A DNA stretch of 53,884 bases from Peptococcaceae bacterium BRH_c4b (GTDB lineage Bacteria; Bacillota; Desulfotomaculia; Desulfotomaculales; Desulfocucumaceae): contig LADO01000011.1 in the NCBI GenBank assembly GCA_000961595.1, positions 1 through 53,884 of the forward strand, read 5' to 3'. A program made the position numbers and the translations under genes. Below, one piece after another: positions 1-53,884 of this stretch; the stretch's first letter is position 1; every line of letters starts with the position of its first letter. Under the pieces are notes generated by a model. That model did no database searches. It saw nothing but the letters and a program-made list of their open reading frames with translations, and had not been told where the DNA came from.

Positions 1-165
1 ATACCGTGCAAAACAAGATAACCCTTAAGGTATTTCTCGGCGGATTGATGGCAGTGATAGCAGATAATTCACAGGGACAGGATGCATGTTGAGTAAATAT
101 TCGGCACTGCTTAAATCCATTTCCGCAAGCCTTTGCCATTCCTGCGCGCGGGTGTGCTTATCCAT
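1..165 (-). pseudogene. HEPN-domain protein, N-terminal part, frameshifted and cut by the window edge
   Basis: The minus strand from the ATG at 165 reads MDKHTRAQEWQRLAEMDLSS and continues AEYLLNMHPVPV, a typical HEPN-domain start. The frame then breaks near 67-72. The expected continuation, ICYHCHQSAEKYLKGYLVLHG, is intact in another frame out to position 1. So about one base has been gained or two lost, or there is a sequencing error. The start overlaps the end of the MNT gene (158-481) by 8 bases, the usual MNT-then-HEPN order of a toxin-antitoxin pair. The C-terminal half with the RNase motif lies outside the window. HEPN proteins of this class are usually RNA-cleaving toxins or, in some pairs, substrates modified by the MNT partner. 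Confidence 0.7.
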
Positions 166-481
166 ACAGCACCATGCCCTCTTGGGCTATTTGCCGCTCA
201 ATGGTGGGAGTGGATTTGCGTTGGTTAAACTTATTTTTTTTGCTGACTATCACATCCACAGGCATTGTTTTTTTATCCCGGATTGCTCTGTGGATCAACC
301 TCATTGCGTCAATTTCCCGAAGATCTGTATTCTCTGACATCACCACATAAATATCCAGGTCTGAATCAGCATGCGGCGTACCGCTTGCGTAGGAGCCGAA
401 CAGGAATATCTGCTCCACGGGAATGGTGTTCACGATGATATCTTTAAGGATGTTCAACTCATCCCGGATTCGTTTTTCCAT
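158..481 (-). CDS. MNT-type minimal nucleotidyltransferase (antitoxin candidate)
   Basis: A 107-residue protein of the minimal nucleotidyltransferase family. The core motif is GSYASGTPHADSDLD at about residues 29-43, which fits the family pattern GSX10DXD. The two aspartates bind metal for nucleotide transfer. A second acidic position (PVDVIV, about residue 75) completes the usual fold. The start is supported by a GGAGGTG ribosome site a few bases upstream. It precedes and overlaps a HEPN gene by 8 bases; in such pairs the MNT protein neutralises the HEPN toxin, in studied cases by adding AMP groups. The partner here appears frameshifted, so the pair may be inactive. Family assignment is firm; target and activity are inferred. 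Confidence 0.85.
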   Translation of the reverse strand: MEKRIRDELNILKDIIVNTIPVEQIFLFGSYASGTPHADSDLDIYVVMSENTDLREIDAMRLIHRAIRDKKTMPVDVIVSKKNKFNQRKSTPTIERQIAQEGMVLYG

Positions 482-880
482 ATCGGCACCTCCCTCTATT
501 TTCAGTATATCCCGGCAGTTTCAGTATTACTACCTAGCGTAGATATAACTATTATATCATAATTTTTGGAAAAAAGTAAGGAATCAGCTCGCATAAAAAT
601 CTCCTAAAATAATCCATCGTTCTCTGTGGAAGTCCTCGAACTTTTCGGTGGCGCAGTTACACACACAACAGGGGCGTCTTTTCTTTCCAACAGATATGGT
701 CATTATATACAGCAATTTCCGGTCAGGCAATTCCGTCAGCTTTTGGGCTTTTTGGCTCAGCCGCAACAGTTAGACATCCTTCTTAAGAAAAGTAGGATTT
801 TGGGATTTGATGTCAAATGTTTTATAATAAGGTTTTTTTGCTGTTATAGGCCATTTAAATCTGAGTAAGGAGGTCCAAAG
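482..880. other. Intergenic stretch between the MNT gene and the Wadjet remnant
   Basis: No convincing gene. A 60-codon open frame on the minus strand (584-766) contains CCVCNCATEKF but has no ribosome site and no recognisable family; it might be the tail of a lost gene. The last bases hold the ribosome site AAGGAGGT (867-874) that serves jetA. Confidence 0.4.
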
Positions 881-2373
881 ATGACCCCTGATAATCAGTC
901 GGGACATCGCATGAGCACAGGCCTCCCCCTGGATTATGACACCCTGGAGACCATGCGCCGCAGCCATCCTGCTTGGCGACTCTTGATAGCCGACCACGCG
1001 CCCCTCATTATCAGCTTTTTATACCGCGTCTTTGTTGTGCCCAACATCCGTGGCATCGCCCAGGCGGAGTTAACCGCCAAATTAGAGGACGAGCTGTTCC
1101 AACTAAGGGAGTCACGGGGCGAGGACGTTTTTTCCCGATCGGCCTCCAAGTACCTGGAAGAATGGGCACAAGACGGTCGCGGGTGGTTACGCAAGTACTA
1201 CCCGCCCGGCTCGGATGAAGCCCATTTCGATTTGACCCCGGCCACCGAGAAGGCCCTGACCTGGCTGGAAAGCCTTACCCAGCGGGCCTTCGTTGGCACT
1301 GAGTCACGTCTTTTGACAGTCTTCGAGCTCCTACGGCAGATAGTAGCTGGCAGCCAAACCGATCCGCAGTTGCGCATCGAAGACCTGCAACAGCGAAAAA
1401 AAGAGATAGATGTAGAGATAAAACGCATCCAGGACGGTGAGGCGCCCTTACTGGATGAGACGGCCCTGAAGGATCGCTTTCAGCAGTTAGCGACCACGGC
1501 CCGGGAGCTTTTGAGCGATTTCCGCGAAGTGGAGGAAAACTTTCGGTTGCTGGACCGCACCACACGGGAGCGTATCGCCCTGTGGGAGGGAGCCAAGGGC
1601 GGCCTTTTGGAATCGGTTTTTGGTGAGCGCGATACCATCGCGGATTCCGACCAGGGCAAAAGTTTCCGCGCCTTCTGGGATTTCTAAATGGATCCCCACC
1701 GGCAGGAGGAGCTCTCGACTCTCTTGGACTTCGCATTCACCTTGCCTGCCATCCGCACCATGGGGCCGGATGCCCGGCTGAAACGGATCCACTACGACTG
1801 GCTGGAGGCCGGGGAACACACCCAGCGCACCGTGGCTTTGTTGTCCCAGCAACTGCGTCGCTTCCTAGACGACCAGGTATGGCTGGAGAACCGACGCATC
1901 ATGCAGGTACTGCATGAGATTGAGGCTCATGCCCTGGCCATCCGCCATGCCCCGCCATCAGGCCCCTTTATGGAACTTGATGACACCGGGCCGGACCTGG
2001 CTCTGCCGATGGTAAGGCCTCTGTTTTCCCCGCCGCTGCCATCACCGACCAGGTACTGGAGGACGGCGACGTCTCGATCCCGGCCGACATCCTTTTCGAG
2101 CAAGTGATAGTGGACAAAGCCAGTCTGGTAGCCAGGATCCGCCGGGCTTTGATGGGGCAGGAGCAGATCACCCTGGCGGAGCTGTTGGCGGAATATCCGC
2201 TAGAACACGGTTTGGCGGAACTCGTTGCCTACCTGACCCTGACTGGGGAAATGCCGTTCACGGCCATCTTCGATGAAAGCTTTTCCGAAGTGGCCTATTG
2301 GATTGATGCGGAGGGGGTGCATAAAAATGCTAGACTGCCGCGTGTCATCTTCACCCGGGAAAGATCGGCCTGA
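881..2373 (+). pseudogene. jetA: jetA (Wadjet subunit, DUF3375), broken by a stop codon and a frameshift
   Basis: Three adjacent reading frames together make one full-length JetA of roughly 495 residues. Part 1 (881-1687) starts after AAGGAGGT and runs from SHPAWRLLIADHAP to RAFWDF, ending in TAA. Part 2 continues in the same frame at 1688 with MDPHRQEELSTLLDF and IHYDWLEAGEHTQRTVA, so the TAA is a nonsense change inside the gene. Near 2010-2035 the frame shifts: after RPLFSP the expected AAAITDQVLEDGDVSIPADI is in another frame, which continues as part 3 (to 2373) with VDKASLVARIRRAL and ends [13 protein letters not shown]. JetA is the kleisin-like core subunit of the MukBEF-related Wadjet complex that cuts circular plasmids. 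Two independent lesions argue for real decay, since jetC is also truncated. Confidence 0.85.
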
Positions 2374-2962
2374 ACTCGACGGCCAAAACATCTCGGAGGT
2401 TCTAATCGCGTTGCTGAAAGGGGTCATATACCGGGACACCCACCCGGAGCTTTGGTCCGCCTTGCGGGGGTTGCAAGCTACGGTTCGCGACTACGTGGCC
2501 GTCCTCGGCCTCGAACTTTTGCTGAACGAAGCGGAAGGATACGCGTGGCTGCGTAGTCGGCCCGCTCTTGAGGGGACGCCCGTATTGCCCCGGTTGGTGG
2601 TCAAACGCCAGCTCTCCTTCCCTGTGAGCCTGCTGTTAGCCCTCCTGCGCAAGAAACTGGCCGAGTTCGACGCTACCGGAGGCGACACCCGTCTGATCCT
2701 CTCCCGGGATCATGTGGTGGAACTGGTCCGCGTGTTCCTGCACTCCGGCACGAACGAGGCCCGGATGGTGGACCAGCTGGATGCCCATTTGAATAAGATC
2801 TGCGAACTCGGCTTCCTGCGCCGCCTGCGTGGCAATGATAACCTATTCGAAGTGCGCCGCATCCTGAAGGCCTTCGTCGACGCGCAATGGCTGGGCGAGT
2901 TTGAGCAGCGCCTGGCGGAATATCGGAGCCATATGGTCGGCGGAGAGGGAGATGTGGAATGA
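2327..2962 (+). CDS. jetB: JetB (Wadjet subunit, DUF4194)
   Basis: A 211-residue protein of the JetB/MukE-like DUF4194 family. Recognisable stretches are [43 protein letters not shown] (about residues 50-75) and [12 protein letters not shown] near the C-terminus. The ATG at 2327 was chosen because GAGGGGG lies 9 bases upstream; the frame is open 18 codons further upstream, but that part overlaps the end of jetA. The stop overlaps the jetC start (ATGA), as in working jet operons. In the Wadjet complex JetB binds the JetA kleisin and helps clamp DNA. This frame is intact, but with jetA broken, jetC cut short and no jetD in the window, it has probably lost its role. Confidence 0.85.
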
Positions 2963-3267
2963 GTATCGCCAAAAAAATCGAAAACATCCGGCTCGATTTC
3001 GCCGACCGGGACGCTCAGGCCGGCTACCGTCTCCATCGGCTGGAGGTTTACAATTGGGGCACTTTTGACCGCAGAGTCTGGACGTTTAAACTGGACGGGA
3101 ACAACGCCCTTCTTACCGGCGACATCGGTTCCGGGAAGTCCACCCTGGTGGATGCCGTTACCACCCTCCTGATCCCCCCACAGCGCATCACGTACAACAA
3201 GGCGGCGGGGGCGGAGGTCAAGGAGCGTAGCCTGCGCTCCTACGTCCTGGGGCATGACGGTGCCTGA
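2959..3267 (+). pseudogene. jetC: jetC (Wadjet SMC-like ATPase), truncated after Walker A
   Basis: Only the first ~98 residues of a protein usually over 1000 residues long. The N-terminal ATPase half is clear: [18 protein letters not shown] and the Walker A motif GDIGSGKST (about residues 54-62), then RSLRSYVLG, which normally continues with a KSER-like stretch. Similarity stops at about 3253. The frame then runs into GGTGCCTGACCCTTAACTT, a repeat also seen at 9811, and ends. The coiled coils, signature motif and Walker B are missing, as is the jetD nuclease gene. The start overlaps jetB by four bases. The break coincides with the beginning of the ssrA-scar region, so the loss was probably caused by an insertion or deletion there. 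Confidence 0.9.
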
Positions 3268-3291
3268 CCCTTAACTTTTTTAACTTATTTG
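3256..3291. repeat. GGTGCC / TTAACTT repeat at the jetC break
   Basis: The sequence GGTGCCTGACCCTTAACTT followed by TTTAACTTA matches 9813-9845 with few changes. It is also half of the palindrome at 36113-36160. It marks the exact end of jetC homology, and each of the two copies here is followed by a hairpin terminator and ssrA-like 3' sequence. Confidence 0.7.
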
Positions 3292-3302
3292 AGTTAGTAA
3301 AG

Positions 3303-3329
3303 AAAAAACCGCCTATTTCAGGCGGTTTC
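3303..3329 (-). terminator. Intrinsic terminator of the leftmost ssrA remnant
   Basis: On the minus strand AAACCGCCTgaaatAGGCGGTTTTTT forms a 9-bp stem followed by a T run. It lies just downstream of the 3' end of ssrA remnant A, as the 10664-10691 hairpin does for the intact ssrA. Confidence 0.75.
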
Positions 3330-3348
3330 GTCCATTCTTTTTTGATAT

Positions 3349-3550
3349 TGGTGGAGGCGGGGGCATCTTAATTCAGTGTCCGAGAGAACCACTACAGGAG
3401 TGTCTCGCAAGCGCTGCGCTGCAGTTTGCATCTCGCTCCTTTGGCGACTACAGTTGGCCTTCGCGGGAGTGATCTCGATAATTATCCCGTCAGGCCTCCG
3501 AGAATTGGCCTGAAAGCTAGCCCGTTTAAGTACGCCCCAGACCAGGCTAA
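3349..3550 (-). pseudogene. ssrA: ssrA (tmRNA) 3' remnant A
   Basis: About 200 bases matching the 3' two-thirds of the intact tmRNA at 10697-11048, same strand. It begins TGGTGGAGGCGGGGG, the complement of the CCA end and acceptor stem. It keeps GTCCGAgAGAAC, CCTCCGAGAATTGGC and the AGCCCGTTTAA stretch. The T-arm (AGTCGAACCC in the intact gene) is replaced by CATCTTAATT, and the tag and 5' domain are missing, so it cannot work. The pseudoknot stem reads TCAGGCC/GGCCTGA where the intact gene has TTAAGCC/GGCTTAA. That paired change is shared with copy B, so A and B descend from a different tmRNA lineage than the resident gene. Confidence 0.85.
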
Positions 3551-3662
3551 GCTATACTAAATTCATATCATAATACCCAATATATACCAGGCAAGGCAAG
3601 AACCGTCCCTACTTGCCCACACTGCATTGAGAAAATTTGTTGCTAATATACCACAAAACAAA
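3551..3662. other. Spacer between two ssrA remnants
   Basis: Short AT-rich spacer with no gene. It contains AAGAACCGTCCCT (about 3599-3611), which recurs inverted near 8788 as AGGGACGGTTCTT. Confidence 0.4.
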
Positions 3663-3698
3663 AACTGCCGCATTATTTTTTTGCAATGCGACAGTTTT
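3663..3698 (-). terminator. Intrinsic terminator of ssrA copy B
   Basis: On the minus strand AAAACTGTCGCATT, a short loop, then AATGCGGCAGTTTTTGTTTTG: a long stem with a T-rich tail directly after the 3' end of ssrA copy B. Confidence 0.75.
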
Positions 3699-3709
3699 CG
3701 ACAGGCGGG

Positions 3710-3940
3710 GGCATCTTAATCAAATGTCCGAAAGAACGACCACAGGAGTGTCTCCGAGCGCAGACTGTGATTTGAATTTCGCGCCCTTGGCGGCCACAGT
3801 CAGCCTCCTTGGGAGCTATCTCGATAATTGTCCCGCCAGGCCTCCGAGAATTGGCCTGAAAGCCAGCCCGTTTAAGTGACCCCCTAGCCCGGGCCACGGG
3901 CCCAGCTCAGGTAGGAGGTTAACTGCTAATTAGGGGATAT
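3710..3940 (-). pseudogene. ssrA: ssrA (tmRNA) copy B, 3' part, separated from its 5' part at 8830-8912
   Basis: About 230 bases aligned with the intact tmRNA from its 3' end back to the tag stop codon. Conserved stretches include TGTCCGAAAGAACGACCACA, CCTCCGAGAATTGGCC and GGGCCACGGGCCCA. On the minus strand it begins with the TAA stop of the tag reading frame (TAATTAGCAG; the intact gene has TAATTGCAG). Just before that stop it is joined to tolC-like coding sequence. The complementary 5' piece, ending in the last tag codon, lies at 8830-8912 on the other strand and is joined to the tail of the tolC-like gene. The T-arm is replaced as in remnant A, so even when joined this copy would be defective. 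Confidence 0.88.
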
Positions 3941-4219
3941 TACTTCGGACTTGGTGGCCATGCCGATATCAAATTTTACCTGAGTTATCTTGTAGCCCTG
4001 CTCTGCGGTGGCTAGGCTGGCCGTCAGGCCGCTGTAGGTGTCCTCCAATTGCCTTAGGGAGTAATACAGCGTTCTTAGCGATTTGGCCAACTCTATTTTT
4101 TGGTCGGCCAGCCTGTTTTGCCAGTATGCGTTTTCGTCAGCCAAGTCAGCCACTTTTTTCTTTTTCTCAGCCAGCAGCACCGCGTTATAAGATTGTTTTA
4201 CAGAGTAGGCAATAGTACC
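3941..4219 (-). pseudogene. tolC-like gene 2, N-terminal/middle fragment fused to ssrA
   Basis: A helical fragment including TIAYSVKQSYNAVLLAEKKK and QGYKITQVKFDIGMATKSEV, typical of the long periplasmic-barrel helices of TolC/outer-membrane-factor family proteins, which Desulfotomaculum-type bacteria encode widely. The homology ends at about 3941, exactly where ssrA copy B begins. Its C-terminal part (QLELEKLKQQMLDLNIQHDN ... AFDKPW) is found at 8913-9025 on the + strand. The fragment follows the stop of tolC-like gene 1 in the same frame, so its own N-terminus was lost in an earlier deletion. Confidence 0.8.
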
Positions 4220-4505
4220 CTATTCCCCTGCAGTCGAGGAAGAAGCTGCTGAAGCGGCCCATGGCTTCTGGAAAGCGAGCTTAGCATAAGCGTGCTGAAC
4301 GTTCAATTCTACCAGGTTATTTTTTTGCCTCTGCCACCGCCGTCTCCCTTTCCGTGAGGTTCTCCAGCGTAATCATTCCAAGTTCGTAAGAGAGTTTGGC
4401 CACCCGCATGGCCTCTTCGGCTCCGGCCAACGCCTTTTCAGCTGCCAGTCGCCCCGCCTCCAGGTTGCGTACGGTGTAATATAAGCCATATGTAGCCAGT
4501 CTCAC
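4220..4505 (-). pseudogene. tolC-like gene 1, C-terminal fragment with a frameshift
   Basis: Reads RLATYGLYYTVRNLEAGRLA and KLSYELGMITLENLTERETA, then AVAEAKK and a stop. The expected continuation (NNLVELNVQHAYAKLAFQKP, W, then an Ala/Ser-rich end) follows in another frame after a run of seven T (4320-4326), so one base was lost in the homopolymer. This is the C-terminal third of a TolC-like efflux or stalk protein. No start, signal peptide or N-terminal domain is present, so it is a remnant. Confidence 0.78.
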
Positions 4506-4557
4506 AACAATAACATGGCAATTTTTTTCACACTAACTTAGGTACCCGGTACCCAGC

Positions 4558-5118
4558 TTAATTCAGCTCAGCCTTCAGCCTCCGGACGGTTTCCTGGTCC
4601 AGGCCGGTTATCTCAGCAACGACGTCTTCCGGCAATCCCCTTTTCAGGGCCGCCCTGGCGGTTTCCACTGCTTTTTTCATTTCGCCTTCTTTTATGCCTT
4701 CTTTTATGCCTTCCTGCCAGCCTTCCTTGATGCCTTCCTGCCTGATCCACTGCTCGATCTGGGTCATTTTCAACACCTCCAGCAGCCTTTTTTTATAGTC
4801 TTCCGACATGAACCGATCAGTCACCGCCACCAGTGCGCCGATGACGAATGTTTTGATTTCTCCGGCTATGTTCTTAGCCAGTTCCGCCGCCTGTACGGCC
4901 ATTTGGTCTTCGGTCAGGCTGCTCTTCATCAGGGGCAGGAATACCAGCTTCAGTATTTCTTCTTCATGCTTGCTCAATCCTGGGTGTGTTCAGGCCGAAT
5001 ATCTTCAGCGTCTTGTCCTTGAACGTCCCGGCCATCGCTTTCATGATCACGTCGTTTGCCTGCCTGGTTACCTCGGCTTCCAATTCGACACCTTCTTCTA
5101 CACCTTCTTTTGGGGTTA
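4558..5118 (-). pseudogene. Rpn/PD-(D/E)XK recombination-promoting nuclease family, internally deleted
   Basis: The open part (4558-4977, 139 residues from a TTG) is the C-terminal half of an Rpn-family protein: a helical region with FVIGALVAVTDRFMSEDYKK, then a run of IKEG/WQEG repeats (about residues 82-98) and a C-terminal stretch PEDVVAEITGLDQETVRRLK. Upstream on the same strand, in another frame, is the family N-terminus (AEVTRQANDVIMKAMAGTFK, DKTLKIFGL). The two are joined at about 4975 with the central nuclease core missing. Rpn proteins are DNA endonucleases that promote recombination and are often mobile. This copy lacks the catalytic region and is dead. Confidence 0.75.
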
Positions 5119-5433
5119 TTATATCAATTATACTGCATCTGCCCGTCTGAGTGAAGGGCTTTAAAAAGGGACGGGCTGCTTTTTAGACTGAAGATTTATG
5201 ATGAAAAAGCAGCCTACCCCCTTTTCTTTCCCGGACCACGGGCCGGGTCTATAGAAAGATTTATTTCAATAACTTAATAGCTTAGGTACCCGGCACCGGT
5301 TGGTCGAACCATCCCCGTCGACACATGACGGACTTGTCAACAACGTCCCCAATTTGTCCTCAATAATAATTAAAACGATCCGATAAAACTTAGTAGAGAA
5401 AAAAGTAAAAGTGGGTGTATTGTTATTTTTTTT
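5119..5433. other. Intergenic region before sigI
   Basis: No gene seen. It contains GGTACCCGGCACCGG (about 5284-5298), a relative of the GGTGCC palindromes; CTTAGGTACCCGGTACCCAG at 4537-4556 is similar. A short hairpin-like GGACCACGGGCCGGGTC lies at 5235-5251. The region should hold the sigI promoter, but I could not identify it by eye. Confidence 0.4.
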
Positions 5434-6171
5434 GATAGATCAAGAAAAGCGCCCGGAGATATTGACGTTCTTTTAAGCAGGGCAAGAAAAGGCGACGGCG
5501 ACGCCAGGGAAGAATTAATCGAAGGGCGCCAAAAATTTATTGAAAAAACAGTTGCCCGCCACACCCGTACTTATTCGGATATAAAAAGCAGGGATGAGTA
5601 CAGCGTAGGGCTGATGGCCTTCAACGAAGCTATCGATAAATTTGACCCGCGCCACAACCGCGCTTTTCTTTCTTTCGCCGGCGATGTGATTAAAATGCGG
5701 ATTATAGACTATTGCAGAAAAAATAAGGCAGGAGTGAACTGCGTCCCCTTCTCCAGCTTTGAATGTTCGGAAGAACTCTCTTTCGACCGCCCGCAAGCCG
5801 GCTCTTTCGACCCGGTAGGGGAAAGGGTGGAGCGGGAAAGCGATATGAATTCCTTTCTGGCCCAGTTAAAAGAATTTAAAATAAGCCTGGACGACCTGGT
5901 GAAAAACACCCCCAAGCACCGGGACTCACGCCTGCTTTCAATAAAGATTGCCCGAATCATCGCCGGTGATCCAGTATTGCTGAGCGGTTTGCATAAAAAA
6001 AAGGTAATTCCTTTAAAAAAACTGTTGGAAAAAATTGAAGTTAACCCCAAAACCGTGGAAAGGCACCGAATATATATTATAACAATATGCCTTCTGTTCA
6101 CCGGCAACCTGGAAAACCTGAAAGGCTACATCGAACAGACAGAAGAAAGGGGTGGGAACGATGGTTTATGA
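5434..6171 (+). CDS. sigI: RNA polymerase sigma factor SigI
   Basis: A SigI-type sigma factor of about 245 residues. The N-terminal region 2 reads RSRKAPGDIDVLLSRARKGD, KFIEKTVARHTRTYSDIKSR, then NEAIDKFDPRHNRAFLSFAG and IIDYCRKN. The SigI C-terminal domain with its helix-turn-helix follows (PLKKLLEKIEVNPKTVERHR). The first ATG is at 5614, but that would remove most of region 2. The frame is open and clearly coding back to about 5434, with no ATG, GTG or TTG in frame. A GTG at about 5413 is out of frame across a run of eight T (5426-5433). So either the homopolymer carries a one-base indel or an ATT start is used. The gene ends inside the start of rsgI, its anti-sigma factor. SigI factors respond to heat or to extracellular polysaccharide. 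Confidence 0.85.
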   Translation, partial: DRSRKAPGDIDVLLSRARKGDGDAREELIEGRQKFIEKTVARHTRTYSDIKSRDEYSVGLMAFNEAIDKFDPRHNRAFLSFAGDVIKMRIIDYCRKNKAGVNCVPFSSFECSEELSFDRPQAGSFDPVGERVERESDMNSFLAQLKEFKISLDDLVKNTPKHRDSRLLSIKIARIIAGDPVLLSGLHKKKVIPLKKLLEKIEVNPKTVERHRIYIITICLLFTGNLENLKGYIEQTEERGGNDGL

Positions 6172-7390
6172 GGGTACGGTGGTTGGCCTAAAAAAACGAT
6201 CTGCCGTGGTTATGACCGGCGACTGCCAGTTTAAAGAGATAAAGAGGACACCCGCCATGTCTAGCGGCCTTAAAGTCCACTTTACCGACGCCGACCTTTT
6301 CAAACCAGCCATCAAAGCCCCCCTGCGCTTTACCGCCATTGCCGCTTCCCTGCTGGTTTGCTTTGTGTTGGCCTATTCACTTCTACAAGAGATTACAGGT
6401 AAGCGCGTTTTTGCCTACATCAGCCTAGAAGTTAACCCCGCCCTGGAAATATCTCTGGATAAGGAAATGAAGGTCATTAAAGCGACCGGCCTCAACCGGG
6501 ACGGCCAGGACGTAGCCAAAGGGCTGAAAATACGGGGGCAAGACGCCGGTGAGGCGGTTCAGGCCGCGCTCAGCGCATGCGTGGAGAGCGGCTACATTAA
6601 CGGTGACCACAACCGGGTGCTTATTGCCACTACTTTTACTGTAAAAAATGATGAACTGCAGGAGGAACTGGACTACCGGATCTGGGAGGCTGCCCGTAAG
6701 GGTGTGGCGGCGAGCCCAAGCGAGGCCTCGGTGTATATTTTTAATGCCGATCCTGCCTTGAGAGAGCAGGCCCTTAAGAAAGGAGTATCCGCAGCCCGCT
6801 ACCTGCTCTGGCAGGATGCGCAAAGCAACGGCCTCCAATGCGATCTTGACGGCCCGCTATCCGGCCCCGGTTTCAGCCGGTCGGCCAACAGACTATCGCT
6901 TCCGTTTGCTGAAAGGGTCGTCCCGGATAACCATGCCGCCCCCGACCCGGTTCCTCCGTCCATGCTCAATGGCTGGGTAAATCAGGCTCCCTCCTCCCCT
7001 GGTTCCGAGGCGGCCCCTGGCAACTCCGGCAACCAATTTAGAGGCGAGTTTATCCCACCGGGTACAGGCGAGAACACAGATAACGGTAAAGAAAAACGCA
7101 GCGGCAGGCCGGGCGATTCCGGGGATACCACCCCGGCAGGCCCCGGCAAAACGCAAACAACAAATGGCGGTCTCGTTACGCCCGCCACAGACGTTAAGGA
7201 TAACAAGCCCGCCCCCGACCCGGTGGTATCCCCCGGTGGGGCTAACAATAACAGGCCGACATCCTCCAGCGATGCCGCTAACTCTACAAACAATAGCCCC
7301 TCATTAAGCGACCCCGCCGGTGGAGCTAAAGTAGGCGGCTCCAGTTCGGGTGGAGGCAGTAGCTCAGGTTCCGGCGGCAGTGGGTGGTAA
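6161..7390 (+). CDS. rsgI: Anti-sigma-I factor, RsgI family
   Basis: About 409 residues. The N-terminal RsgI domain (MVYEGTVVGLKKRSAVVMTG, residues 1-40) binds SigI in the cytoplasm. One membrane helix follows (FTAIAASLLVCFVLAYSLL, about 65-83), then an extracellular domain with YISLEVNPALEISLDKEMKV, the conserved periplasmic part of RsgI proteins. The last ~170 residues are a low-complexity Pro/Gly/Ser/Asn-rich tail ending GGSSSGGGSSSGSGGSGW, with no recognised carbohydrate-binding or protease module. The ATG at 6161 was chosen for the AAAGGGG site upstream; a GTG at 6152 is possible. It overlaps sigI by 11 bases, the usual coupled arrangement. The signal sensed is unknown. Confidence 0.88.
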   Translation: MVYEGTVVGLKKRSAVVMTGDCQFKEIKRTPAMSSGLKVHFTDADLFKPAIKAPLRFTAIAASLLVCFVLAYSLLQEITGKRVFAYISLEVNPALEISLDKEMKVIKATGLNRDGQDVAKGLKIRGQDAGEAVQAALSACVESGYINGDHNRVLIATTFTVKNDELQEELDYRIWEAARKGVAASPSEASVYIFNADPALREQALKKGVSAARYLLWQDAQSNGLQCDLDGPLSGPGFSRSANRLSLPFAERVVPDNHAAPDPVPPSMLNGWVNQAPSSPGSEAAPGNSGNQFRGEFIPPGTGENTDNGKEKRSGRPGDSGDTTPAGPGKTQTTNGGLVTPATDVKDNKPAPDPVVSPGGANNNRPTSSSDAANSTNNSPSLSDPAGGAKVGGSSSGGGSSSGSGGSGW

Positions 7391-7449
7391 AAAAATTTGT
7401 TTTTATACCCCCAAAAAATATCGTCATTCCCGAAAATAGATGTAAGAGA

Positions 7450-7480
7450 AAAAACTTGCCTTCCCAGGAGGCAGGTTTTT
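7450..7480 (+). terminator. Intrinsic terminator after rsgI
   Basis: AACTTGCCTtcccaggAGGCAGGTTTTT: 9-bp stem followed by a T run. It separates rsgI from the next gene, whose ribosome site begins about 13 bases further on. Confidence 0.8.
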
Positions 7481-7504
7481 AAAAAAACAGACGGAGGTAT
7501 GATT

Positions 7505-8497
7505 ATGAAAAAGTTAAAACACGCGCTTGTTATGTCGGTTATGATCGGGTCGTTGTGTATCTTGCCCGCAGCATTCAACCAGGCGGGCGCCGCTGAAACT
7601 TCATCGGGCAGTGTTTCGGTTTCAGCGCAAGGTGGCTCAGACTCCGGTGCAGGTTCCGATACAGGTTCCGGTACAGGTTCCGGTGCAGGTTCCGGTGCAG
7701 GTTCCGGTACAGGTTCCGGTACAGGTTCCGGTACAAGCTCAGACGCAAGCTCCCTTTCCGGTAATCAAAACCCCTCCCAAAACCAAGCTCAACCCACGGA
7801 GCGGGAGAAAACCAGGGAAAACGCCCCGGATAAGGTTAGCGGCCAACAGGCAAGCCGGGTCATGGAAAATGCTCGGGGTACCCTAAAACAAATCAGGGAG
7901 CAGACCAGGGACCAGGCAGGGGAAAAATGGCAGGAACTGCGCGAGCAGATCAACCAGGTCAAGGAGCAGCGCAAACTGCAGCAGATAACCATGGAAGAGG
8001 CCAAAATCATGATCCGCGAATCCCTTGAACTGGCCAAGGAGCAGCAAAACCTCGAAGAACAGGAAAACAGCCTGAAAGATCTGATTGAAACCGATCCGGC
8101 CGACAAGGAGGCCTATAAAGAACTGGGCGCCACCTACCGGATGAGGGAAGAACACGGCATAAAAGTATTCTCCAACGGGGTGGGAATCAAATTCGATGTC
8201 CCTCCGGTTATCAAGGAAGGCCGCACCCTGATCCCGGTCAGGGCTCTCACCGAAGCGCTCGGGGCAACGGTAAACTATGACGCCGAAAACCAGACAGTGA
8301 CAGTCACCAAGGATGGCACCACCATCGTCCTGACCCTCGACCAGAATGTCGCCCTTGTCAACGGCCAGGAAGTGACCCTTGATGCCAAGGCGGAACTGAA
8401 CAACTCCCGGACCATCGTCCCCTTGAGGTTTATCGCCGAAACATTTAAGTTGAATGTTGGCTACTACCCTGAGGGAGAAATCGTCACTGTAAATTAA
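7505..8497 (+). CDS. Secreted copper-amine-oxidase N-terminal (stalk) domain protein, tail cut by a stop codon
   Basis: A 330-residue exported protein. MKKLKHALVMSVMIGSLCIL followed by PAAFNQAGA is a signal peptide with cleavage near residue 28. A GSGTGSGA low-complexity repeat (about 45-75), a Gln/Glu/Lys-rich coiled coil (about 105-215) and a C-terminal stalk domain follow: RTLIPVRALTEALGATVNYD (about 260-280) and RTIVPLRFIAETF (about 308-320), the two half-repeats of the CuAO_N1 family. The ATG at 7505 has GGAGG at proper distance; one at 7499 is too close. The frame stops at TAA 8495-8497 but stays open for 43 more codons to 8629, encoding a Thr/Gly/Asn-rich tail (TGTTTESNT twice). The stop therefore looks like a recent nonsense change that removed a low-complexity tail. 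The role is probably cell-surface attachment; function unknown. Confidence 0.82.
   Translation: MKKLKHALVMSVMIGSLCILPAAFNQAGAAETSSGSVSVSAQGGSDSGAGSDTGSGTGSGAGSGAGSGTGSGTGSGTSSDASSLSGNQNPSQNQAQPTEREKTRENAPDKVSGQQASRVMENARGTLKQIREQTRDQAGEKWQELREQINQVKEQRKLQQITMEEAKIMIRESLELAKEQQNLEEQENSLKDLIETDPADKEAYKELGATYRMREEHGIKVFSNGVGIKFDVPPVIKEGRTLIPVRALTEALGATVNYDAENQTVTVTKDGTTIVLTLDQNVALVNGQEVTLDAKAELNNSRTIVPLRFIAETFKLNVGYYPEGEIVTVN
7641..7735 (+). repeat. GGTTCCGGTACA / GGTTCCGGTGCA tandem 12-mer in coding sequence
   Basis: About eight tandem 12-base units encoding GSGT/GSGA inside the secreted stalk-domain protein. Such arrays change length by slippage in units that keep the frame. Confidence 0.9.
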
Positions 8498-8632
8498 CCT
8501 GCTACGGATACTATCACAGGAACCACCACAGAAAGCAATACCAGTTGCGCCACGGGAACAACCACAGAAAGCAATACAGGGGGCACTACAGGAAGTACTA
8601 CTCGAAATACCGGAACAAACCCACAGTAATAT

Positions 8633-8678
8633 AACAAGAATGCCGGGTGCTAGTACCAACGCATCCGGCATTCTTGTT
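8633..8678 (+). terminator. Intrinsic terminator, long hairpin
   Basis: AACAAGAATGCCGGgTGC ... GCAtCCGGCATTCTTGTT: near-perfect ~17-bp stem just after the original end (8629) of the stalk-protein frame. It has a T-rich 3' arm rather than a long T run and may act in both directions. Confidence 0.7.
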
Positions 8679-8829
8679 AACTCTACAGTATTATAAGGGA
8701 GTTATCACGATGAGAGTCCTATGAGTCTCGTAAGCGCTTAATCAAAGGGTGCATGGTCAAGGAATAGTGGAAATTTAGGAAATTTAGGGACGGTTCTTGA
8801 ATTGAATGCCAAGACAGAGGAAAAGATGA
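8679..8829. other. Spacer before the ssrA 5' fragment
   Basis: No gene seen. It contains AGGGACGGTTCTTGAATTGA (near 8788), an inverted relative of 3599-3611. Confidence 0.35.
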
Positions 8830-8912
8830 CAGGAGTAGCGAGCCGGGGTTCCATCAGCCCGCAATACGGTGGAAAACTTATAATTGCCAACAACGAATAC
8901 GCTTACGCTGCT
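8830..8912 (+). pseudogene. ssrA: ssrA (tmRNA) copy B, 5' part with tag sequence, inverted
   Basis: Matches the minus strand of the intact ssrA from CAGGAGTAGCGAGCCGGGG through AATACGGTGGAAAAC to the tag. The tag reads GCC AAC AAC GAA TAC GCT TAC GCT GCT (ANNEYAYAA); the resident gene reads ANNEYALAA then TAA. Homology ends exactly after the last alanine codon, and the stop codon side of this copy is at 3940 on the other strand. The first ~35 bases of the tmRNA (acceptor strand) are also missing. Beyond the break lies the C-terminus of tolC-like gene 2. Confidence 0.88.
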
Positions 8913-9025
8913 CTCAACTGGAACTGGAAAAACTGAAGCAGCAGATGCTGGATCTCAACATTCAGCATGACAATATGCAAATGGCCTTCGACAAGCCGTG
9001 GGTATCCACCGGTACCGCCCAGTAG
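8913..9025 (+). pseudogene. tolC-like gene 2, C-terminal end, fused to the ssrA 5' fragment
   Basis: Reads QLELEKLKQQMLDLNIQHDN then MQMAFDKPWVSTGTAQ and stop. It ends like tolC-like gene 1 (LNVQHAYAKLAFQKPW), which identifies it as a TolC-family C-terminus. Its front part is at 3941-4219 on the opposite strand. A hairpin terminator follows at 9049. Confidence 0.8.
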
Positions 9026-9048
9026 AAGAACGTGCCGAATACTAAAAA

Positions 9049-9086
9049 CATGAAGAATACCGGGAGAAATCCCGGTATTCTTCATG
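9049..9086 (+). terminator. Perfect hairpin after the tolC-like tail
   Basis: CATGAAGAATACCGGG agaaat CCCGGTATTCTTCATG: a 16-bp perfect stem. A very strong hairpin, probably the original terminator of tolC-like gene 2. Confidence 0.75.
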
Positions 9087-9128
9087 TAACTCAACTATGT
9101 TGGATGAGGGATAGGGCGCTTTGACGCG

Positions 9129-9641
9129 CTATGATTGTTTTTCTATACGCAGCAGGCGGAGTTCCCGGTCATGTTCTCTTATACGGGCATCCGTGTCAAT
9201 TGACCGGTGGAAAAGAGACTCAATACCATCCTCGATACGTGCCTGACTGTCCCGTATGCTGGCAAAGTAGTCCATGTATAATGTGTGGGTGTCAAAGAGG
9301 ATACGGATTTTGTCTATGACTTCGTTTTCAATTCGGGTTTCCAATTTCAGCTGGTTGGTTTCCAAGTTATCAACCTTGAATTCCAGCTTGCCGACAGCGC
9401 CTTCCAGGTTGTCCACCTTGACTTCCAGCTTGCCGACAGTACCTTCCAGTCTGTCCACCTTGACTTCCAATTTGCCGACAGCGCTTCCTAGGCTGTCCAC
9501 CTTTTCTTCCAGCTTGCCAAAAGAGTTTTCTATGTTGTCAACCTTTGATGCTGTCTTAACTTGGTTTTCTTCCAGATTGTCGAAACGATGGCTTAGTTTT
9601 TTTACTTCGGCAATAATTTCTTTTAATAATTGTTCACTCAT
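9129..9641 (-). CDS. Coiled-coil protein with four 14-residue repeats
   Basis: A 170-residue hydrophilic protein, almost entirely coiled coil. After an N-terminal MSEQLLKEIIAEVKKLSHRF there are about four imperfect repeats of the type VGKLEVKVDxLEGA (roughly residues 43-98), each 14 residues or two heptads. A helical tail follows with LFDTHTLYMDYFASIRDSQA and a basic end. There is no signal peptide or membrane segment. A similar architecture is common in small Firmicute proteins of unknown function, some phage- or plasmid-linked. I do not recognise a function. It lies between the inverted segment and hicBA within the ssrA-associated accessory region. Confidence 0.75.
   Translation of the reverse strand: MSEQLLKEIIAEVKKLSHRFDNLEENQVKTASKVDNIENSFGKLEEKVDSLGSAVGKLEVKVDRLEGTVGKLEVKVDNLEGAVGKLEFKVDNLETNQLKLETRIENEVIDKIRILFDTHTLYMDYFASIRDSQARIEDGIESLFHRSIDTDARIREHDRELRLLRIEKQS
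9375..9545 (-). repeat. 42-bp tandem repeats encoding the coiled-coil units
   Basis: Four imperfect 42-base units containing CTTCCAGCTTGCCGACAG separated by GTCCACCTTGACTTCCA. The period of three times fourteen keeps the heptad phase, so the protein can lengthen or shorten by recombination. Confidence 0.85.
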
Positions 9642-9810
9642 CTGATTAGTTTCCTCTAAGACACTTTTTTATACAACGGCGCTATGTTGTTAATATTATA
9701 CAATTTTCAAGCCAGATAGTCGATATCTCAATCTAAATAAAAGGGGACAGGTTTTTTTACAACTCCAAGACTGATACAAAAAATGCAGCATTTTCCATAA
9801 AATAAGGGGC

Positions 9811-9925
9811 TTGACGGTGCCTGGCCCTTAACTTATTAACTTATTTTACCATATCGATAAAGGGCATAAAAAAAGCGAGTTGTCAGACACTCGCTTTGAG
9901 ATTCTTAGAAGGTGAGGGCGGGGCA
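9811..9925. repeat. GGTGCC/TTAACTT repeat, minus-strand terminator and short ssrA-end scrap
   Basis: GACGGTGCCTGGCCCTTAACTT ... TTATTTTACC repeats the sequence at the jetC break (3256-3291). It is followed by a minus-strand terminator (AAAGCGAGTgtctgacAACTCGCTTTTTTT, 9868-9898), then GTGAGGGCGGGGCATCT (9906-9922), matching the altered ssrA 3' ends of remnants A and B (GGCGGGGGCATCT). The order repeat, terminator, ssrA end is the same as at 3256-3365. I read it as a further scar of the same kind. The terminator probably serves hicA. Confidence 0.6.
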
Positions 9926-9926
9926 T

Positions 9927-10148
9927 CTATAGTAAGTCTATAAGTTCGTCAACGGATAGACCGGCTTGTTCCAGGATACTTTTAACAATAACCGGGCTGA
10001 GTGTTTCACCTGTATGTACGGGAATGGTTACTAGGCGGCTTCCGGGCCGATGGAGGTGATAGTGACTTCCGGTGACCCTGATTACAGAGAAACCAACGTG
10101 TTTTAAAGCGGCAACCTTCTTACCGGTAGTCCTCGGTAATCTGGTCAC
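9927..10148 (-). CDS. hicA: HicA-type mRNA interferase toxin
   Basis: A 73-residue HicA/YcfA family protein with a small dsRNA-binding-like fold. The key region is GFSVIRVTGSHYHLHRPG (about residues 18-35). It contains the G-S-H-x-H motif with the catalytic histidine, followed by VTIPVHTGETLSPVIVKSIL. It cleaves mRNA when free of its antitoxin. The start overlaps the end of hicB by four bases. The gene is complete; a terminator follows at 9868-9898. Its order (antitoxin first) is one of the two known for hic pairs. Confidence 0.92.
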   Translation of the reverse strand: MTRLPRTTGKKVAALKHVGFSVIRVTGSHYHLHRPGSRLVTIPVHTGETLSPVIVKSILEQAGLSVDELIDLL

Positions 10149-10372
10149 GATACGTTGACCTGTACTTCGGCAAATTCAACGTCTCCCTTAGGAACCGGCT
10201 GGCCTATAATTTTTAGTGCCTTGATATGGCCGGCAATCGCCTCATGTGCTCGTTCCAACGCCTCCTCCCGGTTTTTTCCCTGGGTCACACAGCCGGGCAA
10301 TGCGGGGACGGTCACAGCGTATACCTTTTCTTCACTGTCCCATTCCAGTACTAATTTGAACTTACGTATCAA
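10145..10372 (-). CDS. hicB: HicB-type antitoxin
   Basis: A 75-residue HicB/UPF0150 protein: KFKLVLEWDSEEKVYAVTVP, ALPGCVTQGKNREEALERAH, then EAIAGHIKALKIIGQPVPKG. The conserved ALPGCVTQG turn is present. No C-terminal ribbon-helix-helix or HTH DNA-binding domain is seen, so it is the short form, which may neutralise HicA without repressing. The start is TTG at 10372 with GGAGGG six bases upstream. It is paired with hicA downstream. Confidence 0.92.
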   Translation of the reverse strand: MIRKFKLVLEWDSEEKVYAVTVPALPGCVTQGKNREEALERAHEAIAGHIKALKIIGQPVPKGDVEFAEVQVNVS

Positions 10373-10418
10373 TGCAATCCCTCCTTGTATTACAGGCAGG
10401 CGGTTTATTGATAATATA

Positions 10419-10454
10419 TGGTGGAGGTGTGGGAGTTGACCCCATACCCGAAGG
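10419..10454 (-). repeat. ssrA/tRNA 3'-end-like scrap
   Basis: TGGTGGAGGTGTGGGAGTTG followed by ACCCCATACCCGAAGG resembles the last ~36 bases of ssrA (TGGTGGAGGCGGGGGGAGTC, GAACCCACCGTCCGAAAG), CCA end included. Unlike A and B, it keeps a T-arm-like AGTTGACCC. It lies between the hicB promoter side and a second hicB-like remnant. It is probably an old attachment-site copy left by an integrating element. Confidence 0.5.
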
Positions 10455-10455
10455 T

Positions 10456-10636
10456 CTAGGTCTTGAGATCTTGGGCGTTCTTATCTGACAGGCACAGTTT
10501 TATTACTTCTTTATTCTTGTCTCCAGGTCGCCCGAGATTATCGGCCTGGTATGACATCCAGGCAGGGCGGGAACCGAAGCTATATAAATCCGTCTTCATC
10601 TTTTTCGATTAGTATTGTAAATCTGTGTTTTTGCAA
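10456..10636 (-). pseudogene. HicB-like (UPF0150) antitoxin remnant, frameshifted
   Basis: From a TTG at 10636 the minus strand reads QKHRFTILIEKDEDGFIASV then PALPGCHT, the classic HicB/UPF0150 N-terminus. It then loses the expected frame (RPIISGDLETRIKK, stop). The normal tail EVIKLCLSDKNAQDLKT continues in the next frame to a TAG at 10456. It differs in sequence from the intact hicB beside it and has no toxin partner, so it is a remnant of another hic pair. Confidence 0.72.
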
Positions 10637-10663
10637 CACATCTTCCCCTTTACCGGGAGTTTC

Positions 10664-10691
10664 AAAAAAAGCCAGCTATAACAGCTGACTT
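10664..10691 (-). terminator. ssrA terminator
   Basis: On the minus strand AGTCAGCTGttaTAGCTGGCTTTTTTT: 8-9 bp stem with a run of T, directly after the tmRNA CCA end. Confidence 0.85.
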
Positions 10692-10696
10692 ATAAG

Positions 10697-11048
10697 TGGT
10701 GGAGGCGGGGGGAGTCGAACCCACCGTCCGAAAGAACGACCACAGGAGTCTCTCCGAGCGCAGACTATGATTTAGATTTCGCGCCCTTGGCGGCCACAGT
10801 CAACCTCCGCAGGTGCTATCTCGATGAGAGTCCCTTTAAGCCTCCGAGAATTGGCTTAAAAGCAAGCCCGTTTAAATGACGCCTCAGCCCAGGCCACGGG
10901 CCCAACGCGGGTGAGACGTTATCTGCAATTAAGCAGCTAAAGCGTATTCGTTGTTGGCAATTAAATGTTTTCCACCGTATTGCGGGCAGATGGAACCCCG
11001 GCTCGCTACTCCTGCCACCAATTCCCCCGTCGAAACCATTACGCCCCC
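10697..11048 (-). ncRNA. ssrA: Transfer-messenger RNA (intact)
   Basis: A 352-base tmRNA. The 5' end GGGGGCG (11048 downward) pairs with CGCCTCC before the terminal CCA (10697-10699). The 5' domain carries GGTTTCGACGGGGG, typical of tmRNA, and the T-arm TTCGACT is present. The tag reading frame GCC AAC AAC GAA TAC GCT TTA GCT GCT TAA (10960 down to 10931) encodes ANNEYALAA, ending in the Ala-Ala degron read by ClpXP-type proteases. Pseudoknot stems such as TTTAAGCC/GGCTTAAA are complete. It rescues ribosomes stalled on broken mRNA together with SmpB, whose gene ends 10 bases upstream. ssrA 3' ends are frequent integration targets, and several damaged copies lie to the left. Confidence 0.97.
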
Positions 11049-11058
11049 ATATTAAATT

Positions 11059-11520
11059 TTATGATTGCTTCATGCTTTCTTTCCTGGCGCGGTCCATATC
11101 CCTCTTGGCGTCTTTTTCAGCCAGGTCATCCCGCTTGTCGTACAGTTTCTTGCCACGGGCCAGGGAAAGCTCTACCTTGGCCCAGCCCCGCTTGAAATAC
11201 ATCTTCAGCGGGATAATAGCCAGCCCCTTTTCCCGGGATTTGCCTAAAAGCCTCATCACTTCATGCTTGTGCATCAGCAGGCGGCGTATCCGCTTGGGCT
11301 CGTGGTTGAACCTGTTGCCCTGCTCGTAAGGGCTTATATGCAAATTGTACAACAATAATTCGGCATTATCAACCTTGGCATAGCTGTCCTGGAGGTTCGC
11401 CTTGCCGGCCCGGAGGGATTTGACCTCGGTGCCGGATAACTCTATACCGGCCTCGAAGGTTTCCAGTATATGATATTCGTGACGGGCCTTTCTGTTTACG
11501 GTTATAATTTTTTCCGACAT
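11059..11520 (-). CDS. smpB: SsrA-binding protein SmpB
   Basis: A 153-residue SmpB of normal length. It has the characteristic start [17 protein letters not shown], the oligonucleotide-binding barrel with [20 protein letters not shown] and DSYAKV, and the basic C-terminal tail ([20 protein letters not shown]) that enters the empty mRNA channel. It binds tmRNA and delivers it to stalled ribosomes. The ATG at 11520 has AGGGG nearby and gives the family's usual N-terminus; an in-frame ATG at 11544 is possible. The gene is immediately upstream of ssrA on the same strand, so the two are probably transcribed together. Confidence 0.96.
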
Positions 11521-11607
11521 AGGGCTGCCCCTTTTGACCGCCATTGTATTTCCTAAAGAAGCGGTAAAAATTATTATAACCTATATACAGTAATTATTCA
11601 ACTTGCA

Positions 11608-11773
11608 TTATAACCCCAGTTCACCGGAAATTTCCTGCATAGCTTTCAGGCTTGAATCAAGAAAAATGGCGGGCAAGTCCCCGCATAACCACTTCCACCG
11701 GCAGGCTATGTTTAATCGGTTTGGCGTTTTGAAGGTGTGTCAGTAAAAGTGCTAAAGCTTCGTTTCTGTTCAT
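11608..11773 (-). pseudogene. HD/HDIG-domain hydrolase remnant with the core deleted
   Basis: The minus strand from ATG 11773 reads MNRNEALALLLTHLQNAKPI and KHSLPVEVVMRGLARHFS, the N-terminus of the HD-domain hydrolases common in clostridia (MNREEALELL, then LIKHxLAVEAVMR). It stops after about 39 codons. In another frame SLKAMQEISGELGL, the family's C-terminal end, follows and ends at 11608. So roughly the middle 130 residues, including the catalytic HD motif, are gone. A ribosome site (GGAGGT) is retained before the start. Confidence 0.7.
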
Positions 11774-11803
11774 TGACTTACCTCCGGTTTGTGATGTCAG
11801 CGG

Positions 11804-12232
11804 TTATAATATACCGTCCAGCAAATTGCTGTCTGGTTTGAGCTGTAAGAACTTGCCCGTAGCCCTGACGGCAATCCTTCCGTCGGGCAGCAGTAGCTTG
11901 CCCTCCATGATGTGCAATCTGCCCCTGCCGCCTGTTTTCTCAGATTCTATGGTCAGCGGTGTTTCCACAGGCACTGCCAGGCTGTAGCGGGTGGTCATCT
12001 CGGCGGTCATGACGCCTATATCTTTTAGCCACAGCCATTGGGCCATGGTTTCGTCCAGCAGGGTGGCGATAAGTCCTCCGTGCATAAAGCCGTTCCAGCC
12101 CTGGTACTCTTTGCTGGCGGTAAAGGTGGTGCGGCAGATGCCGTCCTGCATAGTAAAATTCAGTTTAAAGCCTATGGGGTTGGCCGGGCTGCAGCCGAAG
12201 CACATGTGTGTGCTTACATCGGGTACGCTCAA
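11804..12232 (-). CDS. Hotdog-fold thioesterase, PaaI/YigI-like
   Basis: A 142-residue single hotdog-domain protein of the acyl-CoA thioesterase superfamily. Near the N-terminus it has CFGCSPANPIGFKLNF (about residues 11-26), then GWNGFMHGGLIATLLDETMA (about 46-65), the HGG...D/E active-site helix signature of PaaI-type thioesterases. The strand TTRYSLAVPVETPLTIE follows. It probably hydrolyses a CoA or other thioester; the substrate cannot be read from sequence. The start is a TTG at 12232 supported by GGAGG seven bases upstream. There are no operon partners. Confidence 0.85.
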   Translation of the reverse strand: MSVPDVSTHMCFGCSPANPIGFKLNFTMQDGICRTTFTASKEYQGWNGFMHGGLIATLLDETMAQWLWLKDIGVMTAEMTTRYSLAVPVETPLTIESEKTGGRGRLHIMEGKLLLPDGRIAVRATGKFLQLKPDSNLLDGIL

Positions 12233-12627
12233 TCCGGTGTCCTCCTTAATCTGATAACTGGTGAGACTGCGGCCCGCATACCGCAGCAGCAGATACCAGA
12301 TTAAACTGGTAACCCCATTATTTTACTAAAAAAATTAGGACGTGACAAGTGAACCGCCCCCACCTGCAGAGGATGGGGGACAGTGGTGACGTTACTGCAG
12401 TCAAACGAATAGGGCTACAGAAAAAGGCCAGGAGTAATAACCCCATTTAAGGCGACCTTGCAAAATAATATCATTCAGCATACATGCACTCTTCGTAAAA
12501 GGGGCCACAGGATAATTCGGGGTAAAGTACACGATAAGGCATTTATCTTTTTTGTCAATAACCAACCTGTGTTCGGCAGGATTTTAGCGCCATTATAAAG
12601 AATGACGCCTTCGGAGGTATAAAAATT
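12233..12627. other. Intergenic region, no gene
   Basis: About 395 bases with no convincing open frame on either strand. It contains CCGCCCCCACCTGCAGAGGA (near 12356) and CTGTGTTCGGCAGGATTTTA (near 12568), neither of which I can assign to an element with confidence. The end holds the ribosome site GGAGGT of the downstream lysE-type gene. Confidence 0.4.
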
Positions 12628-13329
12628 TTGGATCTTACAGCATTATTTACAACAGCGTTGATAGTTGGTTTTTCCGGGGCCATGATGCCCGGGCCCTTAC
12701 TGACCTTCACCATTGCGGAAACCGCCAAAAGGGGATTTGTGGCCGGGCCGCTGATCATACTCGGTCATGCTATTTTGGAACTGGCCCTGGTGTTAGGTTT
12801 GGCATTCGGGCTGGCGGCGGTTTTCACCATGGCCGGGGTGACAAATGCCATAGGAATCGTAGGGGGTCTTTTCCTCATTTACCTCGGCTGGGGGATGAGC
12901 AGGGATGCCTATTTGGGCAGGGTGTCTCTTGATGATGCCTTAAATAATAAAGCAGCACAAAAGGACAATGGGGGTAATGACGGTGCTAATGACACATGTC
13001 CGCAGGCGGATAAAAAAGTAGCTGCAGGTGGCATACACCCTGTGCCGGGGGGCATTTTGTTAAGTCTGTCCAATCCTTATTGGAGTTTATGGTGGGCTAC
13101 GGTGGGTCTGGAGTTTATTAACAGGTCAATGAAATTTGGTTTGCCGGGTCTGACCAGCTTTTTTGGCGGTCACATCATGGCGGATTTGATCTGGTACAGC
13201 CTTATAGCCGGAGCCGTAGCAGGGGGCAGACGTTTCCTGAGTCAGAATCTTTATAAGGGTATACTGGTGTTTTCGGGTCTTTTCCTTATTGGCCTGGGTG
13301 GGTATTTTATCTATGATGCAGTGATATGA
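12628..13329 (+). CDS. LysE/RhtB-family amino-acid exporter
   Basis: A 233-residue membrane protein with about six transmembrane helices. The LysE hallmark is the first helix and loop, FSGAMMPGPLLTFTIAETAK (about residues 15-34), including the conserved MxPGP motif. Further helices are at GPLIILGHAILELALVLGLA and GIVGGLFLIYLGWG. A hydrophilic loop of about 35 residues rich in Asn, Asp and Gly (about 103-135) is longer than usual. The C-terminal helices end in GLFLIGLGGYFIYDAVI. The start is TTG at 12628 with GGAGGT 8 bases upstream. It probably exports amino acids or related small compounds; specificity unknown. Confidence 0.88.
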   Translation: MDLTALFTTALIVGFSGAMMPGPLLTFTIAETAKRGFVAGPLIILGHAILELALVLGLAFGLAAVFTMAGVTNAIGIVGGLFLIYLGWGMSRDAYLGRVSLDDALNNKAAQKDNGGNDGANDTCPQADKKVAAGGIHPVPGGILLSLSNPYWSLWWATVGLEFINRSMKFGLPGLTSFFGGHIMADLIWYSLIAGAVAGGRRFLSQNLYKGILVFSGLFLIGLGGYFIYDAVI

Positions 13330-13381
13330 TGTTACTTATACCGGGTAGAATAGTATTATAAAATTTGCCGGGGGGATGTAT

Positions 13382-14788
13382 ATGTCAGTGGTTATGGCCG
13401 GTTTATGCCCTCACCCGCCCATTATGGTTCCCGAGGTGGGTGGTAAAGGGGCTGCAGAGGTGGCAGAGTCACAGCAGGCCATGCTGGAATTGGGGCGCCG
13501 GGTTAAGGACAGCGGGGCCGAATTGCTGGTGTTTATAACGCCTCACGGGCCAGTGTTTAGAGATGGCCTGGCTATTAATATCAGCCCCCGCTTAAAGGGT
13601 GATCTGGGTGATTTCCAGGCGCCTCAGGTTTCCTTTGACCTGGAAAATGATGTGCTGGCTGCCTCGGAAATAAGGTTAGCAGCCGGAGAGCAGGGAGTAC
13701 TGGCCGTTGAGATTGATGCCAAAGCGGCTGCCAGATACGGTGTGGGGATCGAACTGGACCACGGTGTCATGGTGCCTCTATATTTCCTGCAGCAGGCCGG
13801 CCTAAATTTACCCCTGGTAGTGGTTTACATGGGCCTTTTGCCTTTTGTACAGCTTTATAAATTCGGTATGGCGGTGCAGGCTGCATCCCGGGCGCTGGGC
13901 AAAAAGACAGCCCTGCTGGCCAGCGGTGATCTTTCCCACCGCCTTACCCCCGATGCCCCTGCGGGCTACGATCCAGCGGGCAAGGAGTTTGACTGTGAGT
14001 TGGTCAGCCTGCTGAAAAAGGCCGACGTGGCAGGCATATTGGATATTGATCCGGAATTGGTGGAAAGTGCCGGCGAATGCGGCCTGCGCCCCATTATCAT
14101 GATGCTGGGGGCGCTGGAGGGATTGTCTGTTGATGCAGAAGTCCTTTCTTATCAGGGCCCCTTCGGAGTGGGTTACGGTGTAGCTTCCTTTATACCCGGG
14201 CAGCCGGATAAAAACAGAGAATTCGTCTCGCAATTGGAGCAACAAAGAAAGAAGAAGGTGGCCACCAGGCACTCTGCAGAGGGTTTTCTGCCCTCCCTGG
14301 CCCGGTCATCGCTGGCTCATTATCTAAAAACGGGCAGAGAGATGGAACCGGGCGGTACCCAGGCGCCAGCCGATTTTTCCGGCCGGGCGGGTGTTTTCGT
14401 TTCCTTAAAAAAAGAGGGACAACTGAGAGGCTGTATCGGCACTGTCTTTCCCCAGCATGACAATATAATTGAAGAAACTATTAATAACGCCATTAGCGCT
14501 GGAGTGCGGGACCCGAGATTTTATCCGGTCCAGCCGGAAGAAATAGATGAACTGGAAATATCCGTGGATGTCCTCAATGCTCCCGAGCCGATAAAAGGGC
14601 TAAACGATCTGGATACCAAAAGATTCGGGGTCATAGTTAAATCAGGCAGGCGTTCGGGGTTGCTCCTGCCCAACCTGGAGGGTATAGACACACCGGAAGA
14701 GCAGGTGGCCATAGCCAGGCAGAAAGCCGGCATCGGTCTGGATGAGCCGGTGCAGTTGGAAAGGTTTGAGGTGGTAAGGTATAAATAG
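13382..14788 (+). CDS. AmmeMemoRadiSam system protein A with Memo/LigB-like domain (fusion)
   Basis: A 468-residue fusion. The N-terminal ~270 residues are a Memo/extradiol-dioxygenase (LigB)-like domain with VMAGLCPHPPIMVPEVGG and GIELDHGVMVPLYFLQQAG, and ASGDLSHRLTPDAPAGYDP near residue 180; such histidines bind metal in the dioxygenase relatives. The C-terminal ~180 residues are an AMMECR1 domain (FVSLKKEGQLRGCIGTVFPQ, PEEIDELEISVDVLNAPEPI). AMMECR1, Memo-like proteins and a radical SAM enzyme occur together across prokaryotes as the AmmeMemoRadiSam system, whose product is unknown. The radical SAM gene follows 62 bases downstream. The ATG at 13382 sits at proper distance from GGGGGG; the one at 13376 is too close. 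Confidence 0.92.
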   Translation: MSVVMAGLCPHPPIMVPEVGGKGAAEVAESQQAMLELGRRVKDSGAELLVFITPHGPVFRDGLAINISPRLKGDLGDFQAPQVSFDLENDVLAASEIRLAAGEQGVLAVEIDAKAAARYGVGIELDHGVMVPLYFLQQAGLNLPLVVVYMGLLPFVQLYKFGMAVQAASRALGKKTALLASGDLSHRLTPDAPAGYDPAGKEFDCELVSLLKKADVAGILDIDPELVESAGECGLRPIIMMLGALEGLSVDAEVLSYQGPFGVGYGVASFIPGQPDKNREFVSQLEQQRKKKVATRHSAEGFLPSLARSSLAHYLKTGREMEPGGTQAPADFSGRAGVFVSLKKEGQLRGCIGTVFPQHDNIIEETINNAISAGVRDPRFYPVQPEEIDELEISVDVLNAPEPIKGLNDLDTKRFGVIVKSGRRSGLLLPNLEGIDTPEEQVAIARQKAGIGLDEPVQLERFEVVRYK

Positions 14789-14850
14789 TGCTGTAGCGAT
14801 GCCCGGCAGACACGGAAGATAATCTTCCCTAAAGACTGGGGGTTACGTTT

Positions 14851-15852
14851 ATGCAAGAAGCACGATATTACGAAAAAAGTGAAGATGGCAAAACCTTTTG
14901 CCGTCTTTGCCCCAAGCTTTGCAATATCAGGCCTGGCCACAGGGGATTTTGCCGGGTCAGAAAGAATGAGGAGGGTACTCTCTATACCGCCAATTACGGC
15001 CAGGTAACATCCCATGCCCTTGATCCCATTGAAAAAAAGCCACTGTATCATTTTTACCCGGGGAGCTATATTTTGTCTCTGGGCACCCTGGGCTGCAACC
15101 TCAAATGCGGGTTTTGCCAGAACTGGCAAATCGCCCACGGGGAACCGGAAAGTGTCTATGTCAGCCCCCGGGAGGCGGTGGATGCAGCAGTTGAGCAGAT
15201 TGAAAAGGGCTATCCGAACAAAGGGCTGGCTTATACCTATTCCGAGCCGCTGATGTGGTACGAATATGTGTACGACACATCCAGGCTGGTCCGGGAGGCT
15301 GGGCTGAAGAATGTGTTGGTGACCAACGGCTATATTAATGAAGAGCCACTTTTAGATCTGCTGCCCTTTATAGATGCCATGAACATTGATGTGAAAGGGT
15401 TCAGCGACCGGTATTACCGGGATACCTGCATGGGTCGGCTGGAGCCGGTGGTCAGGACCGTGGAATTGTCACATCAGGTGTGCCATGTGGAATTGACCAC
15501 GCTGTTGGTGCCGGGGCTCAACGACGATCCCGGGGAAATTAGGGAACTGGCCCAATGGGTGGCAGGGCTGAATAAAAACATCCCCCTGCATTTCTCGCGC
15601 TATTTTCCCAACTTCAACATGGACCTGGACCCGACCCCGCCTGAATCATTGCGCGTAGCCAGGGATATTGCCCGGGAATACTTAAATTACGTATACATAG
15701 GCAATGCGCCCCAGTTGGACGGCGGCAAGACACTGTGCCCCGGCTGTGGGGATACCCTGCTGGACAGGACCGGCTACAATACCAGGGTGGCGGGGATCAA
15801 AGGCGGCAAATGCGAAAAGTGCGGTGCTGAAACCGGGATTAAAATGGAATAA
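14851..15852 (+). CDS. AmmeMemoRadiSam system radical SAM enzyme
   Basis: A 333-residue radical SAM protein of the PflA-like AmmeMemoRadiSam family. The [4Fe-4S] SAM motif CNLKCGFC lies at about residues 86-93 within LGTLGCNLKCGFCQNWQIAH. An N-terminal cysteine cluster (FCRLCPKLCNIRPGHRGFCR, about 17-36) and a C-terminal zinc-ribbon-like pair (CPGCGDTLLD and CEKCGAETG) provide additional metal sites. It follows the AMMECR1/Memo fusion and is probably co-transcribed. The reaction is not established; the conserved linkage suggests the radical enzyme and Memo-like domain act on a shared substrate. Confidence 0.93.
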   Translation: MQEARYYEKSEDGKTFCRLCPKLCNIRPGHRGFCRVRKNEEGTLYTANYGQVTSHALDPIEKKPLYHFYPGSYILSLGTLGCNLKCGFCQNWQIAHGEPESVYVSPREAVDAAVEQIEKGYPNKGLAYTYSEPLMWYEYVYDTSRLVREAGLKNVLVTNGYINEEPLLDLLPFIDAMNIDVKGFSDRYYRDTCMGRLEPVVRTVELSHQVCHVELTTLLVPGLNDDPGEIRELAQWVAGLNKNIPLHFSRYFPNFNMDLDPTPPESLRVARDIAREYLNYVYIGNAPQLDGGKTLCPGCGDTLLDRTGYNTRVAGIKGGKCEKCGAETGIKME

Positions 15853-15863
15853 TGTAGAAGTTT

Positions 15864-15893
15864 AGGCGCACTTATGATAACATGCGCCTTTTA
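15864..15893. terminator. Hairpin between convergent genes
   Basis: AGGCGCActtatgataacaTGCGCCTTTT: 7-bp stem with a short T run, placed between the radical SAM gene and the convergent hepT, where it may serve both strands. Confidence 0.6.
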
Positions 15894-15904
15894 AGGCTAG
15901 TTTG

Positions 15905-16330
15905 CTATCCGCCGTTAATAAACTTGCTTAACTCTTGCCTGGCGTCCGCAATGTCTCCAAGATTTTGTTGCAGAAAGGTATGCAACAGCTCATCATCCAC
16001 TTCCCAGTATATATGTACCAGTCTATTTCTGAATTTAGCCATTTTGATCAGGTTGTCCGTAATCTTCTCTGATAGTGCCCCGGACTGATGCAATACCTGG
16101 AAGGTATCTGCATAGTTTTCCGGGGTTCTTAAATTATTGATGGCGATTATATGGTTTGCCATGTCTATAATTGCTTCAATAGCAAGGATGAAATTATATT
16201 TGGCGCTGGATGTTTTATCCGGATCCGCCAAAAAGGTTTTCTTGTCAATGAGCGATAACCTACGTAAATTATCCGCTGCTTTCTTTAGCTCAAAAAGCAT
16301 TTTGTTGATTTTGTCCGGGTTATATCTCAA
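15905..16330 (-). CDS. hepT: HepT-type HEPN ribonuclease toxin (DUF86)
   Basis: A 141-residue all-helical HEPN (DUF86) protein. The active motif RNRLVHIY lies at about residues 106-113 and fits RX4HXY exactly: the Arg and His form the RNase site, and the Tyr is the residue that receives AMP groups from the MntA partner in studied systems. Other family features are FILAIEAIIDMANHIIAINN and the acidic helix before it. The start (TTG 16330) overlaps the end of the nucleotidyltransferase gene by 11 bases. Conservation of the whole motif suggests an active toxin controlled by its neighbour. Confidence 0.92.
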   Translation of the reverse strand: MRYNPDKINKMLFELKKAADNLRRLSLIDKKTFLADPDKTSSAKYNFILAIEAIIDMANHIIAINNLRTPENYADTFQVLHQSGALSEKITDNLIKMAKFRNRLVHIYWEVDDELLHTFLQQNLGDIADARQELSKFINGG

Positions 16331-16748
16331 TGCTGAACACCTCTTTCATATAGCGCCTGCGAAATGGTTCAAAGTCAAAATACATTTTAAGTGTCAGCAC
16401 CTGAAAATCTATCCTGAGGTCCTCATCTTTGCTGAATAAAAGTGTGCCGGTTTTTATTACACTGGATTGAAAAGAAAGCGGTGCGCTGTTGAGTACCCTT
16501 ACGTCAATAGGGTGATTTATCAGTTTTTCCAGCTTCATTTCCAGGTCAATTTCATACAGGGTGGGCTCCTGAATGTTGTTCCGCAAATAGACAGCCAGAT
16601 CTATATCCCTAAAGCCATCTGCGATAAAAGATCCGTGCACATAAGCAAACAGTATTTCTTGGATGGTTAGTAGGCATGCGCTGATTTTTTCTTTTATTAT
16701 TCCTTTTTCCTTTGCCGGAAGGGAATATTTTTTTGTTTGCAAGTCCAT
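16320..16748 (-). CDS. mntA: MntA-type nucleotidyltransferase antitoxin
   Basis: A 142-residue minimal nucleotidyltransferase. The core is YVHGSFIADGFRDIDLAVYL (about residues 36-55), where GS-x7-DID supplies the two metal-binding aspartates; the spacing is three residues shorter than the GSX10DXD form at 158-481. A third acidic site lies in HPIDVRVLN. In the MntA/HepT class the antitoxin inactivates HepT by AMPylating its RX4HXY tyrosine. It is immediately upstream of hepT with an 11-base overlap, so translation is coupled. The start ATG is at 16748; its ribosome site is weak. Confidence 0.9.
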   Translation of the reverse strand: MDLQTKKYSLPAKEKGIIKEKISACLLTIQEILFAYVHGSFIADGFRDIDLAVYLRNNIQEPTLYEIDLEMKLEKLINHPIDVRVLNSAPLSFQSSVIKTGTLLFSKDEDLRIDFQVLTLKMYFDFEPFRRRYMKEVFSIEI

Positions 16749-16958
16749 GAAAACACCCGCCCGCCTTTTTTATAATATTACCATTTCATTACAGCCGGTA
16801 CAATGGAATATATATGTCCGGTTGAGGAATATAGCAATAAATGAAAAATAAACAGCAATATTATAAAAGAGCTTTACCGGCTAAAGTGATTTGATATAAT
16901 ATATTAATGCAATAGGGGAGGTTTCTTCTATATCAGGTTAATAAAGGAGTGTGGTTTG

Positions 16959-17636
16959 GTGAGTAAAGTTTTGCGTATTTCATTATGTTTACTGCTTATC
17001 TGGCTGGCTGTAATGATGACGGGATGTGGGAGTAGTAAGGAGACTACTGCGCCGCCCGCCGGTGACAAGGCTGCCTCCGTTTCTGCGGAAGAACTAGTTG
17101 CCAAGGGTAAGGCCATCAAGGGCATGTCTTTCGAGTACCAGATGAAAATTCCCGGTGGCGAGGGCGATCTTACGGTTAAGACCTGGATGAAGGGCCAAAA
17201 TATCCGTACGGAAATGAAAAATCCTGCCGGAGAAGGCAATGTAATAAACATAGTAAATGCTGACAAGGGCGTGGCCTATTTTTATCAGCCGGATCAAAAA
17301 ATGGCCACCAAGATGGATATCAGCCAGATGAAGGAGGATTCCAATACTCCCCGGGACCCCATGGAAGATCTGGACCCTGTAAAAATGAAGAGCCTGGGCA
17401 GAGAAACTATAGATGGGAAAAAGTGCCTAATCTATGAGGTTGCGGGGCAGGACAATTCTTCCAGCAAGGTATGGCTCTGGGAAGAGTACGGGTTTCCTGT
17501 TAAGTTCGAAGTGGTTTCAAGTGGAGAAACAATGGTAATGGAATATAAAAATATACAGGTAGGCGATATTTCAGATTCAATGTTTGAACTTCCCGCAGGT
17601 GTTCAGATAATGAGCTTCAATATGCCGGGTCAATAA
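16959..17636 (+). CDS. LolA-like lipoprotein (DUF4412 type)
   Basis: About 225 residues. The N-terminus is a lipoprotein signal (VLRISLCLLLIWLAVMMTGC, acylated Cys at about residue 23), followed by a Ser/Thr/Pro-rich linker. The body is a LolA-like half-barrel: FEYQMKIPGGEGDLTVKTWM, NIRTEMKNPAGEG, AYFYQPDQKMATKM, KCLIYEVAG and KVWLWEEYGFPVKFE. Such proteins bind or sense lipids or regulate anti-sigma systems on the outer face of the membrane; the specific role is unknown. GTG at 16959 or TTG at 16956 can serve AAAGGAG (16943-16949). A terminator follows, so it is monocistronic. Confidence 0.82.
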   Translation: MSKVLRISLCLLLIWLAVMMTGCGSSKETTAPPAGDKAASVSAEELVAKGKAIKGMSFEYQMKIPGGEGDLTVKTWMKGQNIRTEMKNPAGEGNVINIVNADKGVAYFYQPDQKMATKMDISQMKEDSNTPRDPMEDLDPVKMKSLGRETIDGKKCLIYEVAGQDNSSSKVWLWEEYGFPVKFEVVSSGETMVMEYKNIQVGDISDSMFELPAGVQIMSFNMPGQ

Positions 17637-17647
17637 TAGGTGGAGTT

Positions 17648-17712
17648 TCAAGGCGCCTCCCGACGGTTAAGCTAGTATTATAATATAGCTTGCCGGGGAG
17701 GTGTTTTTTTTT
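17648..17712 (+). terminator. Terminator after the lipoprotein gene
   Basis: Interrupted stem CGCCTCCCGACGGTTAAGCTA / TAGCTTGCCGGGGAGGTG around a short AT-rich loop, followed by TTTTTTTTT. Confidence 0.8.
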
Positions 17713-17767
17713 GTGCGCCGGTGATTTAATTGATAGGGATTAAAATGCTGTTGTATTTTTATACATG

Positions 17768-17798
17768 GATATGTATAATTATAAAATAATGCATAATA
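17768..17798. promoter_or_regulatory. Candidate ArgR/AhrC operator before argC
   Basis: ATATGTATAATTATAAAATA followed by ATGCATAAT resembles two half-sites of the ArgR box (consensus near TGAATAATTATTCA), placed about 62 bases before argC. The region is AT-rich and I cannot score the match, so this rests on position and partial similarity. Confidence 0.45.
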
Positions 17799-17859
17799 GG
17801 CCTTGTCTTTCCGTTAGTCAAGTAGTAAACAGAATTCTAAAGTGCCAGGGGGTAAGAAA

Positions 17860-18900
17860 ATGATTAAGGTGGGCATTATAGGCGCCACCGGCTACGCCGG
17901 GGCTGAACTGGTAAGGATACTATCCCGCCATCCCGGTGTGGAACTGGTGGCCCTGACCACCCGGAACTATGCGGGTAAACCTTTCTGGGAAGTATATCCT
18001 CATCTGTACCAGTACGTTAATCTGATCTGCGAGGAAATGGACCTGCCCGGTCTGGTAAAAAAATGTGATGTGGTCTTTACCGCATTGCCCCACGGGCATG
18101 CCATGCCGGTGGCCAGGGAAGTGGTGCGGCAGGGGAAAAAATTAATCGACTTGGGGGCGGATTTCCGCTTATATAATACAGCTGTTTATGAAGCCTGGTA
18201 CAAGGTGGAGCACACTGCCGGTGACCTTGCGGAGCAGTTGGTATACGGATTGCCGGAGATTCACCGGGACAGGATAAGGCCGGCCAGGATACTGGCCAAT
18301 CCCGGCTGCTATCCTACCAGCGCCATTTTAGGGCTGGCCCCGCTGCTCAAAAAATGCCTGGTGGATACTGCCAGCATTGTGGTGGACTCCAAATCCGGAG
18401 TTTCCGGCGCCGGGCGGGGGCTGTCCCTGAATACCCATTACTGTGAGGTAAATGAAAACATAAAGGCTTATGGTGTAGCCACTCACCGCCACACACCGGA
18501 GATTGAACAGGAATTGAGTGCCCTGGCCGGTGAGGAAGTGGTAATATCCTTTACACCGCACCTTATTCCCATGACCAGGGGAATTTTAAGTACTAGTTAC
18601 GCTAAGCTGAAAAACCCGCTGGAGCAGGAGGAACTGGCAGCTATTTACCGGGATTTTTATGCCGGGGAACAGTTCGTGCGGGTGCTGCCTGCCGGCATGC
18701 TCCCACTGACGAAAGCGGTGGCCGGTTCCAACCACTGTGATGTGGCAGCGGTGGCCGACCAGAGAACAGGCCGGGTAGTGGTGGTTTCCGCCATTGACAA
18801 CCTGATCAAGGGTGCGTCAGGCCAGGCGGTGCAAAATATGAATATTATGTTTGACCTGCCCGAGGACGCCGGCATTGCCGGGCCGGGCATGTATCCTTAG
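17860..18900 (+). CDS. argC: N-acetyl-gamma-glutamyl-phosphate reductase
   Basis: 346 residues, normal for ArgC. It reduces N-acetylglutamyl phosphate to the semialdehyde with NADPH, the third step of arginine synthesis. The Rossmann motif GIIGATGYAGAELVRIL is at the start. The active-site cysteine is in LANPGCYPTSAI (about residue 149), and KSGVSGAGRG follows. The ATG at 17860 was chosen because GGGGGT lies at proper distance; a GTG at 17842 is in frame. First gene of the arg cluster, with a candidate ArgR site upstream. Confidence 0.97.
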   Translation: MIKVGIIGATGYAGAELVRILSRHPGVELVALTTRNYAGKPFWEVYPHLYQYVNLICEEMDLPGLVKKCDVVFTALPHGHAMPVAREVVRQGKKLIDLGADFRLYNTAVYEAWYKVEHTAGDLAEQLVYGLPEIHRDRIRPARILANPGCYPTSAILGLAPLLKKCLVDTASIVVDSKSGVSGAGRGLSLNTHYCEVNENIKAYGVATHRHTPEIEQELSALAGEEVVISFTPHLIPMTRGILSTSYAKLKNPLEQEELAAIYRDFYAGEQFVRVLPAGMLPLTKAVAGSNHCDVAAVADQRTGRVVVVSAIDNLIKGASGQAVQNMNIMFDLPEDAGIAGPGMYP

Positions 18901-18955
18901 AAGTTAGAAGTTAGAAGTGGGACATTTTCTCCTCAATGGAAAGGACTGTTAAATA

Positions 18956-20164
18956 ATGGATTTAAAAATTATTTCCGGTGGAATCACCGCTGCAAAAGGA
19001 TACCTGGCTGCTGGCGTGGCTGCCGGTGTTAAATATAAGGATAAAAAGGATATAGCGCTAATTTATTCGCAATGCGATGCTGTGGTGGCCGGAGTCTATA
19101 CCACCAACAGGGTTAAGGCCGCACCGCTGCTGCTGACCATGGAGAGAGCGGCCTCCGGGAGAGCCAGATCAGTTGTGGTGAACAGCGGTAATGCCAATGC
19201 CTGTAACGGCAAGAGAGGTATGGAAGACGCCCTGTTCATGACCGAACGTGTCGCCTCTGCCCTTGGCATTCCGGTGGAAACTGTGCTGGTGGCCTCAACA
19301 GGGGTTATCGGTCAGAAAATGCCCATGGACAGGGTTTTGCCCGGCATTGACGCCGCCGTTGAAGCTTTGGCCAGGGAGGGCGGGACGGATGCCGCCGAGT
19401 CCATCATGACCACGGACACCACTTTGAAACAGTTTGCCGTCAGTTTTGAAGCTGGCGGTAGAAGGATAACCATAGGTGGAATGGCCAAGGGTTCAGGTAT
19501 GATTCATCCCAACATGGCCACCATGCTTTGCTTTATAACCACCGACGCCACCATTGAGCATAAATGCCTGGAAAACTGCGTGCGCCAGGCGGCGGACAGG
19601 AGCTTCAACATGGTCTCAGTGGATGGTGACACCAGCACCAACGACATGGTGCTGGCGCTGGCCAACGGCGAGGCGGGCAATTCTACCATTACCGGTGACA
19701 GCCCCGACGGCGAAATATTCGGGCAAGCCCTTACCGCCGTTTGCACAGAGCTGGCCAAAATGGTGGCAGCGGACGGCGAGGGGGCCTCAAAACTTATCGA
19801 AGTTCAGGTGCTCAATGCCGCCACTGAAAAGGATGCGAGGATGGCTGCCAGATCAGTGATATCCTCAAACCTCTTTAAAGCAGCTGTCTTCGGCCGGGAC
19901 GCCAACTGGGGCCGCATCATTTGTGCGGCGGGCTATTCCGGCGCGGAATTTGACCCCGAGAGGGTGGATATTTTCATTGGTGACGAACAAGTGGCCGGGA
20001 ACGGTGCCGCACTGGAATTCAGCGAGGACAGGGCTACGGAGTTTCTGTCCCGGGATACCGTCTCTGTAACTATTGATTTAAAGGACGGCACTCACCGTGC
20101 CACCGCCTGGGGTTGCGATCTTACCTACGATTACGTCAGGATTAACGGTGACTACCGCTCCTGA
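18956..20164 (+). CDS. argJ: Glutamate N-acetyltransferase / amino-acid acetyltransferase
   Basis: 402 residues, the usual ArgJ size. It transfers acetyl from N-acetylornithine to glutamate, recycling the acetyl group; many Firmicute forms also use acetyl-CoA. The self-cleavage site is in KGSGMIHPNMATMLCFITTD (about residues 178-197), where the chain splits before the threonine of ATML to give the nucleophile. NANACNG and DGDTSTND are other family motifs. The ATG has AAAGGA upstream. No argA is present in the window, which fits a cyclic pathway. The gap to argC holds three copies of TTAGAAG. Confidence 0.97.
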   Translation: MDLKIISGGITAAKGYLAAGVAAGVKYKDKKDIALIYSQCDAVVAGVYTTNRVKAAPLLLTMERAASGRARSVVVNSGNANACNGKRGMEDALFMTERVASALGIPVETVLVASTGVIGQKMPMDRVLPGIDAAVEALAREGGTDAAESIMTTDTTLKQFAVSFEAGGRRITIGGMAKGSGMIHPNMATMLCFITTDATIEHKCLENCVRQAADRSFNMVSVDGDTSTNDMVLALANGEAGNSTITGDSPDGEIFGQALTAVCTELAKMVAADGEGASKLIEVQVLNAATEKDARMAARSVISSNLFKAAVFGRDANWGRIICAAGYSGAEFDPERVDIFIGDEQVAGNGAALEFSEDRATEFLSRDTVSVTIDLKDGTHRATAWGCDLTYDYVRINGDYRS

Positions 20165-20198
20165 GGCGGCTAAACCAATTAAAAAAATCATTATATCC

Positions 20199-20322
20199 AG
20201 AGGCCGTTCAAAAACAAGTATGGCGCGGAAGGAGAAGCCGGACAGAGCGGAACGTACTGGAAGTACGTGAGCACTGGACGGAGAGCCTGACAAAGCCAGA
20301 CGCAGTTTTTCAACGGCCTCCG
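20199..20322. repeat. MITE-like palindromic element, copy 1 (uninterrupted)
   Basis: About 123 bases with inverted ends: GAGGCCGTTCAAAAACAAG at the left, CTGCGTCTGG...CAACGGCCTC at the right (read as GAGGCCGTTGAAAAA on the other strand). The interior is also palindromic (AAGTACGTGAGC, GTACTGGAAGTAC). It is reverse-complementary to the elements at 34258 and 42519. No transposase. It ends just before the argB ribosome site. Confidence 0.85.
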
Positions 20323-20338
20323 AGAAGGAGTGACGATA

Positions 20339-21259
20339 TTGCCTAACCCTCTGGAGAAGGCCGCCATACTGGTGGAGGCCCTTCCTTATATAAAAAAATT
20401 CTACGGCAAAACAGTGGTCATCAAATACGGCGGCCACGCTATGATTAACGACGAGCTCAAGCAGGCGGTACTTACGGACGCCGTGCTAATGAAATATGTG
20501 GGTATGCACCCGGTGATCGTACACGGCGGCGGGCCGGAAATAACCTCCATGTTGAAAAGGCTGGGCATAGAGTCCAACTTTGTGGGGGGCTTACGGGTAA
20601 CAGACCGGGAGACCATGGCCATAGCGGAAATGGTGCTGGTGGGCAAAATCAACAAGGAAATAGTGGCTTTGCTCAACAAGTACGGCGGGCGGGCCGTGGG
20701 CCTGTCCGGCAAGGATGCCAGCCTGTTCCAGGCGGTGAAAAAGCCGGGCCGGCTCAGGCGGCCGGACGGCTCCACGGAGACGGTGGACATCGGCTTTGTA
20801 GGAGATATAACCACCGTTAACCCCGGTATCGTGGATACCCTGATCCGGGAGGATTACATTCCCGTGGTGGCCCCGGTGGCGGTGGGAGATGACGGGGAAA
20901 GTTACAATGTTAACGCTGATTACGCCGCAGGGGCGCTGGCCCAGGCTTTGAAAGCCGACAAAATGATCAATCTTACCGATGTGGAGGGTATTTTAAGGGA
21001 CAGGAGCGACAAGGATTCCCTGATATCGACGGTAACGGTGGATGAGGTGCCGGGGCTGATTGCGGAGGGCGTGATCGAGGGCGGTATGATCCCCAAGGTG
21101 GAATGCTGCATAGCCGCCCTGCAGGGTGGCGTCAGTACCACTCACATTCTGGACGGCCGGGTACCCCACTCCATACTGCTGGAGATATTCACCGACAGGG
21201 GCATCGGTACTATGGTGTCAAAAGTCAAAAGTCAAAAGTCAAAAGTCAAATGTCAATGA
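20339..21259 (+). CDS. argB: Acetylglutamate kinase
   Basis: About 306 residues. It phosphorylates N-acetylglutamate with ATP, the regulated second step of arginine synthesis. Motifs: [13 protein letters not shown] (phosphate lysine, about residues 24-36), [15 protein letters not shown] (about 60-74), GLSGKDASL and [20 protein letters not shown]. The start is probably TTG at 20339, eight bases after AAGGAG; GTG at 20330 is also in frame. The normal protein ends near DRGIGTMV; here the last ten or so residues ([13 protein letters not shown]) are encoded by the AAAGTCA repeat that has grown into the gene end. Confidence 0.96.
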
Positions 21260-21302
21260 GAACTGGGAACCTTAGACCTTGGACTTTGGACCTTAGACTG
21301 AA
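21218..21302. repeat. AAAGTCA / GGACCTT heptamer repeat, copy 1
   Basis: Tandem AAAAGTC units followed by TTAGACCTTGGACTTTGGAC, an inverted version of the same heptamer. It forms an imperfect palindrome at the argB-argD junction and supplies the last codons of argB. Related arrays are at 30739 and 41331. Confidence 0.85.
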
Positions 21303-21326
21303 TCTTTTAGGATGGGTGGGTTTCTT

Positions 21327-22532
21327 ATGAATACAAAAGAAATTATTGCCATGACCAGCGCCTATGTAATGCATACATATGGCCGCATACCCCTGGCCCT
21401 GGTCAGGGGAGAGGGAGCCAGGGTTTGGGATGCCGAGGGCAGGGAGTACCTCGATTTCGTCGGCGGTCTGGCCGTCTGTTCCCTGGGTCACTGCCATCCG
21501 GCGGTGACCCAGGCCATCGCCGCTCAGGCCCGCACCCTGATGCATGTGTCCAATCTGTACCATATCGAGCCCCAGGCCAGGCTGGCCAAGGTGCTGGTAG
21601 AAAACTCCTGTGCGGGTAAAGTGTTTTTCTGCAACAGTGGTGCGGAGGCCAACGAGGCGGCTATCAAGCTGGCCAGGAAATATGCCAAGAAAAATCTGGG
21701 GCCGGACAAATATGAAATAATCACAGCGTTAAAATCATTTCATGGCCGCACCCTGGCGACAATCACGGCCACCGGCCAGACCAAATACCAGCAGGGGTTT
21801 GAACCGCTGCCCCAGGGCTTTAAATACGTTCCCTTCAATGACCTGAACGCCCTAAAAGAGGCCGTCGGACCGCATACCTGCGCGGTGATGCTGGAGCCGG
21901 TGCAGGGCGAGGGGGGAGTCTACGAGGTAACGCCGGAATATCTGACGGGCGTTAAAGAGATTTGCCGCCAGCAGGGACTTTTGCTTATTTACGATGAGGT
22001 GCAGTGCGGCCTGGGCCGCACCGGAAAGTTCCTGGCCTACCAGCATTACGGCGTGGAGCCGGATATTTTCACTCTGGCCAAGGCCCTGGGGGGAGGATTC
22101 CCCATAGGGGCCATGCTGGCCCGGGAGAATGCGGCTTCCGCCTTCAGCCCCGGCGACCATGCCTCCACCTTCGGCGGGAACCCCCTGGCCTGCGCGGCCG
22201 GGCTGGCCGCCATGGACCAAATGCTGAACAGAGGCGTGGTGGATAATGCGGCCAGAGTGGGTGAGTATTTCAAAAATAAACTGGCCTTGCTGTCCGGCCG
22301 TTACAAATTTATCAGTGAGGTAAGGGGCAGGGGTCTGCTGCTGGGCGTGGAGCTTAGCGTGGACGGCAGGGAGGCGGTGGTTCGCTGCCAGGACAGGGGG
22401 CTGCTAATAAATTGCGTGAATAATAATGTTCTGCGTTTTATTCCCCCGCTGATTATTACCGAAAAGGATGTTGACGCCGCGCTGGAGATACTTACCGGTG
22501 TGCTGGACGAAATCAATCACGGAGGAAAATAA
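21327..22532 (+). CDS. argD: Acetylornithine aminotransferase
   Basis: About 401 residues, class-III PLP aminotransferase. It converts N-acetylglutamate semialdehyde to N-acetylornithine with glutamate. Motifs: VWDAEGREYLDFVGGLAVCS, FFCNSGAEANEAAIKLARKY, then LIYDEVQCGLGRTGKF and the PLP lysine in LAKALGGGFPIGAML (about residue 250), followed by STFGGNPLACA. The ATG at 21327 has GGTGGG upstream; one at 21312 is in frame. It ends with TAA directly followed by the carB ATG. Confidence 0.96.
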   Translation: MNTKEIIAMTSAYVMHTYGRIPLALVRGEGARVWDAEGREYLDFVGGLAVCSLGHCHPAVTQAIAAQARTLMHVSNLYHIEPQARLAKVLVENSCAGKVFFCNSGAEANEAAIKLARKYAKKNLGPDKYEIITALKSFHGRTLATITATGQTKYQQGFEPLPQGFKYVPFNDLNALKEAVGPHTCAVMLEPVQGEGGVYEVTPEYLTGVKEICRQQGLLLIYDEVQCGLGRTGKFLAYQHYGVEPDIFTLAKALGGGFPIGAMLARENAASAFSPGDHASTFGGNPLACAAGLAAMDQMLNRGVVDNAARVGEYFKNKLALLSGRYKFISEVRGRGLLLGVELSVDGREAVVRCQDRGLLINCVNNNVLRFIPPLIITEKDVDAALEILTGVLDEINHGGK

Positions 22533-25500
22533 ATGCCCAAACGTCAAGACATAAGCAAAGTTCTGGTCATAGGTTCGGGTCCCATCGTCATCGGCCAGGC
22601 GGCTGAATTTGACTACGCCGGCACCCAGGCCTGCAAATCACTGCGGGAAGAAGGCGTAGAAGTGGTGCTGGTGAATTCCAACCCGGCTACCATCATGACG
22701 GATGCCCATATAGCCGACCAGGTTTACATCGAACCTCTGACCTGGCAGAGCATTGCCAAAATCATTGACAGGGAGCGCCCCCAAGGCCTGTTGCCTACCC
22801 TGGGCGGCCAGACCGGGCTGAACCTGGCGGTGGAACTGGCGGAACAGGGCATACTGGAAAAATACGGGGTGGAACTGCTGGGAACCTCCCTTGATACTAT
22901 CAAAAAGGCTGAGGACAGGGAGTTGTTCAAAGCAACCATGTTGTCCATCGGCGAGCCCGTTCCCCCCAGCAGTATCATCACTGATATAGAAGCAGGTTTA
23001 AAATTTGCAGCGGAAATAGGCTATCCCATAATCGTGCGGCCTGCCTACACCCTGGGCGGCACCGGCGGCGGCATAGCGGAAAAAGAAGGGGAGCTTGCGG
23101 CCATCCTGGACCGGGGTATTAAAATGAGCATGATTGGCCAGGTGCTGCTGGAGAAGAGTGTGGCTGGCTGGAAAGAAATAGAATACGAAGTGATGCGGGA
23201 CGGTGCCAATAACTGTATTACCATCTGCAACATGGAGAATATTGATCCCATCGGCATTCACACCGGGGACAGCATCGTGGTGGCGCCTTCTCAGACCCTG
23301 GCCGACAAGGAGTACCAGCTCCTGCGCTCGGCCTCGCTGAAAATAATCCGGGCGCTGGGTGTGGCCGGCGGGTGCAACGTGCAGTTCGCCCTGGACCCGG
23401 ACAGTTTTAATTATTATGTTATCGAGGTCAACCCCCGGGTAAGCCGCTCCAGCGCCCTGGCCTCCAAGGCCACGGGCTATCCCATTGCCAAAATGGCGGC
23501 TAAAATAGCCATCGGGCTTTACCTGGATGAAATAATCAATCCCGTTACCGGCAAAACCACCGCCTGCTTTGAGCCCACCCTGGATTACGTGGTGGTAAAA
23601 ATACCCCGCTGGCCTTTCGATAAATTCACCGCCGCGGACCGCACCCTGGGCACCCAGATGAAGGCCACCGGCGAGGTTATGTCCATCGACCGCACCATGG
23701 AGGGCGCCCTGCTCAAAGCCGTGCGCTCCCTGGAAACAGGTGTCGACAGCCTGCAGCTCAGGGGCTCCGCCAGCTGGGGCGAAATGGAGCTGGAGAACAG
23801 GCTCATGGTACCCAACGATGAGCGCATCTTTGCAGTGGCCGAAGCCTTCAGGAGGGCCTGGGCCATGCGGGAAGTTTACCTGCTTACGAAAATAGATTAT
23901 TATTTTCTGGAAAAAATTAAAAGCATAGTGGTGCTGGAAGGGCAACTGAAGGCTTCCGGCTGGCCGGTGAGCGAGACCTTGCTGAGAACCGCCAAAGAGA
24001 ACGGGGTGGCGGATAGCCAGATTGCCCGGCTAACCGGAACAGGCGCCGGCGAAGTCAGGGGACTGCGCAAGGGCTACGGCATAATTCCTACTTATAAGGT
24101 GGTGGACACCTGCGCAGCGGAGTTCGAATCCTCCACCCCTTATTACTATTCCAGCTATGACAGGGAGGACGAGGTAGAGGTGTCCGGCAGGCCCAAGGTA
24201 CTGGTGCTGGGCTCCGGCCCCATCCGCATAGGCCAGGGTATAGAATTTGACTATTGTTCCGTGCACTCGGTATGGGGTTTGCAGGCCGGGGGTATGGAAG
24301 CCATTATTATCAACAACAACCCGGAGACAGTGAGCACTGATTTTGACACTGCAGATAAACTGTATTTCGAGCCGCTTACCCTGGAGGATGTGCTGAATGT
24401 AATTGACAAAGAAAAACCGCTGGGTGTCATCGTCCAGTTCGGCGGGCAGACCGCCATCAATCTAGCTGGCGAACTTGCTGCCCAGGGGATAAAAATACTG
24501 GGCACCCCGGTGGAGGGCATTGATGCAGCGGAGGACAGGGAAAAATTCAGCGCTCTGCTGAGCGCGCTGTGCGTGCCGCAAACCGAGGGCAGCACAGCCT
24601 ACACCGTGGAAAGCGCCCGGATCATTGCCGAGGCTCTGGGTTATCCCGTGCTGGTCAGGCCTTCCTATGTACTGGGGGGGCGGGCTATGGAAATAGTATA
24701 CGACACCAATGAACTTTTGAAATACATGGAAACCGCCGTGCAGGTCTCACCCAAACACCCGGTGCTGGTGGATAAATACATTCGTGGCAAAGAGGTGGAG
24801 GTTGACGCCATAGGGGACGGGGAGGATATTTTTATTCCCGGCATCATGGAGCATATTGAAAGGGCAGGGGTGCACTCCGGTGACAGCATTGCCGTATATC
24901 CCCCCCAGACTCTGAGTGGCGACGAGATTTCCACCATCGTGAAAAACACTGTGAAAATTGGCAAGGCGCTGAAAATAAGTGGACTTATTAACATACAATA
25001 TGTGGTAGGTGAAGACGGGGTTTACGTGCTGGAAGTGAACCCCAGGGCGTCCCGCACGGTGCCGGTTTTGAGCAAGGTAACCGGTGTGCCCATGGTGCAG
25101 GCGGCCACCCGCGCCATGCTGGGCACGAAGCTTTCCTCCCTGGGCTATGGACCCGGCCTGGGACCGGTATCACGCCTGATAACGGTAAAGGCGCCGGTAT
25201 TTTCTTTTGAAAAGCTGGGGCTGGTGGAAACTTCTCTGGGTCCGGAAATGAAATCCACCGGCGAAGTGATGGGTATAGATCGCCATTTCCCCCACTCGCT
25301 TTACAAGGCCATGTTATCCGCCGGTTTAAGAATATCTTCCGGCGGCGCGGTACTGGTATCCCTGGCGGACCGTGACAAAGACGAGGCGCTGCCTATAGTG
25401 AGAAATTATACGGATCTGGGCTACAGGCTGCTGGCCACCGCCGGTACGGCCAGAAACCTGAGCGCTGCAGGCCTTGAGGTGGAGGAAGTTATAGACGTGG

Positions 25501-25721
25501 GGGATGCCTTACGCTCGGGAAGGGTGAATATGGTGATTAACACCCCCACCCGGGGCAAAGCGCCGGGCCGCCCGGGTTTCCTGCTCAGGCGTATTGCGGC
25601 GGAATACCGGGTGCCCTGTTTTACCTCGCTGGACACAGCCGGCGCCCTGGTGGGCGTGTTGGACTGCCTGTGCCGGGGCGAAGATCCCGGTCCCGTAAAT
25701 ATGAAGGATTTTCTGAATTAG
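22533..25721 (+). CDS. carB: Carbamoyl-phosphate synthase large subunit
   Basis: 1062 residues, full length. It makes carbamoyl phosphate from bicarbonate, ATP and ammonia from the small subunit's glutaminase. Two ATP-grasp halves: the first begins [20 protein letters not shown] and contains [14 protein letters not shown], the second [20 protein letters not shown] and [14 protein letters not shown]. An allosteric MGS-like domain ends the protein (about 935-1060). Located between argD and argF, it is probably the arginine-linked copy. The small subunit gene carA is not in the window, so the glutaminase must be encoded elsewhere. Confidence 0.97.
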
Positions 25722-25731
25722 GAGGTGTATT

Positions 25732-26676
25732 ATGGTGGATAAACTTCCCGATAACCTGAGGGGCAGGGATTTGCTTTCTCTGCACGATTTTACTGCGGAG
25801 GAGATAATGCAAATGCTGGACCTGGCAGACGATTTAAAAGCCAGGCAGAAGAAAAAAGATCCGCACCAGTACCTGCAGGGAAAAACACTGGGTATGATTT
25901 TTCAAAAGTCATCTACCCGCACCAGAGTTTCCTTTGAGGTAGGCATATACCAGCTAGGCGGCCAGGCGCTGTTCCTCAGCTCTTTAGACATACAGCTGGG
26001 GCGGGGCGAATCGGTGGCGGATACCGCCCGGGTGCTGTCCCGGTTCGTGGACGGAATAATGATCCGCACTTTTGCCCAGTCCGACGTGGAGGAATTGGCC
26101 CGCTATTCGGACGTGCCGGTTATAAACGGCCTGACCGACCTCCTGCACCCCTGTCAGATACTGGCGGATTTACAGACCATCCGGGAGAAAAAGGGCAGGC
26201 TGGCAGGCTTAAAACTGGCTTACGTGGGGGACGGTAACAACATCGCCCACTCCCTGCTTTTCGGCTGCGCCAAAACAGGGATTAACATCAGTGTTGCCTC
26301 TCCGGACAGTTACAAACCAAATGAAAGAATTGTGGCCCTGGCCAGGGAGGATGCCGCACTTACCGGGGCGAAAATAGAAATATTGACGGTGCCTGCCGAG
26401 GCGGTAAAAGGCGCTGACGTGGTGGTAACCGACGTCTGGGCCAGCATGGGCCAGGAGGCGGAGCAGCAGGAGAGGGCCAGGGTATTTGCCGGGTACCAGG
26501 TGAACGAGGAACTTGTAAGCCACGCCGCCAAGGGCTTTATATTCCTGCACTGCCTGCCCGCCCACCGGGGCGAGGAGGTTTCCACCGGAATCATTGACGG
26601 TCTTCACTCGGTGGTTTGGGATGAGGCGGAAAACAGGCTGCACGCCCAGAAGGCAGTTATGGCCCTGCTAATGTAG
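25732..26676 (+). CDS. argF: Ornithine carbamoyltransferase
   Basis: 314 residues, normal length. It joins ornithine and carbamoyl phosphate to citrulline. Carbamoyl-phosphate binding motif [13 protein letters not shown] (about residues 55-67), HPCQILADL (about 138-146) and the catalytic [13 protein letters not shown] (about 269-281) are intact. RBS AGGAGGT precedes the ATG. It follows carB by 10 bases, so product and consumer of carbamoyl phosphate are encoded side by side. Confidence 0.97.
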
Positions 26677-26717
26677 CGAAAAATAAAGATAAGCAATATA
26701 TTCAGATGGGAGATGTT

Positions 26718-27926
26718 ATGTTGAAAAAAGTTGTGCTTGCTTATTCCGGGGGACTGGATACATCCATCATCATCCCCTGGTTAAAGGAAAACTACGGCTA
26801 TGAGGTTATCGCCATGGCAGCCGATCTGGGCCAGGGGGAAGAACTGGATCCCCTGGAGGAAAAGGCTATTAAAAGTGGGGCCTCTAAAATATACATTGAA
26901 GACGTTAAAAGGGAGTTTGTGGAGGAATACATTTTTCCCACCCTCAGGGCCGGGGCCATTTACGAGGGCAAATATCTGCTGGGCACCTCCATGGCCCGGC
27001 CGCTGATCGCCAAAAAACTGGTGGAGATTGCGGAAAAAGAGGGCGCCGAGGCCGTTGCCCACGGCGCCACCGGCAAGGGTAACGATCAGGTCCGCTTTGA
27101 GCTGACTGTGAAGGCTCTGAGTCCCAATCTCAAAATAGTGGCACCCTGGCGGGAGTGGGACATCCGCTCCCGGGAAGACGCCATAGACTACGCCGACGCC
27201 CGGGGTATACCCGTGCCGGTGACTAAATCGCGTCCCTACAGTATGGACCGCAATATCTGGCATTTGAGTCACGAGGGCGGCGACCTGGAAGATCCGGCCA
27301 AGGAATGCCCGGATGACGTTTTGCTGCTGACTGTGTCTCCGGAAAAAGCTCCGAATCAGCCGGCCTATGTGGAAATAGGCTTTGAAAAGGGTATTCCCGT
27401 CACCCTGAACGGGGAAGTCACCGGCCCGGTGGCCCTGGTTGAAAAGCTTAATGTCATAGGCGGGGCTAACGGCATAGGCATTACCGACATGGTGGAAAAC
27501 CGTCTGGTGGGTATGAAATCCAGGGGGGTATACGAAACCCCCGGCGGCACGGTGTTATGGCAGGCTCACCGGGAGCTGGAGCGCCTCACCCTGGACAGGG
27601 TAACCATGCATTTCAAGGAAATGGTGGCAGCCCGCTACGCCGAACTGGTATACGACGGGGTATGGTTCTCCCCCCTGAGGGAAGCCCTTGACGCCTTCGT
27701 GGACGTAACCCAGCAAACGGTTACCGGCACCGTGCGCATGAAGCTGTACAAAGGCAACTGCACCCCGGCGGGTGTCAATTCCCCTTATTCCCTTTACAAT
27801 CAGGAACTGGCCACCTTTAGCCGGGACGAGATATACAGCCAGAAAGACGCAGAGGGTTTCATCAACCTGTTTGGGCTTCCCCTGAAGGTCAGGGCGCTGA
27901 TGGCAAAAAGCAGCGGTTTAAAATAA
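26718..27926 (+). CDS. argG: Argininosuccinate synthase
   Basis: 402 residues. It condenses citrulline and aspartate using ATP. The N-terminal PP-loop is [18 protein letters not shown]; further family motifs are [14 protein letters not shown] and [20 protein letters not shown]. The ATG at 26718 (preceded by GGGAG) gives the usual start; one at 26706 is in frame. Last gene of the first arg run; a hairpin at 27963 follows. Confidence 0.97.
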
Positions 27927-27934
27927 ATTTAAGG

Positions 27935-27960
27935 CAACACAAGAAGGTGTGTCCCCTTAC
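27935..27960. repeat. Half copy of the GGGGACA repeat family
   Basis: GCAACACAAGAAGGTGTGTCCCC then TTACCTCT is the same right arm as 34328-34352 and 42553-42575 (inverted). It is an incomplete element without the opposite GGGGACATTC arm. Confidence 0.6.
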
Positions 27961-27962
27961 CT

Positions 27963-27992
27963 CTGATGCTCCCTGCGGGAGCATTTTTGCGG
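27963..27992. terminator. Terminator between argG and the PilZ gene
   Basis: GATGCTCCctgcGGGAGCATTTTTGC: 8-bp stem then T run for the + strand; usable for the convergent gene as well. Confidence 0.75.
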
Positions 27993-27997
27993 TTCCT

Positions 27998-28651
27998 TTA
28001 TTTGCCGCACTTGGTGGAGTTTTGAAATATATACTGTACTATTTGATCGCTTTCGCGGCGGGTTATATCCAAAAACTCCACTCCCACGTGGTATAGATTG
28101 TTCCTGCCGCGGAGTTCAATCAGGGCGGTTCTTTTGACCACGGAGGACAGGTTGAATTCGATGTCTTTTTTCATGATGGGCAGTTTAAATTTTACCTGTA
28201 GCTTTGTCCCGTGTTCGATATGTTCCCTGGTGGCAAGTCTTATTCCCCCGGCGCTGATGTTTACGGCGTCAACGGTTTTAAAAACAGGTTCCTGGCCCGG
28301 CTCGGGCTCATGGGCATATTGCGCCTTTAGCAGAATTTCCAGCCTGACATGCTTTCGCAACTGAACCCTTTTTATGTGGTTGGGGTAGGAAATACCAATC
28401 AACACAATGTTATCTTGGGCCAGGGATGTGACCGTGCTTTCGAATTCCAGCAGGTGGTCGGGTGATATAAGTTGAACCTTTATTTTGTTGCCCCTGTGCA
28501 ACACCAGGGGCACCTGCTGGTACAACGGCAATGAAATGTATATGGTCTGGTTGTTGAAATCCTCAATGGTTGAAATGTATTTGGCATTATCAAATTCTTT
28601 CAAAACGAAGATTTTTTGATGAGGCCTGAGATTTAACATTTTTTTAACCAT
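27998..28651 (-). CDS. PilZ-domain c-di-GMP receptor, YcgR-like
   Basis: A 217-residue protein with an N-terminal YcgR-like barrel (about 1-95, e.g. VQLISPDHLLEFESTVTSLA) and a C-terminal PilZ domain. The c-di-GMP binding residues are visible: the RKHVR arginine motif within RVQLRKHVRLEILLKAQY (about 95-112) and NISAGG (about 132-137). Similar proteins act as flagellar brakes or polysaccharide regulators. It lies on the opposite strand between argG and argH, interrupting an otherwise one-strand pathway block, with no flagellar genes in the window. Family is clear; target unknown. Confidence 0.9.
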   Translation of the reverse strand: MVKKMLNLRPHQKIFVLKEFDNAKYISTIEDFNNQTIYISLPLYQQVPLVLHRGNKIKVQLISPDHLLEFESTVTSLAQDNIVLIGISYPNHIKRVQLRKHVRLEILLKAQYAHEPEPGQEPVFKTVDAVNISAGGIRLATREHIEHGTKLQVKFKLPIMKKDIEFNLSSVVKRTALIELRGRNNLYHVGVEFLDITRRESDQIVQYIFQNSTKCGK

Positions 28652-28946
28652 ATCTCTCCCACACTTTTATATAATAGGCTATTACATGGATATTGAATGA
28701 TTATTCAAATAAAACAGTAATAACCAATAAGTATTAGACATACTAAAAGAAGTTTCCTTTTTAACTAGCAAAAAAAATAATATAATTTCAAAAAATGCCT
28801 TTTTTGAAATTATAGAGTAATTAATTAAAAGTATTATGGTACTGACACCTTTCTTGTTAAAGTTTTTTATACGGAAAGCTACAAATAAAGTTAAATTCGT
28901 GCTATATTCTCGTTGGCTGATAATAAATTTTACCGGGGTGTGATTA
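28652..28946. other. AT-rich intergenic region before argH
   Basis: No supported gene. It is strongly AT-rich with FxxF-type inverted runs such as TTTCAAAAAATGCC / TTTTTTGAAATTA (28785-28812). It should contain the diverging promoters of the PilZ gene and argH; TATATT at about 28908 is a possible -10 for argH. Confidence 0.4.
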
Positions 28947-30317
28947 ATGAGCAAGCTATGGGGAGGCCGCTTTCAAAAGGAAACGGACCGGCTGGTGGAC
29001 GATTTTCATTCGTCAATATCCTTTGACCGGCGATTGTACCGCTATGATATTCTCGGTAGCATAGCCCATGCCGGGATGCTGGGCAAAACCGGCATTATCC
29101 GTGAAGATGAGGCGGAAACCATAATAAAAGGACTGGCCGTGGTGCTGGAAGAGATCGAAAAGGGGCTGGTGGAATTCTCAGTGGAGGCTGAGGATATCCA
29201 CATGAATGTCGAGCAGATACTGACGGACAGAATAGGCGCGGTGGCTAAAAAGCTCCATACCGCCCGCAGCCGCAACGACCAGGTGGCACTGGATATCAGG
29301 ATGTACCTGAAGGATGAAATAGATAATATCTGTGGCCTGCTCAGGGAACTGCAGTCAGCCCTGCTGGAACTGGCTGAGCAAAACATATATACAGTAATGC
29401 CCGGCTACACCCATTTACAAAGGGCCCAGCCGGTTACCCTGGCCCATCACCTGATGGCCTATTTTCAGATGTTTCAGCGGGACAGGGAACGCCTGAGGGA
29501 TTGCTACGGGAGGGTTAACATACTGCCCTTGGGGGCCGGCGCCCTGGCGGGGACAACTTTTCCCCTGGAGCCCGTCTTGGTGGCAGAGCAGCTTGGTTTT
29601 GCCGGGGTGGCGGAAAACAGCCTGGACGCGGTGAGCGACCGGGATTTCGCGGTGGAGTTTACCGCTGCCGCTGCGCTGATTATGGTGCACCTGAGCCGTT
29701 TTTGTGAGGAAATAATTCTCTGGTCCAGCGCCGAATTCTCCTTTATCGAATTGGATGATGCCTTCAGCACCGGCAGCAGCATGATGCCCCAGAAGAAAAA
29801 CCCCGACGTGGCCGAACTCACCCGGGGCAAATCAGGCCGGGTATTTGGCGACCTGATGACTCTGCTGACCGTGCTTAAGGGTTTGCCCCTGGCCTATAAC
29901 AAGGACATGCAGGAGGACAAGGAGGCGCTCTTTGACGCTGTGGACACGGTGAAAAAATGCCTCCAGGTATTCCGCCCCATGGTGGCCACCATGCGGGTGC
30001 GGGAAGAAAATATGGCCACGGCAGCCCGGGGCGGGTTTACCAACGCCACCGACCTGGCGGACTACCTGGTGAAAAAAGGAGTGCCTTTCCGGGAGGCCCA
30101 CGACATAGTGGGGAAAACAGTTTATTACTGCGTGGGTGCAAACAAATCTCTGGAAGAACTTACCCTGGATGAATTCAGGCGGTACTGTCCGGCCATAGAC
30201 GGGGACGTATACGGCGCCATATCCATTCAGCGGTGCGTTGAGGCCCGCCGCCGTCTTGCCGGGCCGGCGCCGGATGCAGTGCTGGAGGCCATTGCCAGGG
30301 CACGGGAAAAACTATAA
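28947..30317 (+). CDS. argH: Argininosuccinate lyase
   Basis: 456 residues. It splits argininosuccinate into arginine and fumarate, the last step. It starts KLWGGRFQKETDRLVDDFHS and has TARSRNDQVALDIRMYL, HLQRAQPVTLAHHLMAYFQM and the superfamily signature GSSMMPQKKNPDVAEL (about 276-291), with the catalytic serine in the first part. Separated from the rest of the arg genes by the PilZ gene, so probably transcribed on its own. Terminated at 30354. Confidence 0.97.
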   Translation: MSKLWGGRFQKETDRLVDDFHSSISFDRRLYRYDILGSIAHAGMLGKTGIIREDEAETIIKGLAVVLEEIEKGLVEFSVEAEDIHMNVEQILTDRIGAVAKKLHTARSRNDQVALDIRMYLKDEIDNICGLLRELQSALLELAEQNIYTVMPGYTHLQRAQPVTLAHHLMAYFQMFQRDRERLRDCYGRVNILPLGAGALAGTTFPLEPVLVAEQLGFAGVAENSLDAVSDRDFAVEFTAAAALIMVHLSRFCEEIILWSSAEFSFIELDDAFSTGSSMMPQKKNPDVAELTRGKSGRVFGDLMTLLTVLKGLPLAYNKDMQEDKEALFDAVDTVKKCLQVFRPMVATMRVREENMATAARGGFTNATDLADYLVKKGVPFREAHDIVGKTVYYCVGANKSLEELTLDEFRRYCPAIDGDVYGAISIQRCVEARRRLAGPAPDAVLEAIARAREKL

Positions 30318-30333
30318 CGCAAAATTAGTGCGG

Positions 30334-30376
30334 GGTGAAGGACCGATAGTCCTGAGGGGCGGCAGCCCCTTTTTTT
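30334..30376 (+). terminator. Terminator after argH, in a repeated cassette
   Basis: GGGGCggcaGCCCC followed by seven T. The block GTGAAGGACCGATAGTCCTG with this hairpin is repeated nearly exactly at 44609-44651. Confidence 0.8.
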
Positions 30377-30396
30377 ATATGATTAAAATTTATTCC

Positions 30397-30425
30397 TTGA
30401 CACGAAAAAACCATTTTTGTATACT
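30397..30425 (+). promoter_or_regulatory. Sigma-A promoter of the ilv-leu T-box transcript
   Basis: TTGACA (30397-30402), a 17-base spacer, then TATACT (30420-30425): consensus -35, ideal spacing. The start point would be about 30432, just before the T-box stem I. Confidence 0.85.
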
Positions 30426-30448
30426 TAATAGCATATTATCACTTCAAA

Positions 30449-30726
30449 GGCTGAGATAGGGAGCAAGTAACCTGATAGTTCTGGCCTCAGAGAGCCGGGG
30501 TAGCTGCGAACCGGCGCCGGTACAGGTGAAAAAGTCGCCCTGGAGCCGCTGGCTGAATTTTTTTAGTAAGCCTGGCCGGGTCGGTCACCCGTTACCAAAG
30601 CTGTGTCCTGATGGGGACACAAAGTGGCTTCTGCTTTCCGGCGGAGCAAGCAGGGTGGTACCGCGCGAGGAATTAACCTCTCGTCCCTGGCAGTTTTCTG
30701 GACTGCCGGGCTCGGGGGTTTTTGTT
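30449..30726 (+). promoter_or_regulatory. T-box riboswitch, specifier probably GUC (valine)
   Basis: A tRNA-sensing leader before ilvD. Stem I has AGCAAGTA (loop-E side), the distal AGAGAGCCGG ... GCGAACCGG elements, and the pairings ACCTG/CAGGT and TAGGG/CCCTG. The specifier side reads GAAAAAGTCG, giving GUC followed by a purine, which fits tRNA-Val. The T-box sequence GCAGGGTGGTACCGCG (30650-30665) contains the UGGU that binds the uncharged tRNA end. A terminator (about 30676-30726, then TTTTTG) follows. Uncharged tRNA would favour the antiterminator and switch on the branched-chain genes. The T-box itself is certain; the codon reading was aligned by eye. Confidence 0.92.
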
Positions 30727-30738
30727 TTTAATAGTCTA

Positions 30739-30838
30739 ATGTCAAAAGTCGAAGGTCAAAAGTCAATGAAAGCTGGAAACCATGGACTTTGGAACTCCGG
30801 ACTTTGGACTTTAGACTTTGGACTTTGGATTTTAAACT
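30739..30838. repeat. AAAGTCA / GACTTTGG heptamer repeat, copy 2
   Basis: AAAAGTCGAAGGTCAAAAGTC on one side and several GACTTTG/GGACTTTGGAC units on the other, together an imperfect palindrome between the T-box terminator and ilvD. Same family as 21218 and 41331. Confidence 0.85.
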
Positions 30839-30862
30839 TTACGACCGGACAGGAGGGTCAGC

Positions 30863-32524
30863 ATGCGTAGTGATGCGATAAAAAAGGGGCTGGATAAAGC
30901 TCCTCACCGTTCATTGTTAAAAGCCCTGGGTTTTGTAGACCAGGAGCTGGAGTGCCCCATGATCGGGGTAGTCAATTCTTTTAACGAAATTGTTCCCGGG
31001 CATATGCACCTTAACGAAATTACTGCAGCCGTAAAAGCCGGGGTCAGGCTGGCCGGTGGAACTCCGGTGGAATTCCCCGCCATTGCCGTCTGTGACGGGA
31101 TTGCCATGAACCACAGCGGCATGAAGTACTCCCTGGCCAGCCGCGAGCTAATCGCCGACATGGTGGAAACCATGGCCGAGGCCCACCAGTTTGACGGGCT
31201 GGTATTGGTAACCGCCTGTGACAAGGTGGTGCCGGGCATGCTCATGGCTGCGGCCAGACTGGATATACCCTCCATAGTAATCAGCGGAGGTCCCATGCTG
31301 GCGGGACGTCACCGGGGGGAAAGGGTTTCCCTGAGCACTATTTTCGAAGCTGTGGGAGCGGTGAGGGCAGGTAAAATTACCGAGGCTGAACTGGCCGAGT
31401 ATGAAGAATCTACCTGCCCGGGGTGCGGCTCCTGCGCCGGCATGTTTACCGCCAATTCCATGAACTGCCTTACCGAGGCCCTGGGCATGGCCCTGCCGGG
31501 CAACGGCACCGTGCCGGCCATATCTGCGGCCCGGCGCAGGCTGGCCAAACTAACCGGCATTAAGGTGATGGAACTGGTGAGGGAAGGTGTCAAACCTTCT
31601 GACATTCTAACGCCAAAAGCTTTCGACAACGGCCTGGCGGTGGATATGGCCCTGGGCTGCTCCACCAACACGGTGTTGCACCTGCCGGCCATTGCTTCGG
31701 AGGCCGGTGTGGAGATAAATTTGGACAAAATCAACAGTATCAGCGATAGTATTCCCAATCTTTGCAAATTGAGCCCCATGGGGAGCCACTTCATGGAAGA
31801 CCTGCATGAGGCCGGGGGGATCGGGGCGGTGATGGGGGAACTGGCCAAAAAGGGTTTAATTGACCTGGATGTTTCCACCGTCTCCGGCATGAAAGTGGGT
31901 GATATAATCCGGGAACAAGTAGTATTGAACCCGGATGTCATTCGCAGCATTGACAACCCCTACAGCCAAAGCGGCGGTATTGCCATATTGAAAGGCAATC
32001 TGGCTCCGGACGGGGCTGTGGTGAAAAAGGCCGGGGTGGCCCCGGAGATGCTATCCCACAGGGGCCCGGCCAGGGTGTTCAACTCCGAGGAAGAGGCGGC
32101 GGCGGCCATTAATTCCGGAGTTATACAAAAAGGGGATGTCATCGTTATCCGCTATGAAGGGCCCAAAGGCGGCCCCGGCATGAGGGAAATGCTTACCCCT
32201 ACCGCCACCGTGATAGGCCTGGGCCTGGACAAAGATGTTGCGCTGCTTACCGATGGCCGCTTTTCCGGTGCTACCAGGGGGGCCTCCATCGGCCACATTT
32301 CCCCCGAGGCGGCGGAGGGGGGACCCGTAGCAGCGCTGCAAGATGGCGATATGATTGAAATAGATATCAATAACAATAAACTGAACGTCGAGCTGTCACC
32401 TGAGGAACTGGCCGACCGGCTGAGCCGGTGGCAGCCGCCGGAGCCCCGGGTGAAGAAGGGCTATCTGGCCCGCTACGCCAAACTGGTTACCTCGGCTAGC
32501 ACCGGGGCGATTCTGAAAAAATAA
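30863..32524 (+). CDS. ilvD: Dihydroxy-acid dehydratase
   Basis: 553 residues. It dehydrates dihydroxy acids to the 2-oxo acids of valine and isoleucine. Iron-sulfur cysteines are seen in [10 protein letters not shown] and in [20 protein letters not shown]; the ending [20 protein letters not shown] is a family signature. Start ATG after AGGAGG. First gene after the T-box, so its level should follow valine tRNA charging. Codes for a normal-length protein. Confidence 0.97.
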
Positions 32525-32558
32525 AGGTGGATGATTTTCAAGCGGAGGTGTCAAAGAA

Positions 32559-34256
32559 GTGAAAAAGTCCGGGGAAGTGCAAAAATCCGGGGATGTGAAT
32601 ATGTCCGGTGCAAAAATACTGGTGCAATGTCTTAAAGACCAGGGAGTGGATACTATCTTCGGCTACCCCGGAGGACAGGTTATACCCATTTATGATGCAC
32701 TATATGATTCGGATATCAAACATATACTGACCAGGCACGAGCAGGGGGCCGCCCATGCCGCAGACGGGTACGCCAGGGCATCCGGTAAGGTGGGAGTATG
32801 TCTGGCCACTTCCGGCCCCGGGGCTACCAATCTGGTTACCGGCATAGCCAACGCCTACATGGATTCGGTGCCCATGGTGGCCATAACCGGCCAGGTGCCC
32901 ACGGCGTTGCTGGGGCGGGATACCTTCCAGGAGGTGGATATAACCGGCATCACCCTGCCGGTGACCAAGCACAACTATATGGTAAAGGATATTTCCGAAT
33001 TGGCCCGCACCATACGCGAGGCATTTCATATAGCTTCCACCGGCCGGCCAGGGCCGGTGCTGGTGGATATACCGTCGGATGTCTCCCGCTCCGCCGGAGA
33101 TTATGATATATCGGATGATGCCATGAGTTTGCCGGGCTACCGGCCGGTTCTGGAAGGTACCGAGGAGCAGCTGAACAGGGCTGTGGCGGCCATATTAGAA
33201 TCCGAGCGGCCGGTAATATATTCCGGCGGCGGTATTGTGAATGCGGGGGCACATGAAGAATTGAAGCAATTGGCGGAAATGCTGGTGGCTCCAGTTGCCT
33301 CCACCCTCATGGGGATGGGGGGCTTCCCGGGAGATCATCCGCTGTTTCTGGGCATGCTGGGCATGCATGGCAGTAAGTATGCCAATTATGCCATTTGTGA
33401 GTGCGATTTAATTATAGCCCTGGGCGCCCGCTTTAGCGACAGGGTAACAGGCAAGGTGGACGAATTCGCCCCTCATGCCAGGATAATTCATGTGGACATA
33501 GACCCGGCGGAAATCAGCAAAAATGTCCGGGTGAACATTCCCATTCCCGGCGATGTGAAGACGGTATTGCAGCAGCTGTTGCCCCGACTGGCGGCGAAGC
33601 TTCCCGGGGCCTGGCAGGATAGAATTGCAGCCTGGAAAAAGGAATACCCCATTAACTATGAGGAAAACGGCACACTTAAACCCCAGCAGGTAATCCGGGG
33701 CATATACAACGCCACCGGGGGCCGGGCCAGGATAACCACCGAGGTGGGTCAGCACCAGATGTGGACGGCACATTATTACACTTTTACCAGACCCCGCACA
33801 TTTATAACCTCCGGCGGTCTTGGCACCATGGGTTATGGATTTCCCGCCGCCATCGGGGTGCAGGCCGCCTGTCCGGATGAAACGGTGTTCGACATAGCCG
33901 GGGACGGCAGTATACAGATGAACATACAGGAACTGGCCACCGCGGTGAACTACGAATTGCCGGTGAATGTGGCCATACTGAATAATGGCTTTCTGGGCAT
34001 GGTAAGGCAGTGGCAGGAACTTTTCTGGAATCGCCGCTATTCTAACACCGAGTTGTTTAACCCGGATTTTGTAAAGGTGGCGGAGGCCTACGGGGCAGAG
34101 GGCATAAGAGTTGACAAATACACCCAGCTGGCGCCGGCCCTGGAACAGGCTATAGCCTCATCCAAGCCGGTGATGATTGATTTTGTTATCGAGCGGGAGG
34201 AAAATGTGCTGCCCATGGTGCCGCCGGGAGGTACTCTGAACAATATGCTAGGCTAG
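32559..34256 (+). CDS. ilvB: Acetolactate synthase large subunit (copy 1)
   Basis: 565 residues. A ThDP enzyme forming acetolactate or acetohydroxybutyrate. The catalytic glutamate is in [18 protein letters not shown] (about residue 60), [20 protein letters not shown] follows, and the ThDP-Mg motif is [20 protein letters not shown] (about 445-464) plus NN. The start is GTG at 32559, nine bases after GGAGGT. The first ~15 codons contain a small duplication ([12 protein letters not shown]), so another start nearer VNMSGAKIL is possible. The small subunit gene follows after a repeat element. Confidence 0.95.
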
Positions 34257-34257
34257 G

Positions 34258-34424
34258 CGGAGGCCGTTGAAAAACTGCGCCTTGCTTTGTCAGGCTCGCC
34301 GTACAGTGCTATATTGGGGACATTCCTCAGAAGGAGGTGTGTCCCCTGACCTCTGAACTACCAGTACGCTCCGCGCTGTCCGGCTTCGCCTTCCGCGCCA
34401 TGCTTGTTTTTGAACGGCCTCCGG
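34258..34424. repeat. MITE-like element, copy 2, with a GGGGACA repeat inserted
   Basis: Ends GGAGGCCGTTGAAAAACTGC and CTTGTTTTTGAACGGCCTCC. The interior matches copy 1 reversed except that, between CAGTGCT and CCAGTACGC, a ~45-base GGGGACATTCCTCAGAAGGA...GTGTCCCC element replaces a few bases (about 34311-34357). So one small repeat has moved into another. Confidence 0.88.
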
Positions 34425-34470
34425 AGGATCTCTTGTAGTCCCGGGATTTATATTTTAAGGAGGGTTTGCT

Positions 34471-35004
34471 ATGCGTCACACTCTTGCGGTGCTGGTGGAA
34501 AATACCCCCGGGGTGCTGGCCCGGGTGGCAGGTTTATTCAGCAGGCGCGGTTTCAATATCGACAGCCTGGCGGTGGGGCGTACCGAAAACCCTGATTTAT
34601 CCAGGATGACCATCGTAGTGGAGGGTGACGACAGGATACTGGAGCAGGTTACCAAACAGCTATACAAGCTGATCGACGTTATCAAAATTAGCGATATTAC
34701 CGCTGACGAATATGTGGACCGGGAACTGGTTTTAATAAAGGTGAGTTCCGATCCCGCCCACCGGGGCGAAATTATACAAGTGGCGGATATATTCCGGGCC
34801 AGGATAGTGGATCTGGGCAGGAAAACCATCACCCTGGAGTGTACCGGAAACGACGGCAAGATTAACGCCTTTGAGGAAAGCCTGCGCCCGTACGGTATCA
34901 AGGAACTTGTCCGGACGGGTAAAATCGCTGTATTGCGAGGCTTAAAATATACTAATTTAGAATCGGGGACAGACCTGTCAAGTAACAAAACTGAAAATGT
35001 TTGA
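34471..35004 (+). CDS. ilvN: Acetolactate synthase small (regulatory) subunit
   Basis: 177 residues. It starts [20 protein letters not shown], an ACT domain that binds valine for feedback control, followed by [15 protein letters not shown] and a second domain with [20 protein letters not shown]. The ribosome site is AAGGAGG. The last ~15 residues ([15 protein letters not shown]) are encoded by a GGGGACAG palindrome inserted at the gene end, replacing the natural terminus. It should pair with either large subunit. Confidence 0.95.
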
Positions 35005-35035
35005 CAGCACTGTTAAGGGAAACAGGCCTGTCCCC
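34965..35035. repeat. GGGGACAGacCTGTC palindromic repeat inside the end of ilvN
   Basis: Begins GGGGACAGACCTGTCAAGT and ends AACAGGCCTGTCCCC, with inner TGACAGCACTGTTA. A 71-base inverted-repeat element. It spans the stop codon of ilvN and adds about 13 codons. Confidence 0.85.
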
Positions 35036-35066
35036 AAACCTTATTACAACGCGAGGAGGATTAACA

Positions 35067-36062
35067 ATGGTAAAGGTTTATTATGATCAGGATGCAGAAC
35101 TGGCGGTATTAAAGGGCAAAAAAGTGGCGGTAATGGGCTACGGCAGCCAGGGCCACGCCCAGGCCCAGAACATGAAGGAAAGCGGCATTGATGTAATAGT
35201 TGGATTACACCCGGGCAGCCAGAGCAGGGAAAAGGCCAAGGCCGACGGCCTGGATGTATTCACAGTGTCCGAGGCTGCGGCCCGGGCTGATATTATACAG
35301 CTGCTGGTGCCCGATGAAACTCAGGCCAGACTATATAAGGAAGAAATCGCCGAACATATGACAACCGGCAAGGCGCTGATGTTCTCACACGGTTTTAACA
35401 TTCATTTCGGACAGATAGTACCCCCGGCGGATGTGGATGTTTTCCTGGTGGCACCTAAAAGCCCGGGCCACATGGTCCGCCGTATGTACCAGGATGGTGT
35501 GGGTGTGCCCGGACTGATCGCCGTGCATCAGGATTATACCGGAAAGGCCAAACAACTGGGCCTGGCCTATGCCAAGGCCATCGGCTGCACCAAAGCGGGC
35601 GTTTTTGAAACAAGTTTCAAGGAAGAGACCGAGACCGACCTGTTCGGTGAGCAGGCGGTGCTGTGCGGCGGTGTCAGTGAGCTGATCAAGGCCGGTTTTG
35701 AAACATTGGTTGAAGCAGGTTACGCTCCGGAAATGGCCTATTTTGAGTGCTTGCATGAAATGAAACTCATCGTGGACCTGATCAATGAGGGCGGCCTTGG
35801 CTTTATGCGCTATTCCATCAGCAATACCGCCGAGTACGGGGACTATATGGTGGGCAAGCGCATAGTTAATGAAGATACCCGCAAAGAGATGAAAAAAGTG
35901 CTTTCCGAAATTCAGAACGGTGAGTTCGCCATGCAGTGGATTCTGGAGAACCAGGCCAATCGTCCGGTCTTTAACGCCATCAGGAAACGGGAGCAGAGCC
36001 AGCAGATGGAAGAAGTGGGCGCGGAACTGCGCAAAATGATGCCCTGGCTTAAAAAGAGGTAA
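35067..36062 (+). CDS. ilvC: Ketol-acid reductoisomerase
   Basis: 331 residues, class I. NADPH-dependent rearrangement and reduction of acetolactate. It starts [20 protein letters not shown] and has the Rossmann motif [17 protein letters not shown] (about residues 25-41). The knotted C-terminal domain carries metal-binding acids ([34 protein letters not shown]). Strong AGGAGG precedes the ATG at 35067. Normal length. Confidence 0.97.
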
Positions 36063-36112
36063 GAAGCGGGAATATACCCATGCTGCCGTAACCGGCACCA
36101 GTAGTGGATGAA

Positions 36113-36160
36113 TAAGTTAATAAATAAGTTAGGTGCCAGGCACCAAACTTATTAACTTAT
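36113..36160. repeat. GGTGCCAGGCACC palindrome with AACTTATTAACTTAT arms
   Basis: AATAAGTTAATAAATAAGTT and its complement AACTTATTAACTTAT flank GGTGCCAGGCACC, giving a near-perfect palindrome of about 48 bases. Half copies are found at 3256 and 9811 by the ssrA scars. It is followed by four CCGACGT units (about 36175-36203). Confidence 0.85.
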
Positions 36161-36174
36161 GGTTTATTTATTCC

Positions 36175-36203
36175 GACGTCCGACGTCCGACGTCCGACGA
36201 CTG
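36175..36203. repeat. Tandem CCGACGT heptamer
   Basis: Four consecutive units of CCGACGT directly before the ribosome site of the second ilvB. The period is seven, as in the AAAGTCA arrays. Confidence 0.9.
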
Positions 36204-36221
36204 AATTGGGAGGGACTCGCC

Positions 36222-37904
36222 ATGGAAATGATTGCTGCCCAGGCCCTGGTCCGCTGTCTGGAACTGGAGGGTGTAAAGGTTGTATTCGGTTATCCCGGCG
36301 GCGCCATCCTCCCGGTATACGATGCCCTTTATAACTCCGGGATAAAACATGTGCTGGCAAGGCACGAACAGGGGGCCGTGCACGCCGCGGACGGTTACGC
36401 CCGGTCTACCGGCACAGTGGGGGTGTGTATGGCCACCTCCGGCCCCGGCGCCACCAACCTGGTAACCGGCATTGCCAATGCTTATATGGACTCGGTGCCG
36501 CTGGTGCTTTTTACAGGGCAGGTGCCCACCAGCCAGGTGGGAACAGATGCCTTTCAGGAAGTGGATATAACCGGCATAACCATGCCGGTTACCAAACACA
36601 ACTATCTGGTCAAGGATGCTGCAAAGCTGCCGGAAATCATCAAAAATGCTTTTCATATAGCGTCCACCGGCAGGCCGGGCCCGGTTCTTATTGATCTGCC
36701 TAAGGACATAGCCCAGACCGTAATTAAATTTGCATACCCGCAAACGGTTAACTTAAGGGGCTACAAGCCTAATTACAAGGGTCATCCTAAGAAAATTAAC
36801 GAAGCCGTCAGTCTGATGCGCAAATCCGAAAGGCCGGTGATTTACGCCGGGGGAGGCATTCTGAATGCCGGCGCCACCGGGGAACTGCGCGAATTGGCAG
36901 AGATTATATCCGCCCCGGTTACCAATACATTCATGGGGCTTTCCGGTTTCCCGGGGGATCACCCTCTATTTCTGGGCATGCTGGGGCTCCATGGAACCCG
37001 CTACGCCAATCTGGCCGTAAACAATTGCGACTTGCTCATTGCTCTGGGCGCCCGCTTTGACGACAGGGTAACGAATAAAATAGCGGCATTTGCTCCAGAT
37101 GCCAGGATTATTCATGTGGATATTGACCCGGCGGAAATAGGTAAAAACGTTCAAATAAACGTACCCATTGTGGGCGACGTAAAGCTCGTACTCCAGGAGT
37201 TTCTAAAAAAGCTCAAAGAATCCGAACATACAAAGCGCACGAAGTGGGTGGAGCAAATTGTCCGCTGGAAAGAGACGCACCCGCTGGAGTTTAAGCGGGA
37301 GGGGCGGGACGACCAACTCAAACCCCAGGCCGTGATCGAAGCTCTGTACCGCTTTACCGAAGGTGACTCGGTGGTGGTCACTGATGTGGGCCAGCACCAG
37401 ATGTGGGTGGCCCAGTATTATCGGTTCAAAAGACCGGGCACGTTGATTTCCTCAGGAGGACTGGGCTGTATGGGTTTCGGCATGCCGGCGGCGGTGGGTG
37501 CCCAGATTGGTCGCCCGGAAAAACCGGTTATACTGGTTACCGGTGACGGGAGCTTCCAGATGACCATGCAGGAACTGGCCACCGCCGTGGAGCAGGAGCT
37601 GCCGGTGAAAATATTCATTCTTAACAACCATACCCTGGGCATGGTGAGGCAGTTGCAGGAATTTTACTGCGACGGAAGGTACATGGCGGTGAATTTTAAA
37701 TTTCACCCGGACTTTGCAGAGCTTGCCAGGCCTTACGGGATAAAGGGCTATACCGTGAAAACGGAAGAAGAACTGGCGGAATTGCTGCCGGAGATAATGT
37801 CCTCTACAGCCCCGGTGATAGTTAATTGCCTGGTCAGCGCGGAAGAGAATGTTTCTCCCATGGTGCTGGCGGGCCAGGGTATAGTCGATGCCATAGACTG
37901 CTGA
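36222..37904 (+). CDS. ilvB: Acetolactate synthase large subunit (copy 2)
   Basis: 560 residues, closely similar along its length to copy 1 ([60 protein letters not shown]). The catalytic glutamate and ThDP motifs are intact. Start ATG after GGGAGGG. It has no small subunit of its own and sits after ilvC, so it may share IlvN, or have different sensitivity or substrate preference. The two copies differ enough that the duplication is not recent. Precise role of each is inference. Confidence 0.95.
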
Positions 37905-37959
37905 TTTCCGGGCAGCCTGGCAGGTGTTGATTAATGAATATTCGAAAGGGGTTCAGTCC

Positions 37960-39507
37960 GTGAGTGAGCGGGTATATATTTTTGATACGACCCTGAGGGA
38001 TGGTGAACAATCCCCCGGTGTGAGCCTGAATGCCGGTGAAAAACTGCAGATCGCCCGCCAGTTGGCTAAACTGGGAGTAGACGTAATCGAGGCCGGCTTT
38101 CCCATATCATCTCAGGGAGATTTCGAAGCTGTGCAGATGATTGCCCGGGAGGTAAAAGGAGTTTCCGTGGCCGGACTGGCCCGTACCAGCTTCAGTGATA
38201 TAGACAGGGCCTGGGAAGCGCTGAAGGTAGCTGAACAGCCCCGTATTCACACCTTTATCGCTACTTCGGACATTCATCTGCAGTATAAATTGCGCATGAG
38301 CCGGGAGCAGGTGCTGGAGGCTGCCAGGGACGCCGTAAAAAGAGCCAAGGGTTATACCTCCGATGTGGAATTCTCGGCTGAGGATGCTTCCAGATCCGAT
38401 CTGGAATTTCTGTGCCGGGTGGTGGAGGTTGCTATAGCTGCAGGGGCAACGGTAATTAACATTCCCGATACGGTGGGCTATGCCTCACCGGATGAATTTG
38501 CCAGGTTCATCAGTGCCATCAGGGCCGGGGTCAAGGGTATTGAAAAAGTAGTTCTTAGCGTGCACTGTCATGATGACCTGGGACTGGCGGTGGCTAACTC
38601 ACTGGCTGCGGTTAACGTTGGGGCCAATCAGGTGGAGGGCGCCATTAACGGTATCGGGGAAAGGGCAGGCAACGCCTCTCTGGAAGAAGTCGTTATGGCC
38701 CTTTATACGCGGAGGGACCTGTATAAAAAGTATACTAACGTCAAGACTGAAGAAATATACCGCACCAGCCGTCTGGTATCAACCCTTACGGGTATGGTTA
38801 TCCAGTCTAACAAGGCGGTGGTGGGTAAAAACGCCTTTGCTCACGAAGCGGGTATCCACCAGGACGGGGTGCTGAAAGAACGCACCACTTACGAAATCAT
38901 GAACCCGGTGATGGTGGGCATCAGCCACAGCAATCTGGTGCTGGGTAAAAGCTCGGGCCGCCACGCTTTTCGGAATCGGCTGGAGGAATTGGGCTACGTT
39001 CTAAGCGATGAGGAACTGCAAAAAGCCTTTGTCAGATTTAAAAACCTGGCGGACAGGAAAAAAGAAATCACCGACCATGACCTGGAGGCCATAGTGGAGG
39101 AGGAAATGCGCTTGGTTCCCACCACCTACAGTCTGGCCTACATGCATATATCCAGCGGTACCACCATCGTGCCCACGGCCACTATCGGCCTGCTGAAAGG
39201 CGAGGAGAAATTGGATGAGGCGGCCTGCGGCAATGGCCCGGTGGATGCCATTTGCAACGCGGTGGATAAAGTTACCGGCATGAACTGCACATTGCTGAAC
39301 TGGGGTATCCAGGCAGTAACTTCCGGCAAAGACGCCATCGGCGAGGTTACGTTAAAAATCACCGCGGACGGTGACCAGGTATATGTTGGCCGGGGCATCA
39401 GTACGGATATACTGGAAGCTAGCGCCAAAGCCTATGTAAACGCTGTGAACAAACTGCTCTGGGACGTCGCCAGGGAAGCCGAAAAGAACAATGGCAGTAG
39501 TAAATAG
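37960..39507 (+). CDS. leuA: 2-Isopropylmalate synthase
   Basis: 515 residues. It condenses acetyl-CoA with 2-oxoisovalerate, first step to leucine. [20 protein letters not shown] at the start, the [18 protein letters not shown] metal/catalytic region (about 203-220), [20 protein letters not shown], and a C-terminal LeuA regulatory domain that binds leucine (about 385-510). The GTG at 37960 has AAGGGG at proper distance; the frame is open to 37924. Confidence 0.96.
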
Positions 39508-39571
39508 ATAAGAGTTAAGTGTATCCATATAGACTATTTTTCAGTATAAATCAGCGGAAGGATGAAATACC

Positions 39572-40834
39572 GTGTCCATGACCATAACGGAAAAGATACT
39601 GGCCGCCCATGCGGGTAAGGACCGGGTTGAGCCGGGAGAACTGATCAACGTCAGGGTGGACCTGGTACTGGCCAACGATATTACCGCGCCGGTGGCCATA
39701 CGTGAATTCGAAAAGATCGGGGTGAACAGGGTTTATGACCCGGAGCGGGTAACCCTGGTACCGGACCATTTCGTACCCAATAAAGATATAAAATCCGCCG
39801 AGCAGGCTAAAATGCTGAGGGAGTTTTCCCGCAGGCACAGCCTTACCAACTATTTTGAAGTTGGACGTATGGGCATTGAGCACTGTCTGCTGCCGGAGCA
39901 GGGTTTAGTGGGACCAGGCGACCTGGTAATCGGCGCCGATTCACATACCTGCACCTACGGCGGCATCGGGGCTTTCTCTACCGGCATGGGCAGCACCGAT
40001 ATAGCTGCAGCCATGGCCACGGGAGAAACCTGGCTGAAAGTACCGGAATCGATTAAGTTCATATACAAAGGGGAACTGCCCCGCTGGGTAAGCGGCAAGG
40101 ACCTGATTCTGCTGGCTATCGGCAAGATAGGAGTGGACGGGGCGCTATACCGGGCCATGGAATTTACCGGCCCGGTTATTGAAAACCTATCCGTGGACGG
40201 ACGCCTGACTATGGCTAACATGGCGGTGGAGGCGGGGGCCAAAAACGGCATCGTGGCTCCGGATGAAATCACCCGCCGCTACGTGGAAGGGCGGGCAAAG
40301 CGGCCTTACGTATTTTACAGCAGCGACCCGGATGCCCGTTACGTCGAGGTATACGAGTTCGACGTAACCAATATGGAGCCCCTGGTGGCTTTCCCCCACC
40401 TGCCGGAGAATGTCCGCCCGGTGAGTGAGGCCGCAGAGGTGAAAATTGATCAATCGGTAATAGGCTCCTGCACCAATGGCAGGATAGAGGACCTCAGGGA
40501 AGCTGCCACTATTCTAAGGGGCAAAAAAGTGCACCGGGATGTGCGGCTGATAATATTCCCGGGAACCCAGGAGATATATCGCCAGGCCATGCACGAGGGG
40601 CTTTTCGATGTATTTCTGGATGCCGGCGCCGCTATCAGCACTCCTACCTGCGGGCCGTGCCTGGGCGGCCATAGCGGCATACTGGCGGAAGGGGAGCGCT
40701 GTGTAGCCACCACCAACCGTAATTTTGTAGGGCGCATGGGACATACAGGCAGCGAAGTATATCTGAGTAATCCTGCGGTGGCGGCGGCCTCCGCCATACT
40801 GGGCAGAATAGGCTCACCCGGGGAGGTGGAATAA
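39572..40834 (+). CDS. leuC: 3-Isopropylmalate dehydratase large subunit
   Basis: 420 residues, short archaeal/clostridial type. It isomerises 2- to 3-isopropylmalate with a [4Fe-4S] cluster. Cluster cysteines are in [15 protein letters not shown]? region (HTC), [12 protein letters not shown] and [19 protein letters not shown]. Start GTG 39572 or ATG 39578 after GGAAGG. Its stop overlaps the leuD ATG by one base, so the two subunits are translationally coupled. Confidence 0.96.
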
Positions 40835-41328
40835 TGGATATCAAAGGTAAAGTGTGGAGATTCGGTAACGACGTGGACACCGATGTCATTATTCCGGCCC
40901 GCTATCTGAACACCTCCGACCCCCGGGAACTGGCTGCCCACTGTATGGAGGACGCCGACCCCCAGTTTCCCACCAAAGTGCAAAAAGGGGATATTATAGT
41001 GGCGGGTAAGAATTTCGGCTGCGGCAGTTCCCGGGAGCATGCCCCCATAGCCATCAAGGAGGCAGGGGTATCCTGCGTTATCGCCAAATCCTACGCCCGT
41101 ATTTTTTACCGCAACGCTTTTAATATTGGTCTGCCTATACTGGAATCAGCGGAGGCCGCGGAGGACATTGCCGAAGGCGATCTGGTAGAGGTTGACGTTA
41201 ATACCGGTTTGATTAAAAACCTGACCAGAAGCAAGGAATACACAGCCACCCAGGTGCCGCCTTTTATGCAGGGCATAATTAATGCCGGCGGGCTGATCAA
41301 CTATGTGGCGGAGAGATTAAAGAAATAA
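40834..41328 (+). CDS. leuD: 3-Isopropylmalate dehydratase small subunit
   Basis: 164 residues, the small swivelling subunit. It contains [20 protein letters not shown], the family's [20 protein letters not shown] (about 54-73), and [16 protein letters not shown]. It completes the LeuCD enzyme with the overlapping gene upstream. Short class that pairs with the 420-residue LeuC. Confidence 0.97.
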
Positions 41329-41330
41329 TA

Positions 41331-41426
41331 AAGTCTAAAGTCCAAAGTCGAAAGTCGAAGGTCAGTCGAAGAGTAATGGAGCCCGATTAAAGTGTTTTGA
41401 CTTTTGACCTTTGACTTTTGACTGTA
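41331..41426. repeat. AAAGTCC / GACTTTTGACC heptamer repeat, copy 3
   Basis: TAAAGTCCAAAGTCGAAAGTC on the left and TTTTGACTTTTGACCTTTGAC on the right form an imperfect palindrome between leuD and leuB. Third member of the family at 21218 and 30739. Confidence 0.85.
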
Positions 41427-41444
41427 CAGAACAGGATGGGAATC

Positions 41445-42518
41445 ATGTACACTATTACTCTTTTGCCGGGGGACGGTATCGGTCCCGAGGTAGTTGCCGA
41501 AGCCGTTAAGGTATTGATATCAGTAAGCAACCGTTTCGGCGTAAAGTTTACCATGAATGAGCACCTTATAGGCGGGGCGGCCTACGACGCAACCGGCCAC
41601 CCCCTGCCCCAGGAAACTAAAGATGCCTGCCTGCAGTGCGATGCCGTGCTGCTGGGGGCGGTGGGTGGACCCAAATGGGATAACCTGCCGGTGGAATTAA
41701 GGCCTGAGCGGGGCGCTCTGTTGCCCCTGCGCAAACTGTTGGAGGTATATGCCAACCTCCGCCCGGCGGTGGTGTTTAAGGCACTGACTGCAGCATCCAC
41801 ACTCAAACCGGAAGTGGTTAGCGGGCTGGACGTGATGGTGGTGAGGGAGCTTACCGGCGGGCTTTATTTCGGAGATAAAAAGCGCGAGGAAATTCCCGGC
41901 GGCTATCGCGTGGTGGAAACTCTGGTGTATACCACAGAGGAAATCGAGCGGGTTTCCCGCCGGGCTTTTGAGTTGGCCCGGCAGAGAAGCAAAAAATTAA
42001 CCTCGGTGGATAAGGCCAACGTGCTGGAAAGCTCCAGGCTCTGGCGGGAGGTGGTAACCTCCCTGGCAGCGGAGTATCCCGACGTGGAACTCAGTCACAT
42101 GCTGGTGGACAACTGCGCCATGCAACTGGTGCGCAATCCCCTGCAGTTTGACGTACTGCTTACCGAGAATCTTTTTGGAGATATATTAAGCGACCAGGCG
42201 GCGCAGTTAACCGGTTCCATTGGCATGCTGCCGTCGGCCAGCCTGGGGGGCGGGGTTGGTCTGTACGAGCCTAGCCACGGCTCGGCGCCGGACATAGCAG
42301 GCCAGGGCAAGGCCAACCCCATAGCCACTATTATGTCCGTGGCCATGATGCTGAGGTATACCTTCGGTCTGGCAGAAGCCGCCGTGGCTGTGGAAGCAGC
42401 TGTGGTGCGGGCGCTGGAGGAAGGCTACCGCACGCCGGACATTATGGAAGAAGGCAAAAAACTTCTAAGCACCCGGGAGATGGGCGACATTATCGTCAGG
42501 TATACAGAAAACCACTAG
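41445..42518 (+). CDS. leuB: 3-Isopropylmalate dehydrogenase
   Basis: 357 residues. NAD-dependent oxidative decarboxylation giving 2-oxoisocaproate. It starts [20 protein letters not shown]; substrate and metal residues are in [26 protein letters not shown] and [20 protein letters not shown], and the NAD motif is [19 protein letters not shown] (about 283-301). ATG 41445 gives the standard N-terminus. A MITE-like element begins at its stop codon. Confidence 0.96.
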
Positions 42519-42715
42519 GAGGCCGTTGAAAAACTGCGCCTGGCGTTTAAGGTCAGGGGACACACCTTCTGTGTTGCCTTAATTTTTACCTTTTAACAAA
42601 TTCCCAGAAGGAATGTCCCCAACGAATTCTCGCCGTCCAGTGCTCACGTACCCACCGTACGCTCCGCGCTGTCCGGCTTCGCCTTTCGCGCCATGCTTGT
42701 TTTTGACCGGCCTCT
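42519..42715. repeat. MITE-like element, copy 3, with a GGGGACA repeat inserted elsewhere
   Basis: Ends GGAGGCCGTTGAAAAACTGC and CTTGTTTTTGACCGGCCTCT. Here a ~70-base element GGTCAGGGGACACACCTTC ... CCCAGAAGGAATGTCCCC (about 42551-42622) sits nearer the left end than in copy 2 and in the opposite direction. So the two insertions are independent events. Confidence 0.88.
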
Positions 42716-42732
42716 GGCTCTTGAGCTTTTGA

Positions 42733-42765
42733 ATGGCGGGGGCCCATGGGTCCCCGCTTTTTCAT
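42733..42765 (+). terminator. Terminator before cimA
   Basis: GCGGGGGCCCATGGGTCCCCGCTTTTT: near-perfect stem of GCGGGGaCCcatgggTCCCCGC type with a T run; it probably ends the ilv-leu transcript. Confidence 0.8.
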
Positions 42766-42816
42766 ACCGGCCAAACCTGCCGGCGTGAGAAGAAATAACG
42801 TTAAGGGAGTATATTT

Positions 42817-44412
42817 ATGAGGCTGGTAGAGATATACGATACAACTTTACGGGACGGCACCCAGGGCGAGGGCATATCCTTTTCCGCCGAGGACAAGGTA
42901 AAAATAGCCCTCAGAATGGACAAAATGGGCTTTCATTACATTGAGGGAGGCTATCCGGGCTCAAATCCCAAGGACATGGAGTTTTTCAGGCAAATTCGCC
43001 GGCATACCCTGCAGCGGGCCAGGATTACCGCCTTTGGCAGCACCCGCCGGCCGCAGATGGAAGCCCATGCTGACGACAATCTTAACAGCCTGATCAATTC
43101 CGGTGTCAGCACCGTCACTATTGTTGGTAAAAGCTGGGACTTTCATGTTACCCATGCCCTCAATACTACCCTGGAAGAAAACCTGGCCATGATCCGGGAC
43201 TCGGTGGCCTATCTGAGGAGCAAGGGAATTGAAGTGATTTACGACGCCGAGCATTTTTTTGATGGTTTTACCGCCAACAGCGAGTACACTCTGAGCACAT
43301 TGCGGGCTGCCAGGGACGGCGGGGCAAAAATGCTGGTGCTCTGCGATACCAATGGAGGCTCCCTGCCCGGCCGCATCAGGGAAGTGACGGCTTTGATCAT
43401 AAGGGAACTGGGGGTTCCGGTGGGAATTCACTGCCATAACGATTGCGAGCTGGCCGTGGCCAACAGCCTTATGGCGGTGGAGGCCGGCGCCGTCCAGGTT
43501 CAGGGGACGGTGAACGGCTACGGGGAGCGTTGCGGCAATGCCAATCTCTGTTCCCTGATTCCCAACCTTACCTTTAAGTATGACATTGAAACGCTGCCCA
43601 GGGAGAATATGGCAAAGATTACAGCTCTGTCCCGCTATGTAAGCGAGGTGGCTAATCTGCACCCGGTGGCCAGCCAGCCCTATGTAGGCAACAGCGCTTT
43701 TACCCATAAGGGCGGCATGCACGTCAGCGCCATCACTAAAAATACCAGCACCTATGAGCACATTGAGCCGGAAAAGGTCGGCAACGCACGCCGGGTGCTT
43801 ATTTCAGAACTCAGCGGGCTCTCCAATATGCTCTACAAATACAAGGAAATGAATCTCGACCTGGTGGTGCAGAAGGAAGAAACCAGGGAAATACTGGAAC
43901 ATATCAAAGAACTTGAGCATCAGGGATATCAGTTTGAAGGTGCTGAAGGGTCCTTCGAACTCATGTTAAGGAAGCTGAAGCAAAATTACCGTGAGCCATT
44001 TAAGCTGGAAAATCTGAGAATAATAGTGGAATTCAAGGAAAACAGCTCGGTCCAGACTGAAGCTATCATTAAGCTCAGCGTGGGCGACCGCCTGGTGCAT
44101 ACCGCCGCCGAGGGCAACGGCCCGGTAAACGCCCTAGACAACGCCCTGCGCAAAGCGCTGGAGGAATTCTACCCCTGCATAAATACCATGCAGCTAATCG
44201 ACTACAAGGTGCGGGTACTGGACGAAAGGGACGGCACCGGAGCGGTGGTCCGGGTGCTGATCGAGTCCGGCAACGGCAAGCGCAACTGGGGAACCGTGGG
44301 GGTATCCGAGAATATCATCGAGGCCAGCTGGCAGGCGCTGGTGGACAGCATGGCCTACGGCCTGCTAAAATCAGATGAAACCGCTGCCGGTGAAAAGGAT
44401 CAGGATATTTGA
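42817..44412 (+). CDS. cimA: Citramalate synthase
   Basis: 531 residues. It condenses acetyl-CoA and pyruvate to citramalate, making 2-oxobutyrate for isoleucine without threonine. Related to LeuA but of the CimA subfamily: starts MRLVEIYDTTLRDGTQGEGI, has MDKMGFHYIEGGYPGSNPKD (GGYPGSN is a CimA hallmark), VPVGIHCHNDCELAVANSLM and VQGTVNGYGERCGNANLCSL. The C-terminal regulatory domain is present. LeuC, LeuD and LeuB encoded just upstream can process citramalate onward. Ribosome site AAGGGAG. Confidence 0.95.
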   Translation: MRLVEIYDTTLRDGTQGEGISFSAEDKVKIALRMDKMGFHYIEGGYPGSNPKDMEFFRQIRRHTLQRARITAFGSTRRPQMEAHADDNLNSLINSGVSTVTIVGKSWDFHVTHALNTTLEENLAMIRDSVAYLRSKGIEVIYDAEHFFDGFTANSEYTLSTLRAARDGGAKMLVLCDTNGGSLPGRIREVTALIIRELGVPVGIHCHNDCELAVANSLMAVEAGAVQVQGTVNGYGERCGNANLCSLIPNLTFKYDIETLPRENMAKITALSRYVSEVANLHPVASQPYVGNSAFTHKGGMHVSAITKNTSTYEHIEPEKVGNARRVLISELSGLSNMLYKYKEMNLDLVVQKEETREILEHIKELEHQGYQFEGAEGSFELMLRKLKQNYREPFKLENLRIIVEFKENSSVQTEAIIKLSVGDRLVHTAAEGNGPVNALDNALRKALEEFYPCINTMQLIDYKVRVLDERDGTGAVVRVLIESGNGKRNWGTVGVSENIIEASWQALVDSMAYGLLKSDETAAGEKDQDI

Positions 44413-44437
44413 CAGGTGGGGGCCAGCGATAGCAATT

Positions 44438-44480
44438 AACCCGTGGAGCCATCAGTGATATAATGATGAAGCCCACGGGT
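44438..44480 (+). terminator. Terminator after cimA
   Basis: AACCCGTGGagc ... gaagCCCACGGGTTTTTTG: 9-10 bp stem with an inner ATCA(g)TGATAT hairpin and a T run. Confidence 0.85.
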
Positions 44481-44506
44481 TTTTTGTTTTCCTCCCCCTT
44501 ACACTA

Positions 44507-44602
44507 GTTGGGAACATTCCTCCGACCCAAAAGCCAGGCATAAGTTGGGGACATTCCTCCGACCCAAAAGCTAGGCTCCAAATAGAGGTGTGTCCCCGTT
44601 CC
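44507..44602. repeat. Duplicated GGGGACATTCCTCCGACCC repeat
   Basis: GTTGGGAACATTCCTCCGACCCAAAAGCC followed 36 bases on by GTTGGGGACATTCCTCCGAC and CCAAAAGCTAGG, then AGAGGTGTGTCCCC. The left arm is duplicated in tandem while the right arm is single, so one copy grew at its edge. Confidence 0.85.
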
Positions 44603-44608
44603 TTAGTA

Positions 44609-44651
44609 TGAAGGGCCGATAGTCCTGAGGGGCGGCAGTCCCTTTTTTTAT
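44609..44651 (+). terminator. Second copy of the GACCGATAGTCC-hairpin cassette
   Basis: GAAGGGCCGATAGTCCTGAGG followed by GGCGGCAGTCCCTTTTTTTA. Nearly the same as 30334-30376; here the hairpin has a mismatch. Confidence 0.7.
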
Positions 44652-44696
44652 TAGATTGTATTGTGTATAATAAATGCGGAGCCGGAAGGGGGTCGC

Positions 44697-45533
44697 ATGG
44701 TGTTTCCTGATATAAAATCACTTAACCTGAACAATTTTTTTGATATATTCAATCTTACCAGTATCATAGACATTGCCATAGTGGCCTTTGTAATTTACCG
44801 GTTGATACTGTTGATCAAAGGCACCAGGGCCGTGCAGCTGCTCAAGGGGCTGGCGGTGCTGCTGGTGGCTGCCGCGCTGAGCAGCCTGTTAAAGCTCTAC
44901 ACCCTGCACTGGCTGCTGCGCCAGGTCCTGACCGCACTGGTGGTGGCCCTGCCCATAGTTTTTCAGCCGGAGCTGCGGCGGGCGCTGGAAAAGCTGGGGG
45001 GAGGGAGATTTCTGGCCCGCCCTTTTGCCAGTATGGGCGAGGTGGAGCGCGATCTGAACGTGGGCGAACTGGTCCGGGCGGTGTACATGCTGGCCCGGGA
45101 CAGGATCGGCGCGCTAATTATACTGGAAAGGGTCACCGGACTGGAGGAATATATCGACAGAGGCGTAAAGATTGGCGGTTTGGTTTCCGCCGAACTGCTG
45201 GTAAATATTTTTATACCCAACACTCCCCTGCATGACGGGGCGGTGATCATTCGAGGCGACAGGATTATGGCCGCCGCCAGCGTGCTGCCCCTCACCGAGG
45301 AGCGGGAGCTAAGCAAGGAACTGGGTACCAGGCACAGGGCAGGTATTGGTATTACTGAGGTTTCGGATGCGCTGGCCGTTATAGTCTCAGAGGAGACCGG
45401 GGCGGTTTCCCTTTCCGTAGAAGGTGTGCTGGTCCGGAACCTGGACGAGCATACCCTGGCGGACAGGCTGTCCGGGGCTCTAAAGCCCCGGAAACAAAAT
45501 TTTAGCGTTGGCGCACTGTGGCCGCGGAGGTGA
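44697..45533 (+). CDS. cdaA: Diadenylate cyclase CdaA
   Basis: 278 residues. Makes cyclic di-AMP from two ATP at the membrane. Three N-terminal membrane helices (about residues 15-95, e.g. IDIAIVAFVIYRLILLI and GLAVLLVAAALSSLL) precede the DAC domain. Catalytic motifs DGA in NTPLHDGAVIIRGDRIMAAA and RHR in LGTRHRAGIGITEVSDALAV are intact. ATG 44697 follows GGAAGGGGG. The gene is in the conserved order cdaA-cdaR-glmM. Confidence 0.97.
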   Translation: MVFPDIKSLNLNNFFDIFNLTSIIDIAIVAFVIYRLILLIKGTRAVQLLKGLAVLLVAAALSSLLKLYTLHWLLRQVLTALVVALPIVFQPELRRALEKLGGGRFLARPFASMGEVERDLNVGELVRAVYMLARDRIGALIILERVTGLEEYIDRGVKIGGLVSAELLVNIFIPNTPLHDGAVIIRGDRIMAAASVLPLTEERELSKELGTRHRAGIGITEVSDALAVIVSEETGAVSLSVEGVLVRNLDEHTLADRLSGALKPRKQNFSVGALWPRR

Positions 45534-45540
45534 TGGCGCT

Positions 45541-46500
45541 TTGGGTACGGTTAACTGGCGGAAATCTGCCATAAGGGTACTTTCTGTATTGATGGCCATA
45601 TTATTGTGGGTATATGTGAACAATGAACAAAACCCCGTCAATGAGCAGCTCATTTCCGTTCCTTTGCATGATACCGGGCGGCCGGAGAGCTATGCGGTGG
45701 GAGACATGCCTTCCGCTGTCAGCGTGCGCTATCAGGTTAGCCGGGGTAGGCTTACGGGGCTGTCGGAGAGTGATTTTAAGGCCACCGTTGACCTGTCCGG
45801 GGTAACCGAAGGGGAGCAGAGCCTGCCGGTGGAGGTGGTTCCTCCGAACGGCGTGCAGATTACCCAGGTTTCTCCCTCCATGGTGAAAATATATGTGGAC
45901 CGCATTGTGGAGCGGCAAATACCGGTGGTGGCGGCGATGAAGGGCGGTGCTGCCGCAGGATATTCGGCCATGGAGCCGCTGGTCCAGCCTGCTGTGGTTA
46001 CAGCCAGGGGGCCCGGGAGGATACTGGAATCTATAAACCAGTTTGTAATTACTATGGATATAACTGCAGCTACCGGCCTGATTGAAAAGGAATTGCCTGT
46101 ATCCAGCGGGTCGAAACAGGTGCAGGTGAATCCGAAGCTAGTAAAGGTTACCGTACCTATAACACCGCTGCCTTCAAAAATTGTAAACGTCAAACCGGCA
46201 TTAAGCGGTAGCCCGGCGGACGGTTACGAAGCTGGCGAGGTGGCTGTGCAGCCCGGAGGGGTCAGGATTGCCGCACCGTCCGGCATACTGAACGGCATAG
46301 ATTGGCTGCCTACGGAGCCGGTGGATATATCCGGCACAAAGCAGGATGTGAATACCGTGGCTAAACTGGTGCTTCCCTCAGGGGTAAGCCTCGTAACGCC
46401 GGAAAACGTATCAGTATCGGTGCAGATCAAGCCGGTTAAAAACCAGCCGGCGACGCCGGACAACGAAAAGCCTCCGGGTACAAATCAACAGGTGCCATAA
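45541..46500 (+). CDS. cdaR: CdaA regulatory protein CdaR (YbbR domains)
   Basis: About 319 residues. One N-terminal membrane helix (VLSVLMAILLWVYVNNEQ) anchors an extracellular chain of YbbR domains, recognisable by repeated VPL/VPV strand ends such as NEQLISVPLHD, VPVVAAMKGG and KVTVPITPLPS. A Pro-rich tail follows. It modulates the cyclase. The start is TTG 45541, seven bases after GGAGGTGA that overlaps the end of cdaA. No ATG fits. Confidence 0.92.
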   Translation: MGTVNWRKSAIRVLSVLMAILLWVYVNNEQNPVNEQLISVPLHDTGRPESYAVGDMPSAVSVRYQVSRGRLTGLSESDFKATVDLSGVTEGEQSLPVEVVPPNGVQITQVSPSMVKIYVDRIVERQIPVVAAMKGGAAAGYSAMEPLVQPAVVTARGPGRILESINQFVITMDITAATGLIEKELPVSSGSKQVQVNPKLVKVTVPITPLPSKIVNVKPALSGSPADGYEAGEVAVQPGGVRIAAPSGILNGIDWLPTEPVDISGTKQDVNTVAKLVLPSGVSLVTPENVSVSVQIKPVKNQPATPDNEKPPGTNQQVP

Positions 46501-46521
46501 ATTGCAGGGACCTTATCTCTG

Positions 46522-46550
46522 TTGAAAGTGTCACAGATTTTACGTATAAT
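46522..46550 (+). promoter_or_regulatory. Sigma-A promoter before glmM
   Basis: TTGAAA (46522-46527), 17 bases, TATAAT (46545-46550). So glmM can be transcribed separately from cdaAR. Confidence 0.8.
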
Positions 46551-46595
46551 TAATATATTCTGTAGAAAAGCAAGTAATTTTCGGGAGGATAGCGG

Positions 46596-47930
46596 ATGGG
46601 TGTATTGTTCGGTACGGATGGTGTGAGAGGTGTGGCCAACAGGGAGCTTACCCCGGAACTGGCTCTGAGCATAGGGCGGGCAGGCGCCTATGTGCTATCC
46701 CGGGAGACCGGGAACACTACTCTATTAATAGGAAGGGATACCAGGATTTCCGGTGATATGCTGGAGGCCGCCCTGACGGCGGGGATATGCTCCGCCGGGG
46801 TGAATGTGTTGAAGGCGGGCATACTGCCTACTCCGGCCATCGCTTACCTGACCAGCGCCCTGGGAACCTCCGGCGGGGTGGTTATCTCCGCCTCGCACAA
46901 CCCCGTGGCTGATAACGGTATAAAATTTTTCGGCCCCTCGGGTTATAAACTTTCAGATTTGATGGAAGAGGAAATAGAACGACTGATTGACAACCCAGAT
47001 AAAATACCGCTTCCGGTGGGAGGCGGTGTGGGACGCAGCTACCAGGTAGAGGATGCCCTGGACAGATATGTTAATTTCCTGGTTGATGCTGTACCGGTGG
47101 ACTTGAGCGGGTTAAAAGTGGTGGTGGACTGCGCCAACGGCGCTGCTTTTGCGGTGGCCCCCAGGGTGCTGACAAAGCTGGGGGCGGAGGTCATTGCCAT
47201 CAACAACACCCCTGACGGGGTAAATATAAATGATAACTGCGGCTCCACCCACCCCGGGGAATTGATGAAAAAAGTGGTAGAGTACGGAGCTGACCTGGGA
47301 CTGGCCCACGATGGCGACGCCGACCGGGTGCTGGCGGTAGATGAATGCGGCAATCTGGTGGACGGCGACCGGATTATGGTCATCTGTGCCAGGCATTTGA
47401 AGGAAAAAGGTGAGTTGGCCAGAAATACCGTGGTGGTAACGGTAATGAGCAACCTGGGGCTGCACCTGGCGCTGCGGGAAAGCGGCATCAATGTGCTGGA
47501 AACCAGCGTGGGCGACCGCTACGTGCTGGAGGAGTGCCTGCGCTGCGGTTCGGTATTCGGCGGCGAGCAGAGCGGCCACATACTTTTCCTGGACCACACC
47601 CCAACCGGCGACGGGCTGCTGACTGCACTGAAGCTGCTGGCCGTGGTGAAGGAAAGCGGCAAATCACTGACGGAACTGGCCGCGCAGATGGAAAGACTGC
47701 CCCAGATATTGAAAAACGTAAAGGTTGAAGATAAACAGGCGGTTATGTCCAGTCCTGTTCTTTCCGAGGCTATCAGGCAGCAGGAAAGGCTGCTGGCTGG
47801 CCAGGGCAGGATTTTGGTGCGCCCCTCCGGCACGGAGCCCCTGGTGCGGGTGATGGTGGAGGGCAGGAATATGGATGAGTTGGAAAAAATTGTTGATGAA
47901 CTCACCAGTTTGGTGAAGGAAATAGCCTGA
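46596..47930 (+). CDS. glmM: Phosphoglucosamine mutase
   Basis: 444 residues. It interconverts glucosamine-6-phosphate and glucosamine-1-phosphate for cell-wall synthesis. Starts [20 protein letters not shown]; the phosphoserine loop is [19 protein letters not shown] (about residues 96-114), the metal loop [12 protein letters not shown] (about 240-251), and the sugar- and phosphate-binding GGEQSGHI and [15 protein letters not shown]. Ribosome site GGGAGGA. In relatives it also binds CdaA. Confidence 0.97.
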
Positions 47931-47955
47931 AAATGTAGTATAATGTATTAATGGA

Positions 47956-47975
47956 TTGGCCCGTGACTGCGGGCC
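47956..47975 (+). terminator. Hairpin after glmM
   Basis: GGCCCGtgactgCGGGCC followed by TCTCTAT: strong stem with a weak T tail. Probably the glmM terminator. A TATAAT at 47939-47944 and another at 48025-48030 are possible -10 boxes for glmS, but neither has a clear -35. Confidence 0.55.
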
Positions 47976-48034
47976 TCTCTATAAAATCAGCACAGGGGGG
48001 TGGGACGGCAGGCTGATCTGACAATATAATGAAG

Positions 48035-48225
48035 GCGCCAGAACCCGGCATTCCAGCCATGGGATGTGGAAGAGTGATTTATATCTACCGGGTTGACGAG
48101 GGGGGAGTTTATCGAAATATTCGGCGGGTGCTCCCCGGTGTAGCCATCACCGTGACCGGTTTACAAAACCGCTGGGCAACCGGCGGGACAAAAAGCACCG
48201 GATTGGCGAGAGCGGCATTTTTTGC
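48035..48225 (+). ncRNA. glmS ribozyme
   Basis: Begins GCGCCAGAACCCGGCATTCC, the conserved start after the self-cleavage site (cleavage just before 48035). It continues with GTTGACGAGGGGGGAGTTTA, TCGAAATATTCGGCGGGTGC and TCCCCGG, matching the conserved core of the class (GACGAGG, TTATCGA, ATTCGGCGG). The later helices GACCGGT...ACCGC and GGGACAAAAAGCACC complete it. Glucosamine-6-phosphate acts as cofactor for self-cleavage and lowers glmS expression. The exact 3' border was set by eye. Confidence 0.95.
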
Positions 48226-48359
48226 GGCTAATTTACGCCTGTTTTTTTACGGGCAAGTCCTGAAAATGAAACTACCTTTTTGCCGTGGCCTTAATGTGCC
48301 ATGGCATTATTATTTTCTGAACATAATTGAAAACTTTTACTTATCGGGAGGATAAATAT

Positions 48360-50189
48360 ATGTGTGGAATCATGGGCTATATTGGCCCCCGGGAGGCCGT
48401 GCCGATAATCATGGAAGGTCTGCAAAAGCTGGAATACCGGGGCTATGACTCCTCCGGTGTGGCCATTATTGAAGATGGGGTACTGAATGTTTACAAAAAA
48501 GTAGGCAAGCTGGCCGAATTAAAGAATCAACTAAATGGCATGACCTTTACCGCCATGTCCGGTATCGGCCACACCAGGTGGGCCACCCACGGGCGCCCTT
48601 CGGACGTCAACGCCCACCCTCACGCGGACTGCCAGGGCAGGTTTGCGGTGGTGCACAACGGGATTATTGAAAACTACCTGCCGCTGCGGGAGTGGCTTAT
48701 TTCCATGGGGCACAAATTTCTCTCGGAAACAGACACCGAGGTGCTGTCGCACCTGCTGGAGGAGTTTTACGAGGGCGACCTGGTGCAGACCGTGCTCCGG
48801 GTGATCGATAAAATAGAAGGCTCTTTTGCCATGGTGATACTTTCCCTGGATGAGCCCGGCACCATAGTGGCAGCCAGGCAGGACAGCCCGCTGGTGGTGG
48901 GCCTGGGAGAAGGGGAGAATTTCCTGGCCTCCGATATCCCGGCGCTGCTGGCCCACACCCGCCGCACCTATATACTGGCGGACGGGGAAATAGCCGTTTT
49001 GACCCGGGAAGGCGTGCAGGTCATCGACCAGTTCGGCAACTCCGTGGAGAAGCCGGTATTCGAGGTGAAGTGGGAGGCTGCCCAGGCGGAAAAGGGCGGG
49101 TTCGACCATTTCATGCTGAAGGAAATACACGAGCAGCCCAGCGCTTTGAAGGATACCCTGAGCGGCAGGATTAACCCGGACGGCACCGGCGTGCTGCTGA
49201 ACGAAATTACCATGACCCCGGAAGAGCTGAAAAATATCAATAAAATATATATCACCGCCTGCGGCACAGCCTATCACGCGGGGCTGGTGGGCAAACACGT
49301 CATTGAAAAGCTGGCCAGGATACCGGTAGAGGCCGATATAGCGTCGGAGTTCCGCTACCGGGACCCCATGATCGACGATAAAACTCTGCTGATCGTGGTC
49401 AGCCAGTCCGGCGAAACCGCCGACACCCTGGCCGCCATGCGGGAGGCCAGAAGGCGCGGGGCCAAAGCTATAGCCGTGACCAACGTGGTGGACAGCACCG
49501 TGGCCCGGGAGGCCGACTACGTACTGTACACCTGGGCCGGCCCGGAAATAGCCGTGGCTTCCACCAAGGCCTATACCACCCAGCTCATGGCCATGTACCT
49601 GCTGGCGCTGTATTTCGCCGAAAGGCGGGGTACTATGCCCCGGGAGGAACTCAAGACCGTGATCAGGGAAATGAAGAAGCTCAGCGACAAGGTAAAGGTA
49701 ATACTGGACAACTGCCAGGCCATAGACAAATTCGTGGCGGAATACAGCCACTGCGGCAGCGCCTTTTTCATCGGCAGGGGCCTGGACCACACCGTTGCCC
49801 AGGAGGGTGCACTAAAGCTCAAAGAAATCTCCTACATGCACGCCGAGGCCTACGCCGCCGGCGAACTAAAGCACGGCACCCTGGCCCTGATCATACAGGG
49901 CGTGCCGGTAATCGCCCTGGCCACCCAGCAGGCCCTGTTTGAAAAAATGGTCAGTAACATCAAAGAAGTAAAAGCCCGTGACGCCACAGTAATCGCCCTG
50001 GCCATGGAAGGTATCAAGGAAGTGGAAAAAGTAGCGGACCACGTCATGCACATCCCCTCCACCCACCCGGTGCTGGCACCGATACTGTCGGTAGTCCCCC
50101 TGCAACTGCTGGCCTACCGCATGGCCGTGGCCCGGGGGAGCGACGTCGATCAGCCGAGAAATTTGGCAAAAAGTGTAACTGTGGAGTAG
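48360..50189 (+). CDS. glmS: Glutamine-fructose-6-phosphate aminotransferase
   Basis: 609 residues, normal length. It makes glucosamine-6-phosphate, the entry to cell-wall sugars. Class-II glutaminase N-terminus MCGIMGYIGPREAVP with catalytic Cys2, and GHTRWATHGRPSDVNAHPHA. Two SIS domains follow, with SQSGETADTLAAMREA (about 350-365), and the end is QPRNLAKSVTVE. ATG 48360 follows GGGAGGA and leaves Cys as residue 2 as required. Controlled by the ribozyme in its leader. Confidence 0.98.
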   Translation: MCGIMGYIGPREAVPIIMEGLQKLEYRGYDSSGVAIIEDGVLNVYKKVGKLAELKNQLNGMTFTAMSGIGHTRWATHGRPSDVNAHPHADCQGRFAVVHNGIIENYLPLREWLISMGHKFLSETDTEVLSHLLEEFYEGDLVQTVLRVIDKIEGSFAMVILSLDEPGTIVAARQDSPLVVGLGEGENFLASDIPALLAHTRRTYILADGEIAVLTREGVQVIDQFGNSVEKPVFEVKWEAAQAEKGGFDHFMLKEIHEQPSALKDTLSGRINPDGTGVLLNEITMTPEELKNINKIYITACGTAYHAGLVGKHVIEKLARIPVEADIASEFRYRDPMIDDKTLLIVVSQSGETADTLAAMREARRRGAKAIAVTNVVDSTVAREADYVLYTWAGPEIAVASTKAYTTQLMAMYLLALYFAERRGTMPREELKTVIREMKKLSDKVKVILDNCQAIDKFVAEYSHCGSAFFIGRGLDHTVAQEGALKLKEISYMHAEAYAAGELKHGTLALIIQGVPVIALATQQALFEKMVSNIKEVKARDATVIALAMEGIKEVEKVADHVMHIPSTHPVLAPILSVVPLQLLAYRMAVARGSDVDQPRNLAKSVTVE

Positions 50190-50216
50190 GGGGTTAACCC
50201 CTGCTCCTTTTTTTGT
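50183..50216 (+). terminator. glmS terminator
   Basis: GGAGtAGGGGgttaaCCCCTgCTCCTTTTTTT: stem with one mismatch and seven T, starting inside the stop codon. Confidence 0.9.
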
Positions 50217-50297
50217 CTTGAGAAAATAATGTTGTGACATGGAAAATAAAGTTTTGACCTAACGATAATATAGATTTGACATGAAAGGATTATTGTG

Positions 50298-50333
50298 AGT
50301 TGTAACCGGTAACAGGTTACAACTTTTTTATTA
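50298..50333 (+). terminator. GTTGTAACC hairpin before the AAA/protease genes
   Basis: GTTGTAACCggtaacaGGTTACAACTTTTTTA: 9-bp stem plus T run. No gene ends just before it, so it may isolate the defence pair from upstream transcription or be what remains of a lost gene. Confidence 0.75.
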
Positions 50334-50357
50334 CTGATTCTTACAACTTTTGGGGTA

Positions 50358-50449
50358 ATACGTTCATAAATAAAAGCATATCGTTCACGAAATAATATGA
50401 TTTATACTGTTTACAGATAAAAACGTACATGGTAGAATTAAAACGTACA
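50358..50449 (+). promoter_or_regulatory. Promoter and paired direct repeats before the IetAS-type genes
   Basis: TTTACA (50410-50415), 17 bases, TAGAAT (50433-50438) is a good promoter. AAAACGTACA occurs at 50420-50429 within the spacer and at 50440-50449 just after the -10, two helical turns apart. Further up, CGTTCA occurs at 50361 and 50382, 21 bases apart. The layout suggests an operator for a repressor; none is identified. Confidence 0.6.
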
Positions 50450-50462
50450 GAGGAGGGGCGTT

Positions 50463-51590
50463 ATGAACTATGCGCTAGAGGTAATGAAGATCGTAGAAGG
50501 GGCTGTTAAACTAGATCGTGCTAAGGTGATAAACTATACATCACTTTTAGCTGATAAATTGGATGAAGATGGAGAAAAAAAAACAGCTGACAGATTGAGG
50601 AAAATAATTATTGGAAGTAAAACAGCTAATTTGCAACCCACTTCAGTAGAAGCAATATATCGAATACCTGTTGACCAAGAGTCCAGGTTACCTATGGCTG
50701 ATATATTCAACCCAATGGACATTGATGATTTTATTGTCTTAAACAAAGATACAGAAATTCAGATACAACGGTTTCTTGATTATTACACTCATTCGGATAA
50801 GATTATTTCAAGTGGTCTTACTGTCCCAAACTCGATCCTTATGTATGGTCCTCCGGGTTGCGGAAAAACAGTACTTGCCAAAGTAGTTGGAAAAAAGCTC
50901 GGACTGTCTGTAGTTATAGCTCGGTTGGATGGATTAATTTCTTCATTCTTAGGCAGCACATCAAAAAATATCAGAGCTGTTTTCGATTATGCGCAAAAAG
51001 TCCCATGTGTTTTATTCTTGGATGAATTTGATGCAATTGCAAAGGTAAGAGATGATAACCACGAATTGGGGGAACTTAAACGGGTAGTTAACAGCTTGCT
51101 CCAAAATATTGATGCTTTGAAAAACGGTAGTATCATTATTGCGGCGACGAATCATGAACATTTACTCGATCCTGCTGTTTGGCGTCGTTTTGTTTTTAAA
51201 CTTCCCGTAGAAAAACCTGACTATAATGCTCGTATAGAACTGGTCAAGTACTTCCTAAGAGAAGTAACGCTTCCTGAGAATGATCTCAGTACACTTGGAC
51301 ACCTTTTTAAAGGATTAACAGGGGCGGGAATTGAGGAAATCTGCAAAAAAGCACGTATGGATGCTGTTATTAAGGATGAGAAGGTCAAAATTTACTCCTT
51401 GGTAATCCTATTCGTTGATTATATGAGATTCTTCAAGAATGAGGATGGAGAAAGCTTAAGCGAGCGAGATGTGGAGAAGGCAATCGCGGGCTATTTGAGA
51501 AACTTGAACCCGAAAATTTTTAGCTATTCATGTATCGCGAGGATGTTAAATAGATCAAAGACCCATATCGCAAATTTATTAAAGGGATAA
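50463..51590 (+). CDS. ietA: AAA+ ATPase of an IetAS-type defence pair
   Basis: 375 residues. A single AAA domain: Walker A GPPGCGKT (129-136), Walker B LFLDEFD (184-190), sensor-1 asparagine in IIAATNHEH (about 230) and arginine-finger candidates RR (241-242). An N-terminal helical region of about 100 residues contains VEAIYRIPVDQESRLPMADI. The C-terminus (FSYSCIARMLNRSKTHIANL, then LKG) looks like a helix-turn-helix. The gene is followed 12 bases on by a subtilisin-like protease. This two-gene set matches IetAS, an anti-phage system of an ATPase and a subtilisin-like protease. AT-rich relative to the block to its left, so probably acquired. Start ATG after GAGGAGGGG. Confidence 0.85.
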   Translation: MNYALEVMKIVEGAVKLDRAKVINYTSLLADKLDEDGEKKTADRLRKIIIGSKTANLQPTSVEAIYRIPVDQESRLPMADIFNPMDIDDFIVLNKDTEIQIQRFLDYYTHSDKIISSGLTVPNSILMYGPPGCGKTVLAKVVGKKLGLSVVIARLDGLISSFLGSTSKNIRAVFDYAQKVPCVLFLDEFDAIAKVRDDNHELGELKRVVNSLLQNIDALKNGSIIIAATNHEHLLDPAVWRRFVFKLPVEKPDYNARIELVKYFLREVTLPENDLSTLGHLFKGLTGAGIEEICKKARMDAVIKDEKVKIYSLVILFVDYMRFFKNEDGESLSERDVEKAIAGYLRNLNPKIFSYSCIARMLNRSKTHIANLLKG

Positions 51591-51602
51591 GGAGACATGA
51601 AA

Positions 51603-53884
51603 ATGGATGAAAGAAGACCTCTACCTATACAACTAGTTCTGCCCCGGGAATCGGATGTTAGGAAGGTCGAGGGAGGGGGTAGTAAAAAATATTTTTGCGA
51701 CTTTACGCCAGAGTTACGCCAAGGTATAGCAGATCAGTTTTCCCAATTATTAAAGCATTTTGACGCTAATTTTAGTGAATACCCAAATGTTCCGTGCGTT
51801 GGAAAAGTAATTATGAAAGATAAAGCAATAGCTAAATCACATAGACCTACTCGACTTTTAAATTCGGATAACTGTCCGATTATTGGTATGGGAAAACTTA
51901 ATGAAGTTTTTATTAAAGTTACCCCGAGAGGAATTAATCATACTTTGCAAGAGGTGTTAAATTCCAACACGCAAGATCTGGAAATTAATATGACTAAGAT
52001 TGAACGTATTGAACCATATTCTAAAACTGATGTTCTTCACGAAAGTTATAGGGAAAATGTTGTAGAGAATATGCAACCTAAGAAGAAGAACGCAATAAAA
52101 ATTAAGCTTTTTGACTTTATGAGCGATAAGGATAATCTAAATAATTTGAAGGCTTTTATGGTCCTTGTTGAAAAACTTGGTCTTAAGGAACACATTAAAG
52201 AAGTAAACTACTCGCCGAAGATGCGGGTTTTTAAGTTAAATTGCAATGATGAGGAAAAGCTTAATAAAATTATCAGGTTCAGTGGGGTGAAGAAAATATC
52301 TTTTTTTCCCCAGTATTCGTCGATAGATAGCAATGAGGAAAATGTCGATTTGAAATTTGATAAGCTCGGTTCGCTACCTTTACCTGAGCCGGACAGTGAA
52401 TATCCAACTATCGGTGTCGTTGATTCGGGCATTAAACCTGGACATAAGTATTTAGAACCGTGGATATATAAGAGAGAGGTATTTGTTCCTGATAAATACC
52501 AAAATAATTACCATGGAACATTCGTAGCAGGGGTATTGCAGTTTGGGCATATTATAAATGGTTTTAATAGTCGTGATAGTATGTTCAAAATACTTGATGT
52601 AGTAGCCCTACCTAATAGTGATGATTCCTTTGGCCCGGTTGATGGTGTAGATGAAGATGATTTATTGGAAATATTAAGAGACGTGCTTAAAAGATACTCA
52701 CATGAGATAAAGGTCTGGAATTTATCTTTGGGAACCAATTGCGTTTGCGAAGAAGATTCCATGTCAGACTTTGCGATAGCAATCGATACTCTACAGGATG
52801 AATTTGACGTTCAAATTTTCATAGCGGCAGGTAACTATTGTAATCCTCCCTTGCGAAGCTGGCCTCCTCAATCGAATCTGGTTGGCGAAGATAGAATCAC
52901 GTCGCCAGCAGATTCCGTCAGAAGTATTACCGTAGGATCAATTGCTCACAAAAAGGGCGCGGGTTGCGTAGATGCCCATAATCCCTCTCCATTTTCAAGA
53001 AGAGGTCCAGGCGGCAATTACATTGTAAAACCGGATGTCGTTGACTACGGTGGTAATTGCACTAGTAGTTTAGATCCGCAAGGGTGTGGTATAGTTTCTT
53101 TTGATATGTCGGGAAACTTAGTGGAAGACGTTGGGACAAGTTTTTCTACACCCAGAGTTGCCGGTATTTATGGCCATGTGCTTAACGGTTTAAATGCAGG
53201 TAAAGCTGATATTGCCAAAGCTTTGCTGATTCATTCTTGCCGAAATCCCCTTTCTAGTAAGGCAATATCCAAAGATGAGGCCCAATACATAGGATTTGGG
53301 TTGCCTAATCCTAACTTAAGAGAAGTGTTGTTTTGCGATAAATCTGCGGTGACTTTGATATTTGATACCGAAATCCAAGTAGGTACATATTTAAGTTTAG
53401 ATAATTTCCCATATCCTAATTCACTGTTCAAGGATGGAAAGTGGCATGGCGAAATAATGATGACGTTGCTTTATAACCCTGCTTTAGATGCAAGCTTTGG
53501 GCAAGAGTACTGTAGAACGAATGTTGATGTTTCTCTTGGTGTTTATAAATATAGTGCAAAAAAAGGTGAATTTGAATTCAAGGGACAGGTTCCTCTCGAC
53601 GTGAAGTGGGAAGAAAAATATGAGCGCGAACGCGTAGAGAATGGCTTTAATTGGTGCCCTATAAAGTCATATTATCGTAAGATTAAACAAGGTATTGGAG
53701 GGGCTTCGTGGCGGCTGTATGTTGACTGTACTACCCGGAGCAACGCTTTTATTGAGCGACAGCCTTTTACTTTAATAATTACAATTAAAGACCCTTCCGG
53801 TAAAGAGGATATATATTCAGAAGTAATAAATCAACTGAGGGAGAGAGGTTTTTCTTTCAAAGACCTACAAGTTCAGGAGAGAAT
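51603..53884 (+). CDS. ietS: Subtilisin-like (S8) protease of an IetAS-type defence pair, 3' end outside the window
   Basis: 760 residues are visible and the frame is still open at the edge. The N-terminal ~260 residues (MDERRPLPIQLVLPRESDVR onward) match no domain I can name. The S8 catalytic domain has all members of the triad: Asp274 in GVVDSGI, His304 in YHGTFVAG and Ser513 in VGTSFSTPRVAG, with oxyanion Asn411 in AAGNY. A beta-rich C-terminal domain follows (from about 560). No signal peptide, so it acts in the cytoplasm. Presumably it is held or activated by the upstream ATPase and cleaves a host or phage protein on infection; that is inference from the family. ATG 51603 is eight bases after GGAG; 51597 is too close. 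Confidence 0.85.
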   Translation, partial: MDERRPLPIQLVLPRESDVRKVEGGGSKKYFCDFTPELRQGIADQFSQLLKHFDANFSEYPNVPCVGKVIMKDKAIAKSHRPTRLLNSDNCPIIGMGKLNEVFIKVTPRGINHTLQEVLNSNTQDLEINMTKIERIEPYSKTDVLHESYRENVVENMQPKKKNAIKIKLFDFMSDKDNLNNLKAFMVLVEKLGLKEHIKEVNYSPKMRVFKLNCNDEEKLNKIIRFSGVKKISFFPQYSSIDSNEENVDLKFDKLGSLPLPEPDSEYPTIGVVDSGIKPGHKYLEPWIYKREVFVPDKYQNNYHGTFVAGVLQFGHIINGFNSRDSMFKILDVVALPNSDDSFGPVDGVDEDDLLEILRDVLKRYSHEIKVWNLSLGTNCVCEEDSMSDFAIAIDTLQDEFDVQIFIAAGNYCNPPLRSWPPQSNLVGEDRITSPADSVRSITVGSIAHKKGAGCVDAHNPSPFSRRGPGGNYIVKPDVVDYGGNCTSSLDPQGCGIVSFDMSGNLVEDVGTSFSTPRVAGIYGHVLNGLNAGKADIAKALLIHSCRNPLSSKAISKDEAQYIGFGLPNPNLREVLFCDKSAVTLIFDTEIQVGTYLSLDNFPYPNSLFKDGKWHGEIMMTLLYNPALDASFGQEYCRTNVDVSLGVYKYSAKKGEFEFKGQVPLDVKWEEKYERERVENGFNWCPIKSYYRKIKQGIGGASWRLYVDCTTRSNAFIERQPFTLIITIKDPSGKEDIYSEVINQLRERGFSFKDLQVQER

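Follow-up and report, generated by a model that had tools for sequence, protein, structure and literature searches.

The locus

The window, meaning the whole stretch of DNA analysed here, comprises 53,884 nucleotides of contig LADO01000011.1 from Peptococcaceae bacterium BRH_c4b (the source genome). It contains one intact ssrA (tmRNA) gene, several displaced ssrA pieces and a number of decayed protein genes (Table 1). The intact gene, copy A, is presumably the working ssrA and the sole recognisable tmRNA gene of the window. Downstream of it lie two separated parts of a second copy (copy B) and an older 3' fragment (copy C), the latter placed 0.15 kb past copy B. Chance can be excluded for these three extra pieces because their blastn E-values range from 1e-29 to 1e-61; against copy A, the 5' part of copy B gives an E-value of 3e-32 and the 3' part 5e-61. 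The 3' part is 93% identical to the intact ssrA of the related MAG Peptococcaceae bacterium BICA1-7 (G005) and carries a rewritten T-loop, ATTAAGATGCCCCC, which is also found in copy C. The first-pass annotation of this DNA had omitted copy C and, in describing the rearrangement discussed below, the intact ssrA.

Table 1. Coordinates of the features discussed (window positions unless another contig is named)
Feature	Position	Strand	Evidence and remarks
Displaced ssrA ends with ATTAAGATG next to CCCCCGCC	3349-3372, 3697-3720	-	
Copy C, older 3' ssrA fragment, ssrA positions 155-352	3349-3547	-	blastn, 75% to copy A
Dispersed 15-nt repeat TAGGGACGGTTCTTG	3597-3611	-	Upstream of copy C
Copy B, 3' part, ssrA positions 118-346	3703-3932	-	Outside block; blastn, 82% to copy A
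Inverted block	3933-8912		4,980 bp; delimited by flipping in silico and by the breakpoint grid
TolC-like relic 2, front part (OEP family)	3933-4216	-	Pfam PF02321; tblastn with full-length TolC homologues; internal deletion
First TolC-like gene, C-terminal remnant	4259-4505	-	tblastn; Pfam PF02321; frameshifted near 4320
Rpn-like remnant	4558-4977	-	Repeat-rich C-terminal part only, without a Pfam match; closely related sequences in G007
sigI-rsgI pair	5425-7390	+	Pfam Sigma70_r2, RsgI_N, RsgI_M
Stalk-domain (Cu_amine_oxidN1) protein	7502-8497	+	Pfam PF07833
Dispersed 15-nt repeat TAGGGACGGTTCTTG	8785-8799	+	Just upstream of copy B
Copy B, 5' part, ssrA positions 18-117	8813-8912	+	Inside block; blastn, 89% to copy A
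TolC-like relic 2, C-terminal tail	8913-9022	+	tblastn hits 8894-9016, frame +2
Copy A, intact ssrA (tmRNA), tag ANNEYALAA	10697-11048	-	ARAGORN; Rfam RF00023, 198 bits
Displaced ssrA ends with ATTAAGATG next to CCCCCGCC	BICA1-7 C33 153050, 157288	-	

Between the two parts of copy B, the first-pass annotation had listed a sigI-rsgI pair, a stalk-domain protein and an Rpn remnant. Pfam bears out the first two, but the Rpn-like remnant matches no Pfam domain. The sigI-rsgI-stalk-domain set (5425-8497) recurs in the same order on source-genome contig C44 (L108), and a further set is found in BICA1-7 (C17). On the far side of copy C, a broken Wadjet system adjoins (881-3267, plus strand) with jetA in two frames, jetB, and a jetC cut at 3267 of which the first 102 codons remain. 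This cut falls at a repeat, TGACGGTGCCTGACCCTTAACTT, that also occurs near 9813-9846 and beside the BICA1-7 counterpart of copy B.

A precise inversion through two genes

Two reciprocal junctions bound the inverted block. At the right junction (8912/8913, plus strand), the ssrA part ends precisely with the final Ala codon of the tag ANNEYAYAA, and beyond it a TolC-like C-terminus (..QLELEKLKQQML..AFDKPW..) runs on to a stop at 9022. At the left junction (3932/3933, minus strand), a TolC-like reading frame is followed by an ssrA part which opens at the tag stop TAA (3932-3930). To locate the cuts, a breakpoint grid was used in which an 80-nt match spanning the ssrA junction was scored for neighbouring cut positions. 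The optimum, 72 of 80 matches, was found for cuts at 3933 and 8912, with 40-54/80 off the equivalent diagonal. The first-pass annotation had given the same right junction, exact by blastn and by the grid, and had placed the ssrA cut precisely between the last Ala codon and the tag stop codon, which holds at both junctions. Its left junction, 3940/3941, is eight bases away from the actual one, and a literal flip of 3941-8912 yields just 47/80 matches over the ssrA junction.

Flipping 3933-8912 in silico produces one continuous minus-strand ssrA copy. Flipped copy B aligns without gaps to the intact ssrA genes of BICA1-7 and of the relative G002 and is identical over the breakpoint (TACGCTTACGCTGCT/TAATTAGCAG), its 5' part being 92-93% identical to the BICA1-7 copies. 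The same flip rejoins ..KFDIGMATKSEVIS with ..QLELEKLKQQMLDLNIQHDNMQMAFDKPW.., which matches, without gaps, the C-termini of full-length TolC-like homologues encoded by related genomes (tblastn). No residues are missing, but the join holds one extra C (CCCCC vs CCCC), so that the tolC-like frame is continuous except for a shift of one base. The TolC peptide used for alignment and protein search was therefore joined by hand with the extra C dropped. Gain of one base at a junction is usual in end joining. A single inversion of about 5 kb, as first proposed, thus accounts for both junctions: they are reciprocal to within one base and correctly oriented, both halves are single-copy in the genome, and the flip restores both ancestral sequences apart from the one extra base. 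Copy A, 1.8 kb from the block, was untouched.

When the region was searched for repeats and its two 300-nt flanks were compared, no inverted repeats appeared at the breakpoints; between the flanks, none exceeds 8 exact bases. No recombinase was recognised in the inverted block. The dispersed repeat TAGGGACGGTTCTTG occurs near each end of the block, in opposite orientations, but was rejected as a driver of the inversion, lying ~110-320 nt off the breakpoints and being one of 51 exact copies in the genome. Elsewhere, on source-genome contig C19 (85223-85837), a 25-nt unit that includes the repeat is found 25 times in tandem.

Both broken genes were already relics

A comparison with relatives, as the first-pass annotation had proposed, was informative for the ssrA half of the locus. 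BICA1-7 carries an uninverted copy B at L070:9288-9622 (positions 18-352), 7.6 kb downstream of its intact ssrA and 93.0% identical to flipped copy B. The 5-kb block itself was sought in 7 family members and is absent from all of them; the uninverted state can thus be observed for the ssrA copy only, while we infer the ancestral arrangement of the block as a whole.

Flipped copy B and its BICA1-7 counterpart are degraded alike. At the 5' end, ..GACAG.GGAAAAG replaces ..GACGGGGGAAAAG and the GGGGGCG acceptor strand is missing, while in the T-loop ATTAAGATGCCCCC replaces GTTCAACTCCCCCC. ARAGORN detected no tmRNA in either copy, and flipped copy B has lost the T-arm hairpin together with a functional acceptor stem, T-loop and CCA. 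Because BICA1-7 copy B shares both degraded ends, copy B must have been without a tRNA-like domain already before the inversion. The TolC-like gene cut by the inversion is likewise a truncated relic: its N-terminus and an internal stretch are lost, and a frameshifted TolC remnant adjoins it. The exchange of ssrA and tolC-like halves initially described is therefore real, but as neither gene was functional, no working gene was swapped. Since copy B was already dead, with no function left to preserve or destroy, the cut between last Ala codon and stop codon is best read as a coincidence without visible mechanistic meaning.

A probable island hotspot downstream of ssrA

Copy A, the 3' part of copy B and copy C are all on the minus strand, so that the partial copies lie downstream of the intact gene in direct orientation. 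The same arrangement is seen in BICA1-7, where more ssrA remnants follow at growing distance from the intact gene, all in its orientation. Both genomes share the 246 nt that directly follow the intact ssrA, and the 3' flanks of copy C and of BICA1-7 copy B are homologous to each other. The displaced fragments have their boundary at the T-loop with non-ssrA sequence inside: in the displaced ends of both genomes, ATTAAGATG substitutes GTTCRACTC beside CCCCCGCC. The signature ATTAAGATGCCCCCGCCT marks exactly two displaced ends each in the source genome and BICA1-7, with no others among 113 genomes of the order. Among GTDB genomes the rewritten T-loop end was found in BICA1-7 only, and a search of IMG/VR returned none. 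Phages and plasmids gave a single hit to copy B, a phage record that matches it in part (24%). The rewritten T-loop ATTAAGATG is likely to be either the half-site of an island or the end of an old pseudogene that both genomes share. Displaced ends of this type are common to two genera.

Arrays of ssrA fragments beside ssrA are a known signature of serial genomic-island insertion. In Dehalococcoides, the serine recombinase DsiB directs islands (ssrA-GIs) into the centre of the ssrA T-loop, and direct repeats in tandem are left behind downstream (PMC3146451; PMC2764846). As in the present locus, displaced ssrA 3' ends stand in tandem and direct orientation downstream of a single working ssrA, with a boundary in the T-loop, a non-ssrA motif by the conserved 3' end and variable cargo between. 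In contrast to these islands, whose direct repeats are about 20 bp, the displaced copies reach an unusual 335 nt here; the window also holds no remaining integrase module, and the inversion through a displaced copy is an extra event. The Islander method is built on displaced tmRNA fragments, and an intact tmRNA gene with displaced 3' fragments at island ends is common to its tDNA islands and to our locus (PMC4383910). Its filters demand an integrase gene and a fragment in the same orientation (PMC4383910), unlike the 5' ssrA piece observed here, which the inversion has turned to the opposite orientation. In tmRNA surveys, duplicate ssrA calls that miss one gene end or represent island-integration fragments are a recognised, rejected class, among which we found none described as split into another gene by an inversion (PMC4131195).

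Of the genes scanned from 3349 to 10697, none was recognised as an integrase. The island origin of copies B and C, which we infer, therefore rests on their pattern and on relatives. In G001, a genome of the same genus, an 18-kb contig (C65, L075 1-18377) is bounded by ssrA 3'-end direct repeats of about 95 nt and encodes type III RM-like, primase-like and RadC-like proteins as well as a 534-aa large serine recombinase (PF00239, PF07508, PF13408). The nearest source-genome relatives of this recombinase are on other contigs. The enzyme beside these ssrA repeats is a serine rather than a tyrosine integrase. In G002, a displaced ssrA copy (C22, L072 86-408) adjoins methylase genes, with ruvC further on. 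This copy is near-complete, with an intact T-loop and a replaced 5' end, and its tag is of the ALAA type vs AYAA in the intact G002 gene. Together with the truncated Wadjet system of the window, these cases show ssrA-bounded DNA in the neighbourhood carrying genes for defence or mobility.

In a maximum likelihood tree of ssrA, based on short sequences and of modest support, flipped copy B groups with copy C and BICA1-7 copy B (support 70-82), and this group is placed beside the intact ssrA genes of BICA1-7 and G002, away from copy A. The tree fits, without proving, a replacement of the ssrA 3' part by an incoming element.

Two further similarities were noted in the surroundings. A HicBA-like pair next to ssrA (9927-10372, minus strand) is 97% identical at the DNA level to a pair next to the G002 ssrA, whereas the ssrA genes of the two genomes are only about 86% identical, which makes a recent transfer or a shared recent island probable. 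Window positions 1-651 are 97% identical to a nucleotidyltransferase-like region near the ssrA of G007 (C48, L079 2114-2764), a similarity which suggests recent exchange.

Proposed history and alternatives

We consider it very probable that the locus is an island hotspot with a dead ssrA copy B, later broken by a single, non-homologous inversion through this copy and the TolC-like relic. Islands would have inserted repeatedly downstream of the working ssrA, each time displacing older ssrA copies further downstream in the orientation of the gene (order A, B, C). The 5' loss and T-loop rewriting of copy B would predate either the split of the source and BICA1-7 lineages or a transfer of the copy between them. 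A later inversion with breakpoints 3932/3933 and 8912/8913 and a gain of about one base, presumably by a double-strand break and end joining, would have had one end in copy B and the other in the TolC-like relic, exchanging their halves and carrying along sigI-rsgI, the Rpn-like remnant and the stalk-domain gene.

Since the breakpoints are without inverted repeats, neither homologous recombination nor a switch nor an assembly flip driven by repeats is likely. Regarding the assembly, the genome is in 66 contigs and ssrA pieces are repeated within it, so a contig mis-oriented between two repeats has to be considered. A scaffolding flip requires long identical repeats or gaps. Neither is found here, the junction sequence is just 82-89% similar to other ssrA copies, near-identical inverted repeats are absent from the breakpoints and each junction is base-precise, leaving an assembly error improbable. 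We assign a similarly low probability to separate events, for example two deletions or a duplication and a deletion, resulting in junctions that are reciprocal in appearance only. The region is rich in relics and thus has a past of multiple rearrangements, yet the four half-genes pair up without loss and with a gain of a single base, and their orientations are those an inversion predicts, an outcome that independent events would not produce.

Two readings that would give the arrangement a function are more improbable still. In Dehalococcoides HPR1, inversions occur at attachment-site repeats beside recombinase genes (PMC2764846), so a reversible, recombinase-driven phase switch acting on ssrA could be imagined. 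Here, however, neither inverted repeats at the breakpoints nor a recombinase in the block were recognised, and the single-copy halves and missing flanking inverted repeats argue for a one-off, end-joining-type inversion; the chance of a switch is accordingly minute. Two-piece tmRNAs exist as well, encoded by a permuted gene (PMC11915505), and copy B resembles them in being divided into two parts. Its parts, however, lie on opposite strands 4.9 kb apart next to an intact ssrA, and the tRNA-like domain is lost: the acceptor-stem strand GGGGGCG is missing from the 5' piece, as are the T-loop and CCA from the 3' piece. With these ends missing, we reject a functional two-piece tmRNA.

Implications

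The inversion is unremarkable in kind: it occurred once, between relics, in a hotspot of a known type. It has left a clear scar, probably without consequence, and provides a base-precise example of decay in island hotspots beside ssrA. It also calls for caution in annotation: an ssrA part joined to a protein gene may be the remnant of an already decayed copy, even when the cut sits exactly at the tag stop codon. The length of the displaced copies may point to a further idea, which we regard as rather doubtful: islands of this family might carry most of ssrA (about positions 18-320) as an attachment arm, with ATTAAGATG as the island half-site. In that case, each insertion would swap the 3' part of the chromosomal tmRNA gene and leave a long ssrA look-alike, and the circular junction of an island would link ATTAAGATG-type ends with the CCACCACTTATAAG end. 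This would represent an unusually long tmRNA attachment site together with an ssrA fossil record, and the inversion would still be an accident. The ssrA arrays of this family could help to date serial island insertions.
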